Shown in pieces: positions 1-64,000 of a stretch of 64,000 nt of DNA. The notes under the pieces are model-generated. The model made no database searches. It was not told the DNA's origin and worked only from the letters and a program-made list of their open reading frames with translations. The DNA lies in assembly GCF_016595235.1 (NCBI RefSeq), contig NZ_JAENHL010000008.1:1200624-1264623 (forward strand). The letters are read 5' to 3'. Source of the DNA: Taklimakanibacter albus (GTDB lineage: Bacteria; Pseudomonadota; Alphaproteobacteria; Rhizobiales; Aestuariivirgaceae). A program made the translations under genes and the position numbers. The number at the start of each line of letters is the position of its first letter. The first letter of the stretch is position 1.

Positions 1-133
1 ATGCGAACCCCTTGTTTTTTCTCTCCCCCGTCGCCCTCCTAACATTATTGTCAGGCGGCGTCGATTGCGCGAAGCGTCCGTTGACCAAATACGGCGGAGC
101 TTCCATTATTTCGGGAGAGGGGAAAATGCCGAC

Positions 134-829
134 ATGGTAAAGCACTCGAAGGATGCATTGCGGACGATCGCCTATTTCAAGTCGCTCGGCGATGCCGCTT
201 TCGCCGAGCTGGCGCAGCAATGCGCGCTCCGCGAATATACCGCGCAAGAGCTGATTATCGGCCATAATGACGAGACTTTCGACGTCCTCTTCCTGCTGGA
301 GGGCCAGGCGCGGGTCAGCATCTATTCGGCGGACGGGCAGCGTGTCGGCTTCCGCGACATCGCCGCCGGGACGATCTTCGGTGAGCTCTCGGCGATCGAC
401 GGCCATCCGCGCTCGGCCAGTGTCGAAGCCATGGAAACCTGCGTCGCCGCGGTGATGCGGCGGCCGCAATTCCTCGCCGCGGTCGCCAATCACCCGGAAT
501 TTACCATGGCGGTGGCGAAGCATCTGACCGGCCAGGTGCGCGTCCTCACCCAACGCGTCTTCGAGTTCAGCACCATGGCGGTGCGGCAGCGGCTGTGGTC
601 GGAATTGCTGCGGATGGCGGAGGCTGCCGCCAAGGGCAAGGGCCAGGCGCGTCTCTCGCCCGCCCCCACCCATGCCGAGTTCGCCAGCCGCATCAGCACG
701 CATCGCGAAGCGGTGACGCGTGAGTTCGCCTGGCTCGAAGCGCAAGGCTTCATCGAAAAGGAAGGCCGGGCCCTGAAGGTGCCCGATCTCGAGAAATTAC
801 GCGGGCTGGTCGGGACTTTGGAAGTCTAG
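134..829 (+). CDS. Crp/Fnr-family transcriptional regulator
   Basis: A 231-residue cyclic-nucleotide-type regulator. Residues about 10-125 form a cNMP-binding beta-barrel with the typical phosphate-binding stretch FGELSAIDGHPRSASV at 82-97, whose Arg-Ser pair matches cAMP-binding members. A long helix follows, then a Crp-type helix-turn-helix near 175-202 (EFASRISTHREAVTREF). Family members bind DNA as dimers and respond to cAMP or another effector; the target here cannot be read. The ATG at 134 follows GGGAGAGGGG and is preferred over an in-frame TTG at 65. The gene stands alone and converges on the methyltransferase gene with a REP-like palindrome between them. It could equally be an effector-independent member of the family. 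Confidence 0.88.
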   Translation: MVKHSKDALRTIAYFKSLGDAAFAELAQQCALREYTAQELIIGHNDETFDVLFLLEGQARVSIYSADGQRVGFRDIAAGTIFGELSAIDGHPRSASVEAMETCVAAVMRRPQFLAAVANHPEFTMAVAKHLTGQVRVLTQRVFEFSTMAVRQRLWSELLRMAEAAAKGKGQARLSPAPTHAEFASRISTHREAVTREFAWLEAQGFIEKEGRALKVPDLEKLRGLVGTLEV

Positions 830-832
830 TTG

Positions 833-869
833 GCGCGTCGGACGGGGCCCACTTTTCCTGATCACGCGC
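833..869. repeat. REP-like palindrome, shortened copy
   Basis: Begins GCGCGTCGGAC and ends GATCACGCGC. On the minus strand it reads GCGCGTGATCAGGAAAAG, matching the start of the 1925-1974 element, but the middle of the repeat is deleted. It lies between the convergent stop codons of the Crp-type gene and the methyltransferase gene. Confidence 0.6.
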
Positions 870-1678
870 TAGCGCACCGGCCAGGCGGCGCCTTCACGCA
901 ACACCGCCTCGGCGACAGAGCTGAACTTTCCGTCATCGCCATGCAGCACGAGACCCGGCAGCAGCTGGACCGGGGCGCGCGAGCCTTTGACGCCCTGGAC
1001 GATGATGCGGGTCGCGGCGAGGCCATGGCGCGGGAATAAGGGGGCGATGACGATATCTCCGAAACGGCCCTCGAAGAGGCTGAGCACCTTGCTCAAGGCC
1101 TCGGCCCGGTAGATCAAAGTGGCCGTGCCCTTGCTCTCGAGCATCGCATGCATGGCCTTGATCCAGAGGTCGAGATCCTCAGGCGAAAAATTATGGGCGC
1201 CGGCCTTCAGCGCCACCGGCGACGGGGTCGATCTGCCGTCCTCGAAATAAGGCGGGTTGGCGAAGGCATGGGCGAAGGAACCGGCGGCCGGCATATGGGC
1301 GACGTCCCGGCGCAGCGCGTCCTTGATATCGGCATGGATGACCTTGACGCCGGCCCCACACTCATTGCGGCGGGCATTTTCCTCGGCCAGCATCGCATAG
1401 CGGGCGGCCACCTCGACGCCGGTAATCTGGACGCCGGGCACCCGGTGGGCAAGGCAGAGAGCGGCGACCCCCGTCCCCATGCCGGCCTCGAAGACCTTGT
1501 CGCCCGGGGCGCAGGGCACGCTCGCCGCCAGGAAAACGGCGTCGATGCCTGCCCGGTAGCCCTTTTCCGGCTGCAGAATGCGCAGGCGGCCATTGAGAAA
1601 GCCGTCCTCGGTCAAGGTCGGGGGAATGGCCCCGCTTGAGGCGGGGGACGAGGCATGGGCGGGCGAGGGTTCCTGCAT
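869..1678 (-). CDS. TrmN6-like adenine-N6 methyltransferase
   Basis: A 269-residue class I SAM-dependent methyltransferase. The SAM loop EAGMGTG is at 64-70 and the N6-adenine catalytic motif NPPY at 141-144. The region from 29, with GRLRILQPEKGYRAGIDAVFLAA split by the family pattern, is typical of tRNA1(Val) (adenine37-N6)-methyltransferases (YfiC/TrmN6 family). By family, the enzyme would methylate A37 of tRNA1(Val), but other rRNA or protein N-methyltransferases share NPPY. It is preceded 11 bases upstream by the small DUF2007 gene on the same strand, so the two are probably co-transcribed. Confidence 0.82.
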   Translation of the reverse strand: MQEPSPAHASSPASSGAIPPTLTEDGFLNGRLRILQPEKGYRAGIDAVFLAASVPCAPGDKVFEAGMGTGVAALCLAHRVPGVQITGVEVAARYAMLAEENARRNECGAGVKVIHADIKDALRRDVAHMPAAGSFAHAFANPPYFEDGRSTPSPVALKAGAHNFSPEDLDLWIKAMHAMLESKGTATLIYRAEALSKVLSLFEGRFGDIVIAPLFPRHGLAATRIIVQGVKGSRAPVQLLPGLVLHGDDGKFSSVAEAVLREGAAWPVR

Positions 1679-1689
1679 GGCGCGCCAAC

Positions 1690-1905
1690 CTACAGCTGCG
1701 GGGTTATCGCAACGTTACCCAATTCGCGCAAAGCTTTGATAATGTCGTCATCCCCGACCATCAGGCGGCGCGGGAAGGCCCCGATCGAGCCCTCGACGGC
1801 GCTCATATGGGCATCGAAGACCGTGGCCTCGATCCCGGCTTCCGCCAGAATATGAGTGGCATAGGACAGGAGCACGAGATCGTTGGTCCTGAGCACTTCC
1901 TTCAT
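1690..1905 (-). CDS. DUF2007 small protein
   Basis: A 71-residue protein beginning MKEVLRTNDLVLLSYATHIL. It matches the short DUF2007 ('putative signal transducing protein') family, in which an N-terminal stretch about position within the sequence precedes an A-E-AGIEA core. The start follows AGGAATGGGACG on the minus strand. It is the first gene of a two-gene unit with the downstream methyltransferase. DUF2007 has a PII-like fold in known members but no settled function, so none is assigned here. Confidence 0.75.
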   Translation of the reverse strand: MKEVLRTNDLVLLSYATHILAEAGIEATVFDAHMSAVEGSIGAFPRRLMVGDDDIIKALRELGNVAITPQL

Positions 1906-1924
1906 CGTCCCATTCCTCTATTCT

Positions 1925-1974
1925 AGCGCGTGGTCAGGAAAAGTGGGCACCGGTTTTCCGTCCGACCACACGCT
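1925..1974. repeat. REP-like palindrome
   Basis: Outer arms AGCGCGTGGTC (1925-1935) and GACCACACGCT (1964-1974) pair with one mismatch, and inner arms GGAAAA and TTTTCC form a second stem. The core GGAAAAGTGGGCACCGG is the reverse complement of the CCGCTTCCCACTTTTCC core seen at 41541-41702. It lies upstream of DUF2007 and next to the 1989-2036 palindrome. Confidence 0.75.
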
Positions 1975-1988
1975 AAACTTAAGATTTC

Positions 1989-2036
1989 GATCACGTTTAT
2001 CAATTCAGGTCGTTACGACCTGAATTGACCGTGATC
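1989..2036. repeat. Long perfect palindrome with GATCACG ends
   Basis: Two 14-bp arms, 2000-2013 and 2015-2028, are exact reverse complements around one central T. They are enclosed by GATCACG (1989-1995) and CGTGATC (2030-2036). The same plan, with the same outer heptamers but a different inner stem, occurs at 33506-33557. It lies 85 bases upstream of the prenyl synthase start and after a REP-like unit. Confidence 0.75.
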
Positions 2037-2120
2037 TAAGCGTCAACCGGTCGCGCTTGCTCTGGGGTATGCCCGCCCCCTATTGTCGCCCTCAGTATCA
2101 TAACTGAAAAGGTTCAATCT

Positions 2121-3137
2121 GTGGGTGTCGTCATTCCCTTCGAAGGCAGTGAGCAAAAGCAGCCGAGCCTCGACCCGCTGATCGCCCTCACCGGTGCCGA
2201 CATGGTCAAGGTGAACGAGGCCATCCTGGCGCGCGCCGCCTCGCATGTCGAACTGATCCCGGAGCTCGCCGGCCATCTGATCAATTCGGGCGGCAAGCGC
2301 ATCAGGCCGATGCTGACCGTCGCCACCGCCCGCATGTGCGCGGCCAAGGGGGACGCCCATATCAAGCTCGCCACCTCGGTCGAATTCATGCATACGGCGA
2401 CCCTGCTGCATGACGACGTGGTCGATGAAAGCGACCTCCGGCGCGGCAAGAAGACCGCCCGGCTCATCTGGGGCAACCAGGCGAGCGTGCTGGTCGGCGA
2501 TTATCTGCTGGGCCAGGCCTTCAAGATGATGGTCGAGACCGGCTCACTCGAATCGCTACGCATCCTGTCCCATGCCGCGGCGGTGATCGCCGAGGGCGAG
2601 GTGCTGCAGCTCTCCGCCTCGCATGACACCTCTACAACCGAAGATGCCTATATGCAGGTGATCGGCGCCAAGACGGCCGCCCTGTTCGCCGCCGCCGCCG
2701 AAGTGGGCGCGGTCGTCGCCGCCAGGCCCAAGGGTGAGCAGGCGGCGCTCGAATCCTATGGCCGCAATCTCGGCATCGCCTTCCAGCTCGTCGACGACGC
2801 TCTCGATTACTCGGGCAAGCAGGCCTTGATGGGCAAAAGCGTCGGCGACGATTTCCGGGAAGGCAAGATCACCTTGCCGGTCGTGCTCTCCTATCGCCGC
2901 GGCTCCCAGGAGGAGCGAAATTTCTGGAAGCGCACGCTCGAGGACGGCAATCAGACGGCCGACGACCTCGTTTATGCCCAGAAACTGGTCGATCGGCACA
3001 ATGCCATCGCCGACACGGTCGAGCGCGCCCGCCACTATGGCGACATCGCGCGCGACGCTTTGGCGATCTTTCCCGACAGCGACCACAAGTCCGCCCTGCT
3101 GGAAGCCGTCGATTTCTGCGTAGCGCGCGCTTATTGA
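2121..3137 (+). CDS. ispB: Octaprenyl/polyprenyl diphosphate synthase
   Basis: A 338-residue trans-isoprenyl diphosphate synthase. The first aspartate-rich motif DDVVD is at 98-102 and the second, DDALD, at 225-229; both bind Mg2+-diphosphate. The substrate-binding GGKRIRP is at 57-63. The enzyme extends FPP with IPP to make the side chain of ubiquinone. The length fits IspB/decaprenyl synthases rather than the shorter IspA. The GTG start at 2121 is preceded by AAAAGG at an 8-base spacing. It is followed after 36-51 bases by an unrelated transporter operon. Chain length (C40 or C50) cannot be decided; Hyphomicrobiales commonly use Q10. Confidence 0.9.
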   Translation: MGVVIPFEGSEQKQPSLDPLIALTGADMVKVNEAILARAASHVELIPELAGHLINSGGKRIRPMLTVATARMCAAKGDAHIKLATSVEFMHTATLLHDDVVDESDLRRGKKTARLIWGNQASVLVGDYLLGQAFKMMVETGSLESLRILSHAAAVIAEGEVLQLSASHDTSTTEDAYMQVIGAKTAALFAAAAEVGAVVAARPKGEQAALESYGRNLGIAFQLVDDALDYSGKQALMGKSVGDDFREGKITLPVVLSYRRGSQEERNFWKRTLEDGNQTADDLVYAQKLVDRHNAIADTVERARHYGDIARDALAIFPDSDHKSALLEAVDFCVARAY

Positions 3138-3188
3138 TCAGGTTAAGCTCCTCCCAAAAGAATAAAGGGAGGAGTGACGAACCAGATC

Positions 3189-4049
3189 ATGCAGCAGACG
3201 CGGTTTGCCTGGTATCTGCTTGCGCCCGCTATCATCCTGCTGGCTGTCTTGCTGGTGCTGCCGATCGCCATCATGGCGATCTACACGTTCTATGAGTTCG
3301 TGACCGCCGGCGTCGAGAAGGCGAACTATACGCTTGCCAACTGGCAGGAGTTCTTCACCGACAGCTACTATCACCTCTTCCTGTGGAAGACGGCCCGGGT
3401 CGCGGCCATCACCGCGCTCGCCTGCGCGGTCATGGGCTACATCCCGGCCTATTTCATCTGGATGACGTCGTTCCGGCACAAATGGCTGCTGCTGCTGCTG
3501 CTCATCGTGCCGTTCTGGATCTCCTTCACCATCCGCACCTTCTCCTGGATCCACATCCTGGGCGAGCAAGGCGCCATCAATGTCACGCTCAAGACGCTGG
3601 GCATCATCGATAGCCCGATCCAGATGCTCTATACCGAGGGCGCGGTGATCATGGGCATGATCCATTTCCTGCTGCCCTATATGATCCTCAATGTCTATGT
3701 GAGCCTCGAGGGCATCGACCGCGACCTCCTCTCGGCGGCGCGCACATTGGGCTGCACCAGCGCGCAAGCGTTCCGCGAAGTGACGCTGCCTCTGTCGCTG
3801 CCGGGCCTGTGCGCCGGGCTCCTGCTCTGCTTCGTGCTGGCGGCGGGCAGCTATGTGACGCCGCAGATCCTCGGCGGCAACCGCGACGCCCTGTTCGGCA
3901 ATCTGGTCTATGACACGATCATGGAGCAGCTCAACTGGCCGATGGGCTCGACGCTCTCAATCGTGCTGTTCGTCCTGCTCGGCATCGTGTCGGCGATCTA
4001 CAGCCGCTATATGGGCCTTTCCACCATCTTCAAGGGTTTGAGCCGATGA
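3189..4049 (+). CDS. ABC transporter permease (PotB-like)
   Basis: A 286-residue inner-membrane permease of the spermidine/putrescine/opine class. The N-terminal helix AWYLLAPAIILLAVLLVLP starts near residue 7, and about six membrane segments follow. The cytoplasmic EAA-type loop that contacts the ATPase is visible as AARTLGCTSAQAFREVTLP. The ATG at 3189 is about 11-15 bases after the GGGAGGAG sequence. A GTG at 3174 directly abuts this sequence and is a less likely start. The stop overlaps the next permease by ATGA, so the two are translationally coupled. Confidence 0.87.
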   Translation: MQQTRFAWYLLAPAIILLAVLLVLPIAIMAIYTFYEFVTAGVEKANYTLANWQEFFTDSYYHLFLWKTARVAAITALACAVMGYIPAYFIWMTSFRHKWLLLLLLIVPFWISFTIRTFSWIHILGEQGAINVTLKTLGIIDSPIQMLYTEGAVIMGMIHFLLPYMILNVYVSLEGIDRDLLSAARTLGCTSAQAFREVTLPLSLPGLCAGLLLCFVLAAGSYVTPQILGGNRDALFGNLVYDTIMEQLNWPMGSTLSIVLFVLLGIVSAIYSRYMGLSTIFKGLSR

Positions 4050-4867
4050 GGCAGCCGCGCCAGGCCGAAGATGCAAGCGGCGTCTGGGGCTGGCGCGCCG
4101 TCAAGATCGTCACCATTCTCGTCTATATCTTCATGTTCGCGCCGATCCTGGTGACGGTCATCCTCTCCTTCAACGCCTCGATGTTCGGCGGCTTCCCGAT
4201 GACGGGTGTCAGCCTGCAATGGTACGGCAAGCTGTTCCAGAACGAGTCGGTGCTGCGCGCATTCAAGACCTCGATCTGGATCGCGCTGCTCACCGCCGCC
4301 GTCTGCACCGTCATCGGCGTCATGGCGGCGATCGCGCTGACCCGCTACGAGTTCCGCGGCAAGCAGTGGATGAACACACTGGTCATCCTGCCCGCTCTGG
4401 TGCCCGAGACCATTCTCGGCGTCGGCTTGCTGCTGCTCATGAAATGGGCGAACCAGCCGCGCACCTATCTGCTCCTGGTGCTCGGCCACATCATGCTGGC
4501 GCTGCCCTTCGTGGTTCTCGTCGTCCAGGCACGGCTCATCGGCATCAAACGTGTCTACGAGGAAGCCGCGCTGTCGCTCGGCGCCAACCGCTTCAACACC
4601 TTCCGCGAGGTGACGCTGCCGCTCCTGATGCCGGCCATCGTGGCCGCCGTGCTGCTCGTCTTCACCATCTCCTTCGACAACATCACGGCGAGCCTGTTCT
4701 GGCGGCCGCCCGGCGTCGAGACCATGCCGACGCAGATCCTCGCCATGCTCAAGATCTCGATCAGTCCCGAGATCAACGCGCTCGGCACGCTGATGATCGT
4801 CATCACGGTCGGCCTGCCCTTGCTGGGCGGCGCCATCGCGCGCATTCTATCCGGCAATCGACAATAA
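4046..4867 (+). CDS. ABC transporter permease (PotC-like)
   Basis: A 273-residue second permease of the same importer. An N-terminal membrane helix (IVTILVYIFMFAPILVTVIL) is followed by about five more, and the EAA loop reads EEAALSLGANRFNTFREVTLP with one residue beyond the listed motif. The start overlaps the first permease by four bases. The PotB/PotC pair forms the heterodimeric channel. The periplasmic binding protein follows 18 bases later. Confidence 0.87.
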   Translation: MRQPRQAEDASGVWGWRAVKIVTILVYIFMFAPILVTVILSFNASMFGGFPMTGVSLQWYGKLFQNESVLRAFKTSIWIALLTAAVCTVIGVMAAIALTRYEFRGKQWMNTLVILPALVPETILGVGLLLLMKWANQPRTYLLLVLGHIMLALPFVVLVVQARLIGIKRVYEEAALSLGANRFNTFREVTLPLLMPAIVAAVLLVFTISFDNITASLFWRPPGVETMPTQILAMLKISISPEINALGTLMIVITVGLPLLGGAIARILSGNRQ

Positions 4868-4885
4868 CAACTGGGAGAAACGACA

Positions 4886-6028
4886 ATGAAACTTACACAG
4901 ACCAAAAGACTGGAGCGCATGAAAGAGCGCTACCAGAATGGCGGCATGGACCGCCGCACGTTCTTGGGGCTCACCGCGGCGGCCGCGGCCTCGGCCGGTG
5001 TCATGACGCGCTGGAGCGGCGCTGCGCTCGCGGCAGTCTCCGAAGTGCGCTTCGACGGTTGGGGCGGCACGGTGCAGGAAGCGATCGATAAATTCGCCTT
5101 CCAGCCCTACACGGCGAAGACCAATCTCAAAGTGGTGCAAGGCACGTTCGGCGACGAGAACGAAATCATCACCAAGGTGAAGACCGCCAATCCGGGCGAC
5201 TTCCAGGTCATCCACTCCTCCGGCGTCGAGTACTACAAGAAATATGTCGACGGCGGCTGGACGTCGGAGCTCAACGAAGCGAACATCCCCAATCTCGTCA
5301 ACGTCATGGCGGCGATGATCGAGCCGTTCCGCAAGATGACGCCGAAGCTCTCGGCGGTGCCTTACGACTACGGCACCACCGGCATCGCCTACAACACCAA
5401 GGTCATCTCGCCGGAGGAAGCCAAGGAGAAAGGCGCCAATCTCCTCATCGACAAGAAATATGCCGGCAAGATCGGCGGCTTCGGCGACAAGAACACGCGT
5501 GTCTGGTATGGCGCGCTGCAGTCCGGTCAGAGCCCGAACGACATCAAGGACATCGAGGCCGTGTGGGCGAAAGTCCGCGAAGGCCGCGACATGACGAAGA
5601 AATACTGGAGCTCGGGCGCCGAGCTCATGGACCTCCTGTCGAAGGAAGAGATCGTCGTCACCGAAGCCTGGTCAGGCCGTGTCGCCGCATTGCAGGAACA
5701 GGGCCATCCGATCGGCTATCTCGATCCGCCGGGCAGCTATGCCTGGATGGAGGACATGCTCGTTCTCAAGGGCTCGCCGATGGCGGAATGCGAAGAGTTG
5801 CTCAACTTCATGCTCGACACGGCGACCTCGATCGCGGTGGCGGAAGGCCAGAACTATCCGCCCGCCCTCGATCCGACCAAGGTGAAGCTCACCGACAAGA
5901 TCGCCAAGATGCCGGCCTTCGACCCGACGGGCACGATGAAGACGCTCACCTTCGCCGACCCGATCTACTGGGCCGAGCACGACACCGAATGGCAGAAGCA
6001 GTGGGACCGCATCTCGAAAGGGGCGTGA
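4886..6028 (+). CDS. Extracellular solute-binding protein, Tat-exported (PotD-like)
   Basis: A 380-residue periplasmic binding protein of the class that includes PotD/PotF and opine/iron binders. The N-terminal region has a twin-arginine motif DRRTFLG followed by an alanine-rich hydrophobic stretch (LTAAAAASAGVMTRW), so Tat export is likely. The mature part starts with SEVRFDGWGGTVQEA. Translation is supported by GGGAGAA eight bases before ATG. It lies between the permeases and the ATPase. The ligand cannot be fixed from sequence: polyamines, 2-aminoethylphosphonate and opines are all used by relatives. Confidence 0.87.
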   Translation: MKLTQTKRLERMKERYQNGGMDRRTFLGLTAAAAASAGVMTRWSGAALAAVSEVRFDGWGGTVQEAIDKFAFQPYTAKTNLKVVQGTFGDENEIITKVKTANPGDFQVIHSSGVEYYKKYVDGGWTSELNEANIPNLVNVMAAMIEPFRKMTPKLSAVPYDYGTTGIAYNTKVISPEEAKEKGANLLIDKKYAGKIGGFGDKNTRVWYGALQSGQSPNDIKDIEAVWAKVREGRDMTKKYWSSGAELMDLLSKEEIVVTEAWSGRVAALQEQGHPIGYLDPPGSYAWMEDMLVLKGSPMAECEELLNFMLDTATSIAVAEGQNYPPALDPTKVKLTDKIAKMPAFDPTGTMKTLTFADPIYWAEHDTEWQKQWDRISKGA

Positions 6029-6047
6029 ACCTGACTTGTCCATCACG

Positions 6048-6076
6048 GAGCATCCCGGCCCAGCGCCGGGATGCTC
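6048..6076 (+). promoter_or_regulatory. Intercistronic hairpin
   Basis: A perfect 12-bp stem: GAGCATCCCGGC (6048-6059) pairs with GCCGGGATGCTC (6065-6076) around the loop CCAGC. It lies directly after the binding-protein stop. No T-run follows, so it looks more like an mRNA-stabilising or attenuating hairpin between the binding-protein and ATPase genes than a full terminator. Confidence 0.7.
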
Positions 6077-6109
6077 TCCATTCACTCATCCTCAAGTGAA
6101 GTCCTGCGC

Positions 6110-7198
6110 ATGACCGACATCGCCGTGGATCTCAAAGGCGTCACGCTCACCTACGGGGCCTTCGTGGCGGTGAAGGATGTCGATCTCAAGATCGACAAGG
6201 GCAGCTTCGTGACCTTGCTCGGCCCCTCGGGCTGCGGCAAGACGACGATCCTGCGCTCGATCGCCGGCCTCGTCACGCCGACCTCGGGCGAGATCGTCGT
6301 CGCCGGACGGCTGATCAACGATGTGCCGATCTACAAGCGCAATATCGGCCTCGTCTTCCAGAACTATGCCCTCTTCCCGCATAAATCGGTCGCCGATAAC
6401 ATCGCCTTCGGCCTCAAGTACCGCGACGTGCCGAAGGCAGACATCGAGCGCAAGGTGAAGCGCGCGCTCGACATGGTGCGCCTGCCGGGCGTCGAGAAGA
6501 AGCTGCCCTCGCAATTGTCGGGCGGCCAGCAGCAGCGCATCGCGCTCGCCCGCGCCATCGTGATCGAGCCCGACGTGCTGCTCCTCGACGAGCCGCTTTC
6601 CGCCCTCGACGCGCATCTGCGCGAGGAGATGCGCACCGAGCTCAAGATCATCCAGCGCGAGGTCGGCATCACCACCATCTTCGTGACGCATGACCAGGAA
6701 GAAGCGCTCGCCATGTCGGATCGCATCGTGGTGATGAATCATGGTCTCATCGAGCAGAACGGCACGCCGGAGGACGTCTATCGCATGCCGGCGACGAAAT
6801 TCGTGGCGAGCTTCCTCGGCCAGTCCAACCTCATGGCCGGCACCATCGCCGCGACCGGCAATGGCAGCGCCCGGATCACCCTCGACAATGGCGCCAGCAT
6901 CGAGGCCAAGGCGCCCGCTTCCGCCAAAGCCGGCAGCAAAGTGACGGTCATCCTACGCGCCCAGCGGCTCGAAGTCGGCAAGAAGGCGGCCAATGGCGCC
7001 AACAAGCTCAAAGGCAAGATCGCGGCCACGTCCTATCTGGGCGGCACCGCCATCTACGCCATCGACGCCGAGGGTCTGAAATTGCAGGCCAACACGATCA
7101 TCGACGATCAGGTGTTCCGCGAGGGCGAGACGGTCGATATCGCCTTTGCGCCCTCCGACTGCGTGCTGCTCGGCGAAGACGACCGGCGGCTGGTTTAG
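6110..7198 (+). CDS. ABC transporter ATP-binding protein (PotA-like)
   Basis: A 362-residue ATPase. Walker A GPSGCGKTT is at 38-46; the Q-loop, the signature LSGGQQQR, Walker B LLLDEPLSALD and the switch His in FVTHDQEEA follow. The C-terminal ~100 residues form a TOBE-type regulatory domain. This is the energising subunit for the two permeases upstream. The ATG at 6110 (MTDIAVDLKG) is chosen because the ATG at 6071 lies inside the stem of the intercistronic hairpin. Position last in the importer unit, after the binding protein, is less usual than first. Confidence 0.88.
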   Translation: MTDIAVDLKGVTLTYGAFVAVKDVDLKIDKGSFVTLLGPSGCGKTTILRSIAGLVTPTSGEIVVAGRLINDVPIYKRNIGLVFQNYALFPHKSVADNIAFGLKYRDVPKADIERKVKRALDMVRLPGVEKKLPSQLSGGQQQRIALARAIVIEPDVLLLDEPLSALDAHLREEMRTELKIIQREVGITTIFVTHDQEEALAMSDRIVVMNHGLIEQNGTPEDVYRMPATKFVASFLGQSNLMAGTIAATGNGSARITLDNGASIEAKAPASAKAGSKVTVILRAQRLEVGKKAANGANKLKGKIAATSYLGGTAIYAIDAEGLKLQANTIIDDQVFREGETVDIAFAPSDCVLLGEDDRRLV

Positions 7199-7211
7199 GG
7201 AATAAGCGCCT

Positions 7212-8336
7212 ATGTTCACACGACTGCAACGCGTCATCGACGATGCCGTTTCGAATGGCCGTATCGTCGGCATCGTCTATCTGGTCGCCCGGGACGGCAA
7301 GGTCGTCTTCGCATCCGAGAAGGGTTTCGCCGATCGCGAGGCCGGTAAACCGGTGCGCCGCGACACGATCTTCCGTCTCGCCTCGGTGACCAAACCCTTC
7401 GTCGCCATCTCCGCCTTGGCGATGATGGACAAGGGCCTGATCCGGCTCGATGATCCGGTGACCCGCTATTTGCCCTATTTCACGCCGAAGCTCGCCGATG
7501 GCCCCGCGCCCGCCATCACGCTGCGCCATCTCATCACCCACACATCGGGCCTGAGCTATGATTACGGGCCCGATCCCGATTTCTCCGACGGCCTGTCGGA
7601 CGGCGATTTCGGTTTCGAGGAGAATTTCACCCGCCTCGCGAAACGTCCGCTCAAATTCGCGCCGGGTTCGAAATGGGAATATTCGGTGGCGATCGATGTG
7701 CTGGGCGCCGTGCTTGCCAAGGTCGCGGGCGCAAGTCTCGACGACGTCGTCAAACACCACGTGACCGGTCCGCTCGGTATCAAAGACACGAGCTTCCACA
7801 TCGCCGACCGCGCCCGCCTCGCCACCGCCTATGCCGATGCGACGCCGGTGGCCCAACGCATGCCGGACCGGGTGACACTGGGCAGCGACGAGAACGGCTA
7901 TTTCAATTTCGCGCCGACACGCGCCTTCAACCCGAAAGCGTTCCAGTCGGGCGGCGCCGGCATGGTCGGCACCGCCGACGGCGTGCTGGCTCTGCTCGAA
8001 GCGCTGCGCAAGGGCGGCGCCGGCGTGCTCAATCCCGAGACCGGCCGCGCCGCCATCACCAACCAGGTCGGCACGCTCGACCGCGGCGTCGGCAGTGAAG
8101 GACAGCGTTTCGGTTTCGTGAGCGCGGTCATCGACGACGCGAAGCTCGCCAACACGCCGCAGTCGAAGGGATCGCTGTTGTGGGGTGGGGTCTATGGCAA
8201 TGACTGGTTCGTCGATATCGCCAGAGGCATAAGCGTCATCAGCATGAGCAACACGGCGCTCGAAGGCTGCAATGGTCAATTCACCAAGGACACGCGCGAC
8301 GCGCTTTATGCCGATCTGGCGGGTGCAAAAGTTTAG
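7212..8336 (+). CDS. Serine hydrolase, class C beta-lactamase-like fold
   Basis: A 374-residue protein of the beta-lactamase-related serine hydrolase family (PF00144 type). The nucleophile motif SVTK is at 58-61 and the second motif Tyr is in YSV at 157-159. LITHTSGL at 107-114 is typical of the family. No signal peptide is evident, so it is probably cytoplasmic and more like an esterase or peptidase than a resistance enzyme. AGGGAA overlapping the stop of the ABC ATPase serves as its ribosome site, so it is likely co-transcribed with the importer and may process the imported compound. Its stop overlaps the convergent small gene by four bases. Confidence 0.83.
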   Translation: MFTRLQRVIDDAVSNGRIVGIVYLVARDGKVVFASEKGFADREAGKPVRRDTIFRLASVTKPFVAISALAMMDKGLIRLDDPVTRYLPYFTPKLADGPAPAITLRHLITHTSGLSYDYGPDPDFSDGLSDGDFGFEENFTRLAKRPLKFAPGSKWEYSVAIDVLGAVLAKVAGASLDDVVKHHVTGPLGIKDTSFHIADRARLATAYADATPVAQRMPDRVTLGSDENGYFNFAPTRAFNPKAFQSGGAGMVGTADGVLALLEALRKGGAGVLNPETGRAAITNQVGTLDRGVGSEGQRFGFVSAVIDDAKLANTPQSKGSLLWGGVYGNDWFVDIARGISVISMSNTALEGCNGQFTKDTRDALYADLAGAKV

Positions 8337-8734
8337 TCTCCGCGCATGAAGTCGGTCGGCAGAAGCACGAGCTTCTCGCATTCGGGCTTGCTGCAGCCCC
8401 AATAACGGGTCACGTCGCCCTTCATCCAGACGGCGGTTGCGCCGCCATTGATCGAATATTTCCAGACCTCGCCGCTGCTCGTCAGCTCTCCCGTTATCGA
8501 GCATGGCGTCTGGTAGTAGCTCGCATAGGGCGAGATCTCATATTCCTGAGCGAGACCGAAAAATTCCGCGACCTGCTCCTTACTGAGCGACCATGACCGG
8601 CAAGCCTCGACCAGCGCCTTATCCGGCTCCGCCGTGACCTCAACGGGATCGACCCTGAGCACCTCGACGGTCGGCTCGGCGGCGGCCGATGTCGCGAAGA
8701 TCGCCATGAGAAGGAGCATGCTCCGATAGACCAT
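8333..8734 (-). CDS. Small exported protein of unknown function
   Basis: A 133-residue protein with an N-terminal signal peptide (RSMLLLMAIFATSAAAEP) cleaved near residue 19. The mature part is rich in aromatic residues and has four cysteines (two close together in WGCSKPECEK), suggesting periplasmic disulfides. I do not recognise a family. It starts three bases after the stop of ispE on the same strand and is probably read through from it. It ends inside the convergent serine hydrolase gene. Confidence 0.65.
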   Translation of the reverse strand: MVYRSMLLLMAIFATSAAAEPTVEVLRVDPVEVTAEPDKALVEACRSWSLSKEQVAEFFGLAQEYEISPYASYYQTPCSITGELTSSGEVWKYSINGGATAVWMKGDVTRYWGCSKPECEKLVLLPTDFMRGD

Positions 8735-8737
8735 GGG

Positions 8738-9574
8738 CTACCCGATCACCGTCGGCATGACCCACCAACCGGGATAGGCGGCGGCGATGTCGCGGGCCGC
8801 CGCCTCCGCTACCGCGGTCGAGGCGAAGATGCCGAAGCAGGTGGCGCCCGATCCCGACATGCGGGCGAAGCGCAGTCCGGCCCTGTTTTGCAAAGCGGCG
8901 ATCACCTCGCCGATGACCGGCGCCACCGCCAGAGCGGGCGGGCTGAGATCGTTGCGGCAGGAGGCCGGATCGGCCCCCTCTTCCAGCCCGGCAAAGACCT
9001 TGTCGCCCGGCTTGAGGGCGAGCTTGGCGAAGACCTGCGCCGTCGCCACTTCGCGGCGCGGATTGACCAGCACGGCCGGCATCGGAGTCAGATCATTCAG
9101 CAGGTCGATGCGCTCGCCGATGCCGCGCATGCGGCAGCTCCTGCCCACCAGGCAGACCGGCACGTCGGCACCCAGGGAGGCTGCGAGCGCCGAAAGCTTG
9201 CCGGAGTCGATGTTCTCAGCCGACAGGGTGCGAAGCGCCCGCAAGGTTGCGGCGGCATCGGCCGATCCGCCGCCTATGCCCGACGCGACAGGCAGATGCT
9301 TTTCGAGCGTGATGCGGTATCTGGCCTCGTCTGCGAAGGTTTGCGCGAATCCGCGCGCCGCCTTCAGCACGAGATTGTCGGGCGCGCCACCGAGCCCGGC
9401 GGCGAAGGGGCCGGCAATATCGAGCGACCAGTCGTCCGCCCGCTCGAAAGTCAGGCGGTCGGCGATGCCGGCAAAGGCCACGATACTGTCAAGCTCGTGA
9501 TAGCCGTCCGGCCTGCGGCCGAGAACGTGCAGCGCCAAGTTGATCTTGGCGCGCGCCAGCTCGGTGTGCGGCAT
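8738..9574 (-). CDS. ispE: 4-diphosphocytidyl-2-C-methyl-D-erythritol kinase
   Basis: A 278-residue GHMP kinase. The N-terminal ARAKINLALHVLGRRPDGYH carries the catalytic Lys and substrate Tyr-His region, and the ATP loop LPVASGIGGGSADAAA is the GHMP motif. It phosphorylates CDP-ME in the MEP route to IPP/DMAPP, which supplies the prenyl synthase at 2.1-3.1 kb. The ATG at 9574 aligns with family N-termini; the in-frame ATG at 9595 lies within a REP-like palindrome and is unlikely. It lies downstream of the TPR gene and just upstream of the small exported-protein gene. Confidence 0.9.
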   Translation of the reverse strand: MPHTELARAKINLALHVLGRRPDGYHELDSIVAFAGIADRLTFERADDWSLDIAGPFAAGLGGAPDNLVLKAARGFAQTFADEARYRITLEKHLPVASGIGGGSADAAATLRALRTLSAENIDSGKLSALAASLGADVPVCLVGRSCRMRGIGERIDLLNDLTPMPAVLVNPRREVATAQVFAKLALKPGDKVFAGLEEGADPASCRNDLSPPALAVAPVIGEVIAALQNRAGLRFARMSGSGATCFGIFASTAVAEAAARDIAAAYPGWWVMPTVIG

Positions 9575-9590
9575 TGGGTCTTTTGCTTTG

Positions 9591-9636
9591 CGCATCGGGT
9601 TGTCCGAAAACCGCTTCGCACTTTTCGGCCCGATGC
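9591..9636. repeat. REP-like palindrome
   Basis: Outer arms GCATCGGG (9592-9599) and CCCGATGC (9629-9636) enclose inner arms CCGAAAA and TTTTCGG with the loop CCGCTTCGCAC. It belongs to the same family as the units at 41541-41702 and 47513-47561. It separates the TPR gene from ispE. Confidence 0.8.
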
Positions 9637-9637
9637 T

Positions 9638-11368
9638 TCAGCCGTTGTTTCCGGTCGGGGTGCCTTGCGCCGGCGTCACCGGCGGGTCGTCGGCCAGACC
9701 TTCCTTCAGCTTCTTCTCGATACGGGCGAGGTCTTCGGGCTCGGGCTTGTTGTCCTTGGCGTGCTGCCACTGGAAGCGGGCCTCGAGCTGGCGGCCGATG
9801 CGCCAATAGGCATCGCCCAGATGGTCGGCGATCACCGGATCGGCGGGCTTGAGCTCGACGGCACGCTCGAGCTGCTTCACCGCCTCCTCATATTCGCCGA
9901 GGCGGAAATGCGCCCAGCCGAGGCTGTCGACGATATAGCCGTCATTCGGTTTGAGCTCGACGGCCTTCCTCACCATGGCGATCGCCTCGGTGAGATTGAT
10001 CTTCTTATCGACCATCGAATAGCCGAGATAGTTGAGCACCATCGGCTGGTCGGGCTCGAGCTCGAGCGCCTTGCGGAAATCGGGCTCCGCCTTGTCCCAC
10101 TGCTTGGTGCGCTCAAAGGCGATGCCGCGATAATAGAAGACCGTCCAGTTCTCGCGCTCCGGCTTGGCGATCAGCGCGATGGCGGCGTTATAGGCATCGG
10201 CAGCGGGGGCGAATTCTTCATTGTTGCGATAGAGATTGCCGAGCGTGACCTGGGCGTCATAGTCCTTCGGATCGGTGGCGATCAGCGCCTTGAGCCGGGC
10301 CTTGGCTTCGTCCTTCTTTTCGAGCCGCTGCAGATTGACCGCGACTTCGAGATCGGCATTGGGCTTGAGCACCGAAGTCTTGTCGATCGCGTCATAGGCA
10401 TCGATCGAGCGCTGATAGGAGTTCATGCTCTCATAGATGTCGCCGAGCAGCGTCAGATTGATGTTGCGGTCGCCGGACACCGACAAAGCGAGCTGGGCAT
10501 AGGCCAGCGCCACTTCGAGCCCCTGGTCGTCCGACAGCGCGCTCGCCACCGAGAACAGCGCCTCGCTCATGCCGGCCTCGGGCGTCTTCACGAAGGCTTC
10601 CGGCTTCGTCCCCTTGTCGAGACTGTCCAAGGCCTGGCGGACCAGGGGGTTCTTCTCGGACGCCTGCAGGAACTGCTCATAGACCTTGCGCGCCTCGTCC
10701 TTGCGGCCGTTGCGCTCGAGATAATTGCCATAGGCCTGAACGACGCGCAACGAATTGCCGGCCTGGGCGAAGGCCTTCTTGTAGAAACTGTCGGCGCGGA
10801 TATTGGCGCCGAGATAATCGGCAATCAGTGCGCCGTGATAGGATTTGAAGTTCTCGAGCGACTCGTTCTGGTCGAGCTTGTCGAGGGTATTGAAGGCCTG
10901 GGCCTGGTTGCCCTGCGCCGCATAGGTCCAGGCGGTGAGCAATGTGGCGGTCAATTCGCCGATCGGCGTATAGGCGGCCTTCTTGAAGTTTTCGCGCGCC
11001 TTGACGAAGCGCTTCAGGCGGACATCGCGCAGCCCCAGAACGAAACGCGCCATGCGGTGCTGGCTGTTGAAGCTCAGGACCCGCTCGGCATAGTCCTCGG
11101 CGCTGGCGACCTTGCCGTCCGAGAGGTCGAAGATGAAGACCCGCTCGATGAGCACGGCATTGTTGGGATCGTCACGCAGGGCCTGCTGGAAATACTGCCC
11201 GGCGGCATCCATGTCGCGCTGCTTGCCGGCGAAACGGCCGGCCAGATAGCTGCCGGAGAGCGAGGTTCCTTCGACGTCGATATCTTCGTAACCCGCCTGG
11301 GCGGGGAGGGCGGCAAAAAACAGGCCGAAGGCCAGCGCCGGCAGCATCCGGCTAAGAGGCTTTGTCAT
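9638..11368 (-). CDS. Exported tetratricopeptide-repeat protein
   Basis: A 576-residue protein with a signal peptide (MLPALAFGLFFAALPAQAG, cleaved near 26) followed by about twelve TPR-like repeats through to residue 550. The best are in the last third, e.g. KALELEPDQPMVLNYLGYS and KAVELKPNDGYIVDSLGWA. The C-terminus is acidic and proline-rich. TPR proteins of this type sit next to ispE in many Alphaproteobacteria. They are periplasmic or outer-membrane associated scaffolds; no enzymatic role is expected. It lies after a strong terminator of the preceding TadG-like gene and so needs its own promoter in 11369-11475. Confidence 0.85.
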   Translation of the reverse strand: MTKPLSRMLPALAFGLFFAALPAQAGYEDIDVEGTSLSGSYLAGRFAGKQRDMDAAGQYFQQALRDDPNNAVLIERVFIFDLSDGKVASAEDYAERVLSFNSQHRMARFVLGLRDVRLKRFVKARENFKKAAYTPIGELTATLLTAWTYAAQGNQAQAFNTLDKLDQNESLENFKSYHGALIADYLGANIRADSFYKKAFAQAGNSLRVVQAYGNYLERNGRKDEARKVYEQFLQASEKNPLVRQALDSLDKGTKPEAFVKTPEAGMSEALFSVASALSDDQGLEVALAYAQLALSVSGDRNINLTLLGDIYESMNSYQRSIDAYDAIDKTSVLKPNADLEVAVNLQRLEKKDEAKARLKALIATDPKDYDAQVTLGNLYRNNEEFAPAADAYNAAIALIAKPERENWTVFYYRGIAFERTKQWDKAEPDFRKALELEPDQPMVLNYLGYSMVDKKINLTEAIAMVRKAVELKPNDGYIVDSLGWAHFRLGEYEEAVKQLERAVELKPADPVIADHLGDAYWRIGRQLEARFQWQHAKDNKPEPEDLARIEKKLKEGLADDPPVTPAQGTPTGNNG

Positions 11369-11475
11369 CAGAAATCTTTCTGCTCGCAGAAGCGCTATGC
11401 TTCGCGATTCAGGACATAAAATGAGGTTTTTTCAGGATCGCCGCAAGAGGCGCCTGTCTGGGACGCTATATACTC

Positions 11476-11509
11476 AAGAAAAAGGGGCGTTTCACCTGGA
11501 AACGCCCCT
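11476..11509 (-). terminator. Rho-independent terminator
   Basis: On the minus strand AGGGGCGTTT (11509-11500) pairs exactly with AAACGCCCCT (11492-11483) around a 7-base loop and is followed by TTTTTCTT. It lies 32 bases after the stop of the TadG-like gene and isolates it from the TPR gene. Confidence 0.9.
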
Positions 11510-11540
11510 CGAGTCTGCAAGTCGCCCCCGGTGGTAAGGG

Positions 11541-13217
11541 TTACTTGCTCAGATACATGGTCTTCAGACGGGCGCCGATGGCTTTAAAGGCGTCCTTGAG
11601 CTCCGTGCCATTGGCGGCATCGATGTAATAGCCCTCGCTGGTGGCGCAGGACTTCAGGAGCGTTTTCGCCGCGGAGGGGGCCTGGAAGGCGATCGTGTAG
11701 ACTTCGATGCTGGGAATAGTCTTGGCCTTGTTCTTCGGATCTTCGCGGGGCTCGGCATTGGCCTTGAGATTGGTGCAAGCGGTCGTGAGCTTGGAATCGA
11801 GCTGGCTATTCGCGCTGCTCGAGTTGGTGGTGCCGAAGCGATTCTTGGCGGTTGGCGCCGTGGCAAAGCCATAGGCGGTATAATAGGAGCCGTTCAGGCT
11901 GTTGAGGCCGGCGCCAACATCGTTCTCGCCATCGGTCATGAACACGAGAACCTTACGCCATTTCTTGTCGGTATAGGCGGCCCCCTCCGTGAAAGGCAGG
12001 TTCGGCGACATGACGCGCCAGCCCCACATCAGTCCTTCCGGGAGGACCGTGCTGCCGCGCGCCTGCATCGCATCGATGCCGGATTCAATAACGGACCGAT
12101 CGGTGGTGAGCGGCACGATCGCCGAGGCCGCGCAATTGGACCACGGACCAGTCGCCCCGGTCAGGCTGGTGAAGGTCTTCGTGGCATATTTCACCTGGTT
12201 GGCCTGACGCTTCGCGTCGGTCTTCGAGCCCGTCAGGTCTTTCTCCTCGTTGCTCTGCGAAATGTAGTTATTGTAGAATGAATCGGGTTCATCGGGCGCC
12301 ATATAGGGCGTGAACAGCGTGTCTCCCGTCGCAGCAGTCGGCACCGTGTCGTTAACAGCGAGATTACCGAGGCGCGCTTCGACGCAACCGTTCCATGGCA
12401 AGGGAACCGTCTGCCCCTTGGAGTTGACATACTTCATGTCATTCCAGGCCTGCATATTGTGATAGTTCGTGTCGGTGAAATTGACCTTGGACACCGAGGC
12501 CTTGCCCGTCGTGTCGATCCACCCGCTATTGAGCTTGTCGGCACCGACATTCACAGATCCCGAGAAGGGAACCAGCGCGAATTTGACCTTGCTGTCCGAC
12601 TTCGCATCGCCCAGGACCGTCGTGATGAGATCCTTCGCGGCCTGCTTGGCATCGCGGAGCCTGTTGTTCTGATCCATCGATCCCGTGGTGTCCATCACAA
12701 GAATGATCTCGATATTCTCCGAGATTCCGCCCTGCAAATTCACTTCGGCGCGTGCGTCGATATCGACGGTCTTGTAGCCGACGAGCCCCATGAGCGTCGT
12801 CGGATAGAGCTTCTGGCCCGTGACGGTAAGGGTCGTGTCGGTCACGTCGACCGTGATGGTGGCTTCGGCTCCCTCGTCGGCGTAATTGCTCTTCACGTAA
12901 TTGCGCGCGAGATTCTCAAGTTCCTTCTTGCGCGTTGCTTTCTGCGCCGTGGTGAGGCCCGCCATGTTGACTTTGTCCGAGGAGGCGGCGGCCAGGGCAG
13001 CGGAATCGACCGCCACCTGCAGAGTATTATGGCTGCGCGACGCCCGCGCCGTGTCGATGGCGACGCCCGCCGCGACCAGCAGCGGAAGCGCCGCGAGCGC
13101 CGTGAATATCGCGACATTGCCGCGCGCATCACCGGCAAAACGGTGCAGAAGGCGAGCGCTTTTCGATTTCGAGGAATGGTTCGTCACTTGTCTTGCGCCC
13201 TTTGGAAAGTCGTCCAT
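11541..13217 (-). CDS. TadG-like protein with von Willebrand factor A domain
   Basis: A 558-residue protein. Residues 26-80 form the TadE/TadG-type N-terminus (AGDARGNVAIFTALAALPLL, one helix at 36-54, then a helical DSAALAAA segment). A VWA domain starts near 170 with the MIDAS motif DTTGSM at 176-181 and continues to the C-terminus with a later FMTDGENDV. Such proteins are anchored pilus-assembly or surface proteins of the tight-adherence type. No other tad genes are present, so it is an orphan. The ATG at 13217 has no clear ribosome site; a GTG at 13187 is an alternative. A 20-bp AT-rich palindrome lies about 50 bases upstream. Confidence 0.82.
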   Translation of the reverse strand: MDDFPKGARQVTNHSSKSKSARLLHRFAGDARGNVAIFTALAALPLLVAAGVAIDTARASRSHNTLQVAVDSAALAAASSDKVNMAGLTTAQKATRKKELENLARNYVKSNYADEGAEATITVDVTDTTLTVTGQKLYPTTLMGLVGYKTVDIDARAEVNLQGGISENIEIILVMDTTGSMDQNNRLRDAKQAAKDLITTVLGDAKSDSKVKFALVPFSGSVNVGADKLNSGWIDTTGKASVSKVNFTDTNYHNMQAWNDMKYVNSKGQTVPLPWNGCVEARLGNLAVNDTVPTAATGDTLFTPYMAPDEPDSFYNNYISQSNEEKDLTGSKTDAKRQANQVKYATKTFTSLTGATGPWSNCAASAIVPLTTDRSVIESGIDAMQARGSTVLPEGLMWGWRVMSPNLPFTEGAAYTDKKWRKVLVFMTDGENDVGAGLNSLNGSYYTAYGFATAPTAKNRFGTTNSSSANSQLDSKLTTACTNLKANAEPREDPKNKAKTIPSIEVYTIAFQAPSAAKTLLKSCATSEGYYIDAANGTELKDAFKAIGARLKTMYLSK

Positions 13218-13264
13218 CGCATGGGCGCAAACTAGGCAGGCATCATGTGCGAGGGCTTGCCAGT

Positions 13265-13284
13265 TTGATTAAAACTTTAATCAA
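13265..13284. promoter_or_regulatory. Perfect AT-rich palindrome upstream of the TadG-like gene
   Basis: TTGATTAAA and TTTAATCAA are exact reverse complements around AC. In GC-rich DNA this AT-rich dyad stands out, and it lies 48-67 bases before the TadG-like start, a position suited to an operator or promoter element. The binding protein is unknown. Confidence 0.5.
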
Positions 13285-13393
13285 CTCGTGGAAAACCCGC
13301 GCTTATTGACCGTGTGACTAAGCGGTGTTGAAACCCCGCGAATAAGATTCGCAGTTTATTCCTAGCCAGCTCAGATGGAGCCGAGATGGGAAG

Positions 13394-15055
13394 CTACATA
13401 TTCGGGTAGTTCGGACCTTCGCCGCCCTGCGGCACCACCCAGTTGATGTTCTGCGAGGGATCCTTGATGTCGCAGGTTTTGCAGTGGACGCAATTCTGGT
13501 GGTTGATCTGGAAGCGCATGTCCTTGCCGGCTTCGCCCACCACCTCATAGACGCCGGCCGGACAGTAACGCTGCGCCGGCTCCGCCCAGTTCGGCAGATT
13601 GACGCCAATCGGGATGGACGGATCCTTGAGCTTCAGATGCGACGGCTCGTCTTCCTCGTGATTGGTCGCCGAGAAGGCCACATTGGTCAGACGGTCGAAG
13701 GAAATGATGCCGTCGGGCTTGGGATAGTCGATCGGCTTCATCTGGGACGCAGGCTTCAGCGTCGCATAATCGGGCTTGCTGTGTTTCCAGGTGCCGAAGC
13801 CGAAGCCGAAGAGCTGATTCAGCCACATATCGGCGCCGCCCAGCGCCAGGCCGCCGACCAGGCCGAGCTTCGACCACATCGGCTTCACATTGCGCACCCG
13901 GCTCAGATCCTCATAGACCCATGACTTCTCGTAAGCCTGCTCATAGGCTTCGAGCTCATCGCCGGCGCGTCCCGCCTGGAGCGCCTTGAAGGCCGCTTCG
14001 GCGGCGAGCATGCCGGTCTTCATCGCATTATGCGAACCCTTGATGCGCGGCACGTTGACGAAGCCGGCCGAGCAGCCGATCAGCGCGCCGCCGGGGAAAT
14101 AGAGCTTCGGCACCGATTGCAGGCCGCCTTCGGTGATGGCGCGCGCGCCATAAGCGACGCGGCGGCCGCCGCGCAGCACCGGCTCGATCAGCGGGTGATG
14201 CTTGAAACGCTGGAACTCCATATAGGGGAAGAGATGCGGGTTCTCGTAGTTCAGGTGAACGACGAAGCCGATCGACACGAGATTGTTCTCGAGATGATAC
14301 ATGAAGGAGCCGCCGCCCGCCTTGAGGCCGAGCGGCCAGCCCATCGTGTGGGTGACCTGGCCTTGCTTGTGGTTCTCGGGCAGCACTTCCCAGAGCTCCT
14401 TCATGCCGAGGCCGAACTTCTGCGGCTGCTTGCCTTCCGACAGATTGAACTTGGCGATGATCTCCTTGGCGAGCGAGCCCCTGACGCCTTCGGCGATGAA
14501 GACATATTTGCCGTGAAGCTCCATGCCGGGCTGGAAATCGGCCTTGTGCGAACCGTCCTTGGCGATGCCGAAGACGCCGGCGACGACGCCCTTTACCGAG
14601 CCGTCCTCGCGATAGAGAACCTCGGAACAGGCGAAGCCCGGATAGATCTCGACACCCAGCGCCTCGGCCTGCTGCGCCAGCCAGCGGCAGACATTGCCAA
14701 GCGAGACGGCATAATTGCCGTGATTGTTCATGAGCGGCGGCATCATGATATTGGGCAGGCGCATGGCGCCCTGCGGGCCCAGAACATAAAAGCGGTCGTC
14801 GGTGACCTCGGTATTGAGCGGCGCTCCCTTTTCCTTCCAGTCAGGGATCAGCTCATTGAGGGCGATCGGGTCCATCACCGCGCCGGAGAGGATATGGGCG
14901 CCGACTTCGGAACCCTTTTCGAGTACGCAGACCGACACGTCATGGCCGGTTTCGGCGGCGAGCTGCTTCAATCGTATGGCGGCCGAGAGCCCGGCAGGCC
15001 CCGCCCCTACGATAACGACGTCATACTCCATGGCTTCACGCTGGACGTCTTCCAC
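13394..15055 (-). CDS. Electron-transfer flavoprotein-ubiquinone oxidoreductase
   Basis: A 553-residue ETF-QO. The FAD-binding GAGPAG is at 17-22. The single [4Fe-4S] cluster ligands near the C-terminus are Cys498, Cys522, Cys525 and Cys528 (NCVHCKTCDIKDP). It passes electrons from reduced ETF, which collects them from acyl-CoA dehydrogenases and other flavin dehydrogenases, into membrane ubiquinone. The window also encodes an acyl-CoA dehydrogenase that would need this route. The GTG start at 15055 follows GGGAGA; an ATG eight codons later is an alternative. It is divergent from the uracil-DNA glycosylase gene across about 100 bases. Confidence 0.94.
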   Translation of the reverse strand: MEDVQREAMEYDVVIVGAGPAGLSAAIRLKQLAAETGHDVSVCVLEKGSEVGAHILSGAVMDPIALNELIPDWKEKGAPLNTEVTDDRFYVLGPQGAMRLPNIMMPPLMNNHGNYAVSLGNVCRWLAQQAEALGVEIYPGFACSEVLYREDGSVKGVVAGVFGIAKDGSHKADFQPGMELHGKYVFIAEGVRGSLAKEIIAKFNLSEGKQPQKFGLGMKELWEVLPENHKQGQVTHTMGWPLGLKAGGGSFMYHLENNLVSIGFVVHLNYENPHLFPYMEFQRFKHHPLIEPVLRGGRRVAYGARAITEGGLQSVPKLYFPGGALIGCSAGFVNVPRIKGSHNAMKTGMLAAEAAFKALQAGRAGDELEAYEQAYEKSWVYEDLSRVRNVKPMWSKLGLVGGLALGGADMWLNQLFGFGFGTWKHSKPDYATLKPASQMKPIDYPKPDGIISFDRLTNVAFSATNHEEDEPSHLKLKDPSIPIGVNLPNWAEPAQRYCPAGVYEVVGEAGKDMRFQINHQNCVHCKTCDIKDPSQNINWVVPQGGEGPNYPNM

Positions 15056-15155
15056 AGTCTTCTCCCTATAGGCGCAATCGTTTCCGGCCTGTTATAGTGT
15101 CAGGCCCCGGAGGCGCAAGCCACCGTTTATGGACATTTGAGGCGAAGAAAACGAC

Positions 15156-15986
15156 ATGAGGGCAGCGGAAGCAGCGGCCGCCATCGAGTGGCTGGTCGAG
15201 ATGGGCGCGGACGAAATCATCGGTGCGGAGCCGGTGAACCGTCTCGTGGCGCCGCCGCCTCAGGCCGCGCCGGCCCCGCAAGCGGTGCGGCCCGCGACTT
15301 CTGCCCTCGCCCGCCCCAGCCTGATCCGGCCCGCCGCGCCGGCCACCGACATGCGTGCCGCCACGCCGGCCTCCGCCGGCAACAGCGACGCAGCGGCACT
15401 GGCGGCGCAATGCGCGACGCTCGCCGATATCGAGCAGGCCTTGATGCGCTATGACGCCTGCCCGCTCAAGAAGACGGCGACCAATCTGTGTTTCGCCGAC
15501 GGCAATCCGGACGCGCCGGTGATGCTCATCGGCGAGGCGCCCGGGCGCGACGAGGACATCCAGGGCAAGCCATTCGTCGGCCGCTCCGGCCAGCTTCTCG
15601 ACCGCATGCTGAAGGCCATCGGCCTGGCGCGCCACAATGAGAAGCCGGAAGAGGCGGTCTATATTTCCAATGTCATCTTCTGGCGCCCGCCTGGCAACCG
15701 CACGCCGACCGACCAGGAAACGCTGATGTGCCTGCCCTTCCTCAAGCGCGCCATCGAAATCAAGAAACCGCGCTACATCGTGTGCCTCGGCGCCACACCG
15801 ACGCAGCGTCTCATTGGCAAATCCGAGGGCATCCTGAAGCTCAGAGGCCGCTGGTTTGATTTCGGCGGCATTCCCCTCCTCGCGACCTTGCATCCGGCTT
15901 ATCTGCTGCGCCAGCCGGCGCAGAAGCGCCTCGCCTGGCGCGATCTTCTTTCCCTCCAGCAGAAGCTCAAAGCCGATGCCCATTAA
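15156..15986 (+). CDS. Uracil-DNA glycosylase, family 4 type
   Basis: A 276-residue enzyme. Residues 1-90 are a low-complexity Ala/Pro extension common in alphaproteobacterial members; the catalytic domain covers about 95-270. Motif 1 is GEAPGRDED and the later His motif is HPAYLLRQ. The enzyme removes uracil from DNA to start base-excision repair; family-4 members often hold a [4Fe-4S] cluster, and candidate ligands include the Cys in DACPLKK and in NLCFADG. The stop overlaps the LysE-type gene by 11 bases. Confidence 0.9.
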
Positions 15987-16602
15987 CACGACAGACCTCC
16001 TGGTCTTTCTCACCGCCGCGCTGACCCTCAATCTCACGCCCGGCAATGACATGATGTATGTGCTGGGCCAGTCGATCAAAGGCGGCGCCAGATCGGGGAT
16101 AGCCGCGAGCTTCGGCATCGCCACCGGCTCGTTCATCCATCTGGTGCTGGTGGCGCTCGGCATCGCGGTGGTCCTCACGCAATATCCCGCCATCTTCGAT
16201 GCGATCCGTTGGGCAGGTGCCGCCTATCTCGTCTGGATCGCCTACAAGACGCTGACCACGCCGATCGGCAATCTTCAGACGGAAGGCCGGCAACGCAGCC
16301 TCTTCGCCGCCTGGCGCGACGGCGTGCTGGTCAACGTGTTCAACCCGAAGACGATCATCTTCATGTTCGCCTTCCTGCCGCCCTTCATCCGGCCGGAGAA
16401 CGGCGCGCCGCTCATGCAGCTCTTCATTCTCGGCATGATCTTCAATATCGGCGGCACGGCGATCAACTGCCTGGTAGCCGCCTTCGCCGGCAAGATCGGC
16501 GAGATGCTGGCGCAGAGCCGCACCATCGCGCGCGTCTTCTCTCTTCTCTCGGCCTCGCTGTTCCTCATCCTCGCCGCCCGCATGGCTTTCGAACGGCGCT
16601 GA
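15976..16602 (+). CDS. LysE/RhtB-family amino-acid exporter
   Basis: A 208-residue membrane protein with about six helices. The N-terminal [18 protein letters not shown] is the LysE/RhtB signature, with the conserved N-x-TPG-x-(D/N). Members export basic or neutral amino acids by proton exchange; the substrate cannot be inferred. The ATG at 15976 lies inside the glycosylase gene (11-base overlap) and suggests coupled translation. moaB starts five bases after the stop. Confidence 0.85.
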
Positions 16603-16607
16603 ATCTC

Positions 16608-17156
16608 ATGACGCAGACCTCATCTCCCCGTCCCTTCATTCCGGTGCGCATCGCGGTGCTGACCGTGTCCGATACGCGCATACTCGCCACCGACAGATCA
16701 GGCGATACGCTCGCCGAGCGCATCACGGAAGCCGGCCACACGCTCAGTGATCGCCAGATCGTCAAGGACGATGTCCGCGCCATCCGCGCACTGGTGCGCA
16801 AATGGCTGAAGCGCACGGATCTCGACGTCGTCATCTCGACCGGAGGAACCGGCCTCACTGGGCGCGACGTCACGGTGGAAGCGATGCGGCCGTTGTTCGA
16901 GAAGGAGATCGAAGGCTTCGGCGTCGCCTTCCACATGATCTCGTTCCAGAAGATCGGCGTCTCGACGGTCCAGTCGCGCGCCACCGCGGGCGTGGCGCAA
17001 GGAAAATACATCTTCTGCCTGCCGGGCTCACCCGGCGCCTGCCGCGATGGCTGGGACGGCATCCTCAAGAGCCAGCTCGATTATCGTCACCTGCCGTGCA
17101 ATTTCGTCGAGATCATGCCGAGGCTCGACGAGCACCTCAAGCGGCGCAAGGGATGA
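16608..17156 (+). CDS. moaB: Molybdenum cofactor biosynthesis protein B
   Basis: A 182-residue MoaB/MogA-family protein. It has the molybdopterin-binding STGGTGLTGRDVT region and the LPGSPGACRDGW motif. MoaB-type proteins adenylate molybdopterin before metal insertion, or act in tungsten cofactor assembly. The ATG at 16608 follows the LysE-type stop closely, giving a three-gene unit. The last 55 bases of the gene are duplicated about 568 bases downstream as a decayed fragment (17667-17720). Confidence 0.9.
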   Translation: MTQTSSPRPFIPVRIAVLTVSDTRILATDRSGDTLAERITEAGHTLSDRQIVKDDVRAIRALVRKWLKRTDLDVVISTGGTGLTGRDVTVEAMRPLFEKEIEGFGVAFHMISFQKIGVSTVQSRATAGVAQGKYIFCLPGSPGACRDGWDGILKSQLDYRHLPCNFVEIMPRLDEHLKRRKG

Positions 17157-17168
17157 TGGCTCCCCGCC

Positions 17169-17531
17169 TCACTTCTTGAAGCGATTGAACGTAATCCTCT
17201 TGATAGACGCACCAGGGGCCTCGCTGTCTTCGGCGAGTTCGAAATAGCGTTCAGCACGCTTGACGATCCTGCTGCAGGTCGCTTCGGGCCCCGGATCGAG
17301 GCTGATGGTGATGCAGTAGGCGGATCTGTCCGGCTTGAATGACCAGGTGCCGCTATAGCTTTGGCCGTCGCGCGACACGAGGATGCTGCCTCTTGGATAA
17401 AAAGCGTATTGCGCCCCGCTTTCGAATTCGACCAGAGCACCGCGAAGCTTGACTGTCACATTCTCTTCGGCGGGTGCGGCAAGAACCGGGGTCGCCAGAA
17501 GGGCGAGCGACAATAGACACACGATGCGCAT
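17169..17531 (-). CDS. Small exported protein, paralogue A
   Basis: A 120-residue protein with a signal peptide (MRIVCLLSLALLATPVLAAP). The mature part contains GALVEFESGAQYAFYPRG, a Trp-rich GTWSFKP turn, two cysteines and a basic C-terminus ITFNRFKK. Over its full length it aligns without obvious gaps to the neighbour at 17731-18093, also 120 residues; the genes are offset by exactly 562 bases. Longer upstream starts are rejected because the paralogue begins at the signal peptide. A 16-bp dyad lies 111-126 bases upstream. I do not recognise a family; cell-envelope localisation is inferred. Confidence 0.7.
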   Translation of the reverse strand: MRIVCLLSLALLATPVLAAPAEENVTVKLRGALVEFESGAQYAFYPRGSILVSRDGQSYSGTWSFKPDRSAYCITISLDPGPEATCSRIVKRAERYFELAEDSEAPGASIKRITFNRFKK

Positions 17532-17641
17532 GAACCACCTCATTTGTCCGGATACGGAATAACTTCCAACAGCAAGGACGCAGGCCAGCTTTCGCGTCCA
17601 TCGCGATATCTCCAAATGTGCCACAGAGGTAGGCGAATACA

Positions 17642-17657
17642 CCTCTCAGACGAGAGG
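17642..17657. promoter_or_regulatory. 16-bp dyad CCTCTC-AGAC-GAGAGG
   Basis: A perfect 6-4-6 dyad 111 bases upstream of paralogue A. It shares CCTCTCAGACG with the box at 18608-18623 and the pattern with the perfect dyad at 18724-18739 before the LuxR-type gene. Probably a regulator binding site. Confidence 0.55.
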
Positions 17658-17666
17658 CCTCCGCAG

Positions 17667-17720
17667 CAATTTGTTCGAGAACATGCCGAGCTCGACGAGC
17701 ATCTGCTGCGGCGCAAGGGG
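17667..17720 (+). pseudogene. Duplicated 3' end of moaB
   Basis: This stretch is nearly identical to the last bases of moaB (17099-17153). Read in the matching frame it encodes a version of the MoaB tail, LDEHLLRRKG versus LDEHLKRRKG, with a one-base deletion and no start. It lies directly downstream of paralogue B exactly as the real moaB end lies downstream of paralogue A, so it marks the edge of a tandem duplication. Confidence 0.8.
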
Positions 17721-17730
17721 GTAGATCAGA

Positions 17731-18093
17731 TCACTTCTTGAAGTGATTGAACGTGATGCTCTTGATCGGCGAGCCGGTGGCCTCGCCTTTCTCATTGATC
17801 TCGATATAGCGCTCGCCACGCTTGACGATCTTGTAGCAGGATGTGTCGGGGCCCGAGCTGAAGGTGATGGTGGCGCAGAAGAGCGACTTGCCTGATTTGA
17901 ACCACCACTTGCCTTTGAAATCCTTGCCCATCACCTTCGCAGCGAATCGGCCCTTGGGGCGGAACTGATAGACCGATCCGCTGTGGAACTCGACAAGCGC
18001 GCCTTCGAGCTTCGGCGTGATGTTCTCGTCCTCGGCGGATGCCGGGACAGACCACATGGAGAGAAGAACGAGAAGCCCGATCAGCCTGCGCAT
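17731..18093 (-). CDS. Small exported protein, paralogue B
   Basis: A 120-residue protein with a signal peptide (LIGLLVLLSMWSVPASAED). The mature part, GALVEFHSGSVYQFRPKG, WWFKSGKSLFC and ITFNHFKK, matches paralogue A in every conserved position including the two cysteines. It starts three bases after the stop of the 158-residue gene upstream, so the two are co-transcribed. Family unknown. The paralogues have diverged at roughly half of positions, so the duplication is not recent, although the copied moaB tail is still clear. Confidence 0.7.
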   Translation of the reverse strand: MRRLIGLLVLLSMWSVPASAEDENITPKLEGALVEFHSGSVYQFRPKGRFAAKVMGKDFKGKWWFKSGKSLFCATITFSSGPDTSCYKIVKRGERYIEINEKGEATGSPIKSITFNHFKK

Positions 18094-18096
18094 CAG

Positions 18097-18573
18097 TTAC
18101 TTTGCTTCGTCCGGACAAGGCACGAGTTTCTCACCCTCCGTCAGGTCCTTGCAGGACCAGCCCATGTAAGAGAAATAGCTGATGGACATGCGGGGCTTGT
18201 TTGCGTTGCCGAGGGCCCAGATGACAATCTTCTGGGAACTTTGGTCGCAGGCCGCATGAAACGCGGATTCGAAGAACACCCCTTTCAGGCTCTTCGTCTT
18301 GTGGACGCGCATCGCCTCTTGCTTGATGATCGGAGTCTTCGGGCCGAGATCGGCGCGGGCAAATGCCTTGACCTTCTTTCGCACATCGGCGACTTGCTGC
18401 TTCGAGCAGGTGAATTTCTTTTGATCCAGCGAGATGATGTACCGGAAATCAAGGCCATTGAGCTTGTCCCGGATCGTAATCGGTTTGGCGGCAGCGGCCG
18501 GCTGCGCCATCAGGAACGATGCCGCCAGGATGGCGAATAGCATCCGGGCCAGTGAACGTTGAGAGTTGGTCAT
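18097..18573 (-). CDS. Exported protein of unknown function
   Basis: A 158-residue protein with an N-terminal signal peptide (LARMLFAILAASFLMAQPAAA). The mature region is Lys-rich and contains cysteines near residues 52, 107, 145 and 153. I do not recognise a family. The ATG at 18573 is chosen over an ORF start at 18657 because it begins directly before the signal sequence. A dyad at 18608-18623 lies 35 bases upstream. The gene is first in a unit with paralogue B and is divergent from the LuxR-type regulator. Confidence 0.65.
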   Translation of the reverse strand: MTNSQRSLARMLFAILAASFLMAQPAAAAKPITIRDKLNGLDFRYIISLDQKKFTCSKQQVADVRKKVKAFARADLGPKTPIIKQEAMRVHKTKSLKGVFFESAFHAACDQSSQKIVIWALGNANKPRMSISYFSYMGWSCKDLTEGEKLVPCPDEAK

Positions 18574-18607
18574 GACCGCCAGAGTGCCAAATCCAGGGCA
18601 AACCGCA

Positions 18608-18623
18608 CCTCTCAGACGGGAGG
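18608..18623. promoter_or_regulatory. 16-bp dyad CCTCTC-AGAC-GGGAGG
   Basis: Same pattern as 17642-17657 with one G:T-type mismatch in the arms. It lies 35-50 bases upstream of the exported-protein gene starting at 18573, in the divergent region with the LuxR-type gene. Confidence 0.55.
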
Positions 18624-18723
18624 CTTCAGGGTTCCGGTGGCGGACCAGTGCCGGCATGACCCATATGGGCCATGCAATCCAGCCGCCCCCGCGTTAGCAT
18701 GCCCGATGCGGAGCGAGACTTGA

Positions 18724-18739
18724 CCTCCCATCCGGGAGG
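18724..18739. promoter_or_regulatory. 16-bp dyad CCTCCC-ATCC-GGGAGG
   Basis: A perfect 6-4-6 dyad 52-67 bases upstream of the LuxR-type gene start. With the two CCTCTC boxes it forms a set of three sites around one regulator. LuxR/GerE-type proteins bind dyads of this size as dimers, so autoregulation is plausible. Confidence 0.55.
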
Positions 18740-18790
18740 CGATCAGATGAAGACGGCTTGGCGGGCCGAAGTATTTTTCCGGGACGGCGT

Positions 18791-19888
18791 ATGGACCACG
18801 ATAGACTGATCGACCGCATCTACGAAGCTGCGATTGTTCCCGACCTCTGGGACCGCATTCTCCAGGACGTATCGGAGATGGCCGGGTGTTTCGGGGCGGT
18901 CTTCAGCACGACGGCAAGCACCGACAATGTCGGGCGCTGGATCAGCTCGCCGGCGCTGCGCGACCTCATGGAGGATTTCGCGCGCGACAGCGAGCTGCAG
19001 GCCAATAATCTGTGGCTCCAGCGCGCCATGGCGGCGAAACATCACGGTTTTGTGGGCAATGACAAGCTCTACGGCGCCGAAGAGCTGGAACGCAATCTGT
19101 CCTATTCGAAGTTCTTCTATCCGCGCGGTCTGGGCTACTGCGCCGGCACCGTCATTCCCATGCCCAATGGCGATATCGCCGTCTTCAATCTCGAACGGCG
19201 CTATACTGACGGGCCGGTTCCCGACGACAAGATCGCCGCCTTGGACGGCATTCGCCCGCATCTCGGCCGTGCCGCCGTCATCGCCACCCGTCTCAATCTC
19301 GAAAGAGCGAATTCCGTGGTCGAGGCGCTCGGAACCTCCGGGCTGGCGGCCGCGGTGCTGGCAAAGAGCGGGCGGGTGATCGCCGCCAATGACCGGTTGG
19401 AGGGGCTCTCCGAGCAGTTCATGATCCTCGCGCATGACAAGATCGCGGCCGCGGATCGTCGGGCGAATACGCTTCTCGGCACGGCGCTCGAGCAGATTTC
19501 CTCGGCCGCGACGACGCGGTCGATCCCTATTCCCGCCAGTCCCGGATCACCCTCGGCGGTCGCCCATATCCTGCCTTTGCCCGGTGAGGCGGCCGACATC
19601 TTCTTTTGCGCCCAGGCCCTCCTGGTGGTGACGCAGCTCGACCGTCCGAGCGCGCCGGCGGCGGAGCTGCTCGGCGGGCTCTTCGACCTGACCCCCACCG
19701 AAGCGCGGGTCGCCCGATGCATCGCCGAAGGCAAAAGCACGGAAGAAACGGCCAGCGCCCTCAAGCTCACACGCGAAACGGTGCGCTGGTATCTCAAGGC
19801 GATTTTCGCGAAAACCGGCGTCAGCCGCCAGGCCGAGCTCAGCGCGCTCCTCGCCGGAGCCGTTCTCCATGGCGGCAAGCGGTCATAG
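18791..19888 (+). CDS. LuxR-type helix-turn-helix regulator
   Basis: A 365-residue regulator. The C-terminal GerE/LuxR domain occupies about 295-355 (LTPTEARVARCIAEGKSTEE, then LKLTRETVRWYLKAIFAKTG), with the recognition helix in ETVRWYLKAIFAKTG. The N-terminal ~280 residues are not an autoinducer-binding or receiver domain that I recognise; this large-N-terminus class is common in Hyphomicrobiales. The ATG at 18791 has a weak ribosome site; a TTG at 18758 is possible. It is divergent from the small exported proteins, and shared dyads suggest that they are its targets. Confidence 0.82.
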   Translation: MDHDRLIDRIYEAAIVPDLWDRILQDVSEMAGCFGAVFSTTASTDNVGRWISSPALRDLMEDFARDSELQANNLWLQRAMAAKHHGFVGNDKLYGAEELERNLSYSKFFYPRGLGYCAGTVIPMPNGDIAVFNLERRYTDGPVPDDKIAALDGIRPHLGRAAVIATRLNLERANSVVEALGTSGLAAAVLAKSGRVIAANDRLEGLSEQFMILAHDKIAAADRRANTLLGTALEQISSAATTRSIPIPASPGSPSAVAHILPLPGEAADIFFCAQALLVVTQLDRPSAPAAELLGGLFDLTPTEARVARCIAEGKSTEETASALKLTRETVRWYLKAIFAKTGVSRQAELSALLAGAVLHGGKRS

Positions 19889-20004
19889 CTTCAGCCCTCC
19901 GCCGTCGCCTTAAAACGATCACTTCGAAGCGCGGCAAACGATCAATTTATATCGGACGGCCGATTTAACCACCCGTACAGATACTGTCATATACAACGTC
20001 GTAG

Positions 20005-20130
20005 ATGCCTTAGAGCTAATTCCGCCAAAGTTGCAGACTTTGGCGATAAGAATTCGCTCCAAGATATTGATTTGGCGCGAATCCTTATCGGCGAAGCGAT
20101 TCCGCTTCGCCGGGATGCGCGCTAAGGCAT
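20005..20130. ncRNA. Cloverleaf-folding intergenic element
   Basis: A 126-base stretch with four nested stems. The outer stem pairs 20005-20016 with 20119-20130 (11 of 12 pairs). Inside it are hairpin 1 (20023-20031 with 20037-20045, nine perfect pairs), hairpin 2 (20045-20057 with 20077-20089, twelve of thirteen pairs, plus CCAA/TTGG in the loop) and hairpin 3 (20090-20098 with 20103-20111, nine perfect pairs, tetraloop ATTC). The arms adjoin with almost no spacers, giving a four-way junction in RNA or single-stranded DNA. It is not a tRNA. It ends 44 bases before the start of a binding-protein gene and is AT-richer than its surroundings. It may be a structured leader, a small RNA or a mobile palindromic element. 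Confidence 0.6.
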
Positions 20131-20174
20131 GTCGGACGGCGCCCGATTCTATCCAAGCCCTTCTGGAGTTGACG

Positions 20175-20963
20175 ATGCATAAAATGTTCAAAGCACTTGT
20201 TCTGGCGGCCGGCCTAACGGCGCTGCAGACGGGTCTCGCACATGCCGATCTGAAGATTGGTTTTGCGGCTGAACCTTTTCCGCCCTTCAGTTCGAAGGAC
20301 GCTTCCGGCCAGTGGGTAGGCTGGGAAGTCGATGCGATCGACGCCGTATGCAAGGCGATGAACGAAAAATGCGATTATGTCGAAGTGGCCTGGGACGGCA
20401 TCATCCCGGCGCTGCAGTCGAACACGATCGACGTCATCTGGAGCGCCATGTCGATCACGCCCAAGCGCCGGGCAGTCATCGATTTCTCCGATCCCTATTA
20501 CCGCACCACTTTGTTCGTCGTCGGTCCCAAGAATGGCGATCTCGACGTCACGCCGGCGCATCTCGCCGATAAGACGATCGGCGTCCAGGGCACAACCGTC
20601 TCGGCCAAACATGCCGAGGATGACTATGCGCCGGCCGGCGCCACGATCAAAACCTATGCCACCCAGGATGAGGCCAATCAGGACCTCGCTTCCGGACGCA
20701 TCGACTACACGATCGGCAGCGCCGCGGTGATGAAGGGCTTCCTCGAAACCGACGGCGGCAAGGGCTGCTGCGAATACAAGGCCAGCGTCACCGATGCGAA
20801 GGTCCTGGGCGAAGGCATCGGCGCCGGCATCCGCAAGGGCGACGCGGCTCTCAAGGCCAAGCTCGACGCCGCCATCAAGGACGTGGCGAAGTCCGGCGAG
20901 TTCGACCGCATCACCGCCAAGTATCCCGAGCTCAAGGACGCCATCACCACACCCAAGCCCTGA
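20175..20963 (+). CDS. Amino-acid ABC transporter substrate-binding protein
   Basis: A 262-residue periplasmic protein of the SBP_bac_3 (cluster 3) family. The signal peptide is KALVLAAGLTALQTGLAHAD, and the mature part starts with DLKIGFAAEPFPPFSS. The family-typical GWEVDAIDAVCKAM, a conserved Arg in MSITPKRRAVIDFSDPYY and LASGRIDYTIG are visible; these bind the alpha-amino/carboxyl of amino acids. The ATG at 20175 has GGAG seven bases before it. No permease or ATPase is adjacent, so it is an orphan component. A hairpin terminator follows 20 bases downstream. Confidence 0.88.
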   Translation: MHKMFKALVLAAGLTALQTGLAHADLKIGFAAEPFPPFSSKDASGQWVGWEVDAIDAVCKAMNEKCDYVEVAWDGIIPALQSNTIDVIWSAMSITPKRRAVIDFSDPYYRTTLFVVGPKNGDLDVTPAHLADKTIGVQGTTVSAKHAEDDYAPAGATIKTYATQDEANQDLASGRIDYTIGSAAVMKGFLETDGGKGCCEYKASVTDAKVLGEGIGAGIRKGDAALKAKLDAAIKDVAKSGEFDRITAKYPELKDAITTPKP

Positions 20964-20983
20964 GACCGCGGGCTGAGCCGTCG

Positions 20984-21000
20984 GCGCCCCCGCGGGGCGC
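20984..21000 (+). terminator. Hairpin after the binding-protein gene
   Basis: GCGCCCC and GGGGCGC pair exactly around CGC; a short TTTT lies nine bases further on. A moderately strong terminator candidate 20 bases after the stop. Confidence 0.6.
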
Positions 21001-21064
21001 GCGATGGTTTTGCTTGGCCGTTCTTGTTCTTGATTTGTTCAGGGAGAACGCCTATATTTCTCCC

Positions 21065-22201
21065 ATGACGACCCTCATCGACAGACGCCAGACAAGCGGG
21101 CTCGACCTCTCCGCCTTGGGAGCGGCCCGCTACGCGACCCTGCCGCAGCAGCAGCGCGGACGGGGCGCCCTCGTCAATATGCCGGGACGCTATGAGCGGC
21201 ACGGCACCCAGATCTTCGATGACGGCTGGCAGACGCTCGAGGAGCTGCCGCCGTTCAAGACCACGGTCTATGCGGAAACGCCGAAGAAGATCATCACCAC
21301 CAACGACTCGCCCGACATCTCCTTCCGCCAGTCGATCAATCCCTATCGCGGCTGCGAGCATGGCTGCACCTACTGCTATGCGAGGCCCACCCATGCCTAT
21401 ATGGGCCTCTCGCCCGGGCTCGATTTCGAAAGCAAGCTCTTCGCCAAGACCAATGCGGCGAGCCTGCTCAGGGCCGAATTGGCGAACCCCAATTACCAGC
21501 CCCTGACCATCGCGCTCGGCGCCAATACCGATCCCTATCAGCCGATCGAGCGCGAATACCGCATCACCCGGCAGATCCTGGAAGTCTTGTCGGAATTCAA
21601 CCATCCGGTCGGCATCGTCACCAAATCGGCGCTGGTGCTGCGCGATCTCGACATCCTGGAAGACATGGCGAAACGCAATCTGGTGAAGGTGGCGGTGTCG
21701 GTGACGACGCTCGATCCCAAGCTCGCGCGCGCCATGGAGCCGCGTGCCGCGACGCCGCCCAGAAGGCTCGGCACGATCGAGGCGCTGTCGAAAGCCGGCG
21801 TCCCCACCGTCGTGATGTCGGCGCCGATCATTCCGGGCCTCAATGACAGCGAGATCGAAGGCATCCTGAAAGCGGCCTACGCGGCGGGAGCGCGCGAAGC
21901 GGGCTATGTCGTGCTGAGGCTGCCGCTCGAAGTGAAGGACATCTTCCGCGCCTGGCTCGAGGAGGCGCTGCCCGACCGCGCCGCCAAGGTCATGTCGCTC
22001 GTCCGGCAGATCCGCCAGGGCAAGGAGAATGATTCCACTTTCGGGCGCCGCTTCACCGGCACCGGACCTTATGCCTGGACGATCGGCCGGCGTTTCGAGA
22101 TGGCGGCGCAGCGGCTAGGCTATAACAAGAACCGCCGCCAGCTTTCGACCGACGCCTTCCGGCGGCCGCCGCAGCCCGGCGAGCAGCTCAAGCTTTTCTG
22201 A
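21065..22201 (+). CDS. PA0069-family radical SAM protein
   Basis: A 378-residue radical SAM protein. The [4Fe-4S]-SAM motif is CEHGCTYCYA (Cx3CxxC). The wider NPYRGCEHGCTYCYARPTH pattern is the mark of the PA0069/'spore photoproduct lyase-like' Rv2578c group. The C-terminus carries a QRLGYNKNR region. No substrate is established for this family. The ATG at 21065 (MTTLIDRR) is preferred over 21014; the nearest GGGAGAA is 17 bases upstream. It is followed 11 bases later by the PEP-mutase-like gene. Confidence 0.85.
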   Translation: MTTLIDRRQTSGLDLSALGAARYATLPQQQRGRGALVNMPGRYERHGTQIFDDGWQTLEELPPFKTTVYAETPKKIITTNDSPDISFRQSINPYRGCEHGCTYCYARPTHAYMGLSPGLDFESKLFAKTNAASLLRAELANPNYQPLTIALGANTDPYQPIEREYRITRQILEVLSEFNHPVGIVTKSALVLRDLDILEDMAKRNLVKVAVSVTTLDPKLARAMEPRAATPPRRLGTIEALSKAGVPTVVMSAPIIPGLNDSEIEGILKAAYAAGAREAGYVVLRLPLEVKDIFRAWLEEALPDRAAKVMSLVRQIRQGKENDSTFGRRFTGTGPYAWTIGRRFEMAAQRLGYNKNRRQLSTDAFRRPPQPGEQLKLF

Positions 22202-22212
22202 AGAGGAACATC

Positions 22213-23052
22213 ATGATCACCCAGGCGGAAAAAGGAAAACTGTTCGCGAGCCTGCATGAGGAGCCCGGCATCTTCGTCATCCCCAATGCCTGGGATGCCG
22301 GCAGCGCCAGGCTCTTGCAGAATCTGGGCTTCCAGGCGATCGCCACGACCAGCGCCGGCTTCGCCTTCACCATCGGCAAGCCCGACGGCACCGGCGCCGT
22401 CACCCGCGAGGAGCATCTCGGCAATGCCCGGGCGATCGCCGAGGCGACAAGCCTGCCGGTCTCGGCCGATCTCGAAGGCGGCTTCGGCGATGCGCCGGAA
22501 GACTGCGCCAAGACCATTCGTCTCGCCGGCCAGACCGGCATCGTCGGCGGCTCGATCGAAGACGCCACGACACGCAAGGACGATCCGATCTATGATTTCG
22601 AAGCGGCGGTCGAGCGCGTCACGGCGGCGGCCGAAGCGGCGCGCGCTCTGCCCTTCCGCTTCACGCTTACCGCACGGTCGGAGAATTTCCTGCATGACCG
22701 GCCCAATCTCGCCGACACGATCATGCGGCTGCAGGCTTTCCAGGATGCCGGGGCCGACGTCCTCTTCGCGCCGGGCCTCACCAACCCGCGAGATATCGAG
22801 ACGGTCGTCCGGGAAGTCGACCGTCCGGTCAATGTGGTCATGGGCCTGAAAGGCGTGCCCCTGTCGGTCGAGGAGCTTGGCCGCCTCGGCGTCAGACGCA
22901 TCAGCGTTGGCGGCTCCTTCACCCGCGCGGCGATCGGCGCCTTCCTGGCGGCGGCGCGCGAAGTGCAGACGAAGGGAACTTTCACCTTCGCCAAGGAAGC
23001 GACGCCGCATGGCGAGCTCAACGCCATCTTCGCCGCCTGGCCGAAGAATTGA
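22213..23052 (+). CDS. Isocitrate lyase/PEP mutase-family enzyme
   Basis: A 279-residue TIM-barrel protein. It starts with FVIPNAWDAGSARLLQ, and has the Mg2+-binding SADLEGGFGD and the GGSIEDAT segment typical of the phosphoenolpyruvate mutase/isocitrate lyase superfamily. The Cys of true isocitrate lyases (KKCGH) is absent, so it is closer to the oxaloacetate/carboxyphosphonoenolpyruvate-type lyases. The reaction is a C-C or C-P bond cleavage on an unknown 2-oxo or malate-like acid. It follows the radical SAM gene by 11 bases and may be co-transcribed with it and rnhB. Confidence 0.83.
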   Translation: MITQAEKGKLFASLHEEPGIFVIPNAWDAGSARLLQNLGFQAIATTSAGFAFTIGKPDGTGAVTREEHLGNARAIAEATSLPVSADLEGGFGDAPEDCAKTIRLAGQTGIVGGSIEDATTRKDDPIYDFEAAVERVTAAAEAARALPFRFTLTARSENFLHDRPNLADTIMRLQAFQDAGADVLFAPGLTNPRDIETVVREVDRPVNVVMGLKGVPLSVEELGRLGVRRISVGGSFTRAAIGAFLAAAREVQTKGTFTFAKEATPHGELNAIFAAWPKN

Positions 23053-23084
23053 CGACCGCCCTCTGATGCAGCCAGATTGGCTGC

Positions 23085-23729
23085 ATGGTGCGAATCGATT
23101 CCAGCCTGCTGCCTAATTTCGACTTCGAGCGCGAGGCTCTGACGCGCGGCTTCGCGCGCGTCGCCGGCATCGATGAGGCCGGACGCGGTCCCTGGGCGGG
23201 TCCGGTGGTCGCCGCCGCGGTCATTCTCGATCCCGACGACCTGCCCGATGGACTTAATGATTCGAAGAAGCTCACCCATGCACGGCGTGCGGAGTTGCAC
23301 GACATCATTCTCGCCAAAGCGGAAGTCGGCATCGGCATCGTCGATGTCGCGGTGATCGACCGCGACAACATCCTGCAGGCGACCTATGCGGCGATGATCC
23401 AGGCGGTTGCTGCACTCGCCAGCGCCCCGCTCTTCGCCTTGGTCGATGGCAATCGGGCGCCCAAGCTCGCCTGCCCGGTCGAGACGGTCATCGAGGGCGA
23501 CGGCAAATGCCTGTCGATCGCGGCCGCATCGATCATCGCCAAAGTCACGCGCGACCGGATGATGGTCGATCTCGACCAGCAATATCCAGGCTATGGCTTC
23601 GCCAAGCACAAGGGCTACGGCACCGCCGAACATCAGGAAGCGCTGGCGCGGCTCGGTCCCACGACACATCACCGGCGCTCCTTCGAGCCGATCCGCGTCC
23701 TGTTCGAAACTGCAACGGCCAGTCTCTAG
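23085..23729 (+). CDS. rnhB: Ribonuclease HII
   Basis: A 214-residue RNase HII. The first catalytic pair, Asp30-Glu31, is in GIDEAGRGP; later acidic residues in ALVDGNRAP and KVTRDRMMVDLD complete the site. It cuts RNA in RNA/DNA hybrids and removes single ribonucleotides from DNA. The arrangement rnhB followed by ccrM is usual in Hyphomicrobiales. The start follows the PEP-mutase-like gene by 32 bases. Confidence 0.92.
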   Translation: MVRIDSSLLPNFDFEREALTRGFARVAGIDEAGRGPWAGPVVAAAVILDPDDLPDGLNDSKKLTHARRAELHDIILAKAEVGIGIVDVAVIDRDNILQATYAAMIQAVAALASAPLFALVDGNRAPKLACPVETVIEGDGKCLSIAAASIIAKVTRDRMMVDLDQQYPGYGFAKHKGYGTAEHQEALARLGPTTHHRRSFEPIRVLFETATASL

Positions 23730-23760
23730 GCCCTCGCGAAAATGGCTCAAAACAGAGCTC

Positions 23761-24961
<1,201 letters not shown>

Positions 24962-25022
24962 GCCCCTTACCCCACCCGGCGCTTCGCACCGCTTCTCCCA
25001 CTTCGCGGGGCGGACGCCGGGA

Positions 25023-25098
25023 TCATCTGCGCGACGATCTTGCGCATGACGCTGGGCAGCGCTTCGCTGTCCAGCTCGCTTTTGTGCACCCAGCGCGC
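25023..25098. repeat. Direct repeat 1: copied 3' end of mutY
   Basis: Seventy-six bases that match 25824-25899 at about 72 positions, offset 801. On the minus strand they encode VHKSELDSEALPSVMRKIV, the MutY C-terminal residues, but continue into a different tail. With repeat 2 they flank the higBA operon and appear to mark its insertion. Confidence 0.85.
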
Positions 25099-25108
25099 CT
25101 CACCCTCT

Positions 25109-25136
25109 TGTTCCCAAATCGGGAACACCCTATATT
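25109..25136 (+). promoter_or_regulatory. higBA operator and -10 box
   Basis: A dyad TGTTCCC (25109-25115) / GGGAACA (25121-25127) around AAATC, then TATATT (25131-25136). The dyad is a likely HigA autorepression site. The -10 is only five bases before the higB ATG, so the transcript may be leaderless. Confidence 0.65.
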
Positions 25137-25141
25137 GGGCA

Positions 25142-25438
25142 ATGCAGGTCATTGCCAAGCGAACACTGAAGCTGTTCTGGGTGCGACACCCGAAGGCGGA
25201 AACTCCCCTTAAGAACTGGTATCAGGTCGTGGACAAGGCAAGTTGGAACACGCCCGCAGACGTAAAGCGGATGTTCGGCACGACCGTCGACTTCATAGGA
25301 GACAACCGCCTTATCTTCGACATAGGCGGGAACAAGTACAGGCTGGTGGTGCATGTGGCTTATGCCTACAAACGCGTCTTGATCAAGTTTGTGGGCACAC
25401 ACATGGAATATGACGCCATCGACGCGGAGACTGTGTGA
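25142..25438 (+). CDS. higB: HigB-family toxin
   Basis: A 98-residue toxin of the HigB family (PF09907 type), starting MQVIAKRTLKLFWVRHPKAE and containing KRMFGTTVDFIGDNRLIFDI and YKRVLIKFVGTHMEYD. Family members are ribosome-dependent mRNA interferases with the RelE fold; the basic and His residues near the C-terminus fit the active site. The start at 25142 fits the family N-terminus; the longer ORF from 25040 would read into the mutY repeat. Toxin precedes antitoxin, the usual higBA order. The stop overlaps the antitoxin ATG (TGATG). AT content is higher than in the neighbours, a sign of transfer. Confidence 0.88.
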   Translation: MQVIAKRTLKLFWVRHPKAETPLKNWYQVVDKASWNTPADVKRMFGTTVDFIGDNRLIFDIGGNKYRLVVHVAYAYKRVLIKFVGTHMEYDAIDAETV

Positions 25439-25818
25439 TGAGGAATATTCGTGCGATACGCAACGAGGTGGACTACGACTGGGCGCTCGCCGAAATTGCC
25501 CACTACTTTGAAAACCAGCCAGCACCTGGAACGGTGGCCGCCGACCGCTTCGATGTTCTGGCGAGCCTGATCGAAGCTTACGAGGCGAAGAATTGGCCGA
25601 TCGAACCAACTGATCCTGTCGAGGCGATTGAGTATCGCATGGAAATCTCCGGCTACACTCAGAAGGATCTGAGCGAGCTCATCGGATCACGTTCTCGCGC
25701 GTCGGAAATCCTGAAACGCAAACGTCCTTTGACGATGCAAATGGCGCACAAGCTTTCGGTGGAGTGGAATATTCCTGCCGAAGTTCTACTCAAGCCGTAT
25801 CATCTCGATACAAGATAG
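25438..25818 (+). CDS. higA: HigA-family antitoxin
   Basis: A 126-residue antitoxin. The N-terminal half, likely the toxin-binding part, has the DYDWALAEIAHYFENQPAPG segment. The C-terminal half is an XRE helix-turn-helix (YTQKDLSELIGSRSRASEIL) that would bind the dyad at 25109-25127. By family it neutralises HigB and represses the operon. The ATG overlaps the toxin stop by one base, giving translational coupling. Its stop is one base away from the convergent mutY stop. Confidence 0.88.
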   Translation: MRNIRAIRNEVDYDWALAEIAHYFENQPAPGTVAADRFDVLASLIEAYEAKNWPIEPTDPVEAIEYRMEISGYTQKDLSELIGSRSRASEILKRKRPLTMQMAHKLSVEWNIPAEVLLKPYHLDTR

Positions 25819-26895
25819 CTACCTCATCTGATCAACGATCTTGCGCATGACGCTGGGCAGCGCTTCGCTGTCCAGCTCACTTTTGTGCACCCAGCGCGCT
25901 GATTTGTCGGGCACATCGGTGTCGGCCAGCACACGCGTCGACCAGATGTCGAGTTCCAGATGGAAATGGGTGAAAGTGTGCTCGATGCGCTTGCCGGTCC
26001 TGGTCCATTTGGCATCGAGCGGCGCCTGGACTTCCGGCCTCGCCACCGATGCCGCCCATTCGGTCGAGGGGATTTCCATCATGCCGCCGAGCAGTCCCTT
26101 GTCGGGACGCTCGCGCAGCAGCACGCGGCCGTCCTGGCGCTCGACCCAGAAAGCGATGCCCTTACGGCGCGGGCGCTCCGCCTTCTCCTTCTTGCGCGGC
26201 AATCCGTCGGCGATGCCGCTCTTCCTTCCGGCGCAGTCTTCCGTCCACGGACAGATCATGCAGTTGAGGCGCTTCGGCGTGCAGATGGTGGCGCCGAGAT
26301 CCATCAGCGCCTGGGCGAAATCGCCGGCGCGCCTCTCGGGCACCAGGGCCAGCGTCCGGCTGCGGATTTCCGGCTTGGCGTCGGGCAAGGGCGTCTCGAT
26401 GGCATAAAGCCTGGTCATCACCCGCTCGACATTGCCATCGACCGCGGCGGCCGGCCGGTCGAAGGCGATGGCCGCGATAGCGCCCGCCGTATAGGGGCCG
26501 ATGCCGGGCAGCGCCCGCAGGCCCTCCTCGCTGTCGGGGAAGCGGCCGCCCAGTTCCTCGGCCACCACCTTGGCGCAGGCATGAAGATTGCGGGCGCGGG
26601 CGTAATAGCCGAGCCCCGCCCAGGCTTTGAGCACATCCTCGCGCGGGGCGGCGGCGAGGGTTTCGACCGTGGGCCATAGCTCCAAGAACTTCCGGTAATA
26701 GGTTCCGACCGTCGCCACCGTCGTCTGCTGCAACATGATCTCGGACAGCCAGACATGGTAGGGATCGGGCGTCTCGCCGGGTCGGGCCCGCCAGGGCAGG
26801 TCGCGGCGATGGCGGTCATACCAGGCCAGGAGCCGGTGTATTTTGCCATCACGCCTCGGTGAAAGCCCTTGTTCCGCCATGGTTCGCGACGACAT
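25819..26895 (-). CDS. mutY: A/G-specific adenine glycosylase
   Basis: A 358-residue MutY. The helix-hairpin-helix region LPGIGPYTAGAIAAIAF carries the family Asp further on in AVDGNVERV. The [4Fe-4S] ligands follow C-x6-C-x2-C-x5-C exactly in CTPKRLNCMICPWTEDC. The C-terminal ~130 residues form the NUDIX-like 8-oxoG-recognising domain. It removes adenine mispaired with 8-oxoguanine. The 3' end (25824-25899) is repeated beyond higBA, so the present tail may have been supplied by the insertion. The ATG at 26895 is likely; another is at 26880. It is divergent from the DUF721 gene with only nine bases between them. Confidence 0.92.
   Translation of the reverse strand: MSSRTMAEQGLSPRRDGKIHRLLAWYDRHRRDLPWRARPGETPDPYHVWLSEIMLQQTTVATVGTYYRKFLELWPTVETLAAAPREDVLKAWAGLGYYARARNLHACAKVVAEELGGRFPDSEEGLRALPGIGPYTAGAIAAIAFDRPAAAVDGNVERVMTRLYAIETPLPDAKPEIRSRTLALVPERRAGDFAQALMDLGATICTPKRLNCMICPWTEDCAGRKSGIADGLPRKKEKAERPRRKGIAFWVERQDGRVLLRERPDKGLLGGMMEIPSTEWAASVARPEVQAPLDAKWTRTGKRIEHTFTHFHLELDIWSTRVLADTDVPDKSARWVHKSELDSEALPSVMRKIVDQMR
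25824..25899. repeat. Direct repeat 2: 3' end of mutY next to higA
   Basis: Second arm of the 76-bp direct repeat around higBA. Here it forms the actual end of mutY; the final codons after the repeat differ from those beyond repeat 1. Confidence 0.85.
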
Positions 26896-26904
26896 GATGC
26901 CTCT

Positions 26905-27381
26905 ATGAAAACGCTCGACAAAGAGTTCCGCGCCCTGACGCGCGCCGCCTTTGCCCGCTATGGTTTTGCCTATGCCGACCTCATCACGCAATGGCCGGCA
27001 ATCGCCGGGGAAGCGATCGCCAATTGGAGCGAGCCCGAGCGGATCAAATGGCCGCGCGCCGCAACGGACGAACGCAAACAGGGCGGCACCCTGGTGATCC
27101 GGGTGGTTCCCGGCCGCGGCCTCGACATTCAGCACGAGACGCCCCGGATCATCGAGCGCATCAACGCCTTTTACGGCTATGGCGCCATCGCCTCGGTCAA
27201 GATCGTGCAAGGGGCGCTGACCGCCCGGAAGCCGTCCCGCCCCGCCCTCGCCCCGTTGCGGCCGGCCGATGCCCAGGCCCTTGAATCCCGGCTTGAAACT
27301 GTCGACGACCCCGCCTTGAAAGAGGCGCTGCGCCAGCTGGGAAAAGGGGTCCTCAGCCCCCGTTCTCCACAGGCCAAATGA
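26905..27381 (+). CDS. DUF721 (DciA-like) protein
   Basis: A 158-residue protein of the DUF721 family, with the WPAIAGEAIANWSEPERIKW region and a GTLVIRVVPGRGLDIQHE strand pair typical of the domain at residues 5-95; the C-terminal third is Ala/Pro-rich. DUF721 includes DciA, the ancestral helicase operator that loads DnaB in bacteria without DnaC, so a replication role is possible. The ATG at 26905 matches family N-termini. mutY - DUF721 - dsbA-like - smc is a conserved order in this order of bacteria. Confidence 0.78.
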   Translation: MKTLDKEFRALTRAAFARYGFAYADLITQWPAIAGEAIANWSEPERIKWPRAATDERKQGGTLVIRVVPGRGLDIQHETPRIIERINAFYGYGAIASVKIVQGALTARKPSRPALAPLRPADAQALESRLETVDDPALKEALRQLGKGVLSPRSPQAK

Positions 27382-27424
27382 CCTATTGGTCATAACCCCC
27401 AATATCTAGTAGTCAGGAGCCATT

Positions 27425-28045
27425 ATGTACCTAGATCGCCGCCAACTGATTCTCGGGGCCAGCGCGCTGGCCGGTACCGCCGCCTTTGCCTCGACCGGCC
27501 ATGCCGCCGTCGACATCGCCGCGCTGCACGCCCCGCCGGCCGAGGGCGAAATGGCCCTGGGGCCGGAAACCGCCAAAGTCGTCGTCGTCGAATATGCCTC
27601 GGCGTCCTGCCCGCATTGCGCCAATTTCTACAAGGAAACCTTCCCGGCGCTCAAAAAGGACTATATCGACACCGGCAAGATCCGCTTCATCTTCCGGGAG
27701 TTCCCGCACAACCAGCCGGCGCTCGCCGCGTTCATGCTGGCACGCTGCGCCCCCAAGGAAAAATATTTCCCGCTGATCGACATGTTCTTCGAGCAGCAGG
27801 ACACATGGCTCGCGGCCCCGCTCGAGGGCCTGCAGAAGATCGCTCAGCTCGCCGGCTTCACCAAGGAAAGCTTCGACGCCTGCCTCAAGAACGAAGAGGT
27901 GGCGAAGGGTATCATCGCGGTGCGTGACAAAGCGGAGAAAGATTTCGGCGTCGATTCGATTCCGACCTTCTTCATCAATGGCGAGCTGCTCAAGGGTGAA
28001 ACATCAATCGAGGAATTCCGGAAGAGGATCGACCCGCTCCTGTAA
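27425..28045 (+). CDS. DsbA-family thiol:disulfide oxidoreductase
   Basis: A 206-residue exported thioredoxin-fold protein. The N-terminus DRRQLILGASALAGTAAF has a twin-arginine-like signal. The active site is CPHC (YASASCPHCANFYKE), and the cis-Pro loop is VDSIPTFFING. It probably acts in periplasmic disulfide formation; the BdbD/DsbA-like group with CPHC includes both oxidases and reductases. It lies between DUF721 and smc, 45 bases before the latter. Confidence 0.87.
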   Translation: MYLDRRQLILGASALAGTAAFASTGHAAVDIAALHAPPAEGEMALGPETAKVVVVEYASASCPHCANFYKETFPALKKDYIDTGKIRFIFREFPHNQPALAAFMLARCAPKEKYFPLIDMFFEQQDTWLAAPLEGLQKIAQLAGFTKESFDACLKNEEVAKGIIAVRDKAEKDFGVDSIPTFFINGELLKGETSIEEFRKRIDPLL

Positions 28046-28090
28046 GGACGGGCGTCTCCTTCCGCCTATTGGACTGCAAGGGGTGGGGTT

Positions 28091-31000
28091 ATGAAGTTCT
28101 CACGACTCAGGCTTTCGGGCTTCAAGTCGTTCGTCGAACCGACGGAGCTGGTCATCGAAAGAGGATTGACCGGCATCGTCGGCCCCAATGGCTGCGGCAA
28201 GTCCAACCTGCTCGAAGCGCTTCGCTGGGTGATGGGCGAAAGCTCCTACAAGAACATGCGCGCGTCCGGCATGGACGACGTCATCTTCTCCGGCACCTCC
28301 AACCGCCCGGCCCGCAACATGGCGGAAGTGCTGGTGACGATGGACAATGTCGAGCGCACCGCCCCGCCGCAATTCAACGACAATGAGACGCTGGAAATTT
28401 CGCGCCGCATCGAGCGCGAAGCGGGCTCGGCCTATCGCATCAACGGCCGCGATGTGCGCGCCCGCGACGTGCAATTGCTGTTCGCCGACGTCTCGACCGG
28501 CGCCCGCTCGCCCGCCCTCGTGCGGCAAGGCCAGATCGGCGAGATCATCAATGCCAAGCCGCAGGCGCGCCGCCTCATCCTCGAAGAAGCGGCCGGCATC
28601 ACCGGCCTCCATACCCGCCGGCATGAGGCCGAGCTCAAGCTCAGGGCCGCCGAGACGAATGTGTCGCGCCTCGAAGACGTGATCGGACAGCTGCAGACGC
28701 AGTTGTCGAGCCTCAAGCGCCAGGCGCGCCAGGCAGCGAAATACAAAGCCCTGTCGGCCGATATCCGCCGGCTCGAGGCCACCGGCCTCTATCTCGCCTG
28801 GAAGGACGCCGCCGACCATGCCACGCGCGACGCGCAGGCGCTCGACGAAGCGACCCGCCTTCTCGCCGAACTGACCCAGGCCGCATCGGAAGCTCTGCGC
28901 CATCGCGACGATCAGGGCGACAAGCTGCCGAGCTTGCGCGAGAACGAGACGGTGCGCGCCGCCGTCCTGCAGCGTCTCACCATCGAGCGTTCCAATCTCG
29001 ACGAGGAAGAGAAGCGCGCCGAGAACCGGCGCAAGGAACTCGACGCCCGCCTGGTCCAGGCAGTGGCGGACCTCGCCCGCGAGGAAGAGACGATCCACGA
29101 CACGACGGGTGTGCTCGAGCGCCTGGCCGGCGAGGAAGCCGAGCTCAATGCCGCGCAGGAAGGCGACGCTCAGCATCGCGCCGAAGCGGCGCAGAAGCTG
29201 CAGGAAGCCGCCGAAGCGCTCGCCCGTGCCCAGGAAGCGCTCGACCAGGCGAATGTGCAGCTCTCCGACCTGACCGCCAAGCGCAACGCGGCGCAGCGCG
29301 TCATCGACGAGCAGCGCCAGCGTATCGGCCGCTTCGAGCGCGAGGCGCAAGAGACCGCGGCACGCTTCCAGGCGCTGATGGCGCAAGTGGCGCCGCCCTC
29401 CGAAGGCGAAAGGCTGGCCGAGGCGGTCGAGACCGCGCTGATGGTCGTCGCCGCCGCCGAGGAATCGAGCAACGAGGCCGAGGCGCAATTGCGCCAGGCC
29501 CGCCAGAACGAGACCGACACGAGGCAGGCCTACGAGGATTCACGGCGCATATCGGAACGGCTGTCGACCGAAGTGCGCACGCTGAGCAATCTGCTGCGCG
29601 CCAGTGACGGCGATCTGTGGCCGCCCTTGATCGACGCGCTCAAAGTGCAGCGCGGCTATGAGGCAGCACTCGGTGCGGCGCTTGGCGAAGATATCGACGC
29701 CTCGGCGGACGAGGCGGCCCCCGTGCATTGGCGTGGCCTGCCGCCACTGGCGGAAACGCATCCGCTTCCCAACGGCGCCGAACCCCTCACCACTTTCGTC
29801 GACGCGCCGCCGGCTCTGGCGCGCCGCCTCTCGCATATCGGCATCGTCAGCCGGGCTCTCGGCCAGGCGCTGCAGAGCGAACTCAAGCCCGGGCAGCGGC
29901 TGGTCAGCGTCGAAGGCGACGTATGGCGCTGGGACGGCTTCACCGCCGCCGCCGATGCGCCGAGCGCCGCCGCCAAGCGGCTCGCCGAGCGCAACCGCCT
30001 GGTGGCGCTCGAAGCCGAGATGATCGAAGCCCAGAAGACCGCCGAAGCGGCGAGATTCCAGGCCGAACAGACCAAAGGCTCGGTCGACACCTTCGTGCGC
30101 GCCGAGCGCGAGCATCGCGAAGCGTGGCGGGCCGCCACCTCGGCCGTCGAAGTGGCGCGCCGGGCGTTGAGCCAGCATGAGCGGCAAGTGGCCGAGCGCC
30201 TGCAGCAGACGGGCGCCCTCGATGAAGCCAAGCGCCGCGTCGAAGCCAATCTCGCCGAAGCGCAGTCGCAGCTTGCCGCGGCCGAAGCCGAATTCGCCGA
30301 GCTGCCGGAGCTCGACGGCCTCACGCAGGAAATCGGCGCCCATCGCGACAGCGTCAACCGCGAACGCGCCGTCTATGCCGAAGCGCGCGCCCGCCATGAC
30401 GGCGTCGAGCGCGAGGCGCAGAACCGCGCCGACCGGCTGAAGTCCATCGTCGCCGAGCAGTCACAGTGGCAGGAACGTGCCCGCCGTGCCGGCGCCCAGG
30501 TCGAAACCCTCACGCGGCGCGCCGACGAGACCCGTGCGACGCTCGCCGAAATGGCCGATCTGCCGCAGGCTTTCGCCGACAAGCGCCTCAAGCTGATGAA
30601 CACACTGCATGAGGCGGAAAGCGAGCGCAAAGCGGCCGCCGACGCTCTTGCCGAAGCCGAGAACAATGTGCGTGCCGCCGACCAGGCTTTGCGCGCCGCA
30701 CAGGACCAGGCGTCACGGGCGCGCGAAGACCATGCGCGTCTCGAAGCCCGCCTCGAATCGTCGCGCGAGCGCCACAGCGAAAGCGAACGGCGCATCGCCG
30801 AGGCGCTGCATTGCGCGCCGACCGAGATCATCGAGACCGCCGGTCTCGAAGAGGCCAATATGCTCCCGCTCGACGAGGTCGAGCGCAAGCTCAACACTCT
30901 GCGCGAGGATCGCGAGCGGCTCGGCGGCGTCAATCTGCGCGCCGACGAGGAAGCCGAGGAAGTGGCCAAGCAGCTCGACGGGCTCACCAAGGAGCGCGAC

Positions 31001-31549
31001 GACGTGGTGCAGGCCATCGCCAAATTGCGCGGCGGCATCCAGAGCCTCAACCGCGAAGGCCGTCAGCGCCTGCTCGACGCCTTCGGCACGGTGAACGAGA
31101 ATTTCGGCCAGCTGTTCACGACACTGTTCGGCGGCGGCAAGGCCGAGCTGCAGCTCATCGAATCGGATGATCCGCTGGAAGCGGGCCTCGAGATCGTCGC
31201 CAATCCGCCGGGCAAGAAGCCGACGACGCTATCACTGCTGTCGGGCGGCGAGCAGACGCTCACCGCGATGTCGCTCATCTTCGCCGTCTTCCTCACCAAC
31301 CCGTCGCCGATCTGCGTGCTGGACGAAGTCGACGCGCCGTTGGACGACCACAATGTCGAGCGCTTCTGCAACCTGCTCGACGCGATGCTGGAGCGCACCG
31401 AGACGCGCTTCCTGATCATCACCCACCACCCGCTCACCATGGCGCGCATGAACCGTTTGTTCGGCGTCACCATGATGGAGCGCGGCGTGTCGCAGCTCGT
31501 CTCCGTCGACCTGCAGACCGCCGAGCAACTGGTGGCGGAAGTCGGCTGA
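28091..31549 (+). CDS. smc: Chromosome segregation protein SMC
   Basis: A 1152-residue condensin ATPase. Walker A GPNGCGKSN is at 31-39. Long coiled coils run about 170-500 and 640-1000 with a hinge between (about 510-630). The signature LSGGEQTLTAMSL and Walker B ICVLDEVDAPLDD are near the C-terminus. It forms the V-shaped dimer that, with ScpA/B, organises and separates chromosomes. The full length is present and intact. It ends at a strong inverted repeat (31553-31588) before a convergent cyclase gene. Confidence 0.95.
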   Translation: MKFSRLRLSGFKSFVEPTELVIERGLTGIVGPNGCGKSNLLEALRWVMGESSYKNMRASGMDDVIFSGTSNRPARNMAEVLVTMDNVERTAPPQFNDNETLEISRRIEREAGSAYRINGRDVRARDVQLLFADVSTGARSPALVRQGQIGEIINAKPQARRLILEEAAGITGLHTRRHEAELKLRAAETNVSRLEDVIGQLQTQLSSLKRQARQAAKYKALSADIRRLEATGLYLAWKDAADHATRDAQALDEATRLLAELTQAASEALRHRDDQGDKLPSLRENETVRAAVLQRLTIERSNLDEEEKRAENRRKELDARLVQAVADLAREEETIHDTTGVLERLAGEEAELNAAQEGDAQHRAEAAQKLQEAAEALARAQEALDQANVQLSDLTAKRNAAQRVIDEQRQRIGRFEREAQETAARFQALMAQVAPPSEGERLAEAVETALMVVAAAEESSNEAEAQLRQARQNETDTRQAYEDSRRISERLSTEVRTLSNLLRASDGDLWPPLIDALKVQRGYEAALGAALGEDIDASADEAAPVHWRGLPPLAETHPLPNGAEPLTTFVDAPPALARRLSHIGIVSRALGQALQSELKPGQRLVSVEGDVWRWDGFTAAADAPSAAAKRLAERNRLVALEAEMIEAQKTAEAARFQAEQTKGSVDTFVRAEREHREAWRAATSAVEVARRALSQHERQVAERLQQTGALDEAKRRVEANLAEAQSQLAAAEAEFAELPELDGLTQEIGAHRDSVNRERAVYAEARARHDGVEREAQNRADRLKSIVAEQSQWQERARRAGAQVETLTRRADETRATLAEMADLPQAFADKRLKLMNTLHEAESERKAAADALAEAENNVRAADQALRAAQDQASRAREDHARLEARLESSRERHSESERRIAEALHCAPTEIIETAGLEEANMLPLDEVERKLNTLREDRERLGGVNLRADEEAEEVAKQLDGLTKERDDVVQAIAKLRGGIQSLNREGRQRLLDAFGTVNENFGQLFTTLFGGGKAELQLIESDDPLEAGLEIVANPPGKKPTTLSLLSGGEQTLTAMSLIFAVFLTNPSPICVLDEVDAPLDDHNVERFCNLLDAMLERTETRFLIITHHPLTMARMNRLFGVTMMERGVSQLVSVDLQTAEQLVAEVG

Positions 31550-31552
31550 CCG

Positions 31553-31588
31553 CTGCTAATCCGCTGCAGATCAACAGCGGATTAGCAG
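31553..31588 (+). terminator. Inverted repeat after smc with repeated AACAGCGGAT
   Basis: CTGCTAATCCGCTG (31553-31566) pairs perfectly with CAGCGGATTAGCAG (31575-31588) around eight bases. No T-run follows. The decamer AACAGCGGAT recurs at about 31574, 31595 and 31633, so the 31550-31645 region is a small repeat cluster between convergent genes. Confidence 0.65.
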
Positions 31589-31699
31589 GGGAATAACAGC
31601 GGATCTACAGGGATGTGCAGGGCACCGCCATCAACAGCGGATTGCCATTTCCCATAAGATCACCACCGGGCCCGGGATAGCAAGCCCGGCGACCGCGCT

Positions 31700-33487
31700 T
31701 CAGCCGGCGAGCCCTCCGGCGCGCAAGCCCGCAACAAGCCGATCCCGATCGTCCTGCCTGGTGTAGGGAAAAGTCTCGGCGATGGCCGCTGCCGAAATTG
31801 TCGGGACGAGGTTCGACAGCTGCACCAACATATCCTTCGATTTCCCGATCTCGCCCGCCTGTCCGTAGGAGGACGCGGCCATGATATAAAGCGCCGGATG
31901 TTCGGGGCGCAGTTGTATGGCCCGTTCGGCCGCCGCCGCCGCCTCGGCATATCGCCCGGCCTGGAAATGCGCGAAGGAATAAAACAGCTGGTATTCCTCG
32001 GCAAAGATGTCGCGCGGGCTCAGACGTGCCCCCCGCTCGATGCATTCGATCGCCTGCGCGGGCCGTCCGCCGAAAGCGTGTACGGCACCGAGCAAGGCGT
32101 GGGCAAAGGCAAAATTGGGACTCGCATTCACTGCCTCGGTGAGCGCCGCCACGGCCGCCTGATCGTCGCGTTTCCCGAGGCTGACGAAGGCCTGCGCTAT
32201 GAAAGCCCAGGGCTCGTCGGAATCACTGGCGAAGGCCCGGTGAACGCTGTCGGTGGCCGCCGCGAAGGCCGTGTCGCGGTTCTCCCATCCCTGGAAGACC
32301 CGCCAGGCCAGGCAGACGGCCCTCAGCCCATGGGCGCGGGCATAATCCGGATCCAGCTCGATGGCGTGATCCAGCATATCAATCGCCTTCCTGGTCGAGG
32401 CATCGGAATGCTGGCTGAAGAGATGCAGGCCGCGGATGAAGCTCTCCCAGGCATCGAGGTTTTGCGGCGGCTTGTGCGCCGCCCGTTCGATCTCCGCCTG
32501 CTGCAGCTTCGGCGCGATGGCGCCGAGGACGCGGCTCGTGACCTGGTCCTGCAGATCGAAGATATCCTCGATCGCGCCGTCGAAGCGGTCGGCCCAAAGA
32601 TGTGTGCCCGTCGCGCTATCGATGAGCTGGCCGGTGATGCGCACCCGGTTGCCGGACCGGCGCACGCTGCCTTCCAGCACATAACGCACGCCGAGTTCGC
32701 GCCCCACCTGCTTCACGTCGACGCTTCGCCCCTTGTAGGTGAAGCTCGAATTACGGGCGATGACGAACAGCCAGCGCAGGCGCGCCAGCGCGGTCAGGAT
32801 GTCCTCGACGACGCCATCCGCCAGATGTTCCTGGCTGGGGTCGTCGCTCATATTCTGGAACGGCAGCACCGCAATGGAGGGCCGGTCGGGAAGGGCGAGC
32901 CCGGGCGCAGGCGCTTCGGCCACGGTGGCTTGCGGCACGGAAGCGGGCTTCACGTCAGCGGGGATGCCGACATGCAGCGAGTAGACCCGCATCGGCTCGA
33001 TGATGTTCTTGAGCCTGACCTCGCCGAGATCGTTGATCTTCAGGTCGAGGCGGGATTTCACTTGCCGATAGGCGTCCTCGGAAAGGCAAATGGCGCCCGG
33101 CTGCGCCACCCCCTCCAGGCGCGCGGCGATGTTCACGCCCTCGCCCATCAGGTCGCCGTCGCTTTCCTCCACTACGTCGCCCAGATGGATGCCGATCCTG
33201 AATTCGATGCGCCGGTCGGGCGGCAGGCCGGCATTGCGCTCGACCATGGCATTCTGCACCTCGGTGGCGCACCGCACCGCGTCCACGACGCTGCGAAACT
33301 CGACCAGCGCGCCATCGCCGGTGCGTTTGATCACCCGGCCCATATGGACCGTAATCGTGGGATCGATCAGATCGCTGCGCAGGGCGCGCAGGCGTGCCAG
33401 AGTGCGGTCCTCATCAACACTGGTAAGCCGGCTGTAGCCGACGACGTCGGCCGCCAGAATTGCCACGAGCTTCCGGGTTTCGGTCAC
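31700..33487 (-). CDS. Class III adenylate cyclase with TPR region
   Basis: A 595-residue protein. Residues 5-175 are a class III nucleotide cyclase domain with metal-binding Asp14 (LAADVVGYSR) and Asp58 (RTGDGAL). A TolB-like segment follows (RPSIAVLPFQNMSDDPSQEH, about 203-340), then TPR repeats to the end. This three-part architecture is abundant in Hyphomicrobiales. It makes cAMP by family, probably in response to a signal read by the C-terminal part. No membrane segment is evident. The start lies 18 bases after a large palindrome (33506-33557). Confidence 0.85.
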   Translation of the reverse strand: MTETRKLVAILAADVVGYSRLTSVDEDRTLARLRALRSDLIDPTITVHMGRVIKRTGDGALVEFRSVVDAVRCATEVQNAMVERNAGLPPDRRIEFRIGIHLGDVVEESDGDLMGEGVNIAARLEGVAQPGAICLSEDAYRQVKSRLDLKINDLGEVRLKNIIEPMRVYSLHVGIPADVKPASVPQATVAEAPAPGLALPDRPSIAVLPFQNMSDDPSQEHLADGVVEDILTALARLRWLFVIARNSSFTYKGRSVDVKQVGRELGVRYVLEGSVRRSGNRVRITGQLIDSATGTHLWADRFDGAIEDIFDLQDQVTSRVLGAIAPKLQQAEIERAAHKPPQNLDAWESFIRGLHLFSQHSDASTRKAIDMLDHAIELDPDYARAHGLRAVCLAWRVFQGWENRDTAFAAATDSVHRAFASDSDEPWAFIAQAFVSLGKRDDQAAVAALTEAVNASPNFAFAHALLGAVHAFGGRPAQAIECIERGARLSPRDIFAEEYQLFYSFAHFQAGRYAEAAAAAERAIQLRPEHPALYIMAASSYGQAGEIGKSKDMLVQLSNLVPTISAAAIAETFPYTRQDDRDRLVAGLRAGGLAG

Positions 33488-33505
33488 AATGTACTACTGT
33501 AGCAC

Positions 33506-33557
33506 TTGATCACGATGAAGTTGGATCGAATCGATCCAACTTCATAAACGTGATCAA
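33506..33557. repeat. Long palindrome with GATCACG ends, second copy
   Basis: Inner 15-bp arms 33515-33529 and 33531-33545 are exact reverse complements around one A; outer TTGATCACG (33506-33514) pairs with CGTGATCAA (33549-33557). It has the same plan and outer heptamer as 1989-2036 but a different inner stem. It lies upstream of the cyclase start. Confidence 0.8.
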
Positions 33558-33570
33558 TTCTCATATGTTA

Positions 33571-33612
33571 GCGCAAGATTCTCGCGAAAAACCGGCATCC
33601 ACTTTTTCGCAT
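33571..33612. repeat. Diverged REP-like palindrome
   Basis: GCGAAAAA (33584-33591) pairs with TTTTTCGC (33603-33610) around CCGGCATCCAC. It resembles the GGAAAACCGCTTCCCACTTTTCC family. As at 1925-2036, it sits beside a GATCACG palindrome. Confidence 0.6.
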
Positions 33613-33637
33613 CCCGCGCTTGATCCCGGGACGCGCA

Positions 33638-35029
<1,392 letters not shown>

Positions 35030-35386
35030 CGCAAGTCCTTATTGCCCCACGCTGATTCGGAAAGTTCGGCAAGCTCGCTCACGATGGATACGCAGTTGCC
35101 TGGACCGCGTCCAGACGGATCGGCATCCTGTATTCAAGGTGATTGCGCCAGCCCGGCCCCTCCAATCGAGAAGCGCGAAACAGGCCGCCCGAGAATCTCT
35201 ATTTTCACAGCCATGCGCCCAATCTGGCGCGCGAATCGCCGCATCGTCAGTGGAGCCTCAAAAGCCCTTGCGAATCAAAGGTTTGAATCGGCCAGCCATT
35301 CCTTGACACGTTTTTGCCCAAACTCTATGGTGCGGCCGATTTTGAGGGGCGTTCAGACCGCAACAACCATCAATCAGAGCAGGATC
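35030..35386. other. ATP synthase operon upstream region
   Basis: This 357-base gap between ampG and atpI has no convincing gene. It contains the candidate promoter at 35303-35331 and five GANTC sites (35053, 35193, 35233, 35272 and 35285), more than expected for its length. The final 55 bases would be the atp leader. Confidence 0.6.
35303..35331 (+). promoter_or_regulatory. Candidate sigma70-type promoter of the atp operon
   Basis: TTGACA (35303-35308) and TATGGT (35326-35331) are separated by 17 bases, about 55 bases before the atpI start. The -35 is perfect. Confidence 0.65.
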
Positions 35387-35734
35387 ATGAAAGAATTCGA
35401 TGACCGGCTCAAGGATTTGGAAAAGCGGCTGGATACCAGCCTGAACCAGCGCAAGGGCCCGGAAGGGCCTGACAAGACCGAAGGATCGGCGGCGGGTCTC
35501 GCCATGCGGGCGGTGACCGAGATGTTCGTCGGTCTCGCGGTGTGCATGGGGCTCGGCTGGATGGTGGACAAGTATTTCGGCACGGCGCCGTGGGTCATGC
35601 TGGCTCTGATGCCGTTCGGGATCGCTGCGGGGGTCGTCAATGTGATGCGGCTCTCAAAGAGCAAACAGGCCGAGGAGATACTGGGCGGCAAAGGCCCGGT
35701 AGCGCCGTCGGTCAAGGACGATGACGAGGATTGA
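35387..35734 (+). CDS. atpI: ATP synthase protein I
   Basis: A 115-residue protein with a charged N-terminus and two membrane helices (about 38-58 and 67-87). AtpI helps assemble the c-ring or supply Mg2+ for the F1F0 complex. The ATG at 35387 (MKEFDDRLKDLEKRLD) is preceded by GAGCAGG. It is first in the operon atpI-B-E-b'-b, the usual separate F0 locus of Alphaproteobacteria; the F1 genes are not in the window. Confidence 0.87.
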   Translation: MKEFDDRLKDLEKRLDTSLNQRKGPEGPDKTEGSAAGLAMRAVTEMFVGLAVCMGLGWMVDKYFGTAPWVMLALMPFGIAAGVVNVMRLSKSKQAEEILGGKGPVAPSVKDDDED

Positions 35735-35736
35735 AC

Positions 35737-36504
35737 GTGTCAACAAGCACTACGGAAGTGGCAGCCGGCGCTGCGCCTGAGCATGCTGAGAAGATCATCG
35801 ATCCGATCCATCAGTTCCATATCAACACCCTCATCGACCTCGGCCCCTTCTCGCTGACCAATTCGGGTCTCTGGGCCATCATCGCGGTGGCCTGCGCCGC
35901 CCTGCTCTTCCTCCTGGCGCCCAAGCACCTGATCCCGACGCGCCTGCAGTCGGTCGCCGAGAGCATCTACGAATTCATCGACAACATGACGAAGGAAGTG
36001 CTGCATGAAAATGCCCGCACCTATTTCCCCTTCGTGCTCACCCTCTTCACCTTCATCCTCTTCTGCAACGTCCTCGGCCTCATCCCCTATTCCTTCACGG
36101 TGACGAGCCACATCATCGTGACGCTGGCCCTGGCGCTCGTCGTCTTCATCGGCGCCACCCTCATCGGCTTCTATCGGAACGGCTTCGGTTATCTCAAGCT
36201 GTTCGTGCCGTCGGGCGTGCCGGGCCTGCTGCTGCCGCTGGTCGTCGTCATCGAGGTCGTGTCCTACTTCATCCGCCCCTTGAGCCTCTCGATCCGTCTG
36301 TTCGCCAACATGATGGCGGGCCACATGATGGTGAAGGTGATGGCGGGCTTCGTCGTCATGCTCGGCGTCACCGCCGGCTGGCTGCCGCTCGCCGCGCTCG
36401 TCGGCCTCTATGCCCTGGAAGTTCTGGTGGCGGCGCTGCAGGCCTATGTCTTCGCCCTCCTCACCTGCATGTATCTCAGCGACGCCATGGGTGTGGACCA
36501 CTAA
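35737..36504 (+). CDS. atpB: ATP synthase F0 subunit a
   Basis: A 255-residue membrane protein with five or six helices. The essential Arg lies in LSLSIRLFANMMAGHMM, facing the c-ring Glu. The GTG at 35737 has GAGGA seven bases before it; a TTG at 35731, listed by a longer reading, abuts that site and is unlikely. The atpI stop is two bases upstream. It forms the proton half-channels of the synthase. Confidence 0.93.
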   Translation: MSTSTTEVAAGAAPEHAEKIIDPIHQFHINTLIDLGPFSLTNSGLWAIIAVACAALLFLLAPKHLIPTRLQSVAESIYEFIDNMTKEVLHENARTYFPFVLTLFTFILFCNVLGLIPYSFTVTSHIIVTLALALVVFIGATLIGFYRNGFGYLKLFVPSGVPGLLLPLVVVIEVVSYFIRPLSLSIRLFANMMAGHMMVKVMAGFVVMLGVTAGWLPLAALVGLYALEVLVAALQAYVFALLTCMYLSDAMGVDH

Positions 36505-36564
36505 TTTTCGCCTTTTAGTTCATTCAATCGGATCTTAATCCATCCATTCAACAGGAGAAGTCAG

Positions 36565-36789
36565 ATGGAAGTTGAAGCAGCAAAGATGATCGGTGCGGGT
36601 ATCGCGGCCATTGCGCTTGGCGGCGCGGGCGTCGGTATCGGCCACATCTTCGGCAATTACCTCGCGGGCGCTCTGCGCAATCCGGCGGCCGCCGCCGGCC
36701 AGCGCGGCACGCTGTTCCTCGGCTTCGCCTTCGCCGAAGCGACGGGCCTGATCGGCTTCGCCGTCGCCATGCTCATTCTCTTCGGTTGA
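36565..36789 (+). CDS. atpE: ATP synthase F0 subunit c
   Basis: A 74-residue two-helix proteolipid. The polar loop is [11 protein letters not shown], and the proton-carrying Glu is in the second helix ([12 protein letters not shown]). AGGAGAAG precedes the ATG. The 60 bases before it after atpB may allow the extra expression c-subunits need (several copies per ring). Confidence 0.95.
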
Positions 36790-36867
36790 TCGAACCGAAG
36801 TCTTCGCTTACCGGCAGGGCCGACAAGGCCCTCGCCGGCGCTTGGATCATGATGAGGCGCTAGAGCC

Positions 36868-37353
36868 ATGCCGCAACTCGACGTCACTACCTGGCCGCCG
36901 CAGCTGTTCTGGCTCGCGGTGACCTTCCTTGTCCTCTATTTCATCATCTCGAAGATCGTGATCCCGCGCACCGGCGGCGTCATCGAGGGCCGCAAGAACC
37001 AGATCGACAGCGACTTGGCCGCGGCGCAGCGCTTCAAGGCGGATACCGACAAGGCCGTCGCCGAGTATGAGAAGTCACTCGCCGATGCGCGCAGCAAAGC
37101 GCATGGCATCGCGCAAGAGACGCGCAACAAACTTTCCGCCGAGGTGGACAAGGAGCGCAGCAAGCTTGACGGCCAGCTCGCCGCCAAGATCGCCGAGGCC
37201 GAAAAGGCCATCCAGGCGACGCGCGCCAAGGCGCTGGCCAGCGTGACCGATCTCGCCACCGACATTGCGGCCGAGATCGTCGGCCGGCTCACCGGCACCA
37301 AGGCGAGCGCCGCCGATGCCGCCAAGGCCGTCGCCAAGGCGCAGGGGAACTGA
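36868..37353 (+). CDS. ATP synthase F0 subunit b'
   Basis: A 161-residue stalk subunit. One membrane helix (residues 11-30, LFWLAVTFLVLYFIISKIVI) is followed by a long charged helix. It pairs with subunit b to make the heterodimeric peripheral stalk found in phototrophs and Alphaproteobacteria. b' rather than b is inferred from its first position. It is separated from subunit b by two bases. Names atpG, atpX or atpF2 are all in use. Confidence 0.88.
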   Translation: MPQLDVTTWPPQLFWLAVTFLVLYFIISKIVIPRTGGVIEGRKNQIDSDLAAAQRFKADTDKAVAEYEKSLADARSKAHGIAQETRNKLSAEVDKERSKLDGQLAAKIAEAEKAIQATRAKALASVTDLATDIAAEIVGRLTGTKASAADAAKAVAKAQGN

Positions 37354-37355
37354 TC

Positions 37356-37841
37356 ATGCTTGCAAAACCCGAAACCTGGGTCCTCGTCGCCTTCCTGCTC
37401 TTCATCGCCCTTCTCATCTATCTGAAGGTGCCGGCGAAGGTTGCCGCGATGCTCGACGAACGTTCGGCGCGCATCGCCAAGGAACTGGCCGAGGCCAAGA
37501 AGCTGCGCGAGGAAGCGCAGGCGCTGCTCGACGAATACAAGAAGAAGCGCGCCCAGGCCGAGAAGGACGCCGAGGACATCGTGGCCCTCGCCCGCAAGGA
37601 AGCCGAAGCGCTGGCGCATGAGACCCGCGCCAAGCTCACCGAGACGCTGGAGCGCCGCACCAAGCAGGCCGAGCAGAAGATCGCCCAGGCCGAGCAGCAG
37701 GCGGTCAAGGATGTCCGCACCGCCGCTACCGATGTGGCGGTCAGCGCCGCCACCGAGCTCCTGGCAGCCGCCAGCGAAGGCGCCAAGGGTGCCCAGCTGA
37801 TCGAGGAATCGATCGACGCGGTGAAGTCCCGCCTCAACTGA
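37356..37841 (+). CDS. atpF: ATP synthase F0 subunit b
   Basis: A 161-residue stalk subunit with an N-terminal membrane helix (about 7-24) and a long Ala/Glu/Lys coiled coil. It is the last gene in the operon and is followed by an excellent terminator. Its final 21 bases to just past the stop recur exactly at 44593-44613, flanking a cassette of transport and oxidation genes. Confidence 0.93.
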   Translation: MLAKPETWVLVAFLLFIALLIYLKVPAKVAAMLDERSARIAKELAEAKKLREEAQALLDEYKKKRAQAEKDAEDIVALARKEAEALAHETRAKLTETLERRTKQAEQKIAQAEQQAVKDVRTAATDVAVSAATELLAAASEGAKGAQLIEESIDAVKSRLN

Positions 37842-37889
37842 GCGAGATCTCATACGAATAAAAAGCCCGGCCTCAGCGCCGGGTTTTTT
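37825..37889. repeat. atpF 3' end and terminator, copy 1
   Basis: The first 21 bases (37825-37845) are identical to 44593-44613, and the following terminator region is recognisably similar to 44614-44660. It bounds the 6.7-kb sugar/polyol cassette on the left. Confidence 0.8.
37866..37889 (+). terminator. Rho-independent terminator of the atp operon
   Basis: CCCGGC (37866-37871) and GCCGGG (37878-37883) around CTCAGC, followed by six T. Confidence 0.95.
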
Positions 37890-37942
37890 GTTGCTTCCGG
37901 ACGGCAAATTGATCCACCGAAGCAGGTCTCACGACAATGGTG

Positions 37943-39421
37943 CTAACGCCCGACGCCGATCACATTGCGAACTGTCTGCAGCGCGCCGTGCCGGTACAGT
38001 GACGCAAGGTGGCCGGTGAGATTCTCGCGCAAGACATGGCTCTCCGCCAGCTCATCACCGAAGACTTCCGACACGCGAAGCATGCCGTCGACATACCTGG
38101 CGGGTAAGCCCTCCGCCTCGTCGGCAATTGCCCTGAGCCGCTTCGCCAGGGGATCCTGGACGTCGATCCGGCGGCCTTGTTCATCAACGCCGGCGACGTA
38201 GCGCATCCATCCCGCCACGCCGAGCGCGGCGCGCGTGATCGACTTGCCGCGTGCGAGGCGGTCACGAATCGTGCCCAGCAACCGCTGAGGCAGCTTCTGA
38301 CTGCCGTCCATTGCGATCTGCCAGGTACGATGCTTCAGGGCGGGGTTGGCAAATCTCTGCAGCAACGCGGCGGGATAGAAGGAGAGATCTCCGACGCTGC
38401 GGGGAAGCGTCTCCATGACCTCTTCGGTCATAAGCTCGTCGATCAGTGTCCGAAAAGCGGGCTCGGCGATCGCCTGGCTGACGAATTCATATCCGGCCAG
38501 GTAGCCGAGATAAGCGAGCGTCGAGTGGCTGCCGTTCAGGAGGCGCAACTTCATGAGCTCGTATGGCCGCACGTCCTTCACGAGTTCAGCGCCCACGGCC
38601 TCAAAATGCGGCCTTCCAGTGGGGAAGCGATCCTCGATCACCCATTGCGAATAGGGCTCGGTCACGACCGGCCAGGCATCGTGCAACCCGATGGTCTCGC
38701 GGACGAGCCTGCGATCGTCATCCGTCGTGGCCGGAACGATCCTATCCACCATGGACGACGGAAACGCCACCTCGCCGGCAATGAAGTCGGCCAGCCCGGT
38801 GTCGCGAAGACGAGCGAACGATCCGACGACCCGGGCCGTCACTTCGCCATTGGCCGGCAGATTGTCGCAACAGAGAACCGTAAAGGGAGGAATACCGGCC
38901 GCCCTGCGCAATTCGAGCGCCCGGACCAAGAGGCCAGGAGCGCTGACCGGCGCCGTCGGATTTGCGAGGTCGTGGAGGATGTCCGGATGGCCTGGATCGA
39001 GCGCGCCTGTGGCCGGATCGTGACAGTAGCCCTTCTCCGTGATGGTGAGTGAAACGATACGGATGCGCGGGTCAGTCATTGCCGCGATAAGCTCACGATT
39101 CTGGTTATGGGCATCCAGAACATCCAAGAGAGAACCGATAGCCCGCATCGTCGTGGCGGCGCCGTCGCGCGCGACGACGGTGTAGAGAAAATCCTGCGGG
39201 GCAAGAGCATTGCGCGTGTCGGATCGGCGGAGTGAGGCGCCGATGATCCCCCAGGAGGAATCACGTTTCAGGATCTCGTCCACATAGACCGCGACATGAG
39301 CCCGATGAAACGCACCAACGCCAAGATGCACGATGCCAGGACTGACGCGCGAACGGTCATATGGCAGCCGGACGGAATTGCAACCGGCCGAGAGACGCGC
39401 CGTTGTGCGGGCGTCAGTCAA
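37943..39421 (-). CDS. Mannitol dehydrogenase-family (UxuB-like) polyol/hexuronate oxidoreductase
   Basis: A 492-residue NAD-dependent dehydrogenase of the long-chain mannitol/fructuronate family. The nucleotide-binding GIVHLGVGAFHRAH is near 34-47, and the catalytic K-x4-N-x3-H motif appears as KLRLLNGSHS. Members interconvert mannitol/fructose, arabitol/xylulose or fructuronate/mannonate. The TTG at 39421 overlaps the stop of the upstream dehydrogenase gene (TTGACTGA), giving coupling; a GTG or ATG start at 39493 would be inside that gene. It is last in a five-gene unit. The substrate is not fixed by sequence. Confidence 0.83.
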   Translation of the reverse strand: MTDARTTARLSAGCNSVRLPYDRSRVSPGIVHLGVGAFHRAHVAVYVDEILKRDSSWGIIGASLRRSDTRNALAPQDFLYTVVARDGAATTMRAIGSLLDVLDAHNQNRELIAAMTDPRIRIVSLTITEKGYCHDPATGALDPGHPDILHDLANPTAPVSAPGLLVRALELRRAAGIPPFTVLCCDNLPANGEVTARVVGSFARLRDTGLADFIAGEVAFPSSMVDRIVPATTDDDRRLVRETIGLHDAWPVVTEPYSQWVIEDRFPTGRPHFEAVGAELVKDVRPYELMKLRLLNGSHSTLAYLGYLAGYEFVSQAIAEPAFRTLIDELMTEEVMETLPRSVGDLSFYPAALLQRFANPALKHRTWQIAMDGSQKLPQRLLGTIRDRLARGKSITRAALGVAGWMRYVAGVDEQGRRIDVQDPLAKRLRAIADEAEGLPARYVDGMLRVSEVFGDELAESHVLRENLTGHLASLYRHGALQTVRNVIGVGR

Positions 39422-40433
39422 TTTCGATAAGGGCCTTGATGAGCCCCGACTTCTCAGTTGCCCATATGGGGATATTGCGGACCGCGCCCGCAAGATCTGT
39501 CCGGTGCGTCACCAGCCGCGCCACTGGAACAGTACGGTCACGGATGGCGGCGATGACCCGCCCAAAATCCTCGGATGTGGCGTTGCGGCTGCCCAGGAGC
39601 GTCATTTCCTTGCGATGGAAAACCGGATCCATGAAAGTGATCTGACCCGTGACCACGCTCACGAGGACATACCGGCCGCCATGGGCGACGAAGTCGAACC
39701 CCTGTTGCATGGCTTTCTCATTGCCCGTTGCGTCAAAAACGACATCGAAACCATCACCATTCGTGTGGGCCCGCACAGCTTGTGAGACATCGGCCTCCGA
39801 GATCAAGGGGCTCGCACCGGCGATAGCCTGGGCAACCGCGACCCGTTCCGAATCACGATCGTATACGGTGACGCCGGCACCGGCGAGACGGGCAAAAAGG
39901 GCCACGCCGAGGCCGATCGGCCCGGCACCGACCACCAAGACATTATCGCGACCGGCCACCGTGCCACGGCGCACCGCATGAGCGCCAATCGCCAGGAATT
40001 CAACTGCGGCGCATTCGTCGGGACTCAGGCCATCCGCTTGAATGAGATTTCCTGCCGGGATCGACAGCAGACCCGCCATGCCGCCGTCCTGATGAACGCC
40101 GAGGACCGAGATGCTCACGCAGCAGTTCGGCTTGCCGGCATGACAGGCGATACATCGTCCGCAGGATAGATACGGGTTGACGACACAGATCTCGCCCGGG
40201 GTGACGGCGCATTCCGCGGGAGCTTCGACGACCTCGACCGCGAGTTCATGCCCCATCACGCGGGGGTATTGGAGGAAGGGATGCTTACCCTCGTAGATAT
40301 GATAGTCGGTGCCACAAACACCGATCCGGCGCGGGCGAACAAGCACATGACCTGGAACGTCACGGCGGACCGGCCGCTTCTCCAGCCGCAGCGTCCCGGG
40401 TGCGATACAGACGAGAGTTTCCGTGAGTTGCAC
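39414..40433 (-). CDS. Zinc-dependent alcohol dehydrogenase (RspB/LgoD-like)
   Basis: A 339-residue MDR-type dehydrogenase. The catalytic-zinc Cys is in GVCGTDYH, followed by GHE; structural-zinc cysteines follow C-x2-C-x2-C-x7-C in CGRCIACHAGKPNC. The Rossmann motif is GAGPIGLG. The subfamily around PFLQYPRVMGHE resembles L-gulonate/L-galactonate and polyol dehydrogenases. With the UxuB-like gene, an oxidation-reduction pair acting on a sugar acid is possible. The GTG at 40433 follows AGGTGG; an upstream ATG at 40478 lies close to the binding-protein stop. Confidence 0.85.
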   Translation of the reverse strand: MQLTETLVCIAPGTLRLEKRPVRRDVPGHVLVRPRRIGVCGTDYHIYEGKHPFLQYPRVMGHELAVEVVEAPAECAVTPGEICVVNPYLSCGRCIACHAGKPNCCVSISVLGVHQDGGMAGLLSIPAGNLIQADGLSPDECAAVEFLAIGAHAVRRGTVAGRDNVLVVGAGPIGLGVALFARLAGAGVTVYDRDSERVAVAQAIAGASPLISEADVSQAVRAHTNGDGFDVVFDATGNEKAMQQGFDFVAHGGRYVLVSVVTGQITFMDPVFHRKEMTLLGSRNATSEDFGRVIAAIRDRTVPVARLVTHRTDLAGAVRNIPIWATEKSGLIKALIEID

Positions 40434-40496
40434 TTGCCACCTGCCGGCCGTTGAATTGAAAAGGAGGAGGCCGGTCATATCCGGCCCCCTCGCTCA

Positions 40497-41414
40497 CTAC
40501 TTGAACTGCGCCATGTTTTCCTTGGTGACCAAGGCCGCGCCGGAGTCGATGAGCGATTCCACCTTTTCGCCGCGGATCGCCTTGACCAGGGCATCTACCC
40601 CCCGTTCAGACATCTTGGCCGGGAATTGCGCCACGGACGCATCTTCTATTCCGGCCGTCAGGGCCTCCTCCTCGCCACAACAGAAGTCGAAGCCCACAAG
40701 CACAATCGCGTCATTGGCAATGCCGGCATTCTTGATCGCCTGGGCTGCGCCTGCCGCCGGCGGACCACAGGCCGCATAGATCGACTTGAGATGCGGGTTG
40801 GCGGTCAGCAGGTCTTCAGCGACGCTGATCCCGAGTTCCTCCGTGCATTTGGTGGTGCCGCGGCCGACAATCTTCACATTGACGCCCTTGAGCCCCTCCA
40901 GCATGCCATTGACCCGGTCATCGAGCGCCGGCACGCCCGGCACGCCCTCGAGGATGCCGAGCGTATCGCCCTCCTTGAGCACCGATTTCAGATACTCACC
41001 GGCGATCTTGCCGGCATTGTAATTGTCGGTCGTTGCCAGAGCCGTGCGGCCCTGCCAGTCGGGAATGTTGTTGTCCATCAGGACGACTTTCACGCCCGCC
41101 GCTATGGCCTTGTCCAGCGCCGGAGCCACGGTCGGATCCACTGGCGTCAAGGCGATGCCTTTGACGCCTTGCGTCACCATGGACTCGATGAGCGCGATCT
41201 GCCCCTCGATGTCAGTCGCGGAAGTACCCTGGCCGAACGTGATCTCCACTTCGGGATGCGCCTTGGCATAGGCCTTGGCCGCATCCTCCATGATTGTGAA
41301 GAAAGGCACCGGGAACTTCGTGATAAAGCCGATCTTTATCTTCTCGTCGGCCAGCGCGGGACTGGTGATCGCAGCAGCCAGCACCAACCCTCCCAACAGT
41401 CTTGTCAGTCTCAT
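40497..41414 (-). CDS. Sugar-type ABC substrate-binding protein
   Basis: A 305-residue periplasmic-binding-protein-like (ribose/galactose fold) protein. The signal peptide is LLGGLVLAAAITSPALA, and the mature part starts DEKIKIGFITKFPVPFFTIM. QIALIESMVTQGVKGIALTP and VGFDFCCGEE are family-typical. It feeds the importer encoded directly upstream. It is separated from the ATPase gene by a hairpin and three 54-bp repeats, so it may have its own promoter or be expressed differently. The ligand is probably a sugar, sugar acid or polyol, given the two dehydrogenases downstream. Confidence 0.87.
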   Translation of the reverse strand: MRLTRLLGGLVLAAAITSPALADEKIKIGFITKFPVPFFTIMEDAAKAYAKAHPEVEITFGQGTSATDIEGQIALIESMVTQGVKGIALTPVDPTVAPALDKAIAAGVKVVLMDNNIPDWQGRTALATTDNYNAGKIAGEYLKSVLKEGDTLGILEGVPGVPALDDRVNGMLEGLKGVNVKIVGRGTTKCTEELGISVAEDLLTANPHLKSIYAACGPPAAGAAQAIKNAGIANDAIVLVGFDFCCGEEEALTAGIEDASVAQFPAKMSERGVDALVKAIRGEKVESLIDSGAALVTKENMAQFK

Positions 41415-41492
41415 GCTTCTCCTCCCTATCTGGATCGCTCCGTCATGAAACGACCCTCGTCTCGCCGGCCAACAGGACAGCGAAATGGTTCC

Positions 41493-41531
41493 AAAGCGTG
41501 ATGGCTCAAGGAAGAGTCGCCATCGCGCTTT
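41493..41531 (-). promoter_or_regulatory. Hairpin between the ATPase and binding-protein genes
   Basis: AAAGCGTGATGGC (41493-41505) pairs with GCCATCGCGCTTT (41519-41531), twelve of thirteen pairs. It is adjacent to the triple REP unit. Confidence 0.6.
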
Positions 41532-41540
41532 ATCTCATTC

Positions 41541-41702
41541 TTTGCGCATGATCTTTCCGGAAAACCGCTTCCCACTTTTCCGGATCATGCTCTCTTTGCG
41601 CATGATCTTTCCGGAAAACCGCTTCCCACTTTTCCGGATCATGCTCTCTTTGCGCATGATCTTTCCGGAAAGCCGCTTCGCACTTTTCCGGATCATGCTC
41701 TA
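41541..41702. repeat. Three tandem 54-bp REP-like units
   Basis: Units start at 41541, 41595 and 41649. Each has outer arms GCATGATC/GATCATGC and inner arms CCGGAAAA/TTTTCCGG around CCGCTTCCCAC. Units 1 and 2 are identical or nearly so; unit 3 has two substitutions (AAAGCCGCTTCGC). The last bases include the TAG stop of the ATPase gene. This is the fullest form of the palindrome family seen at 833, 1925, 9591, 33571 and 47513. Confidence 0.92.
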
Positions 41703-42464
41703 GACCTCCGCGCCGACGATCAGCGCGACCAGCTTGCGCTGATTGTCGCGATCGGGTTTCATTTCACCAACCTTTCGGCCCTGGCGCAGGACCACCGCGC
41801 GGTCGGCAAGCTCGATCACATGCTCCATATTGTGGGTGATGAGGATTACAGCGTTGCCTTCGGCACGCAGTTGCACGATCAGGTCGAGAACCTTGCGCGA
41901 CTCGCGCACGCCAAGGGCGGCAGTCGGCTCATCGAGAATCACGACCTTGCGCGCGAAAACAGTCGCGCGCGCCACCGCTATCGCCTGGCGTTGACCACCG
42001 GACATCAGGGCCACCGGCGCGTCGAATTTCGGCAGTTTGACCTTGAGGCGTTCGATGACCGCCGCCGCCTCCTGATCCATGGCGCGGCCGCGGAGGAAAC
42101 GAAGCCCTTGCGGAAGCCACGCGGGAAAAGCGATCTCACGGCCGCAATAGAAGTTCTGGGCCGGCGTCAGGTTGTCGAAAAGCGCCAGATCCTGGTAGAC
42201 CGTCTCGACACCGACGCGGCGCGCGGCCGCCGGCGAGCGGATGGCGACGACCTGGCCGTCAAGCACGATCTCGCCCTCATCCAGGGGGTGAATGCCGCTG
42301 ATGCATTTCACGAGCGTCGACTTGCCGGCGCCATTGTCGCCCAGCAGAGCCAGCACCTCGCCGCGATAGGCTTCGATGCTGACATCCTTCAAGGCATGAA
42401 CGGCGCCGAAATGCTTCTGGGCATGGCGGACCGCGAGTACCGGCGCAGCGGGAGCCTCTGTCAT
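41700..42464 (-). CDS. Sugar-type ABC transporter ATP-binding protein
   Basis: A 254-residue ATPase with one nucleotide-binding domain: Walker A GDNGAGKST, signature LMSGGQRQA, Walker B VVILDEPTAALG, and switch His in LITHNME. Single-domain members pair as homodimers, unlike the fused two-domain RbsA/MglA ATPases. The stop lies at the end of the REP array. The start overlaps the permease stop by four bases. Confidence 0.87.
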   Translation of the reverse strand: MTEAPAAPVLAVRHAQKHFGAVHALKDVSIEAYRGEVLALLGDNGAGKSTLVKCISGIHPLDEGEIVLDGQVVAIRSPAAARRVGVETVYQDLALFDNLTPAQNFYCGREIAFPAWLPQGLRFLRGRAMDQEAAAVIERLKVKLPKFDAPVALMSGGQRQAIAVARATVFARKVVILDEPTAALGVRESRKVLDLIVQLRAEGNAVILITHNMEHVIELADRAVVLRQGRKVGEMKPDRDNQRKLVALIVGAEV

Positions 42465-43504
42465 TGGGTCCTCGACGCCTGAACGACCCGGGCCCGGGCC
42501 TCCAGATGATTGCGCAAGACGTCCGCTTCAACCGCCATAACAATGATGAGGCCAAGCGCGATCATCTGGAAGAACACGTCTACATTCAGCAAGTTCAGAG
42601 CGTTGCGGATCACGCCGATCATTACCGCGCCGACGAGGGCGTGGCCGATATGGCCGCGGCCGCCAAGGAAACTCGCGCCGCCGATGATGACAGCCGCAAT
42701 CGTGTCGAGCTCGAGCAGGTTGCCGTAAAGGGGCGAGCTCGCCGCCGTCCGCCCCGCCAACATGATGGCGCCAATACCGGCGCATAAGCCGGATATCACA
42801 TAGGTCGAGACCAGGACGGCCCTGACGGGAATGCCCATTCCCAACGCCGCCTGAGGATTGCCGCCAACCGCGTAGATCCAACGGCCCCACACCATCGCCT
42901 TGGCCATGAGCACGGCAAGGCCCGTAACGATGAGCACCACAAAGAGCGAGTTGGGAACACCGAAAGTCGAGGCGCCGCCGATCGTCGTGATCAATTCGGG
43001 CATGCCGCGCATGGTGGTATGGCCGATCGCCAATTCGAGAGCGAGCCCTCTGCAGATGCTGAGGCTGGCGAGCGTAATGATGAAGGGATGCGGCAGGCGG
43101 CCGAATACATAGACGAGGCCGTTGACCGCTCCCACGGCCGAGCCGCTCAGAAGCATCGCCAGCATCACCAATATCGCCGAATCGAATGAGCGGAAGACCA
43201 GGCCGCCGATAACCGTCGCCAGGGCCAGATTTGCTCCCACCGAAAGGTCGATGCCTCTGGTCAGGATGACGAGATGCTGACCGATCGCCACGATCGCGAT
43301 GACGGCCGTCTGGGCGGCAATGTTGCCGAGATTGCCGGGCTTGAGGAAATTCGGGGTCAGCAGGCTGAAGAGAACAGCCAGGAGAACGAGGATCAGCACC
43401 GGGCCGATGCTCAGCAGGCGCAAAGCGAGCGGAATGACGGATGCCCTGGCAAACAGGCCATCGCCTCTCGATCTGAGCACAGCCATTTCTGGTTGTTCAG
43501 CCAT
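42461..43504 (-). CDS. Sugar-type ABC transporter permease
   Basis: A 347-residue RbsC/branched-type permease with about 8-10 helices. The central AVGGNPQAALGMGIPVRAV is the family signature. The ATG at 43504 (MAEQPEMAV) has AAGG five bases upstream and is preferred over an in-frame start at 43549. It is the first gene of the leftward unit permease-ATPase-binding protein-two dehydrogenases and is divergent from the GntR-type regulator. Confidence 0.86.
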   Translation of the reverse strand: MAEQPEMAVLRSRGDGLFARASVIPLALRLLSIGPVLILVLLAVLFSLLTPNFLKPGNLGNIAAQTAVIAIVAIGQHLVILTRGIDLSVGANLALATVIGGLVFRSFDSAILVMLAMLLSGSAVGAVNGLVYVFGRLPHPFIITLASLSICRGLALELAIGHTTMRGMPELITTIGGASTFGVPNSLFVVLIVTGLAVLMAKAMVWGRWIYAVGGNPQAALGMGIPVRAVLVSTYVISGLCAGIGAIMLAGRTAASSPLYGNLLELDTIAAVIIGGASFLGGRGHIGHALVGAVMIGVIRNALNLLNVDVFFQMIALGLIIVMAVEADVLRNHLEARARVVQASRTQ

Positions 43505-43511
43505 CGTGCCT

Positions 43512-43596
43512 TGTCCATGATCTTCACGAATTTGGTTTATTATGGACAAAAGCCAATAACTATCGCTTGGTCAATTTGTTTTTTATGGATTAAAAG
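43512..43596. promoter_or_regulatory. Divergent promoter region with repeated ATGGACAA/ATGGATTA motifs
   Basis: TTATGGACAAAAG at 43540-43552 and TTATGGATTAAAAG at 43583-43596 are direct repeats. A third ATGGACAA lies on the minus strand at 43512-43519. The AT-rich stretch lies between the permease and GntR-type genes and is a likely operator set for that regulator. Confidence 0.55.
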
Positions 43597-43621
43597 TCAG
43601 ACGACAGAGGAAGCCGACGAT

Positions 43622-44509
43622 ATGAAAACCGATACCGTCTTCAAACGCGCCTTCAACGACACTCTGGATCTGATTGCAGAACTCCGCGACGGCGACGCGT
43701 TGCCGTCGGAAAACGCCTTGAGCGTCAGGCTCAATGTGAGCCGGACGACGGTACGCAAGGTGCTGGCGATGCTGACCGAACAAGGCGGCGTCAAAGGGAG
43801 CGGGCGACAACGTCATGTTCGATCCACGGTCGCAACGAGCCGGCGTTTCGCGGAGGCTGAAACCGTTCCACTATCGGCGCAAGTGGAGAAGGGCTTCATG
43901 GAGTGGATGCTTCGAGACAATGCGCGACCAGGAACGACCATCAACGAACTCGAACTGGCGCGCCAGTTCGGAGTGGCGACAACCAGCATTCGCGAATTCC
44001 TGAATCGCTTCCAGCGCTTCGGCCTCATCGAGAGGCGGCCGAATGCCGGCTGGGATTTCAAGGGCTTTACGACGAGCTTCGCCCTGGAGCTGTTCGAGAT
44101 CCGCGAGATGTTCGAACTGAGATCGGCGATGGCTTTCGCCGCGCTTTCCGACGACTCCCCGCTTTGGCGCCAGATCGAGGCATTGCGCGAAGAGCATCTG
44201 TCGCTGCTGAATGAGATCGATCGGCGCTATCATGATTTTTCCGACCTCGACAATCGGTTTCACCGGCTCATCAATTCGGCGCGGTCCAACCGGTTCATCG
44301 ACGACTTTTACGACATCATCACGTTGATCTTTCACTACCACTATCAGTGGAACAAACGTGACGAAAGGCAACGCAACGAGGTCGCCATCCGGGAACATTT
44401 GACCTATATCGAGGCGCTTCTCAGCCGCAGTCGCGCCATGGTGGAGCTTGCCTGCCGGGCGCATCTGACGTCAGCCAGGGAAACTCTCATCAGAGCGACC
44501 GCGCGTTAG
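43622..44509 (+). CDS. GntR-type regulator with two winged-helix regions
   Basis: A 295-residue regulator. Residues 10-60 look like one GntR winged helix (LPSENALSVRLNVSRTTVRK), and residues 90-150 like a second (INELELARQFGVATTSIREF). The C-terminal half is an FCD-type ligand domain with the metal-binding pattern DLDNRFHRLI and later IREHLTYIEA. AGGAAG precedes the ATG at 43622. It is divergent from the importer and dehydrogenase genes and probably controls them in response to their substrate. The doubling of the DNA-binding part is unusual for the FadR/FCD group. Confidence 0.82.
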   Translation: MKTDTVFKRAFNDTLDLIAELRDGDALPSENALSVRLNVSRTTVRKVLAMLTEQGGVKGSGRQRHVRSTVATSRRFAEAETVPLSAQVEKGFMEWMLRDNARPGTTINELELARQFGVATTSIREFLNRFQRFGLIERRPNAGWDFKGFTTSFALELFEIREMFELRSAMAFAALSDDSPLWRQIEALREEHLSLLNEIDRRYHDFSDLDNRFHRLINSARSNRFIDDFYDIITLIFHYHYQWNKRDERQRNEVAIREHLTYIEALLSRSRAMVELACRAHLTSARETLIRATAR

Positions 44510-44592
44510 GGATTTGGCGCTTCGGTTCGATGCAGGACCACGCAGCCACGGATGGCGCGGCGGACAAAGGCTTCCTGTCCTCAGGCCTCGCG

Positions 44593-44660
44593 AGTCCCGC
44601 CTCAACTGAGCGAAAAATCTCAGACCAACATGGAACCCGGCCGGTGCGCCCGGTATTTGT
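44593..44660. repeat. atpF 3' end and terminator, decayed copy 2
   Basis: AGTCCCGCCTCAACTGAGCGA at positions 44593-44613 repeats the atpF end exactly; the following bases, including CCCGG and TTTGTTTT, are a degraded version of the atp terminator. It bounds the cassette on the right. The 44510-44691 gap holds no other gene. Confidence 0.8.
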
Positions 44661-44691
44661 TTTGGGGTCGCGTCGCCCACGGGAGAGCAGG

Positions 44692-45144
44692 ATGGAGAGT
44701 ACGGTAAAGGAGCTGTTCGAGCGCTATGAACGCCTGTTCAACCAAGCGCTGGGCGGAGATGCGGATATGGATGCCGTGGCTTCACTCTATGCCACCGACT
44801 TCATCGCCGCCTCCCCCGCCGGGGTCACGAGCGGCAAGAACGATGAACGACTCCAGAAAGTCATGGCTCAAGGCTATGCCCGCTACCGTGAGATCGAAAC
44901 CCAGGAGATGCGGATAAGGCACGTCCGCACCTCACCGATCGACGAGCATCACTGCATCGCTCATGTCGCCTGGACGGCAAGCTATGCCCGCAAGGAGGCG
45001 CCCGACGTGACGATCGACTTCGACGTGCACTATCTGGTGCAAAAGCTCGGCGGCGAGGCGAAGGTCTTCGGATGGGTGGCAGGCGACGAAGAGGCGCTCC
45101 TGAAGAAACACGGGATCATCCAGGCTTCGTCCGAAACCGCGTGA
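44692..45144 (+). CDS. NTF2/SnoaL-like protein
   Basis: A 150-residue protein with the length and pattern of the NTF2-like superfamily: N-terminal helices (ELFERYERLFNQAL), DFIAASPAGV and a C-terminal sheet ending FGWVAGDEEALL. Members include small-molecule isomerases and uncharacterised polyketide-type proteins; no function is assigned. The ATG at 44692 follows GGGAGAGCAGG. It lies just beyond the right boundary of the cassette. Confidence 0.65.
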   Translation: MESTVKELFERYERLFNQALGGDADMDAVASLYATDFIAASPAGVTSGKNDERLQKVMAQGYARYREIETQEMRIRHVRTSPIDEHHCIAHVAWTASYARKEAPDVTIDFDVHYLVQKLGGEAKVFGWVAGDEEALLKKHGIIQASSETA

Positions 45145-45309
45145 TCAACTCCGGATCGGGTTCCCATGCCTCGCTCCGACGGCTGAAAAGCGACGGCCTA
45201 TTGACAAGTCGCCGTGCCGGCATTGGGATGAACTTGGCGGGCAGCACTATTTGCATTCGAGGCAAAGGCCTCGATAATCCAATCTCTCTCTAGCGACGAT
45301 GACCCGCCC

Positions 45310-46410
45310 ATGACGTCCATCTCCGATAAAATCGAAGCGGATCTGGCTTTGCTCGAGAGCGAGGAGCGCCTCCGGTTCGCTGTCGAAGCCGGCAAGATGG
45401 CGATCTGGGAGATCGACCTGGAAACTGGCGCGGTGACGATTACGCCAGAATTGAACGAGATGTTCGGCTTTCCCCGAGACTACAAGCCGTCGCTTGCCGA
45501 GCTACGGTCTCGATACGCGCCTGGTGAGCTTGAAAAGGTCGCACGCCTTGGCGCCAGCTGGGAAGTTGTCAGGGAACTCATTTCCAAAGGGCAGTTGACC
45601 CCCCGTCCTCTCGGCGACGCAGGAAGAGAAGAGGATCGAACCCAGGTCACGGCCGATCTTTCGATCATTGTGCCGCCGAACATCACCAAGCATCTCCTGT
45701 ATCGTGCCCAATATGTCTATTCCCACAAGGGACGGCCTAAAATCACAGGCTTCCTGGTCGACATCACTGAAAAACGCCGGATTGAAGATCAATTGGGAAT
45801 TGTGGCGCGCGAGCTGCGCCATCGGGTGAGGAACTCGTTTACCGTGGTTCAGGCGCTCGCCCGGCAGATATTCAGCCAAGGAACGGACCAGAAAGCGGCA
45901 TTGCAGAGCTATCTTGGACGTTTGCAGGCTCTTTCACTCGCCAATGAAATTGTTCTCGATACCGAGGCAGGCGCCGCGGATATCAGGGACATCGCCGAAC
46001 GCATCACCGCGCCCTATCGTGAAGTTCGACCAGATTCCATCGTTTTAAGCGGCCCATCAATCGAGATCGGAGGGCCAGTCGTCACGGGTTTCAGCATGGT
46101 GCTCCACGAACTATGCACCAATGCCCTCAAATATGGCGCGTTATCACGTCCGGAGGGGCAAGTTCTCCTGAGCTGGACCAAAAGCGACGATGGCCGGATG
46201 ATACTCGACTGGCGTGAGCAGGGCGGACCAGAGGTGGTAAAACCGGAACGAGAAGGGTTTGGCACCAGGCTTCTGACCCGGATGGTCTCGGACACGCTGT
46301 CTGGAACGATCGACTTGCAGTACCGACCGGCGGGGCTGAACTGTCGAATTTACACTGGTATTCTGGGTGCTCACTCCCCGTCAGGCGCACAGTCATCCAG
46401 CAAAAATTGA
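45310..46410 (+). CDS. HWE-family histidine kinase
   Basis: A 366-residue soluble kinase. A PAS-like sensor covers about 15-160 (FAVEAGKMAIWEIDLETG). The phosphoacceptor His is in ELRHRVRNSFTVVQAL, followed by HELCTNALKYGAL of the N-box and WREQGGP, which together with the missing F-box define the HWE group typical of Alphaproteobacteria. PAS domains of this kind often sense light or redox, but no flavin Cys motif (NCRFLQ) is visible. No partner response regulator is adjacent. Confidence 0.87.
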   Translation: MTSISDKIEADLALLESEERLRFAVEAGKMAIWEIDLETGAVTITPELNEMFGFPRDYKPSLAELRSRYAPGELEKVARLGASWEVVRELISKGQLTPRPLGDAGREEDRTQVTADLSIIVPPNITKHLLYRAQYVYSHKGRPKITGFLVDITEKRRIEDQLGIVARELRHRVRNSFTVVQALARQIFSQGTDQKAALQSYLGRLQALSLANEIVLDTEAGAADIRDIAERITAPYREVRPDSIVLSGPSIEIGGPVVTGFSMVLHELCTNALKYGALSRPEGQVLLSWTKSDDGRMILDWREQGGPEVVKPEREGFGTRLLTRMVSDTLSGTIDLQYRPAGLNCRIYTGILGAHSPSGAQSSSKN

Positions 46411-46565
46411 AACGGCTGGATACCGCCAAGCCCTGCCCGCATCCAGGCCCAGGGGGGGTGCCGTCGCAGGACTGCGCCAGACAACGTTTGACCGTTGATT
46501 CAATTTTCCGTGACGTGCTACCTCTTCGCATTCTTTCGACCTGCAACCGGAAGCATGTGATCGCC

Positions 46566-47462
46566 ATGACTTTGCGCCTTTCCCGCCTGCTTGCCCTCCT
46601 GCTCCTCTCCCTCCTCTGGCTTCCCGCCGCCATGGCCCAGGACAGCGCCCCGACGCCGGCACAAGCCGAAATAGACCGGGCCTATGTCGCGGCGGTGAAG
46701 GCGGCGACCAACGGCCCCGCTGACGTCGCTCTGCGCGAGCTCGCGACGATCCGCCTTTCCGATTCCTACAGCTTCATTCCCGTCGCCGAAGCGTCGGCTT
46801 TCATGCGGGCGCTGGGCAACACGACCAATGAAAACTTCCTCGGCCTCATCATTCCGAAGCAGGATCCCTTCTGGTTCGTGACGGTCAATTACACCGACAG
46901 CGGCCACATCGCCGACGAAGACGCCAAGACCTGGAATGCCGACGACCTGCTGCAATCCCTGAAGGACGGCACCGAACTCGACAACAAGACACGCGCCGAG
47001 CGCGGCATCCCGCCCTTCGACGTCGTCGGCTGGGCCGAGAAGCCGGCTTATGACGAAGCAACCCATCGCCTGGTGTGGTCGATCCTGGCACGCGACCGCG
47101 GCACCACCAGCGCCGCGACGATCAACTACAACACCTACGCGCTGGGACGGCAGGGCTATTTCGAGCTCAATCTGGTGACCGGCGAGGACACCATCGCCGA
47201 CGACAAGAAACATGCCGGCGCGCTGCTGGCGGCGCTCGATTACAAGCTTGGCCAGCGTTACACGGATTACAATGCCTCAACCGATCGGCTGGCCGAGTTC
47301 GGCCTCGCGGCGCTGATCGGCGGGGCGGCGGCGAAGAAGCTCGGTCTTTTCGCGGTGATCGGCCTGGCGCTCGCCAAATTCTGGAAAGTGATCCTCATCG
47401 CCGTCGCGGTGGGCGGCGGCGCCATCACCAAACTCTTCCGGCGCAAGCCGCCGCAGGTTTGA
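46566..47462 (+). CDS. DUF2167 membrane protein
   Basis: A 298-residue protein with a signal peptide (LLALLLLSLLWLPAAMAQ), a large periplasmic part and one or two membrane helices near the C-terminus (GLFAVIGLALAKFWKVILIA). Sequences such as LGLIIPKQDPFWFVTVNY and GWAEKPAYDEATHRLVW are typical of DUF2167 proteins. The function is unknown; relatives are found in envelope-stress contexts. The ATG at 46566 is chosen; an in-frame ATG at 46407 overlaps the kinase gene. Confidence 0.75.
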   Translation: MTLRLSRLLALLLLSLLWLPAAMAQDSAPTPAQAEIDRAYVAAVKAATNGPADVALRELATIRLSDSYSFIPVAEASAFMRALGNTTNENFLGLIIPKQDPFWFVTVNYTDSGHIADEDAKTWNADDLLQSLKDGTELDNKTRAERGIPPFDVVGWAEKPAYDEATHRLVWSILARDRGTTSAATINYNTYALGRQGYFELNLVTGEDTIADDKKHAGALLAALDYKLGQRYTDYNASTDRLAEFGLAALIGGAAAKKLGLFAVIGLALAKFWKVILIAVAVGGGAITKLFRRKPPQV

Positions 47463-47468
47463 TGAAAG

Positions 47469-47500
47469 GCGCCGGCACGTTCATCAGAACGCGCCGGCGC
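47469..47500 (+). terminator. GC-rich hairpin after the DUF2167 gene
   Basis: GCGCCGGC-A-CGTTC (47469-47482) pairs with GAACG-C-GCCGGCGC (47487-47500) around ATCA, one mismatch in 14. It lies seven bases after the stop with no strong T-run. Confidence 0.7.
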
Positions 47501-47512
47501 AGTATCTCTTAT

Positions 47513-47561
47513 TTGCGCATCGGATTATCCGAAAACCGCTTCGCACCTTTCGGTCCGATGC
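47513..47561. repeat. REP-like palindrome
   Basis: Outer arms GCATCGGA (47517-47524) and TCCGATGC (47554-47561), inner CCGAAAA and TTTCGG. Same family as 9591-9636. It lies between convergent genes. Confidence 0.8.
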
Positions 47562-47573
47562 TCCAGCTAGAAC

Positions 47574-49010
47574 TCAGCCCTTGCGGGTGACGAGACGCGT
47601 ATCGAAATAGGCGTCGAGCGCTTCCGAGCCGCCTTCGGTGCCGTGGCCCGAATCCTTGATGCCGCCGAAGGGAACCTCCGGCAGAGCCAGGCCCAGATGA
47701 TTGATCGTCGTCATGCCCGCTTCGATCTCGTTGCCGAAACGCGTAGCGGTGGCGCTGTTGCGGGTGAAGGCGAAAGCCGCGAGGCCGAAGGGCAAACGGT
47801 TCGCCTCGGCGATCGCTTCGTCGAGCGTGCCGAAACGATTGATCACCGCGACCGGCCCGAAAGGCTCCTCGTTCATGATGCGCGCCTTCACCGGCACGTC
47901 GGCCAGAACGGTCGGCTCGAAGAACCATCCTTCATTGCCGATGCGGCGGCCGCCGGTGGTCAGACGCGCGCCGTGGTCCACCGCGTCACCGATGAGCGCC
48001 TCGAGGGCGGGAATGCGCCGGTCATTGGCGAGCGGCCCCATGTCGACATCAGCCTTGAGGCCGTCGCCGACGCGGATCGCCTTGGTGCCGGCGGTGAAGC
48101 GGTCGGTGAATTCATCGGCGATGCGCTCCTGAACCAGGAAACGCGTCGGCGAGACGCAGACCTGCCCGGCATTGCGGAACTTGTTGGCCACCATCATGCC
48201 GACCACCGACTCCACGTCGACATCCTCGGCCACGATCACCGGCGCATGGCCGCCGAGCTCCATGGTGGCGCGCTTCATATGCAGGCCCGCCAGAGCGGCA
48301 AGCTGCTTGCCGACCGGCGTCGAGCCGGTGAAGCTGATCTTGCGGATGACCGGATGCGGAATCAGATATTCGGAGATCTCGGCCGGCACGCCGTAAACCA
48401 GATTGACGACACCCGCCGGAATGCCGGCGTCGGCGAAGGCCTTGATGAGGGCGGCGGGTGAGGCCGGCGTCTCTTCCGGCGCCTTGACGATGATCGAGCA
48501 GCCGGCGGCAAGGGCCGCCGACATCTTGCGCACCACCTGATTGATGGGGAAGTTCCAGGGCGTGAAGGCAGCGACCGGGCCCACAGGGAGCTTGAGCGTC
48601 ATCTGGACGACATCGGGCGCGCGCGACGGGATCACCTGTCCATAAGCGCGCGGCGCCTCGCCGGCGAACCAGTCGATAATATCGGCGGCGGCGAGCGTCT
48701 CCATGCGCGACTGGGCGAGCGGCTTGCCCTGCTCCAGCGTCATCATCACCGCGATCTCTTCCGCCCGGGCGCGCAGATTGTCGGCGGCGCGGCGCATGAG
48801 CTTGGCGCGGTCATAGGCCGACATCTTGCGCCAGACTTCGAAGCCCTTCGCCGCGGCGGCAAGCGCCGCATCGAGATCGCTCTTGTCGGCCCAGGCGACG
48901 GCGCCGATCGATTGGCCGGTGGCGGGATTGAGGACGGGAATGGTGCGGCCGCCAGTGGCCGGGCGCCAGGCGCCATCGATGAAGAGCTGCGTGTCGGAGT
49001 AATTCGTCAT
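47574..49010 (-). CDS. NAD(P)-dependent aldehyde dehydrogenase (succinate-semialdehyde type)
   Basis: A 478-residue ALDH. The catalytic Glu is in TMELGGHAP and Cys in [11 protein letters not shown]; the cofactor loop [11 protein letters not shown] and TPWNFPINQ are clear. It is closest in pattern to the GabD/succinate-semialdehyde group. The ATG at 49010 follows the hydratase-dehydrogenase stop by one base. As last gene of the catabolic unit it probably oxidises an aldehyde or semialdehyde product to the acid. The precise aldehyde is unknown. Confidence 0.88.
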
Positions 49011-49011
49011 T

Positions 49012-50973
49012 TCAATTCCCGTCTTGAGTTCGGTTGGCCGCGCGGGACGCCTGGAACATCGGTCCGCCGCGCCTGCGGGGGAAGCCGTAGCCGTGCACCT
49101 CGACAAGATCAATGTCCGTAGGGATGGCTGCTATGCCTTCAGCGAGGATCGCCTGGCCCTCGGCTGCCATGGCGGCGAGAAGCCGTTCGACAATTGCCTC
49201 CGGGGCAAGCGTCTGCGGCGGCGCCTGCATCGGCGCGAGAATGCGGGCGGCTTCCGCCGAAGGCTGCGGCGTACGGTCGCCCGGGGCATAATCATACCAG
49301 CCGCCGCCGGTCTTCTGTCCCTTGCGCCCGGCACGCACCAGGAGATCGCCCGGCGTTTCGGGCACGGTCTCGCCCCTGGACCGCGCCGCCTCCCGATACA
49401 GGAAGGAGATATCGAGGCCCGCCATATCCTGCATCTCGAAGGGCCCCATGGCGAAGCCGAAGCCGCGCATCGCCGCATCGATAGCGGCGGCGGAAACGCC
49501 GTCACGCAGCAGGACCTCCGCTTCGGTCCGATACCGGCGCAGAATGCGGTTGCCGATGAAGCCGTCGCAAATGCCGGAACGCACCGGGATCTTGGCCAGC
49601 CTACGGGCGAGATCGAACGCCGTCGCCAGCACCTCCGGCCGTGTCGCCGGCGTCGGAACGATCTCGAGGAGCTTCATGACCTGCGCCGGACTGAAGAAAT
49701 GCAGGCCGATGAAACGTCCGGGCTCGGGGAGGCCTGCGGCGATCAGGCGCGGATCGATATAGGAGGTATTGGTCGCGAGCACGGCATCACGGCGGCAAAT
49801 GCGGCCGAGCTCGGCGAAGACCGCGCGCTTGACGCTGAGATCCTCGAAGACCGCTTCGATCACCAGATCACATTCGGCAAGTGCCGCGTAGCCGACGGCG
49901 CCGGTGACAGCGCCGATGCGCCTTTCAGCCTCCGCCTCGGAGAGGCCGCCCTTCTTGCGAGCAGCCTGGAATACCGCCGCCAGCGCGGCCATGCCCCGCG
50001 CCAGGCTCGTCTCGTCGCGCTCGACAAGGACAACGGGGAGATTCGCATTCCGCAAGGCGGCGGCAATGCCGACGCCCATGGTGCCGCCACCGACCACGCC
50101 GACGCGGCCGATGGCGAAAGGCGTGATGCCGCGCATATCCGCCGGCCGCAACGCCGCACGTTCGGCGAAGAAAAGATAACGCAGCGCCGCGGCTTCCGGG
50201 CTGGCGCGGAGTTTGAGGAAAACCGCGCGTTCATTGGCCATGCCGGACGCGAAACCATGTTCGAGACCAAAGCGCAGTGCGGCAAGCGCGAGAGGCGGGG
50301 CGGCCGCGCCTCTTGCTGCACGGCGGATGCGGGCCTCGGCCTCTTGCAACCGTGCGGGATCGACTGCCGCGACCGGGCGGCGCGAGACAGGCTCGGGCAA
50401 AGGCCGCTCGAGCGCCTCGAGGACAAAAGCCTCGGCGGCATCGACCAGCGGCTCATCGACCAAACGATCGACAAGACCGAGCTCGACCGCATGCGCCGCA
50501 TCGAGCGTCAGATTCTCCGCGACGACCCCAATGGCATGGTCGATACCGATGAGGCGCGGCAGACGCTGGGTACCGCCGGCGCCGGGAATGATGCCGAGCG
50601 TGGTCTCCGGAAGGGCGAAGCGCGCATCGGCGGTGGCGATACGAAAGCAGCAGCCGAGCGTGATCTCGAGCCCGCCACCAAGTGCCACACCGCGAATGGC
50701 CCCGACCCAGGGCTTTGCCGCGGCTTCGATGCGGGCGATCAGCTCCGGCAGGCCCGGCGGTTCGACCGGGCGGTCGAATTCGGTGATGTCGGCGCCGCCG
50801 ACAAACAATTTGCCGGCACCGGTGAGGACCACGGCGCGAACGGACGGGTCCTCGTCGAGCTCGCCGGCCAACGCCCACAATTTCTCGCGCACCGCGCGGC
50901 CCAGCGCGTTGACCGGCGGATTGTCGATGGTGACGACGGCAATGCCGTTCCGCCTTTCGAGCTTCACTGTCAT
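49012..50973 (-). CDS. Enoyl-CoA hydratase/3-hydroxyacyl-CoA dehydrogenase fusion (FadJ-like)
   Basis: A 653-residue bifunctional beta-oxidation enzyme. Residues 1-190 are a crotonase domain with oxyanion-hole residues in [11 protein letters not shown] and [10 protein letters not shown]. The NAD-binding motif [11 protein letters not shown] begins near 294, and the 3-hydroxyacyl-CoA dehydrogenase C-terminal domains end with [15 protein letters not shown]. It hydrates an enoyl-CoA and oxidises the product to the 3-oxoacyl-CoA. It follows the thiolase by eight bases, so both are co-transcribed. Confidence 0.92.
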
Positions 50974-50981
50974 GTCGATTA

Positions 50982-52187
50982 TCAGACCCGTTCAAGAATG
51001 AGGGCGATGCCCTGGCCGACGCCGATGCACATGGTGCACAGCGCATAATGGCCGCCGCGGCGATGCAGCTCGTTCACGGCAGTCAGGGCCAGACGGGCGC
51101 CACTGGCGCCGAGCGGATGGCCGATGGCGATGGCACCGCCATTGGCGTTCACATGCGGCGCGTCATCCGGCAGACCGAGGCCGCGCAAAACCGCGAGCGC
51201 TTGCGCCGCGAAGGCCTCGTTGAGCTCGATGACATCCATCTGGTCGAGCGTGAGGCCGGTCCGCTGCAACAGCTTGCGGATCGCCGGCACCGGGCCATAC
51301 CCCATGATGCGCGGCTCGAGACCGGCGACCGCCATGCCGACGACACGGGCGCGCGGGGTGAGTCCGAGCGATTTCGCCATGGCGCCTGAGGCCAACAGAA
51401 GTGCCGCGGCGCCGTCATTGACGCCGGATGCATTGCCCGCGGTGACGGTGAGATCCGGTGCGTTGATGCCTTTCAGCTTGGTGAGCTGGTCCAGGCGGGT
51501 GTCCGGTCGCGGATGCTCGTCGGTGGTGATGACAATGGGCTCGCCCTTCTTCTGCGGCAAGGTGACCGGCGCGATCTCGGCATCGAAACGCCGCTCGGCC
51601 TGGGCCGCTGCCCAGCGCTGCTGGCTGCGCAATGCGAAAGCATCCTGATCGGCGCGGGCGATGCCGAAATCCGCCGCGACATTGTCCGCGGTCTCCGGCA
51701 TGGAGTCGACGCCGTAAAGCGCCTTCATGCGGGGATTGACGAAACGCCAGCCGATGGTGGTGTCATGAATGGACGCGGCGCGTGAAAAGGCCGTTTCCGC
51801 CTTTCCCATCACGAAGGGCGCGCGGGTCATGCTCTCGACGCCGCCGGCGATCATCAGGTCACATTCGCCCGCGCGGATCGCCCGCGCGGCGGTTCCCACC
51901 GCATCGAGGCCCGAGCCGCAGAGGCGGTTGAGGGTGACACCCGGAACGGTTGCCGGCAGTCCGGCCAGAAGGGCGGCCATACGCGCGACATTGCGATTGT
52001 CCTCGCCCGCCTGGTTGGCGCAGCCGAGGATGACATCGTCGAGCTTCGTCCAGTCAAGACCGGCATGACGCTCCTTGAGGGCCGCCAAGGGAAGTGCGGC
52101 CAGATCATCCGCCCTGACCGAAGCAAGGGCGCCGCCATAACGGCCGAAGGGCGTGCGCAGGCCATCGATGACAAAGGCTTCATTCAT
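50982..52187 (-). CDS. pcaF: 3-oxoadipyl-CoA thiolase-type acetyl-CoA acyltransferase
   Basis: A 401-residue thiolase. The nucleophile is Cys90 ([12 protein letters not shown]), with the catalytic His in [11 protein letters not shown] and the second Cys in [12 protein letters not shown]. The long [13 protein letters not shown] and [14 protein letters not shown] stretches match PcaF/PaaJ, which split 3-oxoadipyl-CoA into succinyl-CoA and acetyl-CoA, more than generic FadA. The start at 52187 overlaps the CoA-transferase gene by eight bases. This gives the best clue that the pathway passes through a dicarboxylic C6 acyl-CoA. Confidence 0.88.
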
Positions 52188-53445
52188 GCGGCACACTCCT
52201 CACCAGCTCATGCCGCGGCGCCGGCGACATGCTGTCGCGACAGGCGATGACGCCCGACGCAGCGAGTTTGTCGATCGCGGGGTCGTCCAATCCGAGGACA
52301 TCCCGCAAGATAATGCGCGTATCCTCGCCGAGCATCGGTGGCGCCTTGGCCTGATGTGTACTTTGCGCGGCGAGGCCGTGGGCCGGGCGGATGAGGGCAA
52401 TGGTACCAAGCTCGGGATGCTCGAGCTTCTGGATCACGCCGCGCTCGATGACCGTCGAGCTCTGCAGCGCCTCGGCCACCGTCTTGACCCGGCCCGCCGG
52501 GACGCTGGCCTTGTGGCAGGCATCGAGCCAATATTCGCAGGAGCGTTGCCGCATTATATCCGCAAGCAGCGGCAGAAGCGCCTCGCGGTTCAGGGCGCGC
52601 TGGTGCGAGGACGTGAAACGCGGATCGCGCGCAAGGTCCGGGCGGTCGATCACCTGCTCGCAGAAGTCGATGAACATGCGGTCATTGCCGACCGCGAGAG
52701 CGAAAACACCGTCGTCGGTGTCGAAGACCTGATAGGGCACGACGGTCGGATGCGCGTTGCCGTAGCGCACCGGCTCCACCCCGGCATTGAGATAACCGGT
52801 GCCGATATTGATCAGCATGTTGAGCGTCGAGTCAAGCAGGGCGACGTCGATATACTGGCCGCGGCCGGTGTCGCGCCGCTGATAGAGCGCCGCCAGGATG
52901 GATTGGGTGGCGATCATGCCCGCCACGACGTCGGTGAAGGCGACGCCCAGACGGTTCGGCGGTCCGTCGACCTGACCGGTGATCGACATGAGACCGCTTT
53001 CGGCCTGCATGATGAAGTCGTAACCCGGACGGTCGCGCTCCGGGCCCGTCTGTCCATAGCCCGAGATCGAGCAATAGATGACACCGGGATTGAGCTTGCG
53101 GACCTGCTCATAGCCGATGCCGAGACGCTCGCTGGTGCCGGCGCGGAAATTCTCCACCACGATATCGGCTTTGGCCGCGAGATCGAGCACGATCTGGCGG
53201 CCTTCCGGCGCCTTCAGGTCAAGGGCGATGCTGTGCTTGCCGCGATTGGCGCAGAGATAATAGGTGCTGACGCCCTTGTAATTGGGCACCGACCAGGCGC
53301 GCGTATCGTCGCCGCCCTTGATGTTCTCGATCTTCCAGACATCGGCGCCGAGATCGGCAAGGCTCATGGTCGCCCATGGGCCGGCCAACACGCGCGTCAG
53401 ATCGAGCACGCGGAGGCCGGCAAGAGGCAAGCTAGTTTCAGTCAT
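52180..53445 (-). CDS. Class III (CaiB/BaiF) CoA-transferase
   Basis: A 421-residue class III CoA-transferase. The N-terminal [32 protein letters not shown] and [18 protein letters not shown] patterns are characteristic. Such enzymes move CoA from one acyl-CoA to a free acid without ATP, here presumably to activate the imported substrate for beta-oxidation. It overlaps the thiolase start by eight bases and lies 20 bases after the ABC ATPase gene. The acid it activates cannot be named from sequence. Confidence 0.88.
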
Positions 53446-53465
53446 TCAATTCTCCCAGCCTCAAA

Positions 53466-54476
53466 TCAGCCATTGGCCGACAGGCTCGTGTCGAGGGCGT
53501 TCGGAAAGTGGCAGGCGACCAGATGGCCGTCCTGGCGATCGGTGAGAACGGGCTCCACTTGCGCGCAAAGGGGCTGCGCGATGGGGCAGCGGGTGCGGAA
53601 ACGGCAGCCGGAGGGCGGATTGATCGGGCTCGGCAGGTCGCCCTTGAGCACGATGCGCGAACGCTTCCTTTCGCGTTCCGGGTCGGCCAGCGGAACCGCC
53701 GACATCAGCGCCTGCGTATAGGGATGCATCGGGGCGGAATAGAGCTGCCGCTTGGCGGCGATCTCGACGATCTTGCCGAGATACATCACCGCGACGCGGT
53801 CGGAGATATGCTGGACGACCGACAGATCATGCGCGATGAACACATAAGCGGTGCCGAAATCGCGCTGGATGTCCTTGAGGAGATTGAGCACGCCCGCCTG
53901 GACCGACACGTCGAGAGCCGACACCGGCTCATCCAGCACCAGAAGCTCGGGCTTGAGCGCCAGAGCACGCGCGATGACCACGCGCTGGCGCTGGCCGCCG
54001 GAAAGCTCATGCGGATAACGCTGGCCATGCTCGGGGTTCAAGCGCACCAGCTCCAGCATCTCGGCGACGCGCGCCTTGCGCTCAGGCCCTGACAGATCGC
54101 TGATCCGCAAAGGCTCGGCGATATTGTCGGCCACGCGCATGCGCGGATGGAGCGATGCGTAAGGATCCTGGAAGACGAGCTGGATCTTGCGGCGCAGCCG
54201 GCGCATCTCAGGCGCGCTGACCTCATTGATATTGAGCCCGCGGAAAAGCGTTTCACCGCCGCTCGGCTCGATGAGCCTGAGGATGCAGCGGCCGAGCGTG
54301 GACTTGCCGCAGCCCGATTCACCGACGAGGCCCAAAGTCTCGCCCGCTTTCACATCGAAGGAGACGCCGGCGACCGCCGTCACCTCGGCGATCCGGCGCG
54401 CCACCAGCAAGCCGCCGGTGATGGCGAAACGTTTGGTCAGGTCCCTGACCGACAGAAGGGGCTCCTGCGCAGTCAT
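53466..54476 (-). CDS. Peptide/nickel-type ABC ATPase (DppF-like)
   Basis: A 336-residue ATPase with Walker [10 protein letters not shown], signature LSGGQRQR and Walker [13 protein letters not shown]. The C-terminal [14 protein letters not shown] is the oligopeptide-transporter (Oligo_HPY) tail that binds a [4Fe-4S] or zinc site. It pairs with the DppD-like ATPase and overlaps it by four bases. The ATG at 54476 ([10 protein letters not shown]) is chosen over 54497 because it gives that overlap. Confidence 0.9.
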
Positions 54477-55444
54477 GCCGAACGTCCGAAATGACAAGCG
54501 ACCCCATGATCGCCGAAGGTTTCGAGCACCGGCGCCGTCTCGCTGCAGATGGCCTGGGCCTGCGGGCAGCGCGGATGGAAAGCGCAGCCACCGGGAAGCT
54601 TGCCGAGCGGCGGCGGCGCGCCGTCGATCGAGAACAGCCGCTCCTTCTCTACGAGCATGTTGGGGATCGAGGCGATGAGGCCGCGTGTATAGGGATGGCT
54701 TGGGCGCTTGAAAAGATCATCGACGCCCGCCTCCTCCACCACCTCGCCCGAATAGACGACGGCGACGCGATCGGCATGGCCGGCCAGCACGCCGAGATCA
54801 TGGGTGATCAAAATGAGCCCGAGATTCAGCCGCTTCTGCAGGTCGGCGAGAACATCCATGATCTGCGCCTGGACGGTGACGTCGAGCGCCGTGGTGGGCT
54901 CGTCGGCGATGAGCAGATCGGGATCATTGGCCACCGCCATGGCGATCATCACACGCTGGCGCATGCCGCCCGAGAATTCATGCGGGAACTGCGCGACGCG
55001 GCGGTCAGGCTGAGGAATGGCCACGAGCTCGAGCAAGGCAATGGCGCGGTCCATCGCCTGCTTCTTCGAGACGGCGGGATTATGCAGCAGGATGGTCTCG
55101 GCGATCTGCGCGCCGACCGTCATTACCGGATTCAGCGACGACAGCGGGTCCTGGAAGATCATGGCGATGCGCGAGCCGCGCAGCTGGCGCAGCTCATGGC
55201 GCGGCATGCCGATGAGCTCGCGTCCCTGGAAGCGGGCTGAGCCCCGGACCCTGGCCGTCTTGGCCTGCAATCCCAACGCAGCGAGCACGCCGACCGATTT
55301 GCCGGATCCCGACTCACCGACAATGCCCAGCACCTCGCCATGATCGACATGGAAGCCGATGCCGCGCACCGCCTCGAAATATTCGCCGTCGCGCGCGAAG
55401 GCGACGCGGAGGTCCTGAACGGCGAAGAGCGGTTGCCGGGTCAT
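54473..55444 (-). CDS. Peptide/nickel-type ABC ATPase (DppD-like)
   Basis: A 323-residue ATPase with Walker A GESGSGKS, signature FSGGMRQR and Walker [13 protein letters not shown]; the tail [14 protein letters not shown] is the Oligo_HPY motif. The start at 55444 overlaps the permease stop by ATGA. Together B, C, D and F form a complete importer except for the binding protein. Confidence 0.9.
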
Positions 55445-56277
55445 TTCGACTTCGGATCGAAATAGTCGTGCAACCCGTCCCCGATGAAGTTGAAGCCGAG
55501 CACGATGGTCAGGATGGCGAGGCCGGGGCCCAAGGCCACCCACCAGGAATAGAATTGTGCCGCGCCGTCCGAGATCATCGAGCCCCATTCGGGCGTCGGC
55601 GGCGTCGCGCCAAGGCCGATGAAGCTCAGCGAGGCGGCGAGCAGGATGACCTGGCCCAGATCCATGGTCGCGGAGATGAGCACCGGGGTCCAGCACAGCG
55701 GCAGGATATGTTTGGTGAGAACGCGAGAATCACTGGCCCCCGACGCCACCGCGGCTTCGACATGCTCGCGCTCGCGCACCTCCAGCACCTGGGCCCGCAT
55801 CAGCCGCGCATAAACGGGCCACCAGACAATGACCATCGCCACCGCGGCATTTTCGAGCCCCGGCCCCAGCGAGGCGGCGACGGCCATGGCGAGCAGCATC
55901 GGCGGAAAGGACAAGGTCACATCGACGAGACGCATGATCGCGGCGCCGATTATGCCGCCGATGAAGCCCGAAATAGCGCCAAGCGTGGCGCCGATTGCGA
56001 CGGACAGAGCGACCACGATCACCGCGATGGGCAACGAGTGGAAAGCGCCATAGAGCGTCCGGCTCAGCACGTCGCGGCCGAGCGCGTCGGTTCCAAGCCA
56101 ATGGGCCCAGCTCGGCGCCTGCAGGCGGCGGCCGGCCATTTCCAACGGATCATAGGGGCTCAGCACCGGTGCCAATACCGTAACCACGAGCCAGAACAGG
56201 ATGATGACAGCGCCGATTGTCAGAGGCAGCGTGAGCCAGCTCGGGCGGCGGATCGGCGTGATGGAGAGAGCGGTCAT
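55441..56277 (-). CDS. Peptide/nickel-type ABC permease (DppC-like)
   Basis: A 278-residue permease with about six helices. The DppC-type N-terminal segment LAPVLSPYDPLEM and GTDALGRDVLSRTLYG are characteristic, and the EAA loop reads EAAVASGASDSRVLTKHILP. It is the second permease of the importer, three bases after DppB. Confidence 0.89.
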   Translation of the reverse strand: MTALSITPIRRPSWLTLPLTIGAVIILFWLVVTVLAPVLSPYDPLEMAGRRLQAPSWAHWLGTDALGRDVLSRTLYGAFHSLPIAVIVVALSVAIGATLGAISGFIGGIIGAAIMRLVDVTLSFPPMLLAMAVAASLGPGLENAAVAMVIVWWPVYARLMRAQVLEVREREHVEAAVASGASDSRVLTKHILPLCWTPVLISATMDLGQVILLAASLSFIGLGATPPTPEWGSMISDGAAQFYSWWVALGPGLAILTIVLGFNFIGDGLHDYFDPKSK

Positions 56278-56280
56278 GAC

Positions 56281-57294
56281 CTATCCCAGCCTCACGCGCG
56301 GATTGGCGATGACATAAGCGATGTCGGTGATGAGATTGGTCAGCAGAAAAACGACGCCGCCGACGATGGTCACGCCGATGATGGCGGGCATGTCCAGCCC
56401 GCGCGCGGCATCCACCGCATAGGAGCCCATGCCGGGCCAGGAGAAGACCGTCTCGGTGAGAATAGCGCCGGTCAGCAGATAGGCGAAGGAATAGCCGATC
56501 ACCGTGAGGGTCGGCACCAGCGTGTTGCGCAAGGCGTGGCGGACGACAACACGGAATTCTCCGGCACCCTTGGCGCGCGCCGTCAGGATGAATTCGCGGT
56601 CGAGGACTTCCAGCATGTTGGCGCGGACGAGGCGCGAGATCGTGCCGGCGACGGCCCAGCCCAGCACGAAGGCCGGCAGAATCAAGTGCCAGAGCGCATC
56701 GAAGAAAAGTCTGATCTTGCCCGCAAGCAGCGTATCGATGGTCATGAAGCCGGTCACCATCGCCGGCAAGTCGGCGCGCGGATCGATGCGGCCGGGACCC
56801 GGCAATATCCCCCATTTCACCGAGAAGACATAAAGCAAAGCGAGGCCCAGCCAGAAGACCGGGATGGACGATCCGAACAGCGCGAAGAACCGCGCCAGAT
56901 GATCGATGCCGGTGTTGTGGAAATACGCGGCAAGGACGCCCAGCGTGATGCCGATCGTGGTTCCGACGAGCATCGCGGCGATGACGAGCTCCAACGTGGC
57001 CGGCAGCCGGAAGAGCACATCCTGAGCAACCGGACGCCGTGTGATGAAGGATGTGCCGAGATCGCCGCTGAGAAGATTGCCGACATAGATGAGATAGCGC
57101 TCCGGCAGGCTGCGATCGAGGCCCCAGCGCGCCTTCGCGGCCGCCACGGCTTCGGGATCGTTCATCTGGCGGTCCGACACGATGGCGGTCAGCGGGTCAC
57201 CCTTGGTGACCGTGGTCAAAAGAAAGGCGAGCGTGACGATGCCGAGCACGAGAAAGGGCATCGCAATCAGCCGTCTTAAGATATAGCGGGCCAC
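56281..57294 (-). CDS. Peptide/nickel-type ABC permease (DppB-like)
   Basis: A 337-residue permease with six helices. The N-terminal YILRRLIAMPFLVLGIVTL and LSGDLGTSFITRRPVAQDV are family-typical. The GTG at 57294 is nine bases after AGGAAGGA; an upstream ATG at 57393 would put the promoter inside the gene. It is the first gene of the eight-gene leftward catabolic unit ending at 47574. No binding protein gene is adjacent. Confidence 0.88.
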   Translation of the reverse strand: MARYILRRLIAMPFLVLGIVTLAFLLTTVTKGDPLTAIVSDRQMNDPEAVAAAKARWGLDRSLPERYLIYVGNLLSGDLGTSFITRRPVAQDVLFRLPATLELVIAAMLVGTTIGITLGVLAAYFHNTGIDHLARFFALFGSSIPVFWLGLALLYVFSVKWGILPGPGRIDPRADLPAMVTGFMTIDTLLAGKIRLFFDALWHLILPAFVLGWAVAGTISRLVRANMLEVLDREFILTARAKGAGEFRVVVRHALRNTLVPTLTVIGYSFAYLLTGAILTETVFSWPGMGSYAVDAARGLDMPAIIGVTIVGGVVFLLTNLITDIAYVIANPRVRLG

Positions 57295-57395
57295 GCACCA
57301 GTCCTTCCTGCCTGATTTCACCCTCTTCTGACGCCATGGGCACTCACGGGGTGTCGAGTTAGTATTGACAACAGCGGGGGCTGCCGTCAACATAA

Positions 57396-57412
57396 ATGAA
57401 ATTAAATTCCAT
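57396..57412. promoter_or_regulatory. Near-palindrome in the dppB/IclR divergent promoter
   Basis: On the minus strand ATGGAATTTAATTTCAT, a 17-bp near-palindrome. Nine bases, TGGAATTTA, recur at 62031-62039 in a second promoter of the locus. A likely IclR operator, 65 bases before the IclR start. Confidence 0.6.
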
Positions 57413-57476
57413 TTCTAGATTGTCGGCTTGCGCGTGGATGCGGGCGCGGCGTCCGGCATCAGGAGAATAAGTCGAC

Positions 57477-58349
57477 ATGCGCAAAAGAACCAAGCCGATG
57501 GACGGGAGCGATGGCGGCGAAGCCAGCAGCTCGGCCGCCTCGCTGACGCGCGGGCTGGAGATCCTGCGCGCCTTCACCGCCGACGACGCCTCGCTCGGCA
57601 ATCAGGATCTGATCGAAAGGACGGGACTTCCGAAAGCCACGATCTCGCGCCTGACCTATACGCTCGCCAGCCTGGGTTATCTGCATTACGACCCGGTGCT
57701 CGGCCGCTACAGCATCGGCCCGGCGACCGTGTCGCTCGGCTATTCGGCCTTGAGCACTAATCCGGTGATCCATATCGCGCATCCGCTGATGCAGTCCCTC
57801 GCCGACAAGACCGGCGCCGCGGTCGCGCTCGGCGCGCGCGACGGCCTGGAAATGGTGTATCTCGCCAATTGCCGGTCGATGTCGCCCGTCTCCTTGCGGC
57901 TCAATGTCGGCTCGCGCCTGCCGATCTATCGCACCGCGATGGGGCTCGCTTATCTGGCCGAGACCGAGCCGGACCTGCGCGCATCCATCATCGCCGATCT
58001 CATCAAGGCGGAGCCCGACAAAAAGACGACGCTGCCGCGGCTCGTCGACGAGGCGGTGACGAGCTACCGCCGGCAAGGCTTCGTCGCCGCCTTCGGCATG
58101 TGGCACAGCTATATCAATGCGGTCGGCGTCGCCTTCCGGCCGACCGACGGCTCGCCGCTCGTCGCGATCACCTGCGGCGGCATCGTCGATATCGTCCCTA
58201 AGGATCTGTGCCTCAAAAGCGTCGGGCCTGATCTCGTGCGCCTTGTCCAGGATCTTCGCGCCGGCCTCGCCGGCCAGTCCGATACCACCGCGTCCGCCGG
58301 CTCCAGGAGAACCGAGAATGCCCGTCAACGTCCTCTTTCCAAAGGTTAG
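57477..58349 (+). CDS. IclR-family transcriptional regulator
   Basis: A 290-residue regulator. The N-terminal winged helix covers about 22-85 (NQDLIERTGLPKATISRL), and the effector domain covers about 95-265. Members sense small aromatic or organic acids and control catabolic operons. GGAGAA precedes the ATG. It is divergent from the ABC importer and overlaps the E2 gene by 32 bases, so it is co-transcribed with E2. Two near-identical dyads in the locus are likely targets. Confidence 0.88.
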   Translation: MRKRTKPMDGSDGGEASSSAASLTRGLEILRAFTADDASLGNQDLIERTGLPKATISRLTYTLASLGYLHYDPVLGRYSIGPATVSLGYSALSTNPVIHIAHPLMQSLADKTGAAVALGARDGLEMVYLANCRSMSPVSLRLNVGSRLPIYRTAMGLAYLAETEPDLRASIIADLIKAEPDKKTTLPRLVDEAVTSYRRQGFVAAFGMWHSYINAVGVAFRPTDGSPLVAITCGGIVDIVPKDLCLKSVGPDLVRLVQDLRAGLAGQSDTTASAGSRRTENARQRPLSKG

Positions 58350-59565
58350 CCTGGAGGCGGCCAGCGGCCGCATCGCGCGCTGGTGCGTCGGCGATGGCGA
58401 CGCGGTCACGGCCGGACAGGTGTTGTTCGAAATCGACAATGACAAGGCGGCCGTCGAGGTCGAATCGCCCGGCACCGGCGTCATCCGCACTCTCACGGGG
58501 GCGGAGACAGAGGTCGATGTCGGTGCGGAAGTCGCGCGCATCTATGCATCCGGCGAAACTGTCGCCAGCGCGCCAGCCAAGACGGTCGAGAGCGTGATCG
58601 CGGCGGCGCCGGCGATCAGCGCGCCATCCGTTCCCACGTCAACATCGCGCAAAGGCCCCAATCCCACCCCGCTGGCCCGCCGCATCGCGCGCGAGCGCGG
58701 CGTGTCGCTCGAAGGCCTCAGCGGCTCAGGCCCCGGCGGACGTATCCAGCGCAAGGATGTGCTCGCCCGCCTCGCCGCGCCGGCCGTGCCGGATGCGGCC
58801 AAGGAGCGGCCGCTGCACGCGGTATGGCTGCGTCGCGGCTCGGGCGTGCCGGTGGTGATGCTGCATGGCTTCAGCGCCGACCACAATAATTGGCGCGGTC
58901 TTTTCGCCGGCGGGCGCAGCGACTGGCCGGCGCTGGCGATCGACCTGCCCGGCCACGGACAATCGCCGCGCGCGATCCCCGACCATCTGGACGAGATCGC
59001 CGAACTCGTCGAAGCGACGCTCGCGGCAGAGCAGGTTGGCCCCGCGGTGCTCGCCGGCCATTCTTTCGGCGGCGCGCTGGCGGTCAGGCTGGCGCACCGG
59101 GCGCGGCTCGACATTCGCGGCCTCTGCCTCTTCGCTCCCGGTGGACTCGGCCCTGAGATCAATGGCCCGTTCACCGAGGGGATTCTCAGAGCCAAGGCGC
59201 CGGAGAGCCTGCGCCCGTGGCTCGAGCTCCTGGTGCATGACCCGGCAGCGATTTCGGACGCGTTCCTGCGCGCCGTGATGCAGCAGCGCAGCGACGATGG
59301 GCTGATGGCGGCGATGCGGGCTTTCGCCGGCCGGTTCTTTCCGGACGGCACGCAGAGCCTGTCGGTGCGCGCCGAGCTGGCGAGGCTGCCGCATCTCGTG
59401 CGCGTGGTGTTCGGCCGGCAGGACCGCATCCTGCCCTTCGCGGCGACGACCGGCTTGCCGGGCAATGTCGCTTTGCATGCGCTCGATGCCTGCGGGCACG
59501 TGCCCCATATCGAACATCCCGAGCTCGCCTTGCGCATTCTCAGTGAAGTCTGGCGCGCGGCTTAA
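58318..59565 (+). CDS. Acetoin-dehydrogenase-like E2: lipoyl, E3-binding and alpha/beta-hydrolase domains
   Basis: A 415-residue protein. Residues 1-78 are a lipoyl domain with lipoate Lys43 (EIDNDKAAVEV). Residues 112-152 are an E3/peripheral-subunit-binding domain (PLARRIARERGVSL). Residues 165-415 are an alpha/beta-hydrolase with nucleophile Ser249 (GHSFGG), a later Asp in FGRQDRI and a His in CGHVPHIEHP. This is the AcoC-type architecture of acetoin-cleaving complexes rather than the acyltransferase-domain E2 of pyruvate dehydrogenase. The ATG at 58318 follows AGGAGA and overlaps the IclR gene. E1 is 2.5 kb downstream; E3 is not seen. Confidence 0.87.
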   Translation: MPVNVLFPKVSLEAASGRIARWCVGDGDAVTAGQVLFEIDNDKAAVEVESPGTGVIRTLTGAETEVDVGAEVARIYASGETVASAPAKTVESVIAAAPAISAPSVPTSTSRKGPNPTPLARRIARERGVSLEGLSGSGPGGRIQRKDVLARLAAPAVPDAAKERPLHAVWLRRGSGVPVVMLHGFSADHNNWRGLFAGGRSDWPALAIDLPGHGQSPRAIPDHLDEIAELVEATLAAEQVGPAVLAGHSFGGALAVRLAHRARLDIRGLCLFAPGGLGPEINGPFTEGILRAKAPESLRPWLELLVHDPAAISDAFLRAVMQQRSDDGLMAAMRAFAGRFFPDGTQSLSVRAELARLPHLVRVVFGRQDRILPFAATTGLPGNVALHALDACGHVPHIEHPELALRILSEVWRAA

Positions 59566-60812
59566 CGCATCACTTCCAGCGCCCGCAGCAGAACGTCATC
59601 GGCGCCGAGCTTGCCGGGCTTGAGATAGAGCGAGAGCGGATCCGGACCATCGGTGACGCAGAAGCCGGTGCCGAGCGGTCCTTCCGGCAAAGCGCGCACC
59701 GAGGCGATGCCGAGCGCGGTCACCACCGCGCCGGAGGTCTCGCCGCCCGCCACCACCAGGCGCTTCACGCCGCGCTCACGTAGGCCCATGGCAATCGAAC
59801 CGAGAAGAAACTCGGCCAGGCGCGCCGCACCGGTCGGCCCGAGCGCTCCTTGCGTGCGACCGACGCCTTGCTGATCGGTCGCGGTCGAGATGGCGAAGGG
59901 CTGCATGCCGATCAGCGGCGCCGCCCAGTCGAGCGCCGCGGCGATCGCCACCGCCTCACCGCGCGGATCGAGAAGATCGAGCGTCAGCACCGGATGGACC
60001 GCCCCAAAGGCCGCGAGTTGGCTCAGAATGACGGGACCGACGGTGCCGGCCAGCACCGCGGCGGGACCGGCGCCGAAAGGCGGCAGCGGCGGTGCGGCGG
60101 GCGCACCGCGCGCGAGCCTCTCGGCATAAGCGATGATCAAGGGATCGCTGGCGGCAAGGATGGCGGGCCGCGCCGCCGCGAGATCGGCCGCGATCTCGAC
60201 GTCATCGTCGTCGGTCGTATCGAAGAGGACATGCCCTGCCCCGTCAGCCTTGAGCGCGTCGACCGCGGCCCATGCCGCATCGCGCCCACGCCGCAGCGTC
60301 GCATGCGGCACGAGGCCGATACGGTGTGGCGTCTGGAGCGCGAGAAAACGGACGAGGTCGGGATCTGGCATCGGCGTCAGCGGATCGAAACGTTTGATCG
60401 ATTCCGACACGAGGCGACCGCGATAGAAGAGATAACCCTGATGCACGGTCGAACCGAAACGCGGGAAGCCGGCGCTCATCAGCACCGGCCGCAGTCCTTG
60501 CAGATCGGCCAGCAGGTCGGCGGCCGGGCCGATATTGCCTTCCGCGGTCGAATCGAAACTGGCGCAGGCTTTGTAAGCGAGGCGCGTAAAGCCCGCGGCC
60601 AGGAAAGCCTCCGCCATGCGTTTCACTTGCGTCAGCGCCTCCGGCACCGGAACCGTGCGCGTCCGCGTTCCGGCGATGATGACGGGCGCAGCGCCGGTGA
60701 CGGCCAGGGAATCGAACACCACGGGGCAATGAATTCCGGCGGCCTCGAGATAACCCGCCACCATGAGGGCGCCGGTGAAATCATCCGCGATGATGCCGAG
60801 CTTATCGCTCAT
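59562..60812 (-). CDS. Four-carbon acid-sugar kinase family protein (DUF1537/OtnK-like)
   Basis: A 416-residue protein of the OtnK/DtnK family. The N-terminal IIADDFTGALMVAGYL and C-terminal VAGGETSGAVVTAL motifs are characteristic. Members phosphorylate four-carbon sugar acids such as erythronate and threonate. Its usual partners, an NAD-dependent PdxA2-type dehydrogenase and an aldolase/isomerase, are absent here, so its role is uncertain. It follows the acyl-CoA dehydrogenase gene by eight bases and ends four bases inside the E2 gene. Confidence 0.85.
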   Translation of the reverse strand: MSDKLGIIADDFTGALMVAGYLEAAGIHCPVVFDSLAVTGAAPVIIAGTRTRTVPVPEALTQVKRMAEAFLAAGFTRLAYKACASFDSTAEGNIGPAADLLADLQGLRPVLMSAGFPRFGSTVHQGYLFYRGRLVSESIKRFDPLTPMPDPDLVRFLALQTPHRIGLVPHATLRRGRDAAWAAVDALKADGAGHVLFDTTDDDDVEIAADLAAARPAILAASDPLIIAYAERLARGAPAAPPLPPFGAGPAAVLAGTVGPVILSQLAAFGAVHPVLTLDLLDPRGEAVAIAAALDWAAPLIGMQPFAISTATDQQGVGRTQGALGPTGAARLAEFLLGSIAMGLRERGVKRLVVAGGETSGAVVTALGIASVRALPEGPLGTGFCVTDGPDPLSLYLKPGKLGADDVLLRALEVMR

Positions 60813-60820
60813 GTATCCTC

Positions 60821-61960
60821 TCAGCCGTTGAGCAGCTCGCGCGCGATGATGATCTGCTGGATCTGCGAGGTGCCTTCATACAGGCGAAACAGCCGGACAT
60901 CACGGTAGAAATGCTCGACCGGATAGGCCTGCATATAACCGGCGCCGCCATGGATCTGCACCGCCCGGTCGGCGACGCGGCCGACCATTTCCGAGCAGAA
61001 GAGCTTGGCGCTCGCCGCATGCTGCACGATGCGCTCGCCGGCATCAAAGCGCCGCGCGGTCTCGACGACCATGGCGCGGCCGGCAAAGGCTTCCGTCGCG
61101 CTGTCGGCCAGCATGGCCTGGATCAGCTGATGCTCGCCGATCGGCTTGCCGAACTGCACACGCGTGCGCGCGAAGCTGACGGACTCGTCGCACAGGCGCT
61201 CGGCCGCCCCGGTGCAGACCGCGGCGATATGGAGGCGGCCGCGATTGAGCACCTTCATCGCAGTCTTGAAGCCCTTGCCCTCGACGCCGCCAATGACGGC
61301 AACGGCCGGCACGCGGCAATTGTCGAAGATCACATCGCAGGTGCGCGTGCCGCGCTGTCCCATCTTCTTGTCGACCGGGCCGAGGCTGAGGCCAATGCTG
61401 TCACGCGGAACGACGAAAGCGCTTATGCCGCCCGGCCCCGGCCCGCCGGTCCGCGCCATGACGGTGAAGACATCGGCGACCGGCGCATTGGTGATGTAAC
61501 GCTTGGTGCCGTTCAGCACATAGTGATCGCCGTCGCGGACGGCCGCGGTCCTGACCGATCCGGCGTCCGATCCGACATCCGGCTCGGTCAAGGCGAAGGA
61601 TCCGATGACCGCGCCGCTCGCCATAAGCGGCAGCCAGTATTGCTTCTGCGCCTCGGTGCCGTCGACGATGATCCCTTGCGAGCCGATGCCGTTATTCGTC
61701 CCGATCACCGAACGGAAAGCCGGCGATGCATAGCCGAGCTCGAAGGCGACCATGACCTCTTCCTCCATGGTCAAACCGAGGCCGCCATAGGCTTCCGGGA
61801 TCGACATGCCGAACAGTCCCAGCGCGCGCATCTCGGCGACCAGCTCGGCGGGAATTGCGTTGTCGTCCTCGACGCGCGCCTCGGCCGGCAGCAGCCGCTC
61901 ACGCACGAAGCGGCGCACCGTCGCGGTCAAGGTGCTCAGCACGTCGCTGTCCCTGATCAT
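60821..61960 (-). CDS. Acyl-CoA dehydrogenase
   Basis: A 379-residue flavoprotein. FAD/substrate motifs FALTEPDVGSDA and YITNAPVADVF lie in the middle domain; the C-terminal YEGTSQIQQIIIAREL carries the catalytic Glu. It oxidises an acyl-CoA to the trans-2-enoyl-CoA and passes electrons to ETF, then ETF-QO (encoded at 13.4-15.1 kb). It is divergent from the E1 gene and would act before the hydratase-dehydrogenase fusion. Confidence 0.92.
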   Translation of the reverse strand: MIRDSDVLSTLTATVRRFVRERLLPAEARVEDDNAIPAELVAEMRALGLFGMSIPEAYGGLGLTMEEEVMVAFELGYASPAFRSVIGTNNGIGSQGIIVDGTEAQKQYWLPLMASGAVIGSFALTEPDVGSDAGSVRTAAVRDGDHYVLNGTKRYITNAPVADVFTVMARTGGPGPGGISAFVVPRDSIGLSLGPVDKKMGQRGTRTCDVIFDNCRVPAVAVIGGVEGKGFKTAMKVLNRGRLHIAAVCTGAAERLCDESVSFARTRVQFGKPIGEHQLIQAMLADSATEAFAGRAMVVETARRFDAGERIVQHAASAKLFCSEMVGRVADRAVQIHGGAGYMQAYPVEHFYRDVRLFRLYEGTSQIQQIIIARELLNG

Positions 61961-62030
61961 TCAGAACCTTTCCGAAAATTTCTATTGCATCCCGAGGCTG
62001 GCACAGTTTAGTCTGCCCTTCAATCAAAAT

Positions 62031-62045
62031 TGGAATTTATTTCCA
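62031..62045. promoter_or_regulatory. Palindrome in the acyl-CoA dehydrogenase/E1 divergent promoter
   Basis: TGGAATTTATTTCCA has arms TGGAA/TTCCA. It matches the 57396-57412 dyad over TGGAATTTA and lies 42 bases before the E1 start. A likely second IclR operator. Confidence 0.6.
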
Positions 62046-62086
62046 GAAATGCGCGGAGGGCTCCACCTCCCGTCCAGGAGGCCAGG

Positions 62087-64000
62087 GTGCGTCAGACTCC
62101 GCTTTCTCCCGCAGCGACTTGGGTTCGCCTCGAACTCGATGACGCCGACTGGGGCAATGAAAAAGCGCAGGACCTCATTCACTGGTACGGCCAGATGCTG
62201 CTGATCCGCCGCTTCGAGGAAAAGCTGCTCGAGCTGGAGAAAGTCGGGCTGATCCATGGCCCGGCCCATGCCAGCATCGGCCAGGAAGCTGGCGCCGTCG
62301 GCGCCATGTCGGTGCTCCGCGCCGGCGACAAGATCAACGGCACGCACCGCGCCCATCACCAAGTTCTGATGAAGCTGGTGAACGCCGAAATGCCGGCCGG
62401 CTTCGACATCCTGAGCGACGCCTTCACCGCCGGCATGGATGACGCGATCCACCGCTTCATGGCGGAGATCATGGGCCTCTCGCCCGGCTATTGCGGCGGC
62501 CGCGGCGGCTCGATGCATATGCGTTATGCCGATGCGGGCGTGGTCGGCACGTCGGCCATCGTCGGCGGCAACCCGCCGCATGCGGTCGGCTATGCGCTCG
62601 CCGACAAGATGCTCGGCCGCGACCAGGTCTCGGTCACCTTCTTCGGCGACGGCGCCGCCCAGAACGGCGCCAGCTACGAGGCGATGAATATCGCGGCCGC
62701 CCAGCGGCTGCCGGTGATCTTCTTCATCGAGAACAATCTCTATGGTGTGGCGACGCATATCTCGGACGTGACGCGCGAGACGCGCCTGTCGTCGCGGGGC
62801 GCCATGCTCGGCATCACCTCCTTCGAATGCGACGGCATGGATGTCGTCGCGGTGCACCGCGCCATGGCGGAAGCGCTCAAGGTCATCCGCGACGAGGGTG
62901 GCCCGGTGGTGATCGAAGCGATGTGCTACCGGCATTTCCATCAGTCGGGCAGCCGCAATGGCAGCGACTTCGGCTATCGCACGAAGGAAGAGGAAACCTC
63001 CTGGCGTGAGCGCGACCCCGTCGCCCTGGCCGAGGCGCGGCTCACGGCGCTTGGCCATCTGACCCTCAAGGACTTCGCCCATATCGACCAGGTGGTGACC
63101 GAGCGGGTCGCCGCCGCCGCGGCGCGTCTCACCGAACCGGTGCCGGGCGGCAATGCGCTGCGCATTCTCGAAAAGCTCTGGCCCGATCCCGCCACGCGCG
63201 ACCACGGCATCGTCGGCAATCTCTCGGAGCTGAACGGCAAGCGTTTTCTCGATCATGCCGACTTGCGCAACCAGGCCGTCGAGAAGGTCAAATTCGTCAC
63301 CGCCGCATCGGAGACTCTCGCCGCGGCGATGGAGCGCGATCCCACGATCATCGTGATGGGCGAGGACGTCCACCAGATGCGCGGCGGCGTCAGCGGCTTC
63401 ACCAAGGGCGCGCTGGAACGCTGGCCGGGCCGCGTCCTGCCGATGCCGATCGCCGAAAACGGCTTTACCGGCGTGGCGCTGGGCGCGGCGCTCAACGGGC
63501 TGCGCCCGGTGGTCGAGATCATGTTCGGCGATTTCTGCTTCACCGCCGCCGACCAGATCGGCAATGGCGTCGGCAAGGTGCGCCACATGTTCGGCGACGG
63601 CTTTCCGGTGCCGATCGTCATGCGCGTGCGCGTCTCGCCGCATACCGGCTACGGCTCGCAGCATTCGACCGACCCCTCGGCGCTCTTCGGCCTGTTCCCC
63701 GGCTGGCGCATCGTCACGCCGGCGACGGCCTTCGACTATATCGGCCTCTTGAATTCGGCGCTCGCCTGCGACGACCCGGTCCTCGTCCTCGAGCATACCG
63801 AGCTCTATCAGCGCGAATTCGAGGTCCCCAAGGGCGACCGTGAATTCTGCATTCCGTTCGGCGCGGCGCGCATCGTGCGACCGGGCGCGGCCTGCACGGT
63901 CCTCACCAGCTCGGTGATGGTGCAGAATGCGGTCAAGGCAGCTGCGGATACCGGTGTCGACGCCGAGATCATCGATCTGCGCAATATCGATCGCCACGGC
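62087..64000 (+). CDS. Fused E1 alpha-beta subunit of a 2-oxoacid/acetoin-type dehydrogenase, 3' truncated by window end
   Basis: The reading frame is open from GTG 62087 to the window end (638 residues, no stop). AGGAGG lies five bases before the start. Residues 1-395 are an E1-alpha domain; the thiamine diphosphate motif GDG at 187-189 is followed by NN at 216-217. From about 398 an E1-beta domain begins (VEKVKFVTAASETLAAAMER), with GEDVHQMRGGVSGFT and MFGDFCFTAADQI. Fused alpha-beta E1 proteins occur in several Alphaproteobacteria. It probably acts with the E2 encoded at 58.3 kb. The substrate may be a 2-oxo acid or an acyloin such as acetoin. The gene continues beyond the window. Confidence 0.88.
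   Translation, partial: MRQTPLSPAATWVRLELDDADWGNEKAQDLIHWYGQMLLIRRFEEKLLELEKVGLIHGPAHASIGQEAGAVGAMSVLRAGDKINGTHRAHHQVLMKLVNAEMPAGFDILSDAFTAGMDDAIHRFMAEIMGLSPGYCGGRGGSMHMRYADAGVVGTSAIVGGNPPHAVGYALADKMLGRDQVSVTFFGDGAAQNGASYEAMNIAAAQRLPVIFFIENNLYGVATHISDVTRETRLSSRGAMLGITSFECDGMDVVAVHRAMAEALKVIRDEGGPVVIEAMCYRHFHQSGSRNGSDFGYRTKEEETSWRERDPVALAEARLTALGHLTLKDFAHIDQVVTERVAAAAARLTEPVPGGNALRILEKLWPDPATRDHGIVGNLSELNGKRFLDHADLRNQAVEKVKFVTAASETLAAAMERDPTIIVMGEDVHQMRGGVSGFTKGALERWPGRVLPMPIAENGFTGVALGAALNGLRPVVEIMFGDFCFTAADQIGNGVGKVRHMFGDGFPVPIVMRVRVSPHTGYGSQHSTDPSALFGLFPGWRIVTPATAFDYIGLLNSALACDDPVLVLEHTELYQREFEVPKGDREFCIPFGAARIVRPGAACTVLTSSVMVQNAVKAAADTGVDAEIIDLRNIDRHG

Follow-up and report, generated by a model that had tools for sequence, protein, structure and literature searches.

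A mobile two-hairpin intergenic repeat of Taklimakanibacter albus and its probable link to IS630-type transposition

The element at positions 20005-20130 of the window (the whole stretch of 64,000 nucleotides analysed here) is a mobile intergenic two-hairpin repeat of a known sort, found so far in one genus and a few relatives of the same family. A sequence-only reading had proposed a leader that senses an amino acid, a free small RNA or a non-autonomous mobile element, and the last of these is borne out by dispersed copies, by sites that are empty in related genomes and by the variety of the neighbouring genes, so that we are nearly sure of its mobility. The element has the architecture of the CIR class, with GAGC/GCGC ends placed against TA, and is probably a non-autonomous (MITE-like) repeat of the IS630/Tc1-mariner type. 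The interest lies in this link of CIR-like anatomy with IS630 ends, which can be tested directly: movement of the repeat becomes a plasmid transposition assay.

Extent and neighbourhood of the element

The window comes from the genome of T. albus (G000, 7.17 Mb in 9 contigs), and G001-G004 are congeneric genomes. The features of the region, in window coordinates, are as follows.

18758-19888, plus strand: upstream neighbour, a LuxR-type regulator with a GerE domain (PF00196); start codon as predicted by the ORF tool
20005-20009: ATGCC flank outside the element, found in the empty sites of G001 and G003
20011-20012: left target TA (context TTAG), with TA duplication suggested by the empty sites
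20013-20122, plus strand: body of the mobile repeat, type 1 (110 bp); the full-length match to other copies stops about here, and the body is missing at the orthologous site in G001 and G003
20013-20059, plus strand: hairpin A, with outer arms 20013-20022/20050-20059, inner arms 20023-20031/20037-20045 and a 4-nt bulge at 20046-20049; supported by helices 1 and 2 of the covariation analysis (20 copies) and by the DNA fold
20060-20074, plus strand: linker joining hairpins A and B; from alignment A1 and structure scoring
20075-20122, plus strand: hairpin B, a reverse-complement relative of A, with outer arms 20075-20084/20113-20122, inner arms 20089-20098/20103-20112 and a 4-nt bulge at 20085-20088; from covariation (helices 3 and 4) and minus-strand self-BLAST
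20079-20083, plus strand: GAATC, the stem GANTC site of hairpin B; 18 of the 20 copies have GANTC here
20098-20102, plus strand: GATTC, a second GANTC site, at the hairpin B loop; found in 11 of the 20 copies
20123-20124: right target TA (context CTAA), with TA duplication suggested by the empty sites
20126-20130: GGCAT flank outside the element, found in the empty sites of G001 and G003
20175-20963, plus strand: downstream neighbour, a family 3 solute-binding protein (PF00497); the predicted start is ATG

The two hairpins are related to each other in inverted orientation, as BLAST of the element against its own minus strand gives 69% identity over 127 nt. The intergenic gap has a GC content of 52% against 63% for the window, in agreement with the AT-richer island between genes that had been noticed in the sequence. 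The site of the element in both G001 and G003 reads atgccTTAAAggcat, with the element missing and the gene of the solute-binding protein kept, and therefore the ATGCC/GGCAT arms are older than the insertion. The outermost pairs, which had been taken for a part of the element's stem, are target DNA. A 12-nt direct repeat, ATATCGGACGGC/ATGTCGGACGGC, flanks the element at window positions 19949-19960 and 20129-20140; it was considered as a target duplication and rejected, because its right copy is already present in the empty sites.

The location of the element, about 50 bp 5' of the start codon of the solute-binding protein, together with its strong folding, would suit a structured leader or attenuator that acts in cis on this amino-acid-binding protein gene. 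However, the same gene is preceded by no element in G001 and G003, other copies adjoin other genes, both strands fold equally well and there is no Rfam match at the gathering score, which leaves this explanation with a negligible probability. We are nearly sure that the element is not the leader of the binding-protein gene, and only an effect gained after insertion remains to be considered. The equal folding of both strands and the scatter among varied genes give no sign of a free small RNA either.

Conserved pairing and the preferred fold

The predicted RNA of positions 20005-20130 has a minimum free energy (MFE) of -69.2 kcal/mol (z -8.4) and that of the opposite strand -69.3 (z -8.9). The inverted repeats are thus real and beyond chance, as none of 200 dinucleotide shuffles was as stable on either strand. 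A scan of the window against Rfam at the gathering score returned 0 matches. The reverse-complement kinship of the two hairpins allows crosswise pairing of their arms as well, which gives an alternative cloverleaf fold. Such a four-stem cloverleaf had been described from the window alone, and it is a genuine minimum-energy RNA fold; across copies, however, it is kept less well than the two hairpins (82.9% against 94.9% of cells paired). The element without its flanks has the two-hairpin form as its MFE structure under DNA energies (z -7.6, 0 of 200 shuffles as stable).

The comparison of the two folds was made on alignment A1, which comprises the 20 full-length type-1 copies and was scored against both structures. 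Under the two-hairpin fold, for which slid controls reach 29-47% of paired cells, two-sided changes occur in 11 of 38 pairs (16 cells), and none of 500 shuffles, in which the kinship of the copies is ignored, scores as high on any measure. The paired fraction of the cloverleaf was equalled in 7 of 500 shuffles, and stem by stem it is 63.8% for the outer and 83.7% for the central one; its two-sided changes are found in 11 of 49 pairs (0 of 500 shuffles as high, kinship again ignored) and 12 cells (8 of 500). The two inner stems are common to both folds and account for 6 of the 11 two-sided pairs and for 6 of the cells, while the stems specific to each fold contribute 5 of 19 pairs (10 cells) in the two-hairpin form and 5 of 30 (6 cells) in the cloverleaf. 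The two hairpins are favoured by the pairing percentage and by the cells; the pair count does not separate the two folds. A second type of copies, described below, gives a similar picture, with 97.9% of cells paired and two-sided changes in 10 of 45 pairs (n = 18; 0 of 500 shuffles as high, kinship ignored); this set comprises 18 of 19 copies picked by length and orientation among 40 places, with L176 excluded.

The pairing is thus maintained by compensatory changes, which affect 11 pairs under either fold among the 20 copies. Covariation in repeat copies need not imply a function of the RNA; hairpin-templated repair can rewrite one arm of a hairpin from its partner. More generally, strong folding of intergenic DNA should not be taken as evidence for a riboswitch.

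The outer stem of hairpin B includes one unpaired position (window 20080/20117, columns 73 and 111 of A1), which is kept in 19 of the 20 copies and is A-G in 17 of them. Its left base creates the GAATC site, and the sole copy that is paired at this position (L011) lacks that site.

Copies, types and distribution

In its own genome, the element has at least 44 matches by BLAST, where 40 of 108 candidates were scored, and at least 128 by a covariance model of the 20 full-length copies, where 150 of 4861 were scored; many of those found by the model are a single place seen on both strands. The latter collapse to at least 84 distinct places, at least 67 of them of 95 bp or more. Besides type 1, there is a type 2 of about 122 bp with the same layout, in which a hairpin A of the same kind is combined with a different hairpin B. 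Copies with mixed hairpins and copies with a single hairpin are also present in this genome. Another palindromic repeat (GAGCATCGG or GCGCGTGATC..., with CCGAAAA/CGGTTTTCGG arms) is found in or beside related sites (L137, L134, L024, L180) and is apparently a third module family. The 128-bp two-hairpin copy L086 of the T. albus genome has as its counterpart at the orthologous site of the relative a 46-bp remnant with both ends in common (L194), an apparent internal deletion.

Among 60 genomes, DNA matches were found in 9, the own genome included: in all 5 of the genus, in 4 of 31 from the rest of the family and in 0 of 24 from other families. A core pattern with 27 fixed bases retrieved 73 stretches from a collection of 84,980 species, which may omit the own genome; all of them come from Taklimakanibacter lacteus, 'Rhizobiales bacterium Y(2018)' and one alphaproteobacterial metagenome-assembled genome (MAG). 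No match to the element was found in plasmid and phage records.

According to heuristic ORF calls, no ORF contains any of the 20 full-length copies, and at five of them (L001, L005, L007, L008 and L015) the earliest possible start of a neighbouring gene extends 51-94 nt into the element. The 20 copies adjoin differing genes, the varied neighbourhood that had been named as the mark of a mobile or RNA family, with the neighbours in tandem at 13 copies, divergent at 5 and convergent at 2. In the same heuristic ORF calls, the terminal TA(G) of the element coincides with the stop codon of an adjoining open frame at six junctions in L002, L008, L009, L017 and L019.

GANTC sites are frequent in the repeat: there are 1.5 per type-1 copy, compared to 0.56 in shuffles and 0.17 in 114 bp of flanking DNA, and in hairpin B the site is found in the stem in 18 and at the loop in 11 of the 20 copies. 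This enrichment, the recurrence of the stem site and the covariation could mean that the repeats are kept after insertion for a job in the host, such as the provision of methylation sites (GANTC, for CcrM) or of hairpins that shape transcripts, an explanation compatible with movement by IS630. However, 10 of 14 compared sites are empty in a relative and the loop GANTC is found in barely more than half of the copies, and we regard retention for such a job as improbable.

Empty sites and target

The sites of 14 of the 20 full-length copies were sought by their flanks in three congeneric genomes, those in G001 being mostly 91-98% identical, and the 10 sites just mentioned lack the element in some relative. 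G001 has 13 of the sites, four of them occupied (L003, L009, L012, L018) and nine empty; the fourteenth, L002, is empty in G003. The pre-insertion site predicted from duplication of TA was matched exactly in the cleanest cases, L006 (TTAG, in two genomes) and L013 (TTAT), and was one base off at the site in the window (TTAAA), at L002 (CTGA) and at L008 (CTAG in G002; G001 and G003 differ more). A clean TA insertion did not fit the other five of the ten empty sites, as three bases too many are present at L005 and L007, and L004, L016 and L019 are ambiguous. At L013 the TA is bordered by different bases at either end (TTAG...CTAT), so the duplication comprises TA at most. The terminal TA is intact on the left in 11 and on the right in 15 of the 20 type-1 copies, and an intact TA is preceded by a pyrimidine in 10 of the 11 and followed by a purine in 12 of the 15.

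A second comparison of sites was biased towards occupied ones, as many of the loci had been chosen for holding the repeat. There, seven sites were occupied in a relative (L011, L015, L176, L180, L192, L199, L211), L010 was occupied in one relative and missing in another, L026, L030 and L175 were empty, L029, L190 and L194 were ambiguous or partly deleted, and no site had a clean TA reading. We are fairly sure that the element inserts using TA.

The duplication of TA is formally indistinguishable from a TA carried by the element, and this would suit an element of the REP/BIME type moved by a single-copy HUH tyrosine transposase (RAYT), which would insert beside a short tag with no true target duplication. 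The inverted pair of bulged hairpins is indeed BIME-like, and a Y1_Tnp gene of 232-235 aa is present in each of G001-G004, with two matches in G004. However, among the 36 genomes searched for Y1_Tnp (PF01797), the own genome has no match at E<=0.001, and neither does G009, in which elements are present. The Y1 loci that were read, one in each of G001-G004 (L162, L164, L165 and L166; the second match of G004, below the cut-off, was left out), carry a different repeat (TTTCGGTGACAGTGCA..., TTTCGGTGACAGTGCATTYAAT...); BLAST of these four loci revealed no copy of hairpin A or B, only a single 15-nt match with E 0.33, and no GTAG or CGTC tag was seen. Movement by a RAYT is therefore unlikely.

Candidate transposases

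Insertion into TA or YTAR could also be due to a transposase of the IS5 family (IS427/IS711-type), like the insertions at the Brucella Bru-RS repeats. IS711 is an IS5-type element. For IS711, one article reports YTAR targets with duplication of TA (PMC2266754), and TA alone does not single out IS630 because IS711 duplicates TA in YTAR too. PF01609 matches are present in 7 of the 8 relatives searched. On the other hand, neither PF01609 (DDE_Tnp_1) nor PF13586 (DDE_Tnp_1_2) has a match in the own genome at E<=0.001, the five PF01609 loci read (L227, L229, L230, L231, L232) have TAG[AC]GC only scattered and no end resembling those of the element, and one of the PF01609 insertion sequences, compared in its two copies in G003, has ends unrelated to the element's. 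We consider the IS5 family a poor candidate.

The ends of the element, TA followed by GAGCNNNTCCCG, resemble those of IS630 transposons of Alphaproteobacteria. Read against TA where it is intact, they are GAGCAAATCCCG and GCGCGCATCCCG for type 1 and GAGCGCTTCCCG and GAGCCCTTCCCG for type 2. G003 has seven matches to DDE_3 (PF13358, IS630), six of which are near-identical copies of an IS of about 1055 bp that ends with GAGCATTTTCAT and GAGCGTTTTCGT, each next to TA, and that has CTAG as a target in five cases and TTAG in one. Two further IS630 types with GAGC next to TA at their ends are found in G030, and the ends of plasmid-borne IS630 elements read GAGCATTTTCCG/GAGCGTTTTCCG in Bradyrhizobium barranii and GAGCATCTTCCG/GAGCATTTTCCT in Polymorphobacter. 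Twelve alphaproteobacterial types were examined, and TA followed by GAGC is found in all five with both ends resolved, a match to the element that is short. Three of these five also have T[TC]C at positions 8-10, while the other two share only GAGC, so the likeness between the element and IS630 ends is confined to the 4 outermost bases and T[TC]C(CG) at positions 8-12. Types with fewer than two resolved ends are L217, L219, L225, L239, L240 and L243, and L242, which has its right end only.

Two of the six IS630 copies in G003 abut the terminal TA of an element exactly, L215 next to a copy 97% identical to the type-1 reference and L220 next to a type-2 copy. Such an adjacency in two of six copies could result from the preference for CTAG alone: given a density of about 390 CTAG per Mb, and assuming 150-200 ends of elements, we estimate p at ~0.04-0.06. 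For ISY100, one article demonstrates IS630-family transposition into TA with duplication of TA, and a title cited there ascribes a preference for CTAG to an IS630-associated transposon (PMC2170065).

No DDE_3 (PF13358) match at E<=0.001 was found in G000, G001, G002 or G004, in spite of the differences in insertions that separate G000 from G001; movement by IS630 would thus require that the transposase was lost again. No internally deleted IS630 copy that would bridge the IS and the repeat was seen. In a search of the own genome for an autonomous parent, TAGAGCNNNTCCCG had 47 matches, compared to 30 for a reversed-pattern control, most of them places already found by the covariance model; of the six atypical matches that were read, five are lone or decayed copies of hairpin A and the sixth (L170) is chance-like, with no second end within 200 bases.

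We think it probable that IS630-type transposition moves the element. An IS630-family transposase, acting in trans, would recognize ends of the form GAGCNNNTYC, excise the element and paste it into YTAR, with CTAG favoured. The transposase would not be retained by the genome and would instead come and go with the IS. The palindromic arms may be kept either as something needed by the transposase or the host, or as a result of hairpin-templated repair, by which one arm would be rewritten from the other.

Comparison with known systems

Among titles and the openings of abstracts, we found no paper that describes the element or ties the two-arm repeats of Alphaproteobacteria to IS630; the name of the genus appears there in two lists of names. 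A broader proposal may be put forward, which we regard as tentative and on balance doubtful: that the alphaproteobacterial two-arm palindromic repeats (CIR, RIME and their kin) are, as a class, passengers of the IS630 type, spread by transient transposases via GAGC ends next to TA, in which the hairpins would be interchangeable modules whose palindromy is preserved as one arm templates the rewriting of the other, and GANTC would tie their movement or effect to the methylation state of the cell cycle.

The element resembles the BIME/REPIN elements associated with RAYT in its inverted pair of imperfect, bulged hairpins. It differs from them in that its genome has no RAYT match, no REP tag was seen and TA is duplicated. 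The RIME1/RIME2 repeats of rhizobia are reportedly 108 bp long, with two large palindromes, and form an intergenic mosaic, an anatomy like that of the element. Their description (Osteras 1995) is cited in PMC2573895. In Sinorhizobium meliloti, positions 1-50000 of the 1683333 of pSymB contain no hairpin of the element's kind with TA followed by GAGC, and thus no support for a link to RIME there. The IS that visits the Bru-RS repeats of Brucella is of the IS5 type, unlike the IS630 copies found at elements in G003. According to two articles, Bru-RS1/2 are palindromic intergenic repeats of 103-118 bp, into which IS711 inserts at YTAR with duplication of TA (PMC2267715, PMC2266754); by this description, they are similar to the element in length, palindromy and intergenic location, and in being visited by an IS.

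The RUP element of Streptococcus pneumoniae is thought to be moved by IS630-Spn1, and it resembles the repeat described here in its length of 107 bp, its intergenic location, its roughly 110 copies, its TA target and its IS630-like ends (PMC3049150, PMC2229807). However, RUP is AT-rich and its terminal repeats pair mutually, whereas our element comprises two separate hairpins that are exchangeable modules, and no resident IS630 was found in the T. albus genome.

By anatomy alone, the likeness is to the CcrM ('CerM')-associated intergenic repeats, or CIR, of Caulobacter, Brucella and other Alphaproteobacteria (Chen and Shapiro 2003, as cited in PMC2229807). That review describes them as about 110 bp long, with two long stem-loops and a linker, a terminal TA and GANTC at or in the terminal loop, and as absent from genes; it marks their target duplication with a question mark and states that the mechanism of mobility needs more information (PMC2229807). 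The element shares with this description the length of about 110 bp, the intergenic location, the two stem-loops with a linker, the terminal TA and the GANTC at the loop. It differs in that its GANTC is found in the stem as well as at the loop, and in that its empty sites point to TA. For one CIR-like case, there are thus filled and empty sites that point to duplication of TA, ends that are IS630-like, and copies of IS630 located at the ends of the element.
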